Below are positions 1 through 48,742 of a stretch of 48,742 nucleotides of DNA, one piece after another. How positions within the stretch are numbered: position 1 is the first letter of the stretch; each line of letters begins with the position of its first letter. The notes under the pieces are model-generated. The model saw only the letters and a program-made list of their open reading frames with translations, did no database searches and was not told the origin of the DNA. The DNA comes from Clostridia bacterium (lineage in GTDB: Bacteria > Bacillota > Clostridia > Lachnospirales > Lachnospiraceae): the NCBI GenBank assembly GCA_003252135.1, contig QKDK01000241.1, positions 1 to 48,742 on the forward strand. The letters are read 5' to 3'. The translations under genes were made by a program, and so were the position numbers.

Positions 1-10
1 TTTTATATTA

Positions 11-68
11 AAAAAGCAGCAGCCATTTTGATTAAAACGAAGTCTTAATCTTTTCCTGGTTGCTGCAA
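11..68 (-). terminator. Rho-independent terminator downstream of the decarboxylase beta/gamma genes
   Basis: Minus strand GCAGCAACC...GGCTGCTGC stem with inner GATTAA/TTAATC pairing, followed by TTTTTT. Confidence 0.8.
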
Positions 69-199
69 TAATTATGATTTTTCCTACATTACTTTTTTAT
101 CCAATACGACTGTTTATAGAACCAGTACATTGCCTCATGCCGTTCTTTCCATTCACAGATCATTCCATCCATTAGTTTTTCAATTCAATGATCCTTTTT

Positions 200-397
200 T
201 CATTGTTCTTTCTGTTCATCATTGGCACTTCCGCTGCCAGACTCCTTGCTTTCTTTTAAGTCATCCTTTTTACTGCCAGTTATCCTGTTCATTATCATCA
301 CGGAAACCATTATAATGATTATAACAGCAAATATTCCTGCCATTCCTCTTCCCATGATATCAAGCCCAAGCATCAGTTGATCTATGATTTTATCCAT
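200..397 (-). CDS. OadG-type small membrane subunit (gamma) of a Na+-translocating decarboxylase
   Basis: Single TM segment (GMAGIFAVIIIIMVSVMIMNRI) then a charged tail; directly downstream of the beta subunit. Start set at MDKIIDQ. Confidence 0.65.
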   Translation of the reverse strand: MDKIIDQLMLGLDIMGRGMAGIFAVIIIIMVSVMIMNRITGSKKDDLKESKESGSGSANDEQKEQ

Positions 398-510
398 ATA
401 TGACCTCATTTCTGCGTCACCCGAGAATTATCAGCCTGTACCGGCGCACGCATATGCACAGACTACCGTTAACATATATCAATCGTTTCAAAAGTTTACA
501 CATGCACAGC

Positions 511-1647
511 TCAAAGCATTCCTGATACGATTTTCATAACAAGCCCACCGGCAATGACCGATGCAATCTGTCCTGATACATTTGCTCCCGCAGCATGCAT
601 CAGAATGATATTACCACGTTTTTCATCTGCAGCCATTTTCTGAACAACTCTGGCCGACATGGGAAATGCAGATATTCCTGCTGCACCGACCATGGGATTG
701 ATTTTCTCACGTCTGAATATATTAATGAACTTTGCAAAAATCACACCGCCTATGGTATCAAATATAAAAGCCAATAAACCTATTCCAAGGATCATGACCG
801 TATCCGCTGTAACGAAATAATCAGCACGCATACTAAATGATATCGTTATTCCAAGCAGCAGTGTGACCAGATTGGCCAATGTATTCTGTGCTGTATCTGA
901 CATCGTTCCCAGCACACCGCATTCGCGTATCAAATTTCCGAACATCAGGAACCCAACCAAAGCAACAGAATTCGGTGCAACGAACCCTGCAATCATGGTA
1001 ACAAAAACCGGAAAAAGAATTCTTGTTGTTTTTGAGATCTTTTTCGGATTATACTGCATGCTGATCTGCCGTTCTGCTTTTGTTGTGACCAGCCGGATTG
1101 CAAAAGGCTGAACGATTGGTACAAGAGCCATATAAGAATATGCCGCCACAGCAATCGCTCCGACATATCCCGAATGAAAAAATTGTGACACAAGTATAGA
1201 TGTCGGGCCATCAGCTGCTCCGATAATACCAATAGACGCTGCATCCTGAAGATCAAATCCCAGCAGCAGAGCCACGCTCAAAGCAAAAAATATGCCAAAC
1301 TGTGCTGCTGCTCCAAACAGCATCATAATTGGGTTTGCCAGCAGCGGACCAAAGTCAATCATGGCCCCAATACCTATAAATAAAAGAAGCGGCAGTGCTT
1401 CAGAAGCTTCAATGCCCACATGGTACATCCATTCCACAATTCCATTGACATTTCCAACACCATCCACCATCTGGTTCAGGACTCCTGAATCCGGCAGATT
1501 CACGAGAATTGCGCCAAAGCCCATAGGCAGCAGCAAAGCCGGTTCATATCCTTTTTTAATTGCCAGTAAAATCAACGTAATACCAACCACATACATGATC
1601 CACTGCTGCCAGGTAACTGACATTATTCCAGTAACTATAAACTCCAT
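511..1647 (-). CDS. Sodium ion-translocating decarboxylase subunit beta (OadB/GcdB family)
   Basis: Polytopic membrane protein with GIIGAADGPTSI and MGFGAILVNLP motifs typical of OadB. Start at MEFIVTGIM after a GAGGAG SD. Confidence 0.9.
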   Translation of the reverse strand: MEFIVTGIMSVTWQQWIMYVVGITLILLAIKKGYEPALLLPMGFGAILVNLPDSGVLNQMVDGVGNVNGIVEWMYHVGIEASEALPLLLFIGIGAMIDFGPLLANPIMMLFGAAAQFGIFFALSVALLLGFDLQDAASIGIIGAADGPTSILVSQFFHSGYVGAIAVAAYSYMALVPIVQPFAIRLVTTKAERQISMQYNPKKISKTTRILFPVFVTMIAGFVAPNSVALVGFLMFGNLIRECGVLGTMSDTAQNTLANLVTLLLGITISFSMRADYFVTADTVMILGIGLLAFIFDTIGGVIFAKFINIFRREKINPMVGAAGISAFPMSARVVQKMAADEKRGNIILMHAAGANVSGQIASVIAGGLVMKIVSGML

Positions 1648-1780
1648 CCTTCTCCTCATTTCTGCATTTTCCACTTCCAAATGCGATAATTGGTTTGCAT
1701 GATCACGCGCTGATTAAAGCATAGCATTCCTTAAAATCCCTGTCAATTGCTGTCCCCATCGTTGATTGATTAAAGAAATA

Positions 1781-1805
1781 AAAAAAAGACGGTATCTCTA
1801 CCATC
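1781..1805 (-). terminator. Terminator downstream of the tRNA-Ser pair
   Basis: Minus GATGGTA-GAGA-TACCGTC followed by TTTTTTTT. Confidence 0.7.
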
Positions 1806-1821
1806 TTCAGAAACGATTCTA

Positions 1822-1910
1822 CGGAGAAAGAGGGATTTGAACCCTCGCACCGCTACTAACGGTCTACTCCCTTTCCAGGGGAGCCCCTTCAGCCACTTGG
1901 GTATTTCTCC
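1822..1910 (-). tRNA. tRNA-Ser (anticodon GGA)
   Basis: Minus GGAGAAATACCCAAGTGGCTGAAGGGGCTCCCCTGGAAAGGGAGTAGAC...GGTTCAAATCCCTCTTTCTCCG; class II tRNA with long variable arm; GGAGAAA/TTTCTCC acceptor. Confidence 0.95.
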
Positions 1911-1953
1911 AATAAACTGATTCATAGCAATATGTAATTGCTTCCTAACAAAA

Positions 1954-2039
1954 CGGAGAATGTGGGATTCGAACCCACGGTCCCTTTCGGAATCACTGGT
2001 TTTCAAGACCAGCCCCTTAAACCGCTCGGGCAACTCTCC
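1954..2039 (-). tRNA. tRNA-Ser (anticodon TGA)
   Basis: Minus GGAGAGTTGCCCGAGCGGTTTAAGGGGCTGGTCTTGAAAACCAGTGATTCCGAAAGGGACCGTGGGTTCGAATCCCACATTCTCCG; class II tRNA, CTTGAAA anticodon loop. Confidence 0.95.
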
Positions 2040-2109
2040 GGATAACGCTCGATTAGTTTACCATACTTATTTTTTACTGTCAAGCATTTTTCCGCAAAGA
2101 AAATGCACT

Positions 2110-2796
2110 TTATTTTTTTAAAAATACCTCCGCCAAACTGATATCTTCCGGTGTTGTAATCTTTATATTTGTATAACTTCCTTCTACCAGCTTCACCTTT
2201 TGATCAGTGTATTTTTCAATCACCATGCTGTCATCTGTTACTGCTTTTCCACTGTCACCCATTAGTTTATCATAAGCCATGAGGATCAGATCGATTGAAA
2301 ATGCCTGGGGTGTCTGTATCATCCAGACCAGTTCTCTTGCAGGAGTCATCTCGACTAACTGCTGACGGTCTGCGATCTTCACCGTATCTTTTGACGGCAT
2401 CCCGGCAACACATGCCTTATATTCTTGCACTGCTTCCATCATTCTGGAAATGATCTGCACCGTGACAAGAGGGCGTGCTCCGTCATGAATCAGAACATAA
2501 TCGGTGTTCTCAATGGCAGACAGTCCTTTGTATACAGAATCATACCGCTCTTTTCCGCCTGTAACAATCCTTGTCACCTTTGTAAAATGGTACCTGTCTA
2601 CTATACTTTCCTTCACATGATCTGCATCACCTTCTCCGACTACAAGGATAATATCATTCACTGCGCTTTCTTCAAAGGCTTTCAGCGAGTAATAGAGAAT
2701 CGGTTTCCCATCAAGTGACATGTATTGTTTTGCAGTTTCACTTTTCATTCGTCTGCCCTGACCTGCAGACAGAATTATTACCGTATATTTATCCAT
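2110..2796 (-). CDS. ispD: 2-C-methyl-D-erythritol 4-phosphate cytidylyltransferase
   Basis: N-terminal ILSAGQGRRMKSETAKQYMSLDGKPILYYSL and VLIHDGARPLV motifs. Confidence 0.93.
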   Translation of the reverse strand: MDKYTVIILSAGQGRRMKSETAKQYMSLDGKPILYYSLKAFEESAVNDIILVVGEGDADHVKESIVDRYHFTKVTRIVTGGKERYDSVYKGLSAIENTDYVLIHDGARPLVTVQIISRMMEAVQEYKACVAGMPSKDTVKIADRQQLVEMTPARELVWMIQTPQAFSIDLILMAYDKLMGDSGKAVTDDSMVIEKYTDQKVKLVEGSYTNIKITTPEDISLAEVFLKK

Positions 2797-2895
2797 ATTT
2801 CCTCATTTCTATGCAGTGTACGCTCGTAAAAATACCGAGCATCCGGGAAGCTTATGTAATCATCATTCCTCAAAAATAGTCCAGCTCTGTTTTCT

Positions 2896-3936
2896 CTATA
2901 TCTTGCGTTCACCGATTTTCAGCCCCGGTACAGCATTCAGATCAAGACCGCTGAAATTTCCTTTGATATACTCATAGTAAGCTGCTGCTCCGATCATCGC
3001 AGCATTATCTGTACAATAAATAAGAGAAGGATACACCAGTGTTAAATTCTCCCTTTTGCAGGCTTCCTCCATCGCTGTACGCAGTCCTGAGTTTGATGCC
3101 ACACCGCCTGCCATGGCAACGGTCGTCATATGAAGGTCTCTTGCTGCATTCATAGTCTTTTCCACAAGAACATCGACTACTGCTGCCTGAAAAGAAGCAG
3201 CAATATCATTTGCATTGACTTCTTCGCCTTTCATGGCTGCCTGATTCAGGTAATTCAATACCGCTGATTTGATTCCGCTGAAGCTGAAATCGTTTGGATG
3301 TCCGTCAATATGAGCACGCGGAAATGCCATTGCCTGCGGATTGCCAGCTTTCGATGCTTTATCAATTTTAGGTCCGCCGGGGTAACCAAATCCTATGGAT
3401 CTTGCCACCTTGTCAAAAGCTTCTCCCGCCGCATCGTCATGTGTCTTTCCGATGATTTCATATACCCCGTATTCCTTCACAACAACAAGATGCGTATGTC
3501 CGCCAGATACAATCAGACACAGAAAAGGCGGCTCCAGATCCGGATGTTCTATGTAGTTGGCAGAAACATGTCCTTCTATATGATGAACGCCGACAAGCGG
3601 CAGGTGTGCTGCATAAGCTATGGCTTTCGCCTCAGCAACACCCACCAGCAAAGCCCCTACCAGTCCCGGTCCATACGTCACTCCAATAGCATCCAGTTCT
3701 GATAACGTAATTCCCGCTTCATTCAGCGCTTCCTGTATGACCACATCGATATTCTCAATATGTTTTCTGGAAGCTATCTCAGGTACAACACCGCCATACA
3801 TGGTATGAAGGTCGATTTGCGACGAAATCACGTTAGAAAGTACTGTTCTTCCATTGCGGACAACTGCTGCAGCCGTCTCATCACATGAGGTCTCTATTGC
3901 TAGTATGGTAATATCTTTCTTTATCTTACTCTCCAT
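2896..3936 (-). CDS. tsaD: tRNA N6-adenosine threonylcarbamoyltransferase
   Basis: [40 protein letters not shown] motifs of the Kae1/TsaD family. Confidence 0.96.
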
Positions 3937-3950
3937 TATTTCTTTATCTC

Positions 3951-4550
3951 CTAATTTGACTCCGTCTCACCCTGATCAACAATTCTCCAGCCGACAATTC
4001 TCCATAAATTTACATCGTCCTTACGAAAAAGGAATTCTTCATAAACTTTGCTGTAGGAAGCCTCCTGTCTGGTTGTAAATGATGCAATGAGACGGGCATA
4101 GCTTTCATCGTCAGCTTCCCATTCAACAACATTTCCCGCGCTTTCAACATTATAGGAGGTGATTGTTTTCCCTGTTGCCTGATAATCTGTGATTTCCTGC
4201 TTCAAGCTGTCCAAATGATCATCAAAAGGATTATTGCTCAAAAATTCTTCATCAAACAACAGCCGCATCTGCTTTACCATAGCTTCCAGCTGCGTATCAT
4301 CAAGGCTTTCGTTATAGCTGCATTCAACAATACGGCAGTATAATTTCAAAACAGCTCTTGGCGTCAGCGGATAATCCGATTCAAGATCCATGGCCAGAAG
4401 CTGTTCTGTCTCTGTCAAAACCGTGGCCGTATCCTCTTCGACCTGTGCTTTTTTCTTCTCTTTGATAACGATATAGCACCCGGCAATCAGTGCCAGAATA
4501 ATCAGCATTATGAAAATCGTCTGTATTGTGCTCTTTACTGAATTCTTCAT
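3951..4550 (-). CDS. Membrane-anchored hypothetical protein (DUF6715-like)
   Basis: N-terminal TM helix, no catalytic motif recognised, packed between rnz and tsaD. Family name recalled, not searched. Confidence 0.55.
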
Positions 4551-4612
4551 GCTACCCTCTTTCTGCGCCAGTCTTTCACTGTTTACCCTTTGTGCTCCAT
4601 GATACCTGAATA

Positions 4613-5527
4613 TTATTCATTTTTATCAAAATCAAGAGTGACCATCCTGCCGTCCCTGCTGACAACCGAAGCATCAAAAATCTTTTTTACCTCGTTCTGA
4701 TACTGCTCCGGCCCCACCAAAGACGGACTGTAATGTGTCAGCCAAAGCTCTGTGACCTTCGCTTGAGCAGCTATTCTGGCTGCTTCATAAAATGTCATAT
4801 GCTTATGTTCTGCTGCTTTTTTCTCCATGCCCGGTTCACCATACATGCCTTCGCATATAAAAAGATCCGAACCGGCAGCGTTATCGACAATGGATTTCGT
4901 CGGTCTCGAATCGGTACAATATGTAAGCTTTATCCCTTTTCTTGGAGGACCAAGTATCAGATCCTGTGTGTAGCGTACGCCGTCAAGCACGACCTCTTCG
5001 CCTTTTTGCAGCTTATTCCAGGCCTTCATCGGCACATTATTCTCCTGCGCCTTTTCCGGCTGAAATCTTCCTGCCCTTACTATCTCCAGAGAATAACCAT
5101 AACAGGTAATGTTGTGATTTACCCGGAAAGCCTTGATCTGATACCCGTTCAGATCAATAATCTCTTCTGACTGTGTAAGCTCATGATATTCAAGCTCGAA
5201 GGGAAGCTCAGGTGCGATAATCCTCAGTGCGCTGACTACTGTTTCCAGCCCCTTTGGTCCGATCAGCGTAACAGGTCTTGTACGGTCTGCATTTCCCATG
5301 GAAAGCAGCAGTCCAGGCAGGCCGCTGATATGGTCACCATGAAAATGTGTGAAACAAATAGTATCAATCGGATGAAAGCTCCAGCCGCTCTTTCTGAGAG
5401 CTATCTGAGTTCCTTCTCCGCAGTCAATTAACAGCGAGCTTCCATTATATCTGGTCAGCAGGGCAGTCAGCCAGCGATTTGGCAGCGGCATCATCCCTCC
5501 CGTTCCTAACAAACAAACATCTAACAT
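4613..5527 (-). CDS. rnz: Ribonuclease Z
   Basis: GTGGMMPLPNRWLTALL, FTHFHGDHISGLPGLL, HKHMTFYEAA and LTHYSPS motifs. Start at MLDVCLLG after GGAG. Confidence 0.92.
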   Translation of the reverse strand: MLDVCLLGTGGMMPLPNRWLTALLTRYNGSSLLIDCGEGTQIALRKSGWSFHPIDTICFTHFHGDHISGLPGLLLSMGNADRTRPVTLIGPKGLETVVSALRIIAPELPFELEYHELTQSEEIIDLNGYQIKAFRVNHNITCYGYSLEIVRAGRFQPEKAQENNVPMKAWNKLQKGEEVVLDGVRYTQDLILGPPRKGIKLTYCTDSRPTKSIVDNAAGSDLFICEGMYGEPGMEKKAAEHKHMTFYEAARIAAQAKVTELWLTHYSPSLVGPEQYQNEVKKIFDASVVSRDGRMVTLDFDKNE

Positions 5528-5629
5528 GTAAAATCTCCAATTCTGGTTTCTTATTAAATAATGCAAATCCACAAAGATCAATTCTATAGTGCAATAATAC
5601 CGCAGGCTTTTCGCACAACATATGGACCG

Positions 5630-6070
5630 TTACTGTTTATCCTGTAACCACATAATAATTGCATCTTCTTTGGGTTTTTCATAGAAATCCTTGCGTATTC
5701 CGGCATCTTTAAAGCCAAGTTTGTGATACAGATGAATGGCAGGCGCATTGCTGACGCGTACTTCCAGGGTAAAATCATAAAGTCCGGCTTCTTTACCAAG
5801 CTGCAGAAGACAGCAAAGCAGCTGCCCTGCATATCCCTTGTTTCTGTACTGCTCTGAAACTGCCACATTCGTTATCTGACCTTCACCGGCAATTCCCCAT
5901 AATCCGCAATATCCGCAGATCGATCCTTCCTCTTCAGCTACAAGGTAAATGTCCTTCTCAGCATTCACTGCATCCAGAAAGCTTTCTTCGCTCCATGGAT
6001 GTGAAAAGGTACTGTTCTCGATTGCACAGACCTGCGTTATATCATCCCTGTTCATTCGTCTGATCTGCAT
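5630..6070 (-). CDS. rimI: Ribosomal protein S18-alanine N-acetyltransferase (GNAT)
   Basis: ITNVAVSEQYRNKGYAGQLL acetyl-CoA binding motif; overlaps tsaB. Confidence 0.92.
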   Translation of the reverse strand: MQIRRMNRDDITQVCAIENSTFSHPWSEESFLDAVNAEKDIYLVAEEEGSICGYCGLWGIAGEGQITNVAVSEQYRNKGYAGQLLCCLLQLGKEAGLYDFTLEVRVSNAPAIHLYHKLGFKDAGIRKDFYEKPKEDAIIMWLQDKQ

Positions 6071-6767
6071 TCTGCTTCTCCTTCAACTCACGTTCTGCCT
6101 GTGATAAGCGCAGATATTCCGGAACAAACTCTGCAGACGACAGATACTTTCCTTCTATATAATAATGCAGAGCCGCAACGGCAAGACTTCCAGCTCTCTG
6201 CTTAACCAAATGCGGCGGAGCAAAAAGGTAAGGAATGGTCAATCTTTCTTTCAAAAGCTCACGAAAGACTGTAATTCCGTCACCAAGAAATATGGTGGTG
6301 CGGCACATACTGTTCACATTATCGATCAGTTCGTCTATGGAACAGGCTGTCTGCCGGCTCAAAGGAAGAACCTTATCCTGTTTGCATTCATACAATCCTG
6401 TATATACCTGGTTACGTCTTGCATCCATCATCGGGCAGATCAGATGCTCTGTGCCCATATAATTATATGCCAGCATATCCAGAGTCGGCACTGCTATGAT
6501 CTTTTTATTTAATGACATTGCCAGTCCTTTTGCAGTTGCCGCTCCAATTCTTAGTCCTGTAAAGGAACCAGGCCCGGCTGAAACCGCAATGGCATCCAGC
6601 TCATCTGGTTCCATCTCGATCATCCTCATGATTTCATCAATCATAGGGAGAAGCGTCTGTGAATGTGTCTTCTTATAATCAATTGTATATTCTGCTGCCA
6701 GCGTTTCATCTGTTAAAAGAGCAACAGACGCCACCTGGCCCGAAGCATCGATCGCAAGTATTCTCAT
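6042..6767 (-). CDS. tsaB: tRNA threonylcarbamoyladenosine biosynthesis protein TsaB
   Basis: MRILAIDASGQVASVALL, SAGPGSFTGLRIGAATAKGLA motifs. Confidence 0.94.
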   Translation of the reverse strand: MRILAIDASGQVASVALLTDETLAAEYTIDYKKTHSQTLLPMIDEIMRMIEMEPDELDAIAVSAGPGSFTGLRIGAATAKGLAMSLNKKIIAVPTLDMLAYNYMGTEHLICPMMDARRNQVYTGLYECKQDKVLPLSRQTACSIDELIDNVNSMCRTTIFLGDGITVFRELLKERLTIPYLFAPPHLVKQRAGSLAVAALHYYIEGKYLSSAEFVPEYLRLSQAERELKEKQNADQTNEQG

Positions 6768-6773
6768 GATTCC

Positions 6774-6870
6774 TCCTCATTCCTGCGCTGATCTTTGCGC
6801 ATATCAAGTTTGAACGAGCGGTGACGCGCGAAGCACAAACTTGTTTGTGAAAGAATTATCTAATTCTTCC
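6774..6870. repeat. Interspersed intergenic repeat, copy 1 (upstream of tsaB, includes its RBS)
   Basis: Positions 6774-6840 match 18573-18639 with 2 mismatches in 67; downstream module AAAGAATTATCTA(A/G)TTCTT recurs near 38697. Confidence 0.85.
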
Positions 6871-6887
6871 ACTCCTTTCATCCTCTT

Positions 6888-7310
6888 CTATTCGGTAACA
6901 GTAATTCTTCTATAATCAAGGCCCTTGGTCAGATCCTTTTCAATCAGTATCCTTTTGCTCCTCTTTGGTATGATATCTTCGATCAGTTCTGCCCACTCTA
7001 TCAGACAGACACCGCCTTTATCGAAATACTCATCTCCTCCGATACCTAGCAGCTCATCGCTTCCACTCATCCGATAAACATCAAAATGATAAAGTGCCAG
7101 CCTGCCTTCTTCATATATCTGCAGTATCGTAAAGGTCGGACTGCTTACCGGTTCTTCAATGCCAAGTCCAAATGCAAATCCTTTTGTAAGAACAGTTTTC
7201 CCGGTACCCAAGTCTCCTGACAGGCAAAAAACATCACCAGGCACAGCTGTCTCCCCTAATTTTTTCCCAAACGCAAAGGTGTCCTGTGCGCTGTAACTTT
7301 CCTGTATCAA
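6888..7310 (-). CDS. tsaE: tRNA threonylcarbamoyladenosine biosynthesis ATPase TsaE
   Basis: GDLGTGKTVLTKGFAFGLGI Walker A, SSPTFTILQIYEE motif; TTG start. Confidence 0.93.
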   Translation of the reverse strand: MIQESYSAQDTFAFGKKLGETAVPGDVFCLSGDLGTGKTVLTKGFAFGLGIEEPVSSPTFTILQIYEEGRLALYHFDVYRMSGSDELLGIGGDEYFDKGGVCLIEWAELIEDIIPKRSKRILIEKDLTKGLDYRRITVTE

Positions 7311-7436
7311 TGCTCTGATTCCTTTCTATTCCTGTAAATCCATTGTTTTCATTATAACCGTTCTGTCTCTTTGCGTAAAGCACTTCTTCATAATACGGAC
7401 TGTCCGCAGACATTGACGGGCCCACACAAAAACAAC

Positions 7437-7464
7437 AAGCCTTCCGAGCTTCTCCCGGAAGGCT
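7437..7464 (-). terminator. Terminator downstream of tex
   Basis: Minus AAGCCTTCCGGGAGAAGCTCGGAAGGCTTGTTGTTTTTG. Confidence 0.75.
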
Positions 7465-7470
7465 TATGCT

Positions 7471-9894
7471 TTATAGAATCATTGTCAGCTGAATTCTCTT
7501 CTTCTGAACATCAACGCTCATAACTTTAACATCAACAATATCGCCTACACTAACAGCATCCAGCGGATGCTTGATGAACTTCTTATTCGTGATCTGAGAA
7601 ATATGCACCAGACCATCCTGATGCACACCAATATCAACAAACACGCCAAAATCAATAACATTGCGTACAGTCCCTTTAAGAATCATTCCCTCGCTTAAAT
7701 CTTTCATTTCCATAACATCGGTGCGAAGGATCGGCTTTGGCATCTCATCACGTGGATCACGTCCAGGTTTTTCGAGTTCTTTAATGATATCTGTAAGGGT
7801 AATCACACCAATACCAAGCTCTTTAGCAAGCTTGTCTTTATCTTTTACCAACCTTCCAAGCTGCGATAGCCCATCTGTTGTGACCATTGTATGATCAGAT
7901 GCAGGCAGCTTTTTATCAGCCGAGACAGCACTGACTGCATTGGTTTCCTGTGCAGCCGGCTCTGCAGTCCTTCCGCCTCCTGCCAGTGCAGCCATCAGTG
8001 CCTGACCCATGGCAGTACTGGTGTTCATATTTCGTCCTGGTTTCTGGTTTCTGTCATTGCGGTCACGGCGGACGGGAGCATTGGCCTCCGGCCTTTCCGG
8101 CTGCGGATTCTGCGACTTTGTCTTTTCGAACACTTCTCTTTGCTGTAACTGTACCTTTTTAATGTCTTCGGCTGTAAAACCTAAAGACTTAAGCAGCTGT
8201 TTCGCTGCATCATAGGATTCCGGGTGCACACTTGTCTCATCGAGCGGGTCACTGCCACCATGTATACGAAGGAAACCGGCACACTGCTCATATGCCTTTG
8301 GTCCAAGTTTTGGAACTTTTAACAGCTGTGTTCTTGATGTAAATTTTCCATTCGCTTCTCTGTATACAACGATGTTTTTTGCAATCACTTTGCTGATACC
8401 GGAGATATACTCCAGCAAAGACGCTGATGCCGTATTTAAATCGACACCGACCTTATTAACACAGTCTTCTACAACACCGCTGAGTGATTCTCCAAGCTTT
8501 TTCTGATTCATATCATGCTGATACTGTCCGACTCCGATTGATTTCGGATCGATCTTCACCAGCTCTGCAAGCGGATCCTGTAACCTTCTTGCAATAGATG
8601 CTGCGCTTCGCTGTCCAACATCAAAATTCGGAAATTCCTCTGTTGCCAGCTTACTGGCTGAATACACGGATGCACCTGCTTCATTCACAATGATATATTG
8701 CAGCGGCCTTTTTACTTCCTTTAACAGTTCTACGATGATCTGCTCTGATTCTCTGGATGCAGTTCCGTTGCCCACAGATATCAGGGTGATGTTGTAGGCT
8801 TCAATTAACCTTTTTAATGTTTTTTTTGCTTCTTCCACTTTATTCTGCGGCGCTGTCGGATAGATGACAACTGTATCAAGTACCTTTCCTGTCCCATCCA
8901 CGACCGCAAGCTTACAGCCGGTGCGAAATGCCGGATCCCACCCAAGCACAGTCTGTCCGACAATAGGCGGCTGCATTAAAAGCTGGTGCAGATTCTTGCC
9001 AAATACCTTGATAGCACCATCTTCCGCCTTTTCTGTCAGATCATTTCTGATTTCGCGATCAATGGCCGGTGCAATCAGCCTGGTATAGCTGTCAGCAATT
9101 GCCTGGAACAGATAACTTTCTGTATTTTTATTCTCACCCTTGATGACCTGCTTTGCAAGGAAACGCAGGATTCTTTCTTCCGGTGCTGTTATCTTTACAT
9201 TCAGAATTTTTTCTGCTTCTCCGCGGTTTTGGGCCAGAATTCTGTGTCCCGGGATCTTATCGATCTTTTCTTCATAATTATAGTACATCTCATATACCGA
9301 TTCAGCCTTTTCATCTTTAGCGGTACAAACTACTGTTCCTTCATCAAAGGTTGCCTGACGAATATAGCTTCTGTAATCTGCATTGTCAGAAATCATTTCT
9401 GCAATAATATCAAGAGCTCCCTGAATTGCTTCCGCAACCGATGCCACTTCCTTTTCAGGATCAACATATGCCATTGCTTCTGCTTCCACGGAAACTGTAA
9501 TTTCCTGTTTCAAAATAAGTTCAGCCAGCAAGTCGAGTCCTTTTTCTTTTGCAATGGTAGCTTTTGTCCTTCTCTTTGGGCGGTAAGGTCGATAAAGATC
9601 CTCAACCACAACAAGCGTCTTTGCTTCCTCTATCTGCTTTTTCAGTTCAGCAGTAAGCTTTCCCTGCTCTTCTATCGTTGAGATGACCTGTGCTTTCTTT
9701 TCTTCGAGATTTCTAAGATACGTAAGTCTCTCATCCAAATTACGCAGCACCTCGTCATCAAGTGATCCTGTCACTTCTTTTCGGTAACGTGCTATAAACG
9801 GTATGGTATTGCCTTCGTCGATCAGCTGCACAGTCGCCTGTACCTGCTCAAGACGTATCCCCAGCTCTTCTTTTAACTGTTCAAATATACTCAT
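7471..9894 (-). CDS. tex: Tex family RNA-binding transcriptional accessory protein
   Basis: Full-length Tex architecture with C-terminal S1 domain (GMILKGTVRNVIDFGVFVDIGVHQDGLVHISQI). Confidence 0.94.
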   Translation of the reverse strand: MSIFEQLKEELGIRLEQVQATVQLIDEGNTIPFIARYRKEVTGSLDDEVLRNLDERLTYLRNLEEKKAQVISTIEEQGKLTAELKKQIEEAKTLVVVEDLYRPYRPKRRTKATIAKEKGLDLLAELILKQEITVSVEAEAMAYVDPEKEVASVAEAIQGALDIIAEMISDNADYRSYIRQATFDEGTVVCTAKDEKAESVYEMYYNYEEKIDKIPGHRILAQNRGEAEKILNVKITAPEERILRFLAKQVIKGENKNTESYLFQAIADSYTRLIAPAIDREIRNDLTEKAEDGAIKVFGKNLHQLLMQPPIVGQTVLGWDPAFRTGCKLAVVDGTGKVLDTVVIYPTAPQNKVEEAKKTLKRLIEAYNITLISVGNGTASRESEQIIVELLKEVKRPLQYIIVNEAGASVYSASKLATEEFPNFDVGQRSAASIARRLQDPLAELVKIDPKSIGVGQYQHDMNQKKLGESLSGVVEDCVNKVGVDLNTASASLLEYISGISKVIAKNIVVYREANGKFTSRTQLLKVPKLGPKAYEQCAGFLRIHGGSDPLDETSVHPESYDAAKQLLKSLGFTAEDIKKVQLQQREVFEKTKSQNPQPERPEANAPVRRDRNDRNQKPGRNMNTSTAMGQALMAALAGGGRTAEPAAQETNAVSAVSADKKLPASDHTMVTTDGLSQLGRLVKDKDKLAKELGIGVITLTDIIKELEKPGRDPRDEMPKPILRTDVMEMKDLSEGMILKGTVRNVIDFGVFVDIGVHQDGLVHISQITNKKFIKHPLDAVSVGDIVDVKVMSVDVQKKRIQLTMIL

Positions 9895-10022
9895 CTGTCT
9901 GCTCCTTGTCTTTCTTTGACTGTTTGCCTCACAGCTACCTTATCATACCATTTAACTACTTTAAAATCAATTGCGAGTGTTCGCGATCTTTGTCAGACAG
10001 GAATATATGGAATAGTTATCCA

Positions 10023-10051
10023 TTGCATTTACAGGACCATTGTCTTATAAT
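10023..10051 (+). promoter_or_regulatory. Sigma-A-like promoter of the HEXXH protein gene
   Basis: TTGCAT-N17-TATAAT. Confidence 0.6.
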
Positions 10052-10085
10052 GAAGATGTAAAATTGTATGCAGGGAGGTGGCAGG

Positions 10086-10652
10086 ATGATTGGTTTTCAG
10101 TCAGTTTCCTATGATAATCCTTACAATCAGAACAACTACAATTACCAGAACGATTTGAATGGTCAGGTAAATCAATTTGGTGCTCCGGATGCTAAAATTT
10201 CAGGAGCAGCTTCCAATGCCGAGCCTGCCGAATCTACACAGACCTCTGCACTTTCCAATGACTCGTCCGCACAAAATGACAGCATAAAAAAAATTGACAG
10301 CGGTGTTTGTCAGACCTGTAAGAACAGAAAATATGTCGATGTATCAAATGAAAGCAATGTATCTTTTCAGTCACCGCAGCACATCTCACCAGCATCATCG
10401 GCAACAGTTGTTATGTCACATGAACAGCAGCATGTGGCCAATGCCGTTCAAAAGGGCAGCCAGCCCGGTGCAAAGCTCGTATCTGCGACCGTTCGCCTGA
10501 TTACCTCTGTATGTCCGGAGTGCGGCAGAAGATATGTGTCCGGCGGTGTTACCAATACATTGATTCAGTACTCCTCCAATCCTTACGGTCAGTCTCAAAA
10601 ATCCATTGACAGTACAGTTCTGACAGGTGCCAATGTTGATCTCGAAGCCTGA
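10086..10652 (+). CDS. Putative zinc metallopeptidase-like protein (HEQQH plus two CxxC pairs), SprA-related-like
   Basis: CQTCKNRKY, MSHEQQHVANA (HEXXH), VCPECGRRYVSGG; strong SD GGGAGG before ATGATTGG. Confidence 0.7.
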   Translation: MIGFQSVSYDNPYNQNNYNYQNDLNGQVNQFGAPDAKISGAASNAEPAESTQTSALSNDSSAQNDSIKKIDSGVCQTCKNRKYVDVSNESNVSFQSPQHISPASSATVVMSHEQQHVANAVQKGSQPGAKLVSATVRLITSVCPECGRRYVSGGVTNTLIQYSSNPYGQSQKSIDSTVLTGANVDLEA

Positions 10653-10679
10653 CACAGACAAACTATTGATAAATCAGAT

Positions 10680-10714
10680 CAGGGAGCGCTTTTGTTGCGC
10701 TCCCTGGTTTATTT
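10680..10714 (+). terminator. Terminator of the HEXXH protein gene
   Basis: CAGGGAGCGC-TTTTGTT-GCGCTCCCTG followed by GTTTATTTT. Confidence 0.8.
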
Positions 10715-10806
10715 TATCAATACTTATCTGTCTTTGATACTGCAGACACTATTTGTTCCTGAAATACTAAATAATCCCGAAATACTATATGATGCCGAAG
10801 ATACAC

Positions 10807-11796
10807 TTACATCTTGGAAAGCTTTTTCTGCATCTCGTAAAGGAATGGATCAAGATCCTTTTTCATAGCCAGTGCCTCTTCGATATCAATATCAATGAAT
10901 GCACCTTTCTTATATGCGATGATTCTGTTCGTCTTACCTTCTTTTAAAATCTCGGAAGCTTTACTTCCCATTGCAGAAGCATATACCCTGTCCTTGCAGG
11001 TAGGGCTGCCGCCTCGCTGGATATGTCCGATGATTGTTGCTCTGGTAGAAATACCGGTTGCAGCTTCAATGCGGCTTGCCATACCGTAAGAATCACCGAC
11101 ACCTTCAGCATTGATTATTATATGGTGGGTCTTGCCCATTTTACGCTTGTCAATAATATTCTGGATCAGAAGCTTTTCATTATAATCCTGTCTTTCAACT
11201 GTTAATACATCTTCTGCACCGGTTGCAATACCGCACCATAATGCAATATGTCCAGCAGTACGTCCCATAACTTCAATGATACTGCAGCGTTCATGAGAAG
11301 TTGATGTATCACGTACTTTATCGATTGCTTCCATAGCAGTATTAACAGCCGTATCAAAACCAATCGTATAATCCGTGCATGCAATATCAAGATCGATGGT
11401 TCCCGGTACTCCGACCGTATTAATACCACGTGTGGCAAGATCTCTGGCACCTCTGAAGGAACCGTCACCGCCGATGACAACAAGACCGTCTATGTGGTGT
11501 TTTCTGCATACTTCTGCAGCTTTATCCTGTCCCTGAGGTGTAACAAATTCAGGACATCTGGCTGTAAATAACACGGTGCCGCCTCTTTGAATGGTATCTG
11601 CAACAGATCTGCCGTTCATATCGATGATATCTTCTTCGATCAGACCGGTATACCCTCTTCTGATACCCTTAACGTTCATTCCGTTAGCAAGTGCCGTACG
11701 TACTACGCCGCGTACTGCAGCGTTCATTCCCGGTGCGTCTCCTCCGCTGGTGAGGACCCCGATAGTTTTAATTTCTTTTGTTGCATTTACGCCCAT
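10807..11796 (-). CDS. pfkA: ATP-dependent 6-phosphofructokinase
   Basis: GVLTSGGDAPGMNAAVR, GGDGSFRGA, PGTIDLDIACTDYTIGFDTAVNT motifs. Confidence 0.94.
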   Translation of the reverse strand: MGVNATKEIKTIGVLTSGGDAPGMNAAVRGVVRTALANGMNVKGIRRGYTGLIEEDIIDMNGRSVADTIQRGGTVLFTARCPEFVTPQGQDKAAEVCRKHHIDGLVVIGGDGSFRGARDLATRGINTVGVPGTIDLDIACTDYTIGFDTAVNTAMEAIDKVRDTSTSHERCSIIEVMGRTAGHIALWCGIATGAEDVLTVERQDYNEKLLIQNIIDKRKMGKTHHIIINAEGVGDSYGMASRIEAATGISTRATIIGHIQRGGSPTCKDRVYASAMGSKASEILKEGKTNRIIAYKKGAFIDIDIEEALAMKKDLDPFLYEMQKKLSKM

Positions 11797-11894
11797 ATTT
11801 ATTCTTAACCTTTCTTAATAAAATACAAATGAGTCTGACTGCCCGTCAATGTGTTCCGTTTGCCGGCAGCTGCATCAGTAAAAACTGCCTGTTC

Positions 11895-11924
11895 ACTTTG
11901 TTAATTAACTTTGTTAATTAACAA
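11895..11924. repeat. 13-bp tandem duplication containing TTGTTAATTAACAA palindrome
   Basis: ACTTTGTTAATTA repeated twice then ACAAAC, between dnaE and pfkA. Confidence 0.7.
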
Positions 11925-11929
11925 ACAAA

Positions 11930-14900
11930 TCAATTACTAACATACCGTTTTATTGGAGTTTTTTCAAGCTTTTTTTCAACAATTTTAACATTATCTTCAG
12001 AAAACCTTTCATAAAGCTTCTGCAGCAGCACAGTATCTATCCTAATATTCCAGCTTTTTGGCATTTCCTTCACTGCACGTTCTTTTTCACAGAATATCAT
12101 AACGGTATCATTTCCGTCAAAATCGCTTATCATCCGGGATAAATCCTCTTCGCTGCTTCGAAATTCTTCGATGTCTTTGAACTTGAGATAAAGAATCCGT
12201 GGTATGGAATCAAAGGGAATAACTTCCTGACAGATCAGTTTTGCACCTTTCTCTTCTTCCACTGTAATTTTACCGCGAATGATCAATTTATTATCCGGCA
12301 GCAGAATCGCACGATACTTTTCATAATCTTTCGAGAATACAATTACTTCTGCCTGTCCGTACAGATCTTCAATGGTTATAAAAGCCATCATACTGTTGCT
12401 TCTTGTTGTCTTCGTTACCTTATCGACGATGATGCCGCCTATTGCAGCAAAACTGCCATCAGCAACAGCTGCTTCCCCGGTTTCTTCATCTACGATAAAA
12501 TCAAGTGTTGTTGCAGTCGTGTTCTTTGCCATGAGTTCACGGTATGGCTCCAGAGGGTGTCCGCTTACATAAATTCCAAGAACTTCCTTCTCGAATGCAA
12601 GAAGCTCTTCGTTCGTATATTCACCGACATCCGGAAATGTTATCTCAAGCTCCTGTGCTTCCTCAGGGGCTGCAAAGTCAAACAATGAGATCTGCCCGCT
12701 GATGGAATGCTTTCTGTCAGTTGTTATGTCGTCCAGAACCTTGGTGTAGATATTCATCAGCTGCTTTCTAGTTCCCGGCATTCCGGTGAAAGCACCAGCC
12801 TTGATCAGGCTTTCCACAGTTCTTTTATTAACTTCTTTACCTGTCAGTCTTGATGCAAAATCTTTAAGTCCGGTATAAATCCCGCCTGTTTCTCTCTCCT
12901 GTACCAGTGCATCGATCACAGGTTTTCCGATTCCTTTGATGGCAGAAAGTGCGTATCTGATTTTTCCGTCTGTGACCGTAAATACCGACTGTCCGTCATT
13001 GATGTTGGGCGGAAGGATCTTAATACCCATCTGCCTGCTTGTATAAATGTATTCAGCAGTCTTACCTGCATTGTCAATTACAGATGTCATCAATGCTGCC
13101 ATAAATTCAACAGGATAATAGTGTTTCAGATAAGCTGTCTGATAGGAAAGAACTGCGTATGCAGCTGCGTGAGATTTATTAAAGGCATATTTGGCAAAGT
13201 CTGTCATTTCATCGTAGATCTGATTAGCGACAGTCTCTGGGATTCCTTTTGCCAGACACCCGCTGACCCCTTCTTCCTGATTGCCGTAAACAAAGTTCTT
13301 ACGTTCCTTCTCCATTACAGAAGCTTTTTTCTTTGACATGGCGCGGCGCACAAGATCGCTTCGGCCGTAACTGTAACCGGCAAGCTCACGCACGATCTGC
13401 ATTACCTGTTCCTGATAAACAATGCAGCCATAGGTCGGCTTCAGAATCGGTTCCAGCTCATTGCACTCATAATGAATGCTGGCAGCTTCATTTTTACCTT
13501 TAATATATTTAGGAATAAAATCCATCGGACCCGGACGGTACAAAGATATACCCGCTATGATATCTTCCAGGTTCTGCGGTTTTAGCTCCTTCATGAAGTT
13601 CTTCATACCATTGCTTTCTAACTGAAATACACCGTCTGTCTTTCCTGAGGCTATCAGCTCAAAAACTGCCGAGTCGTCAAAATCAATGGCATCGATATCC
13701 AGATTAAGATCAACATGTGTCTCATTGGCCAGTCGGACCGCATTCTGAATAACAGTGAGCGTGCGAAGCCCCAGAAAGTCCATCTTCAAAAGTCCCAGCT
13801 CTTCGAGGGTCGTCATGGTGAACTGTGTTGTGATTGCATCCTCCGAAGACCTTGACAGCGGTACATATTCAATTGCAGGCGCATCGCTGATAACAACACC
13901 GGCTGCATGCATGGAAGTATGTCTTGGAAGACCTTCGAGACGTCTTGACATATCGATCAGATATTTAACTTCATCATCACCGGCATAGGCGGAAGACAGG
14001 TCGGAATTCATGGAGAGTGCTTTTTCTATGTTAATACCAAGCTCATTCGGAATCATCTTGGCAATCTGATCGACTCTCTGATAGGACATGTCAAGTGCTC
14101 TTCCGACATCACGTATAGCAAGCCTTGCCGCCATCGTACCAAAGGTCACGATCTGTACGACCCGTTCCTTGCCATACTTTTCAACAACATAATCAATGAC
14201 CTCCTGCCTGCGTTCGAAGCAGAAGTCAATATCGATATCAGGCATGGATACACGTTCCGGATTCAGAAAACGTTCGAACAAAAGCTGATATCTGATCGGA
14301 TCGATGTTTGTGATCTCCAGACAGTAGGAGGCTATACTTCCTGCCGCACTTCCTCTTCCCGGTCCGACAGCAATACCATGCGATTTTGCATAATGAATAA
14401 AATCCGCGACGATTAAAAAGTAATCCACAAATCCCATGTTCTGTATGGTATCGATCTCGTATTTCAGTCTTTCCTTCAATTCATCCGAAGGATTTGGATA
14501 TCGTCTTTCCAGCCCTTCCATACAAAGCTTCTGCAGATACTGCAATGCGCTATACCCTTGCGGAACATCGAATTTGGGGAGTTTATACTCACCGAACGCA
14601 ATCTCCACATGACAGCGCTGTGCTATCTCGTGAGTACGTTCTAAAGCTTCCAGTGCATACGGAAATAGAACCTTCATCTCCTCCGGAGATTTCAGATAAT
14701 ACTGTCCGCCCTCATATCGCATACGGTCCTCATCACTGACCTTTTTCTGCGTCTGAATACATAGCAGGATGTCATGTGCCGCAGCATCAGAAGCATAAGT
14801 ATAATGAACATCATTGGTCGCGACCAGCGGTATCCCGGTTTCTTTTGACAGACGCAGCAATTCGTGGTTCACGGCTTGCTGCTCACTGATACCATGATCC

Positions 14901-15427
14901 TGAAGCTCAAGGAAAAAATTACCTTGTCCAAAAACACTCTGCAAGTGAAGTGCAGCATCTTTTGCTTCCTCAAAAAAGCCCCTGCGCAGGTTCACCGCTA
15001 CTTCTCCGGCAAGGCAGGCAGAGAGTGCAATAATGCCTTCACTGTATTTCTCAAGAATTTCATAATCAACTCTTGGTTTATAATAAAATCCTTCAATGTA
15101 GCCCGTCGATACGATCTTCATCAGATTGGAATATCCAGTATTATTCTCAGCAAGAAGCACAAGATGACGGTATCTTTCATCCGACTGACCATTTTCTTTG
15201 TCAAATCTTGAGCCGGGTGCAACATAAACCTCACAGCCAAGGACCGGATTGATACCTTCTGCCAGACAGGCGCGGTAAAAATCGATCACGCCATACATTA
15301 CACCATGGTCAGTGATCGCCAGGCTGTCCATGCCAAGCGCTTTTGCCTGCATTACCATTTCCTTGATCTTGCCGGAACCGTCCAGAAGACTGTATTCAGT
15401 ATGCACATGCAGATGTGTAAAATTCAT
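11930..15427 (-). CDS. dnaE: DNA polymerase III subunit alpha (DnaE)
   Basis: PHP domain FTHLHVHTEYSLLDGSGK; PDIDIDFCFERRQEVIDYV catalytic region; start at MNFTHL after a GGGGGG SD. Confidence 0.96.
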   Translation of the reverse strand: MNFTHLHVHTEYSLLDGSGKIKEMVMQAKALGMDSLAITDHGVMYGVIDFYRACLAEGINPVLGCEVYVAPGSRFDKENGQSDERYRHLVLLAENNTGYSNLMKIVSTGYIEGFYYKPRVDYEILEKYSEGIIALSACLAGEVAVNLRRGFFEEAKDAALHLQSVFGQGNFFLELQDHGISEQQAVNHELLRLSKETGIPLVATNDVHYTYASDAAAHDILLCIQTQKKVSDEDRMRYEGGQYYLKSPEEMKVLFPYALEALERTHEIAQRCHVEIAFGEYKLPKFDVPQGYSALQYLQKLCMEGLERRYPNPSDELKERLKYEIDTIQNMGFVDYFLIVADFIHYAKSHGIAVGPGRGSAAGSIASYCLEITNIDPIRYQLLFERFLNPERVSMPDIDIDFCFERRQEVIDYVVEKYGKERVVQIVTFGTMAARLAIRDVGRALDMSYQRVDQIAKMIPNELGINIEKALSMNSDLSSAYAGDDEVKYLIDMSRRLEGLPRHTSMHAAGVVISDAPAIEYVPLSRSSEDAITTQFTMTTLEELGLLKMDFLGLRTLTVIQNAVRLANETHVDLNLDIDAIDFDDSAVFELIASGKTDGVFQLESNGMKNFMKELKPQNLEDIIAGISLYRPGPMDFIPKYIKGKNEAASIHYECNELEPILKPTYGCIVYQEQVMQIVRELAGYSYGRSDLVRRAMSKKKASVMEKERKNFVYGNQEEGVSGCLAKGIPETVANQIYDEMTDFAKYAFNKSHAAAYAVLSYQTAYLKHYYPVEFMAALMTSVIDNAGKTAEYIYTSRQMGIKILPPNINDGQSVFTVTDGKIRYALSAIKGIGKPVIDALVQERETGGIYTGLKDFASRLTGKEVNKRTVESLIKAGAFTGMPGTRKQLMNIYTKVLDDITTDRKHSISGQISLFDFAAPEEAQELEITFPDVGEYTNEELLAFEKEVLGIYVSGHPLEPYRELMAKNTTATTLDFIVDEETGEAAVADGSFAAIGGIIVDKVTKTTRSNSMMAFITIEDLYGQAEVIVFSKDYEKYRAILLPDNKLIIRGKITVEEEKGAKLICQEVIPFDSIPRILYLKFKDIEEFRSSEEDLSRMISDFDGNDTVMIFCEKERAVKEMPKSWNIRIDTVLLQKLYERFSEDNVKIVEKKLEKTPIKRYVSN

Positions 15428-15548
15428 AGTCCCCCCACTTTTCTTTTCTGTTATTCTCACAGGTATCGTTACCCTGCACTAAATCACGATCTCTTTTATT
15501 TATGTGTTGTTTTCACGTTTCATGGATGCTTTTGTCTGACTGAGAACA

Positions 15549-17174
15549 TTACTGCTGTATCTGCGTCCATGAATAGTCAGCATTTTCATAGCTGCCGTCT
15601 TCGCCTTTTATCAATGCCGGTCTAGTCACATCAAGTATGGCTTCAGAATCATATAGAAAGTCAAGAACCTGCGGCCGAAGCTGCATCATCTCTCCGTCAC
15701 AGTTAATCCGGCCCATCCTCATATAGTCATCAGTGATCACGACCCAGTAAGGTACCGATGAATCTACATTGCAAAAATACCAGAAGCCCATACTCTTCAG
15801 ATACTCATATTTTTCTCCGCTGTATGCATGCCAGTCCCCAATGTCTGCACCAAATGGATAGACATAGATATCTGTCCCTCCAAGCAGTGAACCAACTTCT
15901 CTTTCCCAGCGTTCAGTATCATATACTAATTTATCATAGGTACAGGTCTGTACATTTCTGTGTCCATAACTGTGGCTGGCAAAATCATACCCATCCTCCC
16001 GCAATGCAGCTGCCACTTTTGTGCAGGCGGCCTGTTCGGACGCCAGCATATCAGTCTTCTCCTGATCAGACAGTTTATTTAGTTTTTCTGAAGTATTATA
16101 ACGATCCGGCTGTGTCTCGTACCCAAGCGCTCCTTCATACCCGGTGATGCATAGCAGAGCTTTTGCGCCTTTGTAAGAAAAATCCGGATGTTCTTCCACA
16201 AATCTGTCAAGGATCGGAACAAGATCGTATTCACCGGTAACGACCGATCCGTCTTTTTCTATATACTCACAGGTAGGCTTCCCATTGTCATCCAGAACGA
16301 TCTTGTCAGCGAATCCTTCGCCATCCATATAATCATAGTAGCATACATCATCCTCTGAAATAACAAGCGGCTGCTTTCCTTCCGGAAGCAGAATTTCGTT
16401 TTTTTCAAGTTGTTCCGTTTTGTCCGGCGCTGTCACAACACTCGCAATATCATGCATACTGACAAGAACGTAACCTTCTTCATACAAGGCTTCCAATATC
16501 TTTTCAAACTCTCCTGTCGTAGTCATATATAAATTATATCCTGTCGCTGTTTTGCTCTTTGGACCAAAAGCCAGCGAGGTGTCAACAATCAGAGAATGGA
16601 AGAATATATGTGTGATTTTTGTATTGTCTTCCCATATAGTACAGCTTTCCTTCTGCTGCATATATTCATTCACAGCATTATAAAGCTCATCTGTATCTTC
16701 GTATATATCAAGATTTTGCAGATACTCTATGGCAGCATCATATTCATACATAGCAGCAAGCCGGTCCGAAATCTTAAGTTCTTCATCGATTCTGTTCTGT
16801 AATTCCTGTGCTTTCTGGTCTTCTGCCTGCTGTTTCGCAGAATCTGCTTCCTCGTTGTCGGTATCTTCTGGTACTGCAGATGGTACCGACGGGCTTTCTG
16901 TTGCAGAAGGAATCACCTCTGGTGTTATCTGCTGTGCTGCATCTTCATGATTGTCAGGTGCCTGTGTCAAAAGCTCGGTGCTTCCTGTATTGGCCGCTGA
17001 AGGCTCCGGCTGTTCATTTACACTTTCAATTTTTCTGATCTCCGGAAAAACAACGAGAAATAAAAGTAACATCACTATAACTTCCGCTGTAAGGATAAGA
17101 TATAATTTTTTACGTTTATGTCTGTTTTCATTATGCATTTTATTTTGCTTTTTATTTTGTAGTGTATTTTTCAT
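15549..17174 (-). CDS. Membrane-anchored polysaccharide deacetylase-like (NodB fold) protein
   Basis: N-terminal TM, Glu/Pro/Ser-rich linker, EDDVCYYDYMDGEGFADKIV and FASHSYGH motifs. Confidence 0.7.
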   Translation of the reverse strand: MKNTLQNKKQNKMHNENRHKRKKLYLILTAEVIVMLLLFLVVFPEIRKIESVNEQPEPSAANTGSTELLTQAPDNHEDAAQQITPEVIPSATESPSVPSAVPEDTDNEEADSAKQQAEDQKAQELQNRIDEELKISDRLAAMYEYDAAIEYLQNLDIYEDTDELYNAVNEYMQQKESCTIWEDNTKITHIFFHSLIVDTSLAFGPKSKTATGYNLYMTTTGEFEKILEALYEEGYVLVSMHDIASVVTAPDKTEQLEKNEILLPEGKQPLVISEDDVCYYDYMDGEGFADKIVLDDNGKPTCEYIEKDGSVVTGEYDLVPILDRFVEEHPDFSYKGAKALLCITGYEGALGYETQPDRYNTSEKLNKLSDQEKTDMLASEQAACTKVAAALREDGYDFASHSYGHRNVQTCTYDKLVYDTERWEREVGSLLGGTDIYVYPFGADIGDWHAYSGEKYEYLKSMGFWYFCNVDSSVPYWVVITDDYMRMGRINCDGEMMQLRPQVLDFLYDSEAILDVTRPALIKGEDGSYENADYSWTQIQQ

Positions 17175-17325
17175 TTATTTTGCCTTCTGTTTTATGTCAT
17201 AATTGAAAAGTCAGTAATTATCCGGTTATACAAAAATGAATACTGATCCTCCCGATATTACCTAACAGTATAGCACATTCTTCAATAAAATGACATCAAA
17301 ATGAAATGCAAGGATGTCGGAATGC

Positions 17326-17356
17326 AAAAAAAATCAACCCGTCCGGGTTGATTTTA
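17326..17356 (-). terminator. Terminator downstream of the crh-like gene
   Basis: Minus AAAATCAACCC-GGAC-GGGTTGATTTTTTTT. Confidence 0.85.
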
Positions 17357-17362
17357 TAGTCT

Positions 17363-17620
17363 TTAGTTTCCGCAAAGATATTTTTCGATATGTTCCATTG
17401 CAGTGTTCTCGTCACTTCCGTCGATGATAACATCAACTTCTTCTCCTGCCGCGAGTCCGAGGCTCATCATACCCATAATGCTTTTCGCATTGACCTTTTT
17501 CTCTCCGCAGGCAACATACACGCTGCTTTCAAACTGGCTGGCTACCTGCACGAGCAATGCCACCGGTCTGGCTTCCAAACCTGTCGGAATCTTAATTTTC
17601 ATTTTCTTTGATAACATCAC
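17363..17620 (-). CDS. HPr-fold Crh-like regulatory protein (Glu at the His15 position)
   Basis: TGLEARPVALLVQ replaces the canonical GxHARPA motif; KSIMGMMSLG (Ser46 site) retained; next to whiA as for B. subtilis crh. Confidence 0.88.
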   Translation of the reverse strand: MMLSKKMKIKIPTGLEARPVALLVQVASQFESSVYVACGEKKVNAKSIMGMMSLGLAAGEEVDVIIDGSDENTAMEHIEKYLCGN

Positions 17621-17631
17621 GAATCCTCCTT

Positions 17632-18567
17632 TTACGATCTTAACCCCTCTGCCATTTCACTCAGTTTCGTCAGGCGGTGGTTTACACCCGACTTACCGAT
17701 CGGTGATGAAAGCATCATTCCTAGCTCCTTTAAGGATGCTTCAGGATAATCAAGCCTTAACTGCGCTACTTCAGACAGTCCGGCATTTAATTCTGAAAAC
17801 CCTATGGTATCCCTTATATATTTAATATCATCAATCTGCTTGGCTGCTGCCGTTACTGTTTTACTTATGTTCGCAGCCTCACAGTTTACCTGACGATTTA
17901 TGGAGTTTCTCATTTCTTTTACAATTCGTGCATTTTCCAGATTCATTAATGCAACATGTGCTTCCATTATGCTCAAAAGATCAACGATCTGTGAACCTTC
18001 TTTAACATATACCACATAGTTGTTCTTTCGGGTGACGACCTTTGCATCTACATCAAAAGCCTGCATTGTCTCCTGCAGCTGGATTGCCTTTTCTTTATCG
18101 GTCACTGCTATTTCGTAATGATATGTTTTCTCTGGATCGCTCATCGAGCCTGCTGTTAAATATGCTCCCCGAAGATATGATCGTTTACAGCAGGAATCAG
18201 CCAGTATCATTGACTTTGGAGCAGGCAGTGTTCCTTCCTTCTCAAAGCTCATGTCCATCTTTAGCATCTTCAGCAATTCATGTGCCTGCTTTTCCATGAT
18301 CTTTATAACAAAAACGCCTTGTCTTAGCCTCGAGTACTTTCTGGTTTCTGTCTCGGGCTCAGGCAGCATCAGCTTTTTGAGCAGTGACAGACAAGTTGAA
18401 AATGCAATTTCATTCTCCGTTCTGATTTCCAGATGAAACCCTTCAAAGGGACTTTCGCAGATCTGTCCGTTCAATGTCACGATCGCTGCAAGCTCTGCTA
18501 TTCTGCAATGCCTCGCATTGCTGGTATGTTTACTGATTTCTTCTTTGACCTCTCTTGAGAATGACAT
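17632..18567 (-). CDS. whiA: Sporulation/cell division regulator WhiA
   Basis: MSFSREVKEEISKH N-term; LRGAYLTAGSMSDPEKTYHYEI; ASLKELGMMLSSPIGKSGVNHRLTKL. Confidence 0.94.
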   Translation of the reverse strand: MSFSREVKEEISKHTSNARHCRIAELAAIVTLNGQICESPFEGFHLEIRTENEIAFSTCLSLLKKLMLPEPETETRKYSRLRQGVFVIKIMEKQAHELLKMLKMDMSFEKEGTLPAPKSMILADSCCKRSYLRGAYLTAGSMSDPEKTYHYEIAVTDKEKAIQLQETMQAFDVDAKVVTRKNNYVVYVKEGSQIVDLLSIMEAHVALMNLENARIVKEMRNSINRQVNCEAANISKTVTAAAKQIDDIKYIRDTIGFSELNAGLSEVAQLRLDYPEASLKELGMMLSSPIGKSGVNHRLTKLSEMAEGLRS

Positions 18568-18572
18568 ACTTC

Positions 18573-18639
18573 TCCTCATTCCTGCGCTGATCTTTGCGCA
18601 TATCAAGTTTGAACGAGCGGTGACGCGTGAGGCACAAAC
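18573..18639. repeat. Interspersed intergenic repeat, copy 2 (upstream of whiA, includes its RBS)
   Basis: 65/67 identical to 6774-6840. Confidence 0.9.
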
Positions 18640-18728
18640 CTCAAAACATGATGCCGTTTTTTACATCACAGATAATAAGTAAAGAATAAGATGTTCGAGC
18701 CCTTTGCGAGAATATCGCAGTTCTTTTT

Positions 18729-18776
18729 ATACGAAGATGCTTTTACATGCACGATTTACGCATGTTATCTTCGTAT
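18729..18776. repeat. Imperfect 48-bp palindrome
   Basis: ATACGAAGAT...CATGC...GCATG...ATCTTCGTAT between murB and whiA; not followed by a T-run on either strand. Confidence 0.75.
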
Positions 18777-18786
18777 TTCCTCATAC

Positions 18787-19713
18787 TCATATCTCCCCGA
18801 GAAACTTGATTTCCGGTTCCAGAGTAACACCAGTTTTTTCCTTAACGATTCTTACCACATCAATTAACAGTGTCTGAACATCCTTTGCTGTAGCTTCTCC
18901 AAGATTGATAACGAACCCGCAGTGCTTATCAGAAACCGCCGCATCATTGACACGATAACCGCGCAGACCGGATTCCATGATCAGCTTTCCTGCAAAATTG
19001 TCGATCGGACGTTTGAATGTGCTGCCGGCGCTCGGATACTCGAGCGGCTGCTTTTCTTTCCGCATACGGTTCAGTTCGTCAATCCTTTTCAGGACCGCTT
19101 CCTTATCTCCAACCGGAAAAGCAAAGTCGGCACTCAGTACTATATAAGGTTCTCTTTGAATAATGCTTGTTCTGTATCCTAACTGAAGGTCTTCCTTTGT
19201 AAAATAGGCAATACTTTGGTCTTCCTTCAGAATGTCAGCACCTAGAATCGTATCCTCGATGGTCTGATCGTATGCTCCTGCATTCATTACAACCGCTCCG
19301 CCTATCGTACCAGGTATACCTGCTGCATATTCAAATCCTGTACAGCCGAATTCTGCTACCTGCATGGCTGCTCTGGCCAGTTTCATCCCGGCCGGAATTC
19401 TGAATACCAGTTTTTTGCTGCCATCGGCCGCTGTTTCTTCTCTGATACAAACTGCAGTTTCTTCTTCCTGCATTTTAATAACTACACCTCGAAAACCAAG
19501 GTCAGAAACTAAAAGATTGCTTCCGTTTCCGAGGATTGCGTATGCAGCGCCGTTCATTCTGCATGCTTCAAGGATATTCTGTAATTCTTCCGTAGATATA
19601 CTTTCTATATAAAAATCTGCCGGACCACCGATACGAAATGTAGTGTGGTTCTTCATCTGCTCGTTGCATTTAACTCTGTCTGTGCCGACAATCGCTGTTA
19701 GCTTCTCATACAT
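18787..19713 (-). CDS. murB: UDP-N-acetylmuramate dehydrogenase
   Basis: NHTTFRIGGPADFYIE, GNGSNLLVSDLGFRGVVI, AGIPGTIGGAVVMNAGAY, AGSTFKRP motifs. Confidence 0.95.
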   Translation of the reverse strand: MYEKLTAIVGTDRVKCNEQMKNHTTFRIGGPADFYIESISTEELQNILEACRMNGAAYAILGNGSNLLVSDLGFRGVVIKMQEEETAVCIREETAADGSKKLVFRIPAGMKLARAAMQVAEFGCTGFEYAAGIPGTIGGAVVMNAGAYDQTIEDTILGADILKEDQSIAYFTKEDLQLGYRTSIIQREPYIVLSADFAFPVGDKEAVLKRIDELNRMRKEKQPLEYPSAGSTFKRPIDNFAGKLIMESGLRGYRVNDAAVSDKHCGFVINLGEATAKDVQTLLIDVVRIVKEKTGVTLEPEIKFLGEI

Positions 19714-19910
19714 GAGATTATTTCCTTCTTTTCTATCCATCCTTGTTTCTAATAAACTCACATTATACTTTAGCATGAAATAATTAAAATGGCTACATAT
19801 TACTGATAAAACAAAAAAACTTTGTCATTTTTGTTACATATGCACGAACAATCTTCTGTGTTTTGTCTGTAATGCACAATAAAAAAGCACTTTTTTCATT
19901 ATTTTCACAA

Positions 19911-20858
19911 TTAAGAAAGCGAGGTCAGCACCAGCTTTGCACAGCCATAAATACCCGCATCATTTCCCAGCGTTGCCATGCAGAACGGTTTATCCTTCAG
20001 CGCATTCAAAATGTTCTCATTGTAGTACTTTTCTACCGCATGAATTATGATGTTTCCAGCCTTTGCCATACCACCGCCGATTACGAATACTTCAGGGTCT
20101 ACAGATGCTGCCACATGAGACAGACCAATACCAAGATATCTTCCAAAGGTGTCTACTATGTCAAGTGCCAGTGCATCTTCTTCTTTCGCAGCATCAAAAA
20201 TATCTTTTGCTGTGATTTCATTCAGTCTGTTCAGAACCGAATCAGTCTTTTCTTCTTCCATGATCTTTTTGGCAAGGCGTACTACTCCGGTTGCTGAAGC
20301 ATACTGCTCAAGATGTCCTTTGTTGCCGCAGCCACAGACTGCCTGTTCTTCTGTATTGACTGTTATGTGCCCGATTTCTCCGGCAGCACCGTTGCTTCCT
20401 GTATGAATCTTTCCATTAATGATGATTCCGCCGCCGACACCAGTTCCGAGCGTGACCATAACAACATCGCTGTATCCTTTGGCACCGCCCTGCCACATCT
20501 CACCCAGAGCAGCAACATTGGCATCATTGGCAGCAAAAACTTTTAAGCCGAGCAGCGACTCCATCTGTTTTGCAACATCAACAACACCCCATCCAAGATT
20601 CGCACATTTCAGAACGACACCATCCTTGTTCACCGGTCCCGGTATTCCGATTCCTACTCCAACTACATCCTGCATGGATATGCTCTTTTCATGAATCTTT
20701 CTTAATACGGTATCCGCAACATCCTGAGGTACAGCCTCCCCTTTGTTCGCTCTGTTGGTCGGTATCTCCCAGTTTTCGAGCAGTTCTCCTTCAATGCTGA
20801 ATAGACCGCATTTAATTGAAGTCCCGCCGATGTCAATCCCAAAACAATACTTACTCAT
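19911..20858 (-). CDS. ROK family glucokinase
   Basis: FGIDIGGTSIKCGLF, GTGVGGGIIINGK, CGCGNKGHLEQYAS motifs. Confidence 0.92.
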   Translation of the reverse strand: MSKYCFGIDIGGTSIKCGLFSIEGELLENWEIPTNRANKGEAVPQDVADTVLRKIHEKSISMQDVVGVGIGIPGPVNKDGVVLKCANLGWGVVDVAKQMESLLGLKVFAANDANVAALGEMWQGGAKGYSDVVMVTLGTGVGGGIIINGKIHTGSNGAAGEIGHITVNTEEQAVCGCGNKGHLEQYASATGVVRLAKKIMEEEKTDSVLNRLNEITAKDIFDAAKEEDALALDIVDTFGRYLGIGLSHVAASVDPEVFVIGGGMAKAGNIIIHAVEKYYNENILNALKDKPFCMATLGNDAGIYGCAKLVLTSLS

Positions 20859-20901
20859 TCTCTTTAACCCCTCCGTTTATCTTCTTTTGAAATTCAGGCT
20901 C

Positions 20902-21834
20902 TTATAAACCGATCTTTTTATTAATATTATTTGTAACACGGTTATAAAGTTCCTGAACAGCATTATATCCCATCTTTTTCTGGCGGAAATTAACCGCTGC
21001 CGACTCACAGATTACTGCTAGATTCCTGCCGGGACGAATCGGAATGTTATGACATACTACTTTATTGCCAAGGAATTCCGTGTACTGCTCCTCCAGTCCG
21101 AGGCGGTCATACTCTTTATCCTTCACCCAGTCCTCAAGACAGATAACAAGGTCAATTGCCTGTGTGTTCTTAACGCTTTCAACACCGAACAGCATCTTTA
21201 CATCAATAATCCCGATACCGCGAAGCTCGATAAAATGTCTTGTAACGTCCGGAGCAGATCCGACCAGCGTATCATCACTGACCTTCTTGATTTCTACTGC
21301 ATCATCCGCGACAAGCCGGTGTCCTCTCTTGATCAGTTCAAGTGCAGCTTCACTCTTTCCGATGCCGCTCTCTCCCATGATCAGAACGCCTTCTCCGTAA
21401 ACATCGACCAGTACTCCATGTATGGTAATCCGGGGTGCCAGCTCGACATTCAGCCATCTAGTTACCTCCGATTCAAAATTACAGGTGCTTTTTGCAGTAC
21501 GAAGCAGCGGAACACCAAACTCCTCACCAATTGCACGGATTTCATCACTTACCTGAATCCCCTGGCAAAAAATAATACATGGCGGAATAAAGCTGATCAA
21601 TTTTCTGATTACCTGTATTCTCTCTTCATCCCCGAGCTGCTGCATATAAGCATTTTCAACATTTCCAATGATCTGTACACGGTCTTTGTCAAAATAACTA
21701 TAGAAGCCAGCCAGCTGCAATGCCGGTCTGTTGACTTCCATGTGAGAAAGAACGATCTCATCAAGATCGATCGTCGGCGTACAGTTCTCCAATTTCATTT
21801 TTGTTGCAAGACTGCTTAGTTTCGTTGTATACAT
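20902..21834 (-). CDS. hprK: HPr kinase/phosphorylase
   Basis: GVLVDVYGEGVLIMGESGIGKSEAALELIKRGHRLVADDAV; start at MYTTKLSSL. Confidence 0.95.
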   Translation of the reverse strand: MYTTKLSSLATKMKLENCTPTIDLDEIVLSHMEVNRPALQLAGFYSYFDKDRVQIIGNVENAYMQQLGDEERIQVIRKLISFIPPCIIFCQGIQVSDEIRAIGEEFGVPLLRTAKSTCNFESEVTRWLNVELAPRITIHGVLVDVYGEGVLIMGESGIGKSEAALELIKRGHRLVADDAVEIKKVSDDTLVGSAPDVTRHFIELRGIGIIDVKMLFGVESVKNTQAIDLVICLEDWVKDKEYDRLGLEEQYTEFLGNKVVCHNIPIRPGRNLAVICESAAVNFRQKKMGYNAVQELYNRVTNNINKKIGL

Positions 21835-21836
21835 GG

Positions 21837-22424
21837 TTAGGCCTGCCTTTCTTTCCATTCTATTGCTTCTTTTCTTGCGCTTGCATAGCATTTTTTACAC
21901 ATTGCCTTATACCTGTCATTTCCACCGATGTCGACCTGTTCTCCTTCAGTCAGCAGCTTTCCGTCTCCTGAATACCTTACATTTACTGTGGCTTTTGCAC
22001 CACACTTGCATACTGTCTTTATCTCCATCAGGCTTTCCGCACGCTCTATCAGCCTTTTGCTGCCTTCGAACAGCTGCTGTCTGAAATCTGTCAGCAATCC
22101 AAAGCACAACACATTGGTGTGCATGGTTATCTCGTACAGCTGATCGACCTGTTTTGCTGTAAGGAACTGTGCTTCATCGACCATAATAATGTCGCTGTTC
22201 TTGATTTCATCCATGTTAAGTATATTGACATCGCTGTCTATCATGATGCATTCTGCTTCGATTCCGATTCTAGATCTGATAATATTGTCACCATCTCTTG
22301 TATCGATCTTAGGTTTCAGCAGAAGTACCCGGAAGCCCTGTTCAATATAATTATGGCGTATCATTAAAAGATTAGCTGACTTGCTGCTGTTCATGCACCC
22401 ATATTTAAAGTATAATCTGCTCAT
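21837..22424 (-). CDS. tdk: Thymidine kinase
   Basis: MSRLYFKYGCMNSSKSANLL, IIMVDEAQFLT, FGLLTDFRQQLFEGS motifs. Confidence 0.94.
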   Translation of the reverse strand: MSRLYFKYGCMNSSKSANLLMIRHNYIEQGFRVLLLKPKIDTRDGDNIIRSRIGIEAECIMIDSDVNILNMDEIKNSDIIMVDEAQFLTAKQVDQLYEITMHTNVLCFGLLTDFRQQLFEGSKRLIERAESLMEIKTVCKCGAKATVNVRYSGDGKLLTEGEQVDIGGNDRYKAMCKKCYASARKEAIEWKERQA

Positions 22425-22507
22425 ATTTCCCCCATCCCATTCGCAGTTCCCTGCCTGTCCAACCTCTTTTCATAGTATCACATCATCCTGCTTTCGTCAA
22501 AAAAACC

Positions 22508-24379
22508 TTACTGCGCCGGATGAAAAAAAGCATGTACACTTTGAGCTGCTGCTTTATTCATTCCCGGTATGACAGAAAGCTCTTCAATGCTTGCAGCCCT
22601 GATTGATTCAAGAGACATATAATGCTTCATTAAAGCACGTCTCCGAGTGGTCCCGACTCCTGCTATGTCATCCAGAACAGAATGTACCTGTCCCTTTCCC
22701 CGTAATGCTTTATGATACTCGATCGCGAACCGGTGCGTCTCATCCTGAATTCGTGTAATCAGCTGAAATGTCTCGCTGTGCGGATCAATCGGAATTTCAT
22801 TATTCTTGTAATATAAGCCCCTTGTTCTGTGATGATCATCCTTCACCATGCCGCAGACTTCAATCGACAGCTTTAGTTCAGACAGCACCTCCAGCGCAAT
22901 ATTGACCTGTCCTTTCCCTCCATCCATCAGAATCAAATCAGGATATCTGGTGAAGCCCCCAACTTCTTTATTCATTCCTTTTTCTTCCAATTCCTTTTGT
23001 TCCTCTATTCCATGCAAAAATCGTCTGGTCAGAACCTCCCGCATGCTGGCATAATCATCCGGTCCCTGAACCGACTTGATCTTGAACTTTCTATAGTCAT
23101 TCCGCTTAGGTTTTCCATTCTCATAAACGACCATGGAACCGACAGATGAAAACCCGCTGGTATTGGATATATCAAAGGATTCAATCCGTTTTAAGTTTTC
23201 CATGGAAAGACATCTGCCAAGGCCATCCATCGCACCGCTTGTTCTGGCGACTTCACGTTCCAGCTTTTCGGCATCCTGCTGCAGTACAATCTCTGCATTC
23301 TTTCTGGCAAGCTCGATCAGTCTCTCCTTGGTTCCTATTTTGGGAACCTTGATGTATACCTTTTGTCCCCGTTTTGCTGTCATCCATTCAGTCAGTAGCG
23401 CCTCTTCTTCTATCTGCTCGCTCAGCAGCAGTTCTCTTGGTATATAAGGTGTCCCTGAGTAATACTGTTTGATAAAATCCGACAGTATATCGCTTCCGTT
23501 ATCAGACTCCACGCCCTGCAGATAATAGTGCTCCCGTCCTAGCATCTTACCGTCTCTGATAAAGAACACCTGAACCACAGCTTCCTTCTCGTTTCTTGCA
23601 TAAGCAATGATATCACGATCCGTTGCATCATCTGCATCGGTTGCTTTCTGTTTTTGCGTGATCTTACGTATATCATTGATCAGATCTCGAAAACCTGCCG
23701 CCGCTTCAAATTCCATGCTCTCGGAGGCTTCTTTCATTTTCGATATCAGTTCCTTCAGTACAGCATCATAATTTCCGTTCAGAAATGCTATGACCCCATC
23801 GATCGACTTCTGATATTCATCTTCAGAAATATAACCCTGACAGGGAGCCTTGCACTGGTTCATATGATAATACAGACATGGCTGGTTATCAGGACCAGGC
23901 GGCTTTGGCAGCTTTTTGCTGCAGGTTCTGATGCAATAAAGCTTGCGAAGCAGATCGATGGTGTTCTTAACTGCCTGTGCACTGGTATAAGGCCCAAAAT
24001 ATCTTGCTTTGTCCTTTTTTTTATCATGTGCAAACAAAACCTTGGGATATGGTTCCTGCACAGTGATCTTTATATACGGATAACCTTTGTCATCCATGAG
24101 CATTGTGTTGAATCTTGGATGGTGCTCCTTGATCAAATTACATTCCAGTATCAGTGCTTCCATCTCTGAATCCACTACAATATACTCGAAATACGCAACG
24201 AAAGACACCATTCGCTGGATTTTGGGCGATAGATTCCGGCCGTTCTGAAAGTACTGCTTCACACGGTTTTTCAGAATCTTCGCTTTTCCAACATAAATGA
24301 TGTCATCTTTGCTGTTGTGCATGATATATACGCCCGGCTTAGCGGGCAGCTTTTTCAGTTCTTCTTCAATTATAAACAT
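22508..24379 (-). CDS. uvrC: Excinuclease ABC subunit C
   Basis: [40 protein letters not shown] domain; C-terminal endonuclease/HhH domain. Confidence 0.96.
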
Positions 24380-24436
24380 CGCAGCAGTTCCCTCTTCTGT
24401 TACAAGTTGCACTTCCACAGACTGTTTGGCAGCTGA

Positions 24437-26530
24437 TTATTCTGCTTGCGGCTGCTCTGGCTCAGATTGCTCTGAGTCCGACTGTTCTGGCTCAGACTGC
24501 TCTGGCCCTGGGTCCGATTGCTCTGACTCAGGCTGTTCTGGCTGCTCTGGCTCTGGATCCGACTTCTCTGAGTCTGGACTCCCTGTCACAGACTGTTCAT
24601 GCTGCATCTCGTCTGTCGCAGCATCTGTTGTATTCCCATCGGCAGTTTCGTTCACTTTAGTACTGATTCCTTTTGCTTCATTAAATATCTTCATGAATTC
24701 TTTTCCTGTAATCGTCTCTTTCTCAACCAGGAAATCAGCTATCTTCTCAAGCACATCAAGGTTCTGGCTTATCATCTCATAAGCTCTGTCATGACATTCT
24801 TTTAATAGATCCATCACCTCATGATCGATTTCTGCCGCTGTTGTATCCGCACAATTAAGTACAGAACGTCCGTCCAGATAACGGTTTGTCTGGGATTCCA
24901 GACCGATCAGACCGAACTTTTCGGACATACCGTACTGGGTAATCATGGCTCTTGCAAGTGATGTAGCCTGCTCTATATCATTGGAAGCACCTGTTGTTAC
25001 AGAATGAAATACTGCTTCTTCTGCAGCACGTCCTCCAAACAATGTTGTAATCCTAGTTATCAGTTCCTCTTTGCTCATCAGATACTTTTCTTCTTCAGGC
25101 ACCTGCATAACATAGCCAAGCGAACCCATGGTACGCGGTACGATCGTGATCTTCTGTACAGGCTCCGCCTTTTTCTCCAGTGCTGTGATCAGAGCATGTC
25201 CGACCTCATGACAGGCAACAATTCTTTTCTCCTGCGGTCCAAGAATTCTGTCCTTTTTCTCCTTGCCAGCAATTACTACCTCGACCGACTCGAAAAGGTC
25301 GCTCTGGGTAACTACACTTCTTCCTTCCTTAACAGCAAGAATGGCAGCTTCGTTGATAATGTTTGCAAGATCAGAACCTACTGCTCCCGAAGTAGCAAGT
25401 CCGATGGCTTCCAAATCGACAGAGTCATGCATGAGCACGTTTTTCGCATGTACACGAAGCGTCTCAACACGGCCTTTCAGATCAGGCTTATCTACAATTA
25501 CACGACGGTCGAAACGGCCCGGACGCAGCAGTGCTTTATCAAGAATCTCCGGACGATTCGTTGCCGCAAGAATGACAACTCCTTTGGAAGGGTCAAAACC
25601 ATCCATCTCCGAAAGCAGCTGGTTCAGCGTCTGTTCACGTTCATCGTTGCCTCCGCCGTACTGATTATCCCTGCTCTTACCAATGGCATCGATCTCATCA
25701 ATAAAAATAATACAGGGAGCCTGGCTCTGTGCCTGCTTGAACAGGTCACGCACACGGGATGCCCCGACACCAACGAACATCTCGACAAAATCAGATCCTG
25801 TCAGTGAAAAGAACGGAACCTTTGCTTCTCCAGCAACTGCTTTTGCAAGAAGCGTCTTTCCTGTTCCGGGTGGTCCGACTAAAAGCGCTCCTTTGGGCAG
25901 TTTTGCTCCTATCCTTGCATATTTGCCCGGGTTATGAAGAAAGTCCACAAGTTCTGATATTGATTCCTTTGCTTCCTCCTGACCCGCTACATCTTTAAAC
26001 GTAATTCCTGTCTCTTTTTCAACATACACCTTGGCATTGCTTTTTCCGACACCCATCATGCCGCCCGTATTCTTGGCGAGCATACGGAATACGAACCACA
26101 TGGCACCAATTAAAAGGGCATAAGGCAGAAGCGCAAGAAGAATGTCAAAAATACTGGTCGTCGTGTCCTTGACCTCAAAAGAATACTTGATATTATACTG
26201 ATCCAGCAGCTGCTGCATGCTGTCGCTGTCTACATAGCCTGTATAATACTGAATCCCGTTGCTGATATCCTGTTCATCCGTTGAAGTGATCAGAATACGG
26301 TTCGTGCTGTACTCTACATAGACCTCAGAAACTTTTCCTTCCTTTACCATATCGGTAAATTCATTATAAGTCACTTCCTTTAATCTTGCCTGTTCCATCT
26401 GCTGTGTCACCGTGATCATAAAGTACATCAGCAGAAAGATTGCAACGGCCAGCACGATCCACATGCTGCCCGGTATTTTCTTTTTATCGTTATTGTTCTC
26501 ATTGTTCTGGTTCGTATTTCTCTCCGGCAT
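24437..26530 (-). CDS. ftsH: ATP-dependent zinc metalloprotease FtsH
   Basis: [41 protein letters not shown]; acidic Ser/Glu/Gln/Pro repeat tail. Confidence 0.96.
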
Positions 26531-26573
26531 TATATCTCCAGTCTAACCGCAGATGCTGCGGTTTTTTCCTTAT

Positions 26574-27560
26574 TTAGCACTCTTCGATCAGTTTTGCCCA
26601 CGGAATATACTCCATCAGCATCTCTTTCCTGTCTTCGTCCTTGATGTTGCACAGAGACGGATAATGTACACATACTTTTTCATTTTCCCTGATATTCAAC
26701 AGTCTTTTACGCATCCTGCTTCCGTCCGGATCATATACGATCTTGATCTCATCGTCGCACAAAAGTTCCTTCAGATTTGAAAATGCACAGAACAGCTTCA
26801 ATATGTTTATATCTGACTCGTAGATCTCGAGTCTGGCATCTGGTTCAACATATAAAAGTTCCTGTATATGATATCCCATGCCCATGCCATAGATCACATA
26901 GGTGTCCGTATCTTTCGCTGCCCATGATTTTGCGAGCAGAAACGCTTCCATGCATACCTTGTTATTACTGTGCAGATAGAACTCTCTGCCCTGAATGTCA
27001 ACAGACCCGATGGTCATCTGCCCGCCGGATGTAAACTCTACACGATATCCTTCCTTTAACAGTTCACCAGGCTCTAAGTCACGCTCCAGCTCCGCATTCT
27101 GATTCACACGGCAGCGGTCGATCATGTCCTGATCTGTGAAATCAGCCTCCAGTGATTCTGTGATCCTTGCCGAAAGCAGTTCAATCTTTTCATGATATAC
27201 ATCCTCATCAAATGCCAGAAAGCTTTCCTTATTGATTATAAGCTCCTGAACATTACAGATAAAGGCTGATAACTGCATCTCGAACAGATCCGCCAAAAGA
27301 ACATAATCCTTCTTTTTCTTTGTTTCTAAAAGCCCTTCCAGCATCTCCATAACAGATTCGACTGATACCAGCCGAAAATATTCCCTGTCTTCAATCACTG
27401 CGTCAGTCATATCTTTTATCTTGGTCACTGTCTGTGCTGAAATTCCAAGTGCTTTATCATACTGCTGTTCTCTGAAATATATAACAGCTTTGTCCACCAG
27501 TGCCAGAAGTTCTATGTTCTGACTGAAAATCTTTTTTATATTATCTGTCATGTCTGTCAC
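26574..27560 (-). CDS. Truncated MAF-like protein (N-terminal domain only)
   Basis: Similar to the N-terminal half of the 28765-30552 product (MLEGLLETKKKKDYVLLADLFEMQL vs MLKELMEVQKNGDTILLADLMELKV; VIYGMGMGYHIQEL vs SIYGLGLGYAVLGL); lacks the DUF115 domain. Confidence 0.65.
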   Translation of the reverse strand: MTDMTDNIKKIFSQNIELLALVDKAVIYFREQQYDKALGISAQTVTKIKDMTDAVIEDREYFRLVSVESVMEMLEGLLETKKKKDYVLLADLFEMQLSAFICNVQELIINKESFLAFDEDVYHEKIELLSARITESLEADFTDQDMIDRCRVNQNAELERDLEPGELLKEGYRVEFTSGGQMTIGSVDIQGREFYLHSNNKVCMEAFLLAKSWAAKDTDTYVIYGMGMGYHIQELLYVEPDARLEIYESDINILKLFCAFSNLKELLCDDEIKIVYDPDGSRMRKRLLNIRENEKVCVHYPSLCNIKDEDRKEMLMEYIPWAKLIEEC

Positions 27561-27636
27561 CTCGACATTTTAAATCGGTTTTCTTTCATTGTATATTAAC
27601 CGGGGATAAAAATTTATTAAAAAATTATGGTATTTC

Positions 27637-28641
27637 TTATGAAATTATATCCTCGTATGCTTTTGCATCTTCTTCTCTTCCTAGCTTTCTGTAGCATTCT
27701 GCTATCATAGTCAGCGGAAACTCCCCCTGATATTTCAGATTCAGATCAGGCTTCGTTTCATATGCCGCATTATAGAACCATAGAATTGCTTCCTCCAGAT
27801 CCTCTTTTACCATATAGTATAAACCTAGTTCATGGCATATCTCTGACGGCGGTTCTCCAAGGGCAAACAGCTTCAGTACTGACTTGAAAAATGCATCTGT
27901 ATCTTTTCTAAGTCTTGCAGCCCTGGCCAGAATGCAATGTGCAGTTTTAAGCTCCTCTTCACTGCAGCCGCTCTGCTCTGACAGAAATAAAAAGAATTCT
28001 TCTGCATCCAGAAAATCAGCATCTTCCCCTGCCACGAACAACTCCCTTGCATACATCCCGCGCAGCTTGACAGACAGATTCCCCTGCTGTGAAATCGCAC
28101 GCTGAAAGGTCATAAAATCCCTCTTTGCATGGTTTTCTGCCGGCATATGGATTATCTCCACTTCGCTGTTATAGATCACAGGTTCCTGACGGACAGATTC
28201 ATGCAGCGGATCGATCCATACAAATTCACGTAATCTCTTATAAAGCTTTGGACGAAGTTCCTTATCATAATTATATGTGGTGTTGTGCTGCAGCTGGTTG
28301 GTATAATACATCTGTACGATCTCTATCTCCGGAAGCAGAAACTGCTTCAGGGAAAGAAACCGTTCCCTGTTTGGTTCGTCAATGATCTCATCTGCATCGG
28401 CAGAATAGATATAATCCTTGGACGCTTTGGAAAACGAAAAGTTGCGTGCAGCTGCAAAATCATCGATCCATGTAAAATCGAAGACCTTCTCTGTATACTG
28501 TTTGGCTACCTTTTTTGTATTATCAGTGGATCCGGTATCAACAACAATGATCTCGTCAGCTATGATTTTCAAAGAATCAAGACATCTTGCCAGGACAGCT
28601 TCCTCATTCCTGACGATCAGGCACACACTGATTGTTATCAT
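27637..28641 (-). CDS. Glycosyltransferase family 2 with C-terminal TPR-like region
   Basis: MITISVCLIVRNEEAVLARCLDSL, DEIIVVDTGSTDNTKKVA, YIYSADADEIID motifs. Confidence 0.88.
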   Translation of the reverse strand: MITISVCLIVRNEEAVLARCLDSLKIIADEIIVVDTGSTDNTKKVAKQYTEKVFDFTWIDDFAAARNFSFSKASKDYIYSADADEIIDEPNRERFLSLKQFLLPEIEIVQMYYTNQLQHNTTYNYDKELRPKLYKRLREFVWIDPLHESVRQEPVIYNSEVEIIHMPAENHAKRDFMTFQRAISQQGNLSVKLRGMYARELFVAGEDADFLDAEEFFLFLSEQSGCSEEELKTAHCILARAARLRKDTDAFFKSVLKLFALGEPPSEICHELGLYYMVKEDLEEAILWFYNAAYETKPDLNLKYQGEFPLTMIAECYRKLGREEDAKAYEDIIS

Positions 28642-28764
28642 AAACGCTCCATTCTGCCAGCCGGCCAAATGCTCATAAAGCATAAAATTTCCTTTTGACC
28701 CATATTGATAGGATAGCAAATTTCACACCTTATGTCAATTAAGCTTTCCTAAAGTTTAGTATCT

Positions 28765-30552
28765 CTATGCCTCTCCTATCACATCTGTAAGCTTCATAAT
28801 GACGGTTCCTGCCACTCTGGCGCCGCCTTCTGTTGCATCAATGAATTCGATCTGTCGCAATACGCTGCGAGCTTCTTCCTTACGAGAGCGCTCGATTCTC
28901 TTTTCGATCCACATACGGTAGGCATCCATATTCCTGCTCGTTTGCACTTTATTCTGATTTATGCCGTCAACTTCACGAAGCTGCCCCTGTCTGTGTTCTG
29001 TCTGTCTCGGTGTTTCGCTTGCATGTGACAGGTTGTCCGTAAAAGCAAGGTCAAGGCCAAGGAATACAATACGTCTGCACCGAAAGACAATTCCAAGTTC
29101 CATAGCCGTTGTGCTTACGGAACCACCGGTGTGAAAAAGCATCGCATTCTCAGCTGCTGCCTTTCTCTCAGCCGGTTCAAATTCATGCTGCAGGATAATA
29201 TACTTTTTCCCTTTGTAAGCCTGCGGCACCGCTGCACAGGCACTGGACAGGTAGAGCAGCGGAACGCCGCATTCTTCAAGTCCTCTGACCTGCTCATACA
29301 CCTCATCAAAGGCATCCGTCATGATCACATAATCCGGAGTGATCCCTGCCTTTAATAATTTACGTAGTACTGTTCCTGTCGCCAGAATCAGTCCGTTTTT
29401 CAATTTCTTTAATTCTAAGAAATTCTTATCCAGTGACGGACCTGCCGCTACAATATAAAGATCCTTCCCTTCAAAGGCAGACAGCAGTTTTTCAACATTT
29501 TCGTCATTTCTTGCACTGTTTTTTTTAAAATTGCCACGCAGCAGATATGACTGATTCTCTATCGAGCTGTACTGAATAAAATAATCCTCCAGGCTTTCAC
29601 GATTTTTAGTATCCTGTATGGTCTGCAGGGACGGGTAGTGAATTGCAAAGATTTCATCCTTTTCCTTTTTTTCACGATGCTTCTGCAGCATGGAATAATC
29701 AGGATCAAAATAGATTACCAGCTGGTCTGCATCCATCCATTTTGAAAAATCCAGAAGCGAAAAAGCAAGCAGGCATCTTTCTCTGCTGCTTTCAAATACT
29801 GTAACATGGTTGAAGCTGTCTACCTCAAACAAGCCGAGTACAGCATAGCCAAGTCCCAGACCATATATTGAATACCGGTCATGTCCGTCTTTATACCAGC
29901 TTTCTGCAAGCTGATAACCTTCCAGCTCCGGAAACTGATTGCCGTGCAGGTAAACCGAACTGTCACCGGCTGATGCGCACAGTGTCATCCTTCCGCTTGC
30001 CGTGAACTCAAGATGCTCTGACCCAGCTGCTCTTATCATCATGTCCCGATACGAGCACGCACTACAGTTAAAATCTTCCATGAACTTTTCGGTAGCCCGG
30101 CTGCTTTCATTGATGCGGGACATACTTTTATTCCAGCTTGTGACATTTTTCAGAAACAGATCCCGATCCGGCATTATGCTGCTGTCCATAACAGCTATAA
30201 AATGGCTCTGAACGTCCATAAGCCAGGGTAGTACCTTAAGCTCCATGAGATCTGCCAGCAGTATAGTATCCCCGTTTTTCTGAACTTCCATCAGTTCCTT
30301 CAGCATATCCGTGACCTGTAAGAGTGTTTGCGAAAGCATAGAAAGCTCCTGCAGCTCCTGTTTATTCATTAAATCCTGCAGCAGAGCACTTATTTTATCC
30401 GTAATCTGAACTGTTCCCTTCAAAGCTCTGTGCAGGTTCTGCCTGCGGAACATTTCAGTGGTCACACCTATTCGAAAGAGTAAGTCCGCAATCTCGCCCA
30501 AGATCCTTTTGATTTCATTGTCTGTACCCGGAAGCTGATCCATCCCTGTCAC
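28765..30552 (-). CDS. Motility-associated factor (MAF) family glycosyltransferase-like protein (DUF115)
   Basis: LYIVAAGPSLDKNFLELKKLKNGLILATGTVLRKLLKAGITPDYVIMTDAFDEVYEQ motif. Confidence 0.82.
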   Translation of the reverse strand: MTGMDQLPGTDNEIKRILGEIADLLFRIGVTTEMFRRQNLHRALKGTVQITDKISALLQDLMNKQELQELSMLSQTLLQVTDMLKELMEVQKNGDTILLADLMELKVLPWLMDVQSHFIAVMDSSIMPDRDLFLKNVTSWNKSMSRINESSRATEKFMEDFNCSACSYRDMMIRAAGSEHLEFTASGRMTLCASAGDSSVYLHGNQFPELEGYQLAESWYKDGHDRYSIYGLGLGYAVLGLFEVDSFNHVTVFESSRERCLLAFSLLDFSKWMDADQLVIYFDPDYSMLQKHREKKEKDEIFAIHYPSLQTIQDTKNRESLEDYFIQYSSIENQSYLLRGNFKKNSARNDENVEKLLSAFEGKDLYIVAAGPSLDKNFLELKKLKNGLILATGTVLRKLLKAGITPDYVIMTDAFDEVYEQVRGLEECGVPLLYLSSACAAVPQAYKGKKYIILQHEFEPAERKAAAENAMLFHTGGSVSTTAMELGIVFRCRRIVFLGLDLAFTDNLSHASETPRQTEHRQGQLREVDGINQNKVQTSRNMDAYRMWIEKRIERSRKEEARSVLRQIEFIDATEGGARVAGTVIMKLTDVIGEA

Positions 30553-30685
30553 CTCACCTTATTTTGTTTCATTTCTTCTATTACCTATTATCGAGTATTT
30601 CCTGCAAATACTGTATAGCAAAATAAGAAAATATATGTGCAGATATCCTGGCCATTGTAAAATCATCCCAATACACGGACAGCAA

Positions 30686-30709
30686 AGCAGGGAGGTCTCC
30701 CTCCCTGCT
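30686..30709 (-). terminator. Terminator-like hairpin downstream of fba
   Basis: AGCAGGGAGG-TCTC-CCTCCCTGCT perfect stem; short T-tract (TTTGCT) on the minus strand. Confidence 0.65.
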
Positions 30710-30721
30710 GCAATATATACA

Positions 30722-31657
30722 TTATGCTTTGTCGTTACTTCCGAGAACTTCAAGGATTTTATGAGATACAAGCTTTTTAATATTAGCTCTTGCAGGTGTC
30801 AGATATTGTCTCGGGTCAAATGCACCCGGATTTGCGAACATGTACTCTCTGATTCCGGCTGTCATGGCAAGCCTGAGATCTGAGTCGATGTTGATCTTGC
30901 AAACAGCCATGGCTGCCGCTTTACGAAGCATCTCTTCCGGAATTCCTATGGCATTATCCAGTGAACCGCCATTTTTATTGATGATATCAACGAACTCAGG
31001 AACCACGCTGGATGCACCATGAAGAACGATCGGATACTTAGGAAGGCGTCTTTCTACTTCTTCAAGTATATCAAACCTCAGCTGCGGTTTCTGCCCGGGC
31101 TTGAATTTATATGCACCGTGACTTGTCCCGATCGCAATGGCAAGAGAATCAACACCTGTGCGTGTAACAAACTCTTCAACTTCATCCGGTCTTGTATAGG
31201 AAGCATCCTCTGCACTGACATTCACCGCATCTTCGATGCCGGCAAGCCGTCCGAGTTCTCCTTCTACAACTGCACCATGTGCATGTGCATATTCCACTAC
31301 TTTTTTTGTCAATTCAATATTATCCTCAAAACTGTGATGCGATCCATCTATCATTACGGAGGTAAAACCGCCGTCAATACAGGACTTGCACAATTCGAAA
31401 GTATCACCGTGATCCAGGTGAAGTGCAATCGGCAGATCACATTCCATCAGCGCTGCCTCCACTAACTTGACAAGATAATTATGTTTTGCATACTTTCTTG
31501 CACCTGCAGAAACCTGAAGAATGATTGGAGATTTCAGCTCTGCTGCCGCTTCCGTGATACCCTGCACGATTTCCATGTTGTTTACGTTAAAAGCACCGAT
31601 AGCATACCCGCCTTCATACGCTTTTTTAAACATTTCTGTTGTTGTAACCAATGCCAT
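30722..31657 (-). CDS. fba: Class II fructose-bisphosphate aldolase
   Basis: MALVTTTEMFKKAYEGGYAIGAFNVNNMEI, LHLDHGDTFE, MIDGSHHSFEDNIELT, VLHGASS motifs. Confidence 0.94.
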   Translation of the reverse strand: MALVTTTEMFKKAYEGGYAIGAFNVNNMEIVQGITEAAAELKSPIILQVSAGARKYAKHNYLVKLVEAALMECDLPIALHLDHGDTFELCKSCIDGGFTSVMIDGSHHSFEDNIELTKKVVEYAHAHGAVVEGELGRLAGIEDAVNVSAEDASYTRPDEVEEFVTRTGVDSLAIAIGTSHGAYKFKPGQKPQLRFDILEEVERRLPKYPIVLHGASSVVPEFVDIINKNGGSLDNAIGIPEEMLRKAAAMAVCKINIDSDLRLAMTAGIREYMFANPGAFDPRQYLTPARANIKKLVSHKILEVLGSNDKA

Positions 31658-31720
31658 GATGATATCCATCCTTTCTGAAAATGATATGAATTGTTTTCGT
31701 TTCGAAAATACTATGATGTG

Positions 31721-31757
31721 AGGGTCGAATAGTCCTCTTTCAGGGCTATTCGACCCT
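31721..31757 (-). promoter_or_regulatory. Perfect 12-bp hairpin in the inferred fba 5' UTR
   Basis: AGGGTCGAATAG...CTATTCGACCCT, downstream of a -10 box (minus TATAAT, 31783-31778); no T-run. Confidence 0.6.
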
Positions 31758-31815
31758 GGCATCATCATACTTATTTCATTATAACACAAACCAGGAATCT
31801 TAAAAGCAGTTTTTC

Positions 31816-34152
31816 TTAATTATCCATTTCTGTTGCTCTGATCTGAATCAGGGATGCTGCCTTTGTTGTAATCCTGTATCTTTTGTCAGAAAGTTCTTCT
31901 GTCAGGATATCCTCTTTGCAGTCCCCTGTTAAACAGGTACCTGTTATGGAAACTCTGACCGGTGTACTGACAATAAAGCTTTCTGACTTTTCATTCCTGA
32001 TTTCTGCCAGGGTCAGCAGGTTCTCTTTCCACTCGATTGCAATGGTCTTTCGTCCTCTTGCTTTTATCCCGCGAATGCTGCCCTCTGACCAATCTGAAGG
32101 CAAGGCAGGCAGGAAGGTGATTACACCGTCATGACTCTGGAGCAGCATTTCCGTGATACCGGCAGTTGCTCCGAAATTTCCGTCGATCTGAAATGGCGGG
32201 TGCATGTCAAACAGGTTGTCTGAAGTTGATTTTGCAAGCAGTGCCTGTACATTTTGGCCGGCCTTGTCACCGTCCCGGAGTCTTGCCCACATGGCAATGA
32301 TCCAGGCTCTTGACCAGCCGGTATGACCGCCTCCGTTTGCAAGCCTGCGTTCTAAAGTCACTCTGGCTGCCTGCAGCAGTGCAGGATCTTTTTCAAATGT
32401 CACCTGAGCCGACGGATAAATGGAATACAGATGTGAAATGTGCCTGTGCCCCGGTTCTGCTTCCTCATAATCCTGTGCCCATTCCATCAGCTGTCCGTAA
32501 CGGCCAACAGACGGCTTTGGCATACGTGTCAGCATATCACGCAGGACCGGAATCAGATCGTCTTCTGCATTCAAAAGAGAAGCGGCCTGAATACAGGCAT
32601 GGAACACATCCGTTATGATCTGGCTGTCCATGGAAGGCCCGATACACACAGTTCCTCTTTCCCCGCTCGGATGAATATAAGTGTTTTCCGGCGAAACCGA
32701 AGGTCCTGTGACGAGCTGCCCCTGTTCATTCAGAAACATGTATTCCGTAAAGAACAAAGAAGACTCATACAAAAGTACATAATACTGACGGAGAAAATCC
32801 AGATCTTCTGTAAACAGATAATGCTCCCATATATGTGTACAGAGCCATGCAGCACCCATCGGCCATACAGTTGCCGGCAGATACAGGTCCTGCGGTGCAC
32901 AGTCCCCATAAATATCAGTGTTGTGATGTGCCGTGAAACCTTTGCAGCCGTACATTTCCTGTGCGACCTTCCTGCCGTTTGGCAGCATTCGCATCAGAAG
33001 GTCAAAGAGCGGCTGTGTGCATTCAGAAAGATTGCTGCTTTCGGCAGGCCAGTAATTCATCTCTGTATTGATATTAATCGTGTATTTTCCACCCCACGGC
33101 GGTATAAAATCTTTGTTCCAGATTCCCTGCAGATTAGCTGCCTGCGTTCCCGGTCTGCTGCAGGAAATGAGCAGGTATCTCCCAAAATTATAGTAAAGAG
33201 AGACCAGTCCCGGATCAAACATGCCATTTTTCACATTGCTCAGCCTGACATCTGTCGGCAGGGCTGAGTACTCCTCATCTCCTGTCAGCGCAAAAGACAT
33301 GCGGTCAAAATATCCACGGTACTCCTCTGTATGAGCCTTTTTCAGCTCACTGTATGGCAGGGCAGAAGCTTCATCCAGTGTTTTCATGCACCACTCCATT
33401 GGATCATCTCCGTAAAAGCTGGTCCTGACTGTCAAAAGCAGCGTTGCACCGGAAGCTTTTTCCAGTATCAGGTGATTACCAAGCACAAAAACTTCTCCGT
33501 CAGTTTCGCATATTTTTAGTGCAGCGCAAAACCCGACTCCATCCTTTCCTCCTTCCAGGCTCTGCATAACAATCGTATCCGGTGCTGCTGCCCGGTTCTC
33601 ATCCTGATAGACCCAGCGGTCAAAAAGCGCTGCCAGATGAAGTTCTCCAGGCTGGTCGCAGACAATTCGCATCGCAATTATCTTGTGTACTGCCGAAGAA
33701 AACACTTCTCTGGAAAATGAAGTCTTCCCGCATTTATAATGAATGGAAGCGATTGCTTCCTCCAGATCAAGCGTCCTGCTGTATGCTTCGTGCTCCGATT
33801 TATCCATTTCAAAATCAATCAGCAGATCTCCCGCTGTCGTATAGTTCCTCTGATGCTCCGGACCGCCCATCATGCCAAGCTTCGTCAGACGCTGTGCTTC
33901 CCTGATCTTTCCCTCTGCAAGAAGCTTTCGTATCACCGGAAGACACGTAAGCGCGTCTTTACTGACACGGTCTCTGCCGGCACCGCCATGCCAGAGAGTA
34001 TCTTCATTCAGCTGCAGCCTTTCAGTCTCCACTCCGCCGTACACCATAGCTCCAAGCGCGCCATTGCCGATCGGCAAAGCGTTGTTCCACTGCTCCGGCT
34101 GATTTGGATCTGCCGGCACCGGTTTCTGATAGTACAAACAGTTTTTATTCAT
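31816..34152 (-). CDS. Glycoside hydrolase family 95 protein (alpha-L-fucosidase-type)
   Basis: WNNALPIGNGALGAMVYGGVETERLQLNEDTLWHGG, NLQGIWNKDFIPPWGGKYTININTEMNYWPAESSNLSEC, DGNFGATAGITEMLLQS; no signal peptide. Confidence 0.92.
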   Translation of the reverse strand: MNKNCLYYQKPVPADPNQPEQWNNALPIGNGALGAMVYGGVETERLQLNEDTLWHGGAGRDRVSKDALTCLPVIRKLLAEGKIREAQRLTKLGMMGGPEHQRNYTTAGDLLIDFEMDKSEHEAYSRTLDLEEAIASIHYKCGKTSFSREVFSSAVHKIIAMRIVCDQPGELHLAALFDRWVYQDENRAAAPDTIVMQSLEGGKDGVGFCAALKICETDGEVFVLGNHLILEKASGATLLLTVRTSFYGDDPMEWCMKTLDEASALPYSELKKAHTEEYRGYFDRMSFALTGDEEYSALPTDVRLSNVKNGMFDPGLVSLYYNFGRYLLISCSRPGTQAANLQGIWNKDFIPPWGGKYTININTEMNYWPAESSNLSECTQPLFDLLMRMLPNGRKVAQEMYGCKGFTAHHNTDIYGDCAPQDLYLPATVWPMGAAWLCTHIWEHYLFTEDLDFLRQYYVLLYESSLFFTEYMFLNEQGQLVTGPSVSPENTYIHPSGERGTVCIGPSMDSQIITDVFHACIQAASLLNAEDDLIPVLRDMLTRMPKPSVGRYGQLMEWAQDYEEAEPGHRHISHLYSIYPSAQVTFEKDPALLQAARVTLERRLANGGGHTGWSRAWIIAMWARLRDGDKAGQNVQALLAKSTSDNLFDMHPPFQIDGNFGATAGITEMLLQSHDGVITFLPALPSDWSEGSIRGIKARGRKTIAIEWKENLLTLAEIRNEKSESFIVSTPVRVSITGTCLTGDCKEDILTEELSDKRYRITTKAASLIQIRATEMDN

Positions 34153-34261
34153 CAGTTTCTCCCATCCTTTCATCATGGCATGATTATAGCGTAAGTCAGA
34201 TTGTTATACCAGTGTGATTAATGGAAAAATTTCACCCATATTTTTAGACATGACAAATACA

Positions 34262-34291
34262 TTGACGTCATTCATAACTGCTTGCTATAAT
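34262..34291 (+). promoter_or_regulatory. Promoter of msrA
   Basis: TTGACG-N18-TATAAT. Confidence 0.65.
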
Positions 34292-34334
34292 GAACAGGAA
34301 GAACAGAATTCAGGAACAATGAAAGGAGACTTCT

Positions 34335-34832
34335 ATGAAGAAAGAAATCTTTCTTGCCGGAGGATGTTTCTGGGGCACGCAGAAGTATTTTGACCTGATT
34401 GACGGTGTTTGGTCAACTGAAGTCGGATATGCCAACGGCAAAACGGACCACCCGACCTACGAAGAGGTATGTCATAAGGATACAGGACACGCAGAAACAG
34501 TGAAGGTTATTTATGATGATTCACTTCTGTCTCTGCAAAAGCTACTGGCACTTTATTATGATGTTATAGATCCTGTCAGTCTGAACAGACAGGGACATGA
34601 TCAGGGCGTTCAGTACCGGACAGGTATATATTATACTGACAAAGAGGATTTCCAAGTTATCAGTGATTCTCTTGCCGTACTGCAGGCACAGTATAAAGAA
34701 AAAATAGCTGTGGAGCTGCTGCCGCTTGTCAATTTCAGTTCGGCAGAGGAATACCACCAGAAATACCTGGATAAAAACCCAAACGGCTATTGTCATATAG
34801 GGCAGGACAAATTCAAAAAAGTGCAGCGATGA
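34335..34832 (+). CDS. msrA: Peptide-methionine (S)-S-oxide reductase
   Basis: IFLAGGCFWGTQKYFDLIDGV, GYANG, VQYRTGIYY motifs. Confidence 0.95.
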   Translation: MKKEIFLAGGCFWGTQKYFDLIDGVWSTEVGYANGKTDHPTYEEVCHKDTGHAETVKVIYDDSLLSLQKLLALYYDVIDPVSLNRQGHDQGVQYRTGIYYTDKEDFQVISDSLAVLQAQYKEKIAVELLPLVNFSSAEEYHQKYLDKNPNGYCHIGQDKFKKVQR

Positions 34833-34849
34833 AAATCACTGCACTTTTT
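34815..34849. terminator. Bidirectional terminator between msrA and the thioesterase gene
   Basis: AAAAAAGTGCAG...CTGCACTTTTT. Confidence 0.75.
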
Positions 34850-34925
34850 GCTTTTCACTTTATACTTTTCACTTTTCTGCCTGTTGATAAGCTCCTATAT
34901 TCATGCACACATCGGCAGTTTCATA

Positions 34926-35423
34926 TCAAAACCCTTCTTTTCTTCGTATGCTTCGAAGCTCTGACCGCCTGACGGCTGCATCCCACTCTGCTTTTTCTTC
35001 CTCAGCTTCCACGATCAATCCCGGAACCTGCCTGGGACATCCTTCCTCATCAAGCGAGACCATGACCAGATAAGCACGGTTGATCATCTTTCGATATCCG
35101 TCGTCTGATTCGACATAGGTATCTACCCTAACTTCCATGGAAGTCTTGCCGACATAGGTGACCCTGCCGATGAGCACAATAATATCATTGATCTTTGCAC
35201 CGGATTTAAAGATAAGATTATCTATCGCAGCGGTAACAACTGAAGTCTGAGCGTGCCTTCTGGCAACGATTCCTGCTACCTCATCGATCCAGCCGACAAG
35301 CTGTCCGCCGAACAATCTTCCGTTACCATTCAGATGTCTGGACATCAAAGAATGCACCTGTTCGATCTGAGAATCCTGTACCTTTTTATTTTCAGGGATT
35401 TTACTGTTTTGATCTGCCGGCAT
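34926..35423 (-). CDS. Acyl-CoA thioesterase (hotdog fold, YciA/YkhA-like)
   Basis: LMSRHLNGNGRLFGGQLVGWIDEVAGIVARRHA motif. Confidence 0.88.
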   Translation of the reverse strand: MPADQNSKIPENKKVQDSQIEQVHSLMSRHLNGNGRLFGGQLVGWIDEVAGIVARRHAQTSVVTAAIDNLIFKSGAKINDIIVLIGRVTYVGKTSMEVRVDTYVESDDGYRKMINRAYLVMVSLDEEGCPRQVPGLIVEAEEEKAEWDAAVRRSELRSIRRKEGF

Positions 35424-35494
35424 AACTGCTCCTTTCCTATGAAAATACGCAAGTTCATAGTAATAGTAGCTTTTTCAACATAGTTTGTCAAATT

Positions 35495-36559
35495 CTATTT
35501 TTTCCTTTTCCGAACTGCTTCCAGCCCCAGTAATACATAATGACCGCCTATGGCATACATGCCCATGATCGGTATATAATCTGCGAATAGTGAAACTGCA
35601 TTGTCTTTTGTCACAACATAGGAGACACTTGAATCGGCAGATGACCCATATTCTGAAGAAGTGTCAGTGTCCTCTTGTGCAGCATCTGTCTGTGATTCAG
35701 ATGATGTCATATAGGATTCGTAAAAAGCAGCTGCATCTTCAGCCTGTCCTGCTCCGGTATTGCATTGCGGTCTGAGTAAAGAACAGCGTTTTCCGCATCC
35801 TGTACAGGTCAGACTGCCCAGATAATCATCCTCATCCTGATCCTGTGAAGGCGGATTATTTTCAAAATTCTGTTCAATATCGCCATGATCATGACCGCCT
35901 CCTGCTCCAAGCTGTATCATCCCGTTTTCTGTACCACTGTAATCAGAGACTAAAAGCTCATTGGTGACCTGACTCACTTCAGTACTATCTATCTGTACTG
36001 TCTTACTCTGATATGGTATGAATTTGGCGGCAAGCCCTCTGTCAAAAGAAGCTTTCACGCCGACAATGACCATCAGTACCGCCAGAATCCTCACTACCAC
36101 TGTTCTCACTCTGTTCACCTGTTCCAGTCCAAAAAGCTTTTTCAAAAATGAAAAAATCATTCTGGAATGAAAGCCTGTATGTATCCCGATCGTTATAAGC
36201 AACAGATATGCTGCCGCATTATGCAGATATGCAAAAAGGTCATAATGTGTTGTCTCAACATGAAATATAAAGCCCGATATAAGAACTGAGGTCACAGAAA
36301 TGATCAGTATCAGTATAATCTGAAGAACATCAACGATAAATTTGATCATGATAACAGAGGACTGCTGTATTGTTTTTTTGGCGATTACCTGTTTCATCCA
36401 CCCGGCATTGATTCCAATGTGTATAATAAATAATACAATGGTTGTTATTCCAAGGATCTCGTGCCAGAGTGCACCGCTTACATCATACCCCATCATAATG
36501 ATCATCAGCACCGTCATAATCAGATCGAGCACCAGTCTTCCTGCCAGTTTCTTATTCAT
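35495..36559 (-). CDS. DUF4405-like membrane protein with a Cys cluster
   Basis: N-terminal TM bundle with spaced His residues (cytochrome b561-like), GGGHDHGD and CTGCGKRCSLLRPQC motifs, C-terminal TM. Confidence 0.7.
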   Translation of the reverse strand: MNKKLAGRLVLDLIMTVLMIIMMGYDVSGALWHEILGITTIVLFIIHIGINAGWMKQVIAKKTIQQSSVIMIKFIVDVLQIILILIISVTSVLISGFIFHVETTHYDLFAYLHNAAAYLLLITIGIHTGFHSRMIFSFLKKLFGLEQVNRVRTVVVRILAVLMVIVGVKASFDRGLAAKFIPYQSKTVQIDSTEVSQVTNELLVSDYSGTENGMIQLGAGGGHDHGDIEQNFENNPPSQDQDEDDYLGSLTCTGCGKRCSLLRPQCNTGAGQAEDAAAFYESYMTSSESQTDAAQEDTDTSSEYGSSADSSVSYVVTKDNAVSLFADYIPIMGMYAIGGHYVLLGLEAVRKRKK

Positions 36560-36698
36560 ATTCTCTCCATTTCTGCATCAACATATATATTTTTACTGCT
36601 GTTATTCAAAGAGTACGCAACAAATGTGATAATATTATGAAGCAATTATTGATTTTTTGTGATTTCCTTTCATTCTGATTTTATATTTTCAGGAATTA

Positions 36699-38657
36699 CT
36701 ATTTCTGTGAATCATTCACCGGGTATACTATTTCCATATCCTTTTGGTACTTTCGTTCCATCTGATGGTGCTTTTTCCTGACTTCCACCGAATCAAAAAC
36801 AATCGAGAAATCATAACCGTCAGGGTACATCTCCGATGCCGGAACCAAAAGCTTTACCCTTTTATGATTTACAGTCAGCTTCCTTTTCTGTATCTGAACG
36901 ACTAGTTCCCCCAAGTCATTGACAGGTTCATAAACTATTCCTGTCTTTTTTTGCGGATACACCATCACTGAGTCGCCCATGGTAAATTTTTTCCGTATTT
37001 TTTCGCTTTGAATCGGACGAATGACCTCTGTTCTTTGTATCCTTGGCAGCGTATTTTTACAGGTTGTCTCTTGGTTGTAAAGGTATGTCCCATTACCGGT
37101 TAATGCATGATTACCCGCAGCCTCCCCACGATCATCCACATTCCTGTAAGCCGCCTGATAAGCACGGCTTAACATATGTGCAGGAAATCCGAGCTTCATA
37201 GCGATGTAAAATGCACAGCTTTCTCCTGCCTCACCGATTTCCAGCCGGTACAGCGGCAAAAGACTTTCTTTGTCAAATGCCATTCTTGCATTAATAACAC
37301 CTTCGGTATTCTCCGCATATACTTTGATTTCAGGATAATGCGTTGTGACCATGAACAGGCATCCGCTCTTTTTCAGTTCGTCAAGAATCGATACCGCAAT
37401 TCCCATTCCTTCTGCCGGATCCGTACCGGATCCCAGTTCATCCAGCAGGACTAATGTCTCCTGATTCATGCGCTTGATAATGTCGATAATATTTGTAATA
37501 TGCGACGAAAATGTAGACAGGTTCTCCGATATGCTCTGACCATCTCCGATATCGCACAGAATGGCAGCTCTCATACAGACATCTGCCGATTCACAGGCAA
37601 CATGAAGTCCGCAATTTGCCATCATCAGGCATAATCCGACTGTTTTCAATGCTACCGTTTTACCGCCTGTATTCGGTCCGGTTATGATGACACCGTGAAT
37701 GGTATCGCCGAACTCTATGGAAAGAGGGACGCAGGTGTTCCTGTTTATGAGCGGATGTCTGCCTTCTCTGATCTTCACACTGCCGTTCAGATTGATCAGC
37801 GGTTCCACGCCGCAAATGTCAATGCTTAGCTTTCCTTTCGCAAAAATATAATCCAGTTCCTCCAGATAATCAATATTTCTTTTGATTATCTCGGCTTCGT
37901 CACTGACCAGACATGACAAAAAGTACAGTATTTTCCTGACTTCATTGTTTTCTTCTATCCGTATCTGTTCAAGTTCTTCCCGAAGTCTGGCAACCGCTGC
38001 CGGCTCTATAAAACAGGTAGCCCCGGTCGAGGATATGTCAACAACGCTTCCCTGTATCGCATGCTTATATTCCTTTCGTACCGGCAGAGTAAATCGCCCG
38101 TTTCTGCCCGACACAAAGCTTTCCGAAAAATACGCCTTATTCTTGCGAAGAATCTCTTCAAGTTTATTTTTTATGGCTGTTTCAAGGACAGCTCTTTGTC
38201 TTCTGAGCGAACAAAGCGTCTTTGTTGCATAATCATCCACACCGTCATTGCGAATACAGCGCTCTATCTCTGACCGTAACTGCGGCAGTTCACTTATTCC
38301 TTTTCCAAAATCAGCGAGAAGCAGTCCGCTGTCAGCAGATTTATTCAGATATCGTATCATCCGTTCGCACACTACAGTGAACAGTCTGATCTCTTCTAAT
38401 TCATTTACAGAAAGCATCTCTCCTCTTTGCGCCGCATCGACGAGCTTCATTACTTTAGATACATCACCAAGCGGCGGAGCACCTGTGGTATCGAGCATTT
38501 TTCTTGCTTCTGTTGTTTCTCGGAGCTTTCTGCGCAGCTTACCTTCATCCAGTATCATGTCCATCTCTGAAAATCTTTTTTTCGCTTTTTCAGTTACTGC
38601 ATGACTGATAAGTATTTCTTTTATTTTTGTAAACTCAAGTGTTTCTTGATGATTCAT
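36699..38657 (-). CDS. MutS2-like ATPase without a C-terminal Smr domain
   Basis: GPNTGGKTVALKTVGLCLMMANCG Walker A; LVLLDELGSGTDPAEG Walker B; ends at about 650 aa without a recognisable Smr domain. Confidence 0.85.
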   Translation of the reverse strand: MNHQETLEFTKIKEILISHAVTEKAKKRFSEMDMILDEGKLRRKLRETTEARKMLDTTGAPPLGDVSKVMKLVDAAQRGEMLSVNELEEIRLFTVVCERMIRYLNKSADSGLLLADFGKGISELPQLRSEIERCIRNDGVDDYATKTLCSLRRQRAVLETAIKNKLEEILRKNKAYFSESFVSGRNGRFTLPVRKEYKHAIQGSVVDISSTGATCFIEPAAVARLREELEQIRIEENNEVRKILYFLSCLVSDEAEIIKRNIDYLEELDYIFAKGKLSIDICGVEPLINLNGSVKIREGRHPLINRNTCVPLSIEFGDTIHGVIITGPNTGGKTVALKTVGLCLMMANCGLHVACESADVCMRAAILCDIGDGQSISENLSTFSSHITNIIDIIKRMNQETLVLLDELGSGTDPAEGMGIAVSILDELKKSGCLFMVTTHYPEIKVYAENTEGVINARMAFDKESLLPLYRLEIGEAGESCAFYIAMKLGFPAHMLSRAYQAAYRNVDDRGEAAGNHALTGNGTYLYNQETTCKNTLPRIQRTEVIRPIQSEKIRKKFTMGDSVMVYPQKKTGIVYEPVNDLGELVVQIQKRKLTVNHKRVKLLVPASEMYPDGYDFSIVFDSVEVRKKHHQMERKYQKDMEIVYPVNDSQK

Positions 38658-38849
38658 TTTTTTCTCCATTCCTGCGATGTTTCTATGCGTATTATGAAAG
38701 AATTATCTAGTTCTTTCTTTTCATTGTTTCAATTAAAACTGTCGTCTGATCTTATCTATAAAGCACTGATACTTAAATTTAACAAATCCAGGACAGCCAG
38801 TATACTGAATAATTCGATAGATACGCTTTTTCATCCAAATCAGAATAAA

Positions 38850-39110
38850 CAAAAAAAGCATGACCAACTTGTCATGCTTCCAAAATACACCAGTAATTAG
38901 AATAATTACAGGAATACCCCGATGCAGGATAAAGTAAGTGTCAGGTAGAATTAATCAGCAAATAAAGCTGACCAAAGGCCAGAGATAATACTCTCTGCCT
39001 TAAACAACATATGGATTAGTTGTTATTCTCTACACTGAAAACACGTAACATACTCTACCTTTTCTTTCTTGAACCAGGGGTTGAACTCTGTAATTATTTA
39101 TTTTTTACGT
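38850..39110 (-). ncRNA. Structured noncoding RNA of unassigned class (raiA-like or 6S-like candidate)
   Basis: Minus strand: TTGACA-N17-GATAAT promoter; closing stem AATAATTACAG/CTGTAATTATT plus ACCCC/GGGGT; inner stem AGGTAGA/TCTACCT; internal hairpins AACAAC/GTTGTT, AAGGCAGAGA/TCTCTGGCCTT, TCAGC/GCTGA; terminator AAGCATGAC/GTCATGCTT plus T7; no credible ORF. Confidence 0.75.
38851..38879 (-). terminator. Intrinsic terminator of the ncRNA
   Basis: Minus AAGCATGAC-AAGTTG-GTCATGCTTTTTTT. Confidence 0.9.
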
Positions 39111-39115
39111 GTCTT

Positions 39116-39144
39116 ATTATCTCATATCATTCTTTTTCTGTCAA
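39116..39144 (-). promoter_or_regulatory. Consensus sigma-A promoter of the ncRNA
   Basis: Minus TTGACA (39144-39139), 17-nt spacer, GATAAT (39121-39116). Confidence 0.85.
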
Positions 39145-39198
39145 CCCTGCCTTTCTGTCAACCCTGCCTTTCTGTCAATCCTGATGCTTTCTGACAAA
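39139..39198. repeat. 17-bp tandem repeat, each unit carrying a TTGACA -35 hexamer
   Basis: Minus GGATTGACAGAAAGGCA|GGGTTGACAGAAAGGCA|GGGTTGACAGAAAAA; TTGACA at 39144, 39161, 39178; degenerate fourth unit TTGTCAGAAAGC upstream. Confidence 0.85.
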
Positions 39199-39246
39199 TA
39201 CAAAATTCCATGTATCGCAACTTTATTGCAACCATGGAATTCTGTA
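39199..39246. terminator. Large hairpin, probable terminator of the 39351-40058 gene
   Basis: ATACA-A-AATTCCATG...CATGGAATT-C-TGTAT. Confidence 0.6.
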
Positions 39247-39350
39247 TTCTAAATTTTTATATTTAGATAGGGCACGCAAGGTTATATTACTTTCTAGACC
39301 ACCAAATATACGCTACTGCGTAGTTTAACTATACCTGATATCGTGTAGTC

Positions 39351-40058
39351 TTACCATGACGTTTTTGGAGAATCGCAAAATTTCTCTTCTCCGTTTTCAT
39401 CAAAACAGAACACAAGAACACCATTTAATGCTTCAACAAAATCCTGTGCCGTATTGCGTCCGGTCGTAAAAAGATAGGTAAAAAGCTCATAGCTTCCAAG
39501 AACAATAAAATATAGAGCTGTGTACAGCAAAAGCAGCAGCGTTATGTCCTGAAATATGAACATCGTTGCATCAGTCAGTTCGATCAAATGACTGAGCAGA
39601 CTGAATGAAACCGGCACCAGCAGAAATAACAGCCATTGGCGGCTTACATTGATAGGGAAATTGAAGCGCTTTCTTTTTTTACCTGCGATTTCCTTGTAGC
39701 AGCTGCTCAGCTGGTAAACCTGATTTTTAGTACGTATATCATTTGCTTCCAGCCATAGCTTGACTTCTTTACAGAATATTCTGTATCTGTCATAATCCAC
39801 GCCGCTTTTTTGTGATCTGTCAAGCTTAAAGAAATAATTCATCAAAATCATGAATCCTCCTTCAAACAGCAAAGGCAGATACAGCAGATCGCTTTGACAA
39901 TGGTTTATACATAACAAGAGAAATACTGCAAAAGCAGCAAAAGAAGCAAGCAAAAAAATCCATGTCACTATAGATACGGTTCTAATGCGCTCCGTCAGTT
40001 TCAGTTTTTCGTTTTTCCATCGATAATACTTAAATAATAATAATTTTTCCAAATTCAT
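39351..40058 (-). CDS. Hypothetical polytopic membrane protein (about 235-240 aa, about 4 TM)
   Basis: Hydrophobic segments VTWIFLLASFAAFAVFLLLCI, LPLLFEGGFMILMNYFF, WLLFLLVPVSFSLLSHLI, ITLLLLLYTALYFIVLGSY; start uncertain (40073 or 40058). Confidence 0.7.
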   Translation of the reverse strand: MNLEKLLLFKYYRWKNEKLKLTERIRTVSIVTWIFLLASFAAFAVFLLLCINHCQSDLLYLPLLFEGGFMILMNYFFKLDRSQKSGVDYDRYRIFCKEVKLWLEANDIRTKNQVYQLSSCYKEIAGKKRKRFNFPINVSRQWLLFLLVPVSFSLLSHLIELTDATMFIFQDITLLLLLYTALYFIVLGSYELFTYLFTTGRNTAQDFVEALNGVLVFCFDENGEEKFCDSPKTSW

Positions 40059-40084
40059 CCCTCCTGTTGTCATTCTATGTCATT

Positions 40085-40149
40085 ATGGTAAAAAATCCCA
40101 TGACGTTTTCGGAGAAGTTTTTAAGTTCTCCGAAAACGTCATGGGATTT
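40085..40149 (-). terminator. 24-bp perfect inverted repeat; terminator-like on the minus strand and possible operator
   Basis: AAATCCCATGACGTTTTCGGAGAA-GTTTTTAAG-TTCTCCGAAAACGTCATGGGATTT (40093-40149); minus strand continues into a T6 tract. Confidence 0.8.
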
Positions 40150-40170
40150 CATTAATTATCGCACTATAAT
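40142..40170 (+). promoter_or_regulatory. Candidate promoter of the small peptide gene, -35 inside the palindrome
   Basis: TGGGAT-N17-TATAAT; poor -35 overlaps the right palindrome arm. Confidence 0.55.
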
Positions 40171-40199
40171 TTGGTAAATACAGAATGGAGGATGCAATT

Positions 40200-40355
40200 A
40201 TGAAAAAAACTATAAAATTAATGTTATTACTGGTTGCTGCAGTCTGTCTTTCCATGACCCTGCGCGGCACTGCCGTACAGCCTTCTTTGTCTGCCCAGCC
40301 GTCTGGCATGACACTGGTCGCCGATCCTTTTGATGATGACGATTTTAATTTTTAA
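40200..40355 (+). CDS. Small secreted pre-peptide, candidate RRNPP-type signalling peptide (51 aa)
   Basis: MKKTIKLMLLLVAAVCLSMTLRGTAVQPSLSAQPSGMTLVADPFDDDDFNF; SD GGAGGA 7 nt before ATG; N-terminal Sec-like signal; below the ORF-track size cutoff. Confidence 0.75.
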   Translation: MKKTIKLMLLLVAAVCLSMTLRGTAVQPSLSAQPSGMTLVADPFDDDDFNF

Positions 40356-42180
40356 CACCGTTCATGACTGCCGGATAATTGTCAGCAAGATGATTCTTAA
40401 TGATATTAGCTGACACCAGATCCCGCATAAGGCAGCTGATATCATACGCTCTTAAAAAATATCTGCAGCAGACACTACTTCTTTCAGCCGCAGACATTTC
40501 TGCCATTTTCTTTTCGAGTATAAAACCTTTCTTCGCAATATATTTACCAAGGAACTGTCCTCTGCCGCAGCGCAGAGTAAACGCCACTGCCTGGTCACAT
40601 ATTTCGACAGCTTCATCAAGATAATCGTTCTCTTCTAAATACTTTTCAAGGTTGGACATGATCATCAGAACAGATACAGAGTGATACTTCATATCGATCT
40701 GGCTGTTCTGATAGCTTTTTAAAACCTCCTTCAGCAGACTGATTGCTTTTTCACTCTGTTTCATCTGGTTATACAGTATTGCGATCCGGACTATAATGTT
40801 CGCTTCCTGCTTCGACAGGCTCAGATGCTCGATCTGACAGCCTGTCTGTCTCTTTATGGTCAGATCAAGAATTTCATTCAGCTTATTGACGGTCTTTTCT
40901 GCACTTGCCTTCTTTTCTTTATAATCCAGCCAAGTCTGTGTCATGAGGACATACTGTACGTTCATTTTATCATCCATATCAATGAGCTGTTTCAGTTCTT
41001 CAAATCTGTCCTTTATCTCATCATAGTGGTGGTATGCTGCAAGCCGCTCTATTTCACGTTTCTTTTCATATACTGTAAAATCATTGGTCAGAATATCAAC
41101 ATTATAAATATCCTTATCAATGCCAAGAGCTTTTTGTATCTTCTTAAAATTATTTATGTGCGGCTTTCTTTTCCCGCTTTCAATACGGGATATGGTTTCG
41201 GGTGCCAGATTATCCCCGCCAAGTACCTCCTGTGACATTCTGCTGTTCTTTCTGCTGCTTCTGATGACTTCATTCATTAAGAAGACTTCTGTCTGGGAAT
41301 TGCATTTATGTATGGCATCACTTTCTCTTTCCGGAGCAGCTCCATATTCACCGTAGACCCAGAGAAGGCTCTCGAGCTGCTTTTCTGCCGATTTAGTATC
41401 TTCATTATTACTGTCTTTTTGACACAGAAGGTATATACGCAGCAGACCTGTGATTCCAAATATAACAGCGTTCTTAGCAAGCAGACCAATGGCTTTTCTG
41501 CAAATGTCAGCAGCTTCTATGTAACTGCCCTGCTCTGACTTTAGCTCTGCCAGAAATAGAGCAGCTTTTGGGAAAATCTTGACCTTTTCTTCCTCGTCAG
41601 TGTAATGAGTCTCAATATAGTCAAGAAGTTCCTGCAGGCTCAGGCTGTATTCATCCATTCTTCCCTGACCTTTCAGACAGGTCAGCAGAATCAATATCAA
41701 AATCACCTCTTCACGGCTCAGATAGTAATCCTTCAGAGCTTTCAGCTCAAACCCCGGAACCGTGCGGCCAATTGAAGATAATATCATCTTCTCGCAGATG
41801 ACAGGATCCCCGGTTCGATGATAAAGTAAAAATGCCTGTATTTTTTCACAGTATTGCCTGTGCAGGTTTAAACCCGCCTCTTTTGCCTGCAGATAGTGAT
41901 TCAGACCTTCTTCGACCGCAGCCCAGTCATCCTCTTCCATACCCTTCTCGATCTTTTCCCTGATACAGAGCAGGACATAATCACGCTCCGACAGAACCGT
42001 AAAGAATTTATCAGGAGATTTTCCCAGACGCTGAATAATAGCATCCATTAAAAATTTGTCGGGTACTCTTTCTTCCAGTTCAATTCTCGATAAGGTCGCA
42101 TCGGAGCATAAACCGCAGCATAATTTTTTTTGTGGTATTTCCTGCTGTGTCCTAAGGGTAAAAATCAAGTTTCCTATCAT
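40345..42180 (-). CDS. Double HTH-TPR transcriptional regulator (RRNPP/PlcR-like)
   Basis: Two XRE-like HTH regions (IGNLIFTLRTQQEIPQKKLCCGLCSDATLSRIELEERVPDKF and NEVIRSSRKNSRMSQEVLGGDNLAPETISRIESGKRKPHINNFKKIQKALGI), each followed by TPR-like helices. Confidence 0.8.
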   Translation of the reverse strand: MIGNLIFTLRTQQEIPQKKLCCGLCSDATLSRIELEERVPDKFLMDAIIQRLGKSPDKFFTVLSERDYVLLCIREKIEKGMEEDDWAAVEEGLNHYLQAKEAGLNLHRQYCEKIQAFLLYHRTGDPVICEKMILSSIGRTVPGFELKALKDYYLSREEVILILILLTCLKGQGRMDEYSLSLQELLDYIETHYTDEEEKVKIFPKAALFLAELKSEQGSYIEAADICRKAIGLLAKNAVIFGITGLLRIYLLCQKDSNNEDTKSAEKQLESLLWVYGEYGAAPERESDAIHKCNSQTEVFLMNEVIRSSRKNSRMSQEVLGGDNLAPETISRIESGKRKPHINNFKKIQKALGIDKDIYNVDILTNDFTVYEKKREIERLAAYHHYDEIKDRFEELKQLIDMDDKMNVQYVLMTQTWLDYKEKKASAEKTVNKLNEILDLTIKRQTGCQIEHLSLSKQEANIIVRIAILYNQMKQSEKAISLLKEVLKSYQNSQIDMKYHSVSVLMIMSNLEKYLEENDYLDEAVEICDQAVAFTLRCGRGQFLGKYIAKKGFILEKKMAEMSAAERSSVCCRYFLRAYDISCLMRDLVSANIIKNHLADNYPAVMNGVKN

Positions 42181-42239
42181 AATCCACCACTTTTTTCATT
42201 GTTTGAAAACATAGTACCACAGCATGAGCTTTCATGCAA

Positions 42240-43547
42240 TCAGCCAATCGCATTGAATGCTTCTGTCAGATCCTCAAGAATGTCCTCTATATTCTCGCAT
42301 CCGACCGAAAGTCGGATCGTATTAGGTTTGATTCCCTGCTCCTCCATCTCTTTCACGTTCAACTGAGAATGTGTGGTGGAAGCCGGATGGATAACAAGGG
42401 ATTTCACATCTGCCACATTGGCAAGCAGCGAAAAAAGCTCCAGTTCATCAATAAATGCTTTTGCCTTTTTTTCATCTCCTTTGATCTCAAAAGTAAAAAT
42501 CGAGCCGCCGCCCTTTGGCAGATATTTTTTATAAAGCCTTTGCTGTTCTTCATCTTTTGTGACTGACGGATGATGCACTGCCTCTACCTGCGGATGGTTT
42601 TGCAGAAATTCTGCGACCCTTAATGCATTATAGACATGACGCTCCACACGAAGCGATAATGTCTCCAATCCCTGCAGGAACAAAAAGGCATGCAGCGGCG
42701 CTACCGTAGCCCCGGTATCACGCAGCAGAATCGCACGGATTCTGGTAACAAAGGCTGCTGCTCCTACGGCCATTGTAAAACTGATTCCATGGTATGCCGG
42801 TTCCGGCTCTGTCAGCTGCGAAAATCTGCCCGAAGCCTCCCAGTCAAATTTCCCGCTGTCAATGATCACTCCACCGATTGCCACTCCGTGTCCGCCAATG
42901 AATTTTGTAGCTGAATGAACAACGATGTCAGCACCGTAAGAAATCGGCTTCACAAGATATGGCGTAGCAAAGGTATTATCGATCACGAGAGGAAGTCCAT
43001 GTCTGTGTGCTAACTCTGCGATCTTCTCAATATCGGCAATGTCTGAATTCGGATTTCCAAGAGTCTCTATATAAACGGCTTTTGTATTTGCATTGATTGC
43101 TGCTTCTATGGCAGTAAAATCTGCCGGGTCAATAAAAGTCGTACGAATGCCATAAGCCGGCAGTGTATTGGCAAGAAGATTATAGGTTCCGCCATATATG
43201 TTCCGTGCCGCAACGATCTCATCTCCCTGTTTTGCAAGATTCATGATGGTATAAAAAATTGCCGCCGCTCCTGATGCTGTAGCAAGTGCTGCCACACCTC
43301 CTTCAAGCGCTGCCATGCGCTTCTCAAATACATCTTCAGTCGGATTTGTCAGTCTCCCGTATATATTTCCTGCATCTGACAGGTTGAACCGTGCTGCAGC
43401 ATGGTCACTGTTCTTAAATACATAGGATGATGTCTGGTATATCGGGACTGCTCTTGCATCAGTTGCCGGATCCGGCGATTCCTGTCCGACATGCAGCTGT
43501 AATGTTTCAAATTTAAAATTTCTCTTATCTCTTGTTTTTTTACTCAT
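42240..43547 (-). CDS. metY: O-acetylhomoserine sulfhydrylase (PLP, Cys/Met metabolism family)
   Basis: FETLQLHVGQESPDPATDARAVPIYQTSSYVF, VVHSATKFIGGHGVAIGG, VKSLVIHPASTTH motifs. Confidence 0.92.
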   Translation of the reverse strand: MSKKTRDKRNFKFETLQLHVGQESPDPATDARAVPIYQTSSYVFKNSDHAAARFNLSDAGNIYGRLTNPTEDVFEKRMAALEGGVAALATASGAAAIFYTIMNLAKQGDEIVAARNIYGGTYNLLANTLPAYGIRTTFIDPADFTAIEAAINANTKAVYIETLGNPNSDIADIEKIAELAHRHGLPLVIDNTFATPYLVKPISYGADIVVHSATKFIGGHGVAIGGVIIDSGKFDWEASGRFSQLTEPEPAYHGISFTMAVGAAAFVTRIRAILLRDTGATVAPLHAFLFLQGLETLSLRVERHVYNALRVAEFLQNHPQVEAVHHPSVTKDEEQQRLYKKYLPKGGGSIFTFEIKGDEKKAKAFIDELELFSLLANVADVKSLVIHPASTTHSQLNVKEMEEQGIKPNTIRLSVGCENIEDILEDLTEAFNAIG

Positions 43548-43583
43548 CTGTTTCTTCCCTTTCCAAAATGTACCGACGCTCTG

Positions 43584-44033
43584 TCAGATTACATAATTGT
43601 CAGCATTTCCCTTTTCCCATTCTATCAGATCTTCCAGCGTAACTGTATCAACAACGCTTCTGATTGCCTCATCAAGTTTTTTCCATAATATCAAAGTTGA
43701 ACAGTTTCCCTGTCTCTTGCATTCGTTGACCTCATCCTCCAGACATGCAACAGGAGCCAGACTGCCTTCAATGACACGCAGTATATTACCGACGGTATAC
43801 TGTGACGGTTCTTTTGTGAGACGATAGCCTCCCTGCGCTCCGCGGATGCTCTTCACATACCCGGCTTTGTTCAGGCCCGATATGATCTGCTCCAGATACT
43901 TATCGGAAATATCCTGCCTTTCAGAAATATCACGTATTCTGACCAGTTCGCCTCCATTGCCGTGATCACTGCTGTGCATTGCAAGATCGATCATTAAACG
44001 TAATGCATATCTGCCCTTCGTTGAAATCTTCAT
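43584..44033 (-). CDS. Rrf2 family transcriptional regulator (IscR/CymR-like)
   Basis: MKISTKGRYALRLMIDLA; QDISDKYLEQIISGLNKAGYVKSIRGAQGGYRL; CLEDEVNECKRQGNC. Confidence 0.92.
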   Translation of the reverse strand: MKISTKGRYALRLMIDLAMHSSDHGNGGELVRIRDISERQDISDKYLEQIISGLNKAGYVKSIRGAQGGYRLTKEPSQYTVGNILRVIEGSLAPVACLEDEVNECKRQGNCSTLILWKKLDEAIRSVVDTVTLEDLIEWEKGNADNYVI

Positions 44034-44055
44034 ACCCTAGCTCCTTCGTATTCTA

Positions 44056-44520
44056 TTAATAAGAAACCACGTTTCGATCCTCATCATCTTCCTGCTTATG
44101 CTCGTCTTCGTGAATATCACTTTTAGGCTTCTTCAATCCTTTAATTTCAATATTGTTCTTTTCTGCATAATCCCAGAGAGCGGCATGTATTGCTTCCTCT
44201 GCCAGAAGAGAGCAGTGTATCTTTACAGGCGGAAGACCGTCCAGTGCTTCCATAACTGCGACATTGGTCACTTCCAATGCCTCCTGAATATTTTTCCCTT
44301 TGACAAGTTCTGTTGCCATACTGCTCGTGGCAACAGCTGCACCGCAGCCAAATGTCTTGAACTTACAGTCTCGTATTACCTGGTCTTCATCTATATCAAG
44401 ATAGATCCGCATGATATCACCGCATTTTGCATTGCCGACAGTACCGACTCCGCTTGCACCTTCTATCTCTCCGACATTTCTCGGATGTTCAAAATGATCC
44501 ATTACCTTTTCACTATACAT
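44056..44520 (-). CDS. nifU: IscU/NifU-type Fe-S scaffold protein
   Basis: MYSEKVMDHFEHPRNVGEI, GNAKCGDIMRIYL, FKTFGCGAAVATSSM motifs. Confidence 0.94.
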   Translation of the reverse strand: MYSEKVMDHFEHPRNVGEIEGASGVGTVGNAKCGDIMRIYLDIDEDQVIRDCKFKTFGCGAAVATSSMATELVKGKNIQEALEVTNVAVMEALDGLPPVKIHCSLLAEEAIHAALWDYAEKNNIEIKGLKKPKSDIHEDEHKQEDDEDRNVVSY

Positions 44521-44570
44521 TGTTTCCTCCATTTCCGCGCTGTCTGACGCGTATCAACATTTCCGGCTGC

Positions 44571-45767
44571 TCACATTTCTTTACCGCTTTTTACAAAATC
44601 CTCGTAGAGCGGTGACATACTGCGCAGTCTGTCAACAATTTTTTTAACTTCATCAACCACATAATCTATGTCTTCTTTTGTTGTTTCTTCTGAAAGTGTC
44701 AGTCTGAGCGACCCGTGTGCAATCTCATGCAAAAGTCCGATAGCCAGAAGAACATGCGACGGATCAAGCGAACCCGATGTGCAGGCCGATCCCGAAGAAG
44801 CACAGATGCCTTTGTTATCAAGCATAATCAGCAGGGATTCGCCCTCGATGAACCTGAAACAGAAATTTGTGTTGTTCGGGAGTCTGTCAGTCCTGTGTCC
44901 GTTCAGCCTTGCATAGGGAACTTCCTTTAGAATCCGTTCTATCGTATAATCTCGCAGTGCTGTGATTTTTTCTGCATTTTCAACCATTACTTTTGCGGCA
45001 ATCTCTGTTGCTTTTGCAAATCCGACAATACCCGGAACATTATGTGTTCCTGCACGTCTGTTTCTCTCCTGAGACCCTCCATGGATAAAGGGACCAATCT
45101 TTACACCTTCTCTGATGTACAAGATCCCGACTCCTTTTGGCCCGTGAATCTTATGTCCGCTGGCGCTCAGCATGTCTATGGAGAGTTCATTGACATTGAT
45201 CGGTAAATGTCCGTATGCCTGAACAGCATCGGTATGGAACAGAATTCCTTTTTCTTTTGCCAGTTCACCGATCTCCCTGACTGGCTGTATGGTGCCGATC
45301 TCATTATTGGCAAACATGACTGATATCAGCGTCGTGGTAGGGCGGATTGCTTTTTTTAGTTCATCCATTCTGATCACTCCGTTTTCATCGACGCCGATAT
45401 AGCTGACTTCAAAGCCATTCTTCTCAAGAAAACTGCAGGTATGCAGCACCGCATGGTGCTCGATCACGGAAGTGATGATATGATTGCCTTTGCTTTTGTT
45501 CGCATAAGCGGCTGCTTTGATGGCCCAGTTGTCTGATTCGCTGCCTCCGCTGGTAAAATAAACTTCTTTTGCCTTGGCACCCAGGAAATCAGCCACTGTG
45601 TCCCTGGCCTGGTCCACTGCTTTTGTGCTGATACCGGCAAATGAATATATGCTGGAAGGGTTTCCGTAATACTCCTGCAGAAAGGGCATCATATAAGCCA
45701 AGACCTCCGGTTTCACTGCCGTGGTTGCTGCATTGTCCAAATAAATCATCTTTTTGTCTGTACTCAT
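44571..45767 (-). CDS. nifS: Cysteine desulfurase
   Basis: MIYLDNAATTAVKPEV, HTDAVQAYGHLPI, SASGHKIHGPKGVGILY, SSGSACTSG motifs. Confidence 0.95.
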   Translation of the reverse strand: MSTDKKMIYLDNAATTAVKPEVLAYMMPFLQEYYGNPSSIYSFAGISTKAVDQARDTVADFLGAKAKEVYFTSGGSESDNWAIKAAAYANKSKGNHIITSVIEHHAVLHTCSFLEKNGFEVSYIGVDENGVIRMDELKKAIRPTTTLISVMFANNEIGTIQPVREIGELAKEKGILFHTDAVQAYGHLPINVNELSIDMLSASGHKIHGPKGVGILYIREGVKIGPFIHGGSQERNRRAGTHNVPGIVGFAKATEIAAKVMVENAEKITALRDYTIERILKEVPYARLNGHRTDRLPNNTNFCFRFIEGESLLIMLDNKGICASSGSACTSGSLDPSHVLLAIGLLHEIAHGSLRLTLSEETTKEDIDYVVDEVKKIVDRLRSMSPLYEDFVKSGKEM

Positions 45768-45855
45768 ACACACTCCATTTCTACTATTCCTAGTTATTCG
45801 ATATGATTTATATGTATTATATAACACGATTTTTTTGCTATGTCAAGCAAAGAGT

Positions 45856-46788
45856 TTAATCAGCATACAAAGGTGTCGACAGATACCGTTCTCCAGTATC
45901 AGGAAGAATAACAACAAACGTCCTGCCTTCATTCTCCGGTCTTTGTGCCAGCAGTTTCGCCGCATGGAGCGCTGCCCCGGAAGAAATACCGATCAGAATT
46001 CCCTCTGCTCTGGCAAATGCACGACCCGTTGCAAAAGCATCATCATTCTCAATGGTAATAATCTCATCGCATACAGATCGGTTCAGTGTATCCGGCACAA
46101 AACCTGCACCGATTCCCTGAATCTTATGAGAACCGGCCACACCTTTGGTCAGGACCGGAGATCCTGCCGGTTCCACACCGATTACTTTTACGCTTTCTTT
46201 CTGTTCTTTCAGATAAGCACCGGTTCCGGAAATCGTTCCGCCGGTTCCGATGCCTGCCACCAGTATGTCCACTTCTCCGTCTGTATCACGCCAGATTTCA
46301 GGTCCTGTCGTTCTTTTATGCATTGCCGGATTGGCCGGGTTATTGAACTGTCCCGGAATAAATGAACTCGGAATGCCTGCCGCAAGTTCTTCTGCTTTCT
46401 CAATCGCACCGGACATCCCTTTTGCACCTTCTGTCAGCACGAGCTCTGCGCCATACGCCTTCAGCAGATTTCTACGTTCGACACTCATTGTCTCTGGCAT
46501 GGTCAGGATAATTTTGTAACCTCTGGCAGCCGCGATGGATGCCAGACCTATTCCTGTATTTCCGCTTGTCGGTTCGATAATAACAGAACCCTGTTTCAGC
46601 AGTCCTTTTGCCTGTGCATCCTCTATCATCGCCAGTGCAATTCTGTCTTTTACACTTCCAGCCGGATTAAAATATTCAAGTTTTACCAATATCTTCGCCT
46701 TTAGCTGATATAAATCCTCAAAATTTTTAGCCTCCATCAGTGGTGTATTTCCTATTAATTCTGTCATGCTGTTATATACTTTTCCCAT
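45856..46788 (-). CDS. cysK: Cysteine synthase A (O-acetylserine sulfhydrylase)
   Basis: [46 protein letters not shown] motifs. Confidence 0.95.
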
Positions 46789-46849
46789 ATTTCATATCCT
46801 TTCTCTTTCATGATAATCTATGCCTGCAATAAGCATTGGTGTTTTATTT

Positions 46850-46875
46850 CATACTAATAAAGTATGAATAGTATG
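46850..46875. promoter_or_regulatory. Candidate Rrf2 operator upstream of cysK
   Basis: CATACT-AATAA-AGTATG followed by AATAGTATG, just downstream of the cysK -10. Confidence 0.5.
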
Positions 46876-46889
46876 TTTTCTATAATTCT

Positions 46890-46918
46890 TTTATACACCA
46901 TTTTACCCATGGTGTCAA
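46890..46918 (-). promoter_or_regulatory. cysK promoter
   Basis: Minus TTGACA-N17-TATAAA; the spacer contains the ACACCA...TGGTGT inverted repeat. Confidence 0.8.
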
Positions 46919-46944
46919 TCTTTTCGTGATTTTTTTACCGGGTT

Positions 46945-47001
46945 GATTATCTGACGGGCTGATTAGCTAACGGACCGATTATCCGACGGGCTGATTGTCA
47001 G
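46945..47001. repeat. 16-bp tandem repeat, about 3.5 units
   Basis: GATTATCTGACGGGCT|GATTAGCTAACGGACC|GATTATCCGACGGGCT|GATTGTCAG. Confidence 0.85.
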
Positions 47002-47082
47002 TCCTGGCTGTCCTTGTCAGTACTGACTGCATATAGTAAACTTGCGTTGTACAGTACCTATGCTCCAGGTGCACACCTAAAA

Positions 47083-47109
47083 AAATGCCAGCTGTATCAG
47101 CCGGCATTT
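47083..47109 (-). terminator. Terminator overlapping the stop codon of the GGDEF/EAL gene
   Basis: Minus AAAATGCCGGCTGATACAGCTGGCATTTTTTT. Confidence 0.8.
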
Positions 47110-48443
47110 TCTTCAACTCTCAATTCGTGCTCCAGAAGGATATTTATTTCATCGACCGGAAGCGGTCTCGCATAATAATAACCCTGAATGGAATCGCATT
47201 CACTTTCACGTAAAAAATCATATTGTTCTTTTGTCTCAACACCTTCTGCAACCACCTTGAGCCCCATATTATGCGCGAGCAGAATAATTGCTTTATAGAT
47301 GTACCCTTCTCCATCCCTGACAATGGTATCGATAAATTCTTTATCTATCTTTAGTATATCAAAGGGCAGCTTATGAAGGTTTGTCAGGGAAGAATACCCT
47401 GTACCAAAGTCATCCATAGCTATGCTTATTCCCTGTGCATGTATCTCTTCCAGACTTTTTGATGCTTTTTCAAGATTACGCATGATAGCAGTTTCTGTAA
47501 CCTCTATTTCAAAATTCTTCCTTGGTATGCCAGATTCTACTGCCAATCGGCATAGCTGTCTGACTGTCTCAACATCTTCAATTACATGGCCTGATACATT
47601 GACCGCAACTTTCAGATCTGTATACCCTTTTTTCTGCCAGATCATCAGCTGTTGTGCTGCGGATCGGAGTACGATCATGGTTATAGGCAGAATATGCCCG
47701 GTGTTTTCCGCAATCGGTATAAACTCCATTGGTGAGATAAACCCTCGTTCACTATGCTTCCATCGTATCAGGGCTTCTACGCAGACCAGCTTACCGCTTT
47801 TCTGGTCGATCTGCGGCTGATAATACAGTTCAAATTCTTCTTTTTCAATAGCCTCATGCAGAGAGTTCCTCATAAAAATAAAGTTCAGGACCTGCTCCTG
47901 CATATCATGATTAAAGAATTCATACCCATTCTTTCCGTTTTCTTTTCGGTTGAACATCGCAATTTCAGCATTCTGTATCAATTCCTGATATTCTTTTCCA
48001 TGTTCAGGGTAAAGTGCTATGCCAAAGCTTGCGCTGCTATATATTTTCTGCTCGTTATATTCCCATACAGAGTTCATCACCTTGAGAAGCTGCAAAATTT
48101 TGTTTATCAGAAGCTTACTGTCTCCCGGCTGATTGAGCAGAATAGCGAACTGGTTACCATTCAGCCTTGCTGCAATATCCTCACCCGAAACAGCCAATGA
48201 TAGTTTTTGGGCTATGAACTCAAGATATTCATCGCCTGCCTTCTGCCCATACATATCATTGATGTGCTTCATGTTGTCAAGATCAAGACTTACAACCGCA
48301 AAATCAAGTTCTTTCTCAATGGATGCCTGAACATGGGTACGAAACAAATAACGGTTCGGCAGTTTTGTGAGGGCATCATAAAATGCCAGAAACTTATACT
48401 TTTCGTTGCTCTCGTCCAGCTCCTCGTTCATCGTCATAACCAC
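47097..48443 (-). CDS. GGDEF/EAL protein, degenerate GGDEF and likely active EAL (3' part of an interrupted gene)
   Basis: FYDALTKLPNRYLF; degenerate RLNGNQFAIL at the GGDEF position; YYQPQIDQKSGKLVCVEALIRWKH; MDDFGTGYSSL; GTG start in the ORF track. Confidence 0.88.
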   Translation of the reverse strand: MVMTMNEELDESNEKYKFLAFYDALTKLPNRYLFRTHVQASIEKELDFAVVSLDLDNMKHINDMYGQKAGDEYLEFIAQKLSLAVSGEDIAARLNGNQFAILLNQPGDSKLLINKILQLLKVMNSVWEYNEQKIYSSASFGIALYPEHGKEYQELIQNAEIAMFNRKENGKNGYEFFNHDMQEQVLNFIFMRNSLHEAIEKEEFELYYQPQIDQKSGKLVCVEALIRWKHSERGFISPMEFIPIAENTGHILPITMIVLRSAAQQLMIWQKKGYTDLKVAVNVSGHVIEDVETVRQLCRLAVESGIPRKNFEIEVTETAIMRNLEKASKSLEEIHAQGISIAMDDFGTGYSSLTNLHKLPFDILKIDKEFIDTIVRDGEGYIYKAIILLAHNMGLKVVAEGVETKEQYDFLRESECDSIQGYYYARPLPVDEINILLEHELRVEENAG

Positions 48444-48500
48444 TTCATAGGCCTCATTAAGCTCCCTGTGACTGAACAGAATCCTCTCGATCGCCGTTTT

Positions 48501-48742
48501 CTAGTCATCCAAAGCTTTTTTAAAGATCGTAAAAAAAATGACTGCTGTAACGATTACATAGAACCAGCCTTTAAATAGCTGAATTTCTGAATAAACCTCT
48601 TTGTTCTTTACAAGAAAAAGAAGCAGTTTATCTGATAATAAAATCCAGGCTCCGCCAATTAATAAGTATGTAAACCCGATACGGAGTGAAGTCAGAAATG
48701 GATTGGTATTTTTTTTAATATCAGAAAATAACTGATTTTCAT
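48501..48742 (-). pseudogene. N-terminal membrane part of the same GGDEF/EAL gene, ending at an in-frame TAG; runs off the window
   Basis: Minus frame reads ENQLFSDIKKNTNPFLTSLRIGFTYLLIGGAWILLSDKLLLFLVKNKEVYSEIQLFKGWFYVIVTAVIFFTIFKKALDD*KTAIERILFSHRELNEAYEVVMTMNEELDE, in the same frame as the EAL ORF. Confidence 0.75.

Follow-up and report, generated by a model that had tools for sequence, protein, structure and literature searches.

A putative autoinducing peptide-signalling module with a double HTH-TPR regulator and a bidirectional operator in a Lachnospiraceae genome

A candidate signalling module and its layout

A 51-aa peptide gene, a 611-aa regulator gene and a divergent membrane-protein gene most probably constitute an autoinducing peptide-signalling module, in which a double receptor would activate a two-way promoter and, further away, a third promoter. 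This reading is drawn from sequence features: the gene layout, the conservation of the small ORF, the homology to PlcR, a palindrome, the promoter geometry, the covariation of the boxes with the HTHs and the rarity of the box. That the three genes form a cell-cell signalling module had been proposed in the initial annotation; it is now supported by the co-occurrence of the short ORF with the regulator and by the PlcR-like nature of the latter.

The window (i.e. the whole 48,742-nt stretch of DNA analysed) is contig C25 of a 3.57-Mb draft assembly which is 80% complete. The three genes were found where they had been placed: the 51-aa ORF at 40200-40355 on the + strand, the regulator at 40345-42180 on the - strand, and the divergent membrane gene; the short ORF overlaps the 3' end of the regulator gene by 11 bp, as previously described. 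The three-gene inventory stands, with two missing elements to be added to it, a palindromic operator and a third promoter. The module is chromosomal and sits between metabolic genes; plasmid carriage was considered and set aside, a plasmid search giving no match. A MutS2-like gene (36699-38669, - strand) adjoins it, and another one (G027:C56:189293-190810) is found about 5 kb from a related module in another genus; because such a gene is near both modules, the chromosomal site may be ancestral despite the changed target gene.

The nearest regulator ortholog (65-68% identical) belongs to locus L008, on QKJQ01000042.1 (G001:C3). The gene order there is the same as in the window: a gene which, from its sequence, appears O-acetylhomoserine-lyase-like, the regulator, a convergent short ORF (6920-7069) and a divergent membrane gene.

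The regulator is a PlcR-like protein made of two units

The regulator comprises two fused HTH-TPR units (about residues 1-290 and about 300-611), as judged from Pfam, from the homology of its halves and from an AF2 model. Residues 1-233 match residues 301-534 (blastp, E=5e-4), and it is because the halves are homologous that we consider the protein a fusion. HTH_3 exceeds the Pfam cut-off. The first HTH (residues 8-51; 42028-42159, - strand) was delimited with the helices of the model (H2-12, H17-20, H27-34 and H42-51) and the alignment of the halves, and the second (residues 306-356; 41113-41265, - strand) is the best HTH_3 stretch; the RNPP_C/TPR domain of unit 2 (residues 375-560; 40501-41058, - strand) matches PF18768 at 37.2 bits, against a cut-off of 26.5. 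The model (pLDDT 91.7) displays two HTHs with TPR-like helices after each, and its top fold match in the PDB is PlcR:PapR7:DNA (E=4e-7), ComR being also among the hits. With a profile built from 21 relatives, PlcR is retrieved at E=9e-19, unit 2 being aligned to PlcR residues 10-283. Sequence and fold both put the regulator beside PlcR, in keeping with its initial description as an HTH/TPR regulator of the RRNPP type.

By homology, the regulator belongs with the RRNPP receptors. As in RRNPP(A) systems, the HTH precedes a TPR domain that shares homology with those of known members (RNPP_C, PlcR profile and fold), and a small propeptide gene, putatively Sec-exported according to a simple rule, is adjacent to it. 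A few departures were revealed. A survey of receptors was restricted to proteins of 250-500 aa (PMC10075063) and the RRNPP receptor architectures have at most one N-terminal HTH (PMC12700828), against 611 aa and two HTH-TPR units here. RNPP proteins are reported to possess a strictly conserved TPR Asn which contacts the peptide backbone (RapF N227; PlcR N159 column) (PMC3601957); the window regulator has V464 in the N159 column, and the position is N in 8 of the 21 relatives, including the two nearest, L008 and L009. Another candidate for this residue, N407, is invariant (21/21) yet falls outside the column, and was rejected. Finally, members of the PlcR subfamily are single-unit activators of about 285 aa, against a double unit of 611 aa here. 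Because of these differences in length, in HTH number and at the Asn position, the regulator is filed as a variant that would work like PlcR-PapR and not as a PlcR member.

The short ORF is conserved and such ORFs accompany most double regulators

The propeptide gene is preceded by a strong SD, GGAGG, about 8 nt upstream of the ATG at 40200, and both this SD and the translation agree with the initial annotation. The N-terminus of the peptide is signal-peptide-like, positively charged and hydrophobic, export being judged with a simple sequence rule (charged then hydrophobic N-terminus); the C-terminal end is ...MTLVADPFDDDDFNF. The candidate signal segment, VADPFDDDDFNF (40317-40352, + strand), agrees with L008 at 9 of its 12 residues, and synonymous changes are seen among its codons. 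The ORF is not a random one, since L008 retains it at the same place and on the same strand. Identity between the two peptides is 10/17 residues C-terminally and 11/34 N-terminally, with VADxFDxDDxNF as the common C-terminal pattern and with synonymous codon differences in that part, and the score of their post-signal alignment was reached by none of 2000 shuffles. As the overlap with the regulator gene is of 11 bp only (4 bp in L008), this C-terminal conservation is not imposed by the latter. The resemblance to PapR that had been put forward fares less well: the ADPFDDDDFNF end is acidic/aromatic, a character shared with the one ortholog, but the C-termini of other systems are quite different, and the PapR-like character is only suggestive. 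The PapR7 signal is ADLPFEF (PMC6568020).

Relatives of the regulator are present in 40 of 397 genomes and 34 of 334 genera of the host's taxonomic family; in a class-wide draw, they were found outside the family in three genomes only, as proteins of single-unit size. An accompanying ORF was defined by an SD, a charged then hydrophobic N-terminus, a length of 28-110 aa and a stop codon within -50 to +20 bp of the regulator stop. Of the double regulators with enough flanking sequence (47), 32 have such a convergent ORF, whereas the control positions of the same loci gave 3 (downstream, same strand), 3 (upstream, divergent) and 1 (upstream, same strand; Fisher p=3e-10). The predicted co-occurrence of the double regulator with an ORF having an export-type N-terminus and a variable C-terminus was thus observed. 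The commonest arrangement is a sharing of 4 bp (14 cases). The heuristic finds no ORF for 15 of the 47 regulators and for 8 of 14 loci fetched later.

Two variations on this scheme are worth describing. At L018, L080, L083, L084 and L050, a pair of single-unit HTH-TPR genes, adjacent or overlapping, takes the place of the fused regulator, and at several of these loci the peptide ORF and the palindrome come after the second gene; these loci offer a natural comparison for asking why the receptor became fused. Some genomes (G175, G780, G777 and G044) have four or more different double regulators, on several contigs each, suggesting that a cell with at least four of them could possess several private signalling channels.

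An inverted pair of boxes at fixed distance from two promoters

A near-perfect 57-bp palindrome (40093-40149), the putative operator, separates the divergent genes (inverted-repeat score of 21.9 versus at most 7.9 in shuffles). It is made of two inverted copies of an 18-bp box, CATGACGTTTTNGGAGAA: box 1 (40099-40116, - strand) putatively serves the membrane-gene promoter and box 2 (40126-40143, + strand) the peptide promoter. A third box lies at the 3' end of the membrane gene (39355-39372, - strand). All three copies are found at the same places in L008, where the third is just after the stop codon. At L009, from a different genus and with a regulator only 39% identical, the inverted pair is kept and the divergent gene codes for an EAL protein. 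The three module sites are the only ones in the assembly at up to 2 mismatches, although further sites may have escaped the search, the assembly being just 80% complete.

In other systems the sequence of the palindrome differs, CATGAC being often present. A strong palindrome (score of 13 or more) was found downstream of 36 of 61 double regulators, against 3/55 upstream and 0/61 in shuffled sequences. Over 13-15 systems, and with TPR divergence removed, the sequence distance between boxes follows that between HTH2 recognition helices (partial r=0.69, p<0.001, near-duplicates excluded); for the HTH1 helix, the partial r was 0.35 (p=0.024). This indirect evidence points to a direct recognition of the boxes by the regulator, mainly by HTH2.

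The -10 hexamers stand at a constant distance from the boxes. TATAAT (40165-40170, + strand) is 21 nt after box 2 on the peptide side, TAGAAT (40072-40077, - strand) is 21 nt after box 1 on the membrane-gene side, and the TATAGT of the third promoter (39328-39333, - strand) follows box 3 by 21 nt, with TATTAT at the same spacing in L008; all three boxes of the window and all three of L008 keep it. When distances were counted from the CATG of the box, 13 of 17 systems had a -10 hexamer at exactly 21 nt on the peptide side, and 10 of 18 had one there on the divergent side; no other offset was shared by more than 3 and 4 systems, respectively (binomial 2e-16 and 9e-11 relative to the mean over all other offsets). 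These counts are not fully blind, because the anchor and the score were picked after viewing the window and a few relatives. Two loci fetched afterwards, L149 and L154, have a -10 at 21 nt when read by eye, and L149 carries the same box as the window. The -35 match is at best 3/6 in all six promoters of the window and L008. Such weak elements are as in activator-dependent promoters, and could also suit a repressed promoter. From the spacing, a box-bound protein would end at about -34, where an activator replaces the -35 contact.

The operator could also be that of a repressor, the regulator of an otherwise identical module occupying both promoters until displaced by the peptide, in the manner of PrgX or Rgg3. 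A protein bound to boxes that end at the -35 position could exclude polymerase, and peptide does inhibit some RNPP members (PMC3601957). We nevertheless hold repression to be unlikely: the -35 elements are poor, the -10 is held at exactly 21 nt on either side and from the lone third box too, as is typical of polymerase-recruiting activators, and the closest relatives in sequence and fold, PlcR and ComR, are activators.

A model based on activation

In the activation model, which we prefer, the 51-aa propeptide would leave the cell by the Sec route and be trimmed to a C-terminal peptide lying within the candidate segment. Oligopeptide permeases would re-import the product (the genome has nine matches to PF00496, the peptide-binding protein), which would then bind the TPR part of the single-chain double receptor, probably in its second unit. 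The HTHs of the receptor would read the asymmetric 18-bp box, and the inverted pair would place the activator over the -35 of both divergent promoters, turning on the peptide gene, hence a positive feedback, as well as the membrane-protein gene; the third box would turn on a structured RNA of about 470 nt. Export, processing, import, peptide binding, activation as opposed to repression, transcription of the RNA and the function of the output are all steps that we infer. We lean, if only slightly, towards a more specific proposal, in which these receptors would be a class of their own in quorum sensing: two PlcR-like units would have been fused into a built-in asymmetric dimer reading a non-palindromic 18-bp box, the inverted boxes would form an autoinducible bidirectional promoter with changing targets (membrane protein, c-di-GMP phosphodiesterase, RiPP-type enzymes, exporters), and one of the targets here would be a quorum-controlled structured RNA.

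The genes across the palindrome vary

The polytopic membrane protein (39351-40052, - strand) has 233 aa if started at TTG 40052, or 240 aa from ATG 40073. The TTG, used in L008 (L008:7219-7899, 64% identical), is probably the right start, because ATG 40073 falls inside the gene's own -10 hexamer. The protein matches no known family in Pfam, NCBIfam or PHROGs, and among 150 sampled genomes of the host's family it was found in its own genome only, besides the G001 ortholog; its AF2 model, made from 2 sequences (pLDDT 60.5), was too poor for a fold search.

Across systems, the receptor-peptide-operator core is constant and the divergent target varies: the genes facing the palindrome elsewhere code for EAL proteins, radical-SAM/SPASM proteins, ThiF-type proteins, parts of ABC transporters, MFS proteins or small secreted proteins. 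The presence of radical-SAM, ThiF and ABC genes in front of the same operator in some relatives, together with the hydrophobic N-terminus of the peptide, would also suit a small ORF encoding a secreted effector, a RiPP precursor or a small hydrophobic toxin that is merely co-regulated. There is little to recommend this second alternative, given that the small ORF persists while the divergent target varies, that its tail-to-tail position beside the regulator is fixed, that the C-termini are soluble, often acidic, and vary between systems like ligands, and that receptors of this class bind peptides.

The double-receptor systems at L069 and L121, L011 and L109, and L090 have radical-SAM/SPASM, ThiF-type or similar genes opposite their operator, which hints at peptide natural-product clusters that are still unexplored and would be controlled by quorum sensing. 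Genes of the EAL-domain (c-di-GMP phosphodiesterase) type are found across the palindrome at L009/L106 (602-1462) and L083/L124, and may connect peptide signalling with c-di-GMP.

The third promoter and a candidate RNA

The third promoter precedes a putative structured non-coding RNA of about 470 nt (38855-39325, - strand), which would end at a terminator-like hairpin followed by a T run (38850-38882, - strand). This region is 72% conserved in G001 and was not found in the two other genomes of the genus. A coding gene under this promoter was considered and discarded, as no conserved ORF with an SD is present. The predicted fold is of -140 kcal/mol, versus -104 kcal/mol in shuffles (z=-5.6), and paired changes preserve some of the hairpins, a weak indication coming from two sequences only. 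No Rfam family is matched. The element is a candidate for a quorum-controlled RNA. Within it, three tandem 17-bp repeats (TTTCTGTCAACCCTGCC) are present at 39135-39185, where the ortholog apparently has about one copy.

It is highly improbable that the palindrome itself acts as a terminator or represents some unrelated repeat: single-stranded, it would make a strong hairpin, but it sits between divergent genes with nothing to terminate, a lone non-palindromic copy exists at the third promoter, the 21-nt distance to the -10 is kept on both sides, and its sequence tracks the HTH. In a permissive Rfam search, this hairpin gave only chance miRNA-like hits.

Comparison with known systems

PlcR-PapR, from the Bacillus cereus group, is similar in having an HTH-TPR receptor whose entire length is homologous to unit 2 of the regulator, and a small exported propeptide encoded beside it, with the signal at the C-terminus. 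It differs in several respects: PlcR has one HTH-TPR unit where two are fused here, and the conserved Asn missing from the window regulator; the propeptide gene is here convergent and overlaps the receptor stop; and asymmetric 18-bp boxes are here arranged as an inverted pair. Clostridial receptors of the RRNPP type, Qsr (with Qsp) of Clostridium acetobutylicum and QssR of C. saccharoperbutylacetonicum, are likewise associated with small exported peptides, mostly unannotated, but have one HTH each, and no bidirectional palindromic operator is described for them in the accessible parts of the two reports (PMC7376267, PMC7206700). QssR has been assigned to the nine-TPR clan B (PMC12700828).

The streptococcal Rgg/SHP and ComR/ComS systems share the HTH-TPR receptor fold (ComR is among the fold hits) and the control of peptide natural products, which is suggested here by the radical-SAM and ThiF neighbours of relatives. 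They differ by the export routes of SHP- and ComS-type peptides (PMC12700828) and by the single receptor unit of Rgg and ComR. The arbitrium system, AimR-AimP-AimX, likewise combines a peptide and its receptor with a regulated small RNA output, the RNA of the window being a predicted one. AimX acts as an RNA. Unlike the chromosomal window locus, arbitrium is phage-borne, and AimR has nine degenerate TPRs and a single HTH.

In a search of mainly open-access literature, no paper joined RRNPP with Lachnospiraceae and no double-HTH, double-unit RRNPP receptor was described; this widespread family of double receptors is apparently undescribed. Such proteins would have been excluded from the large PMC10075063 survey by its length filter, and many private peptide-signalling modules, invisible to a survey of that kind, seem to exist in the host's family of anaerobes. 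With a strict receptor-peptide-operator layout, signals, operators and target genes, biosynthetic and c-di-GMP genes among them in relatives, can be read from sequence alone, and the reason for the receptor doubling becomes directly testable.

Two short human-gut contigs deposited as bacteriophage, L129 (MT837868.1) and MT837634.1, encode relatives of the double regulator, one of them matching it over its full length; for that one, no ORF or palindrome was detected under the rules used. Both contigs may be bacterial or prophage DNA.
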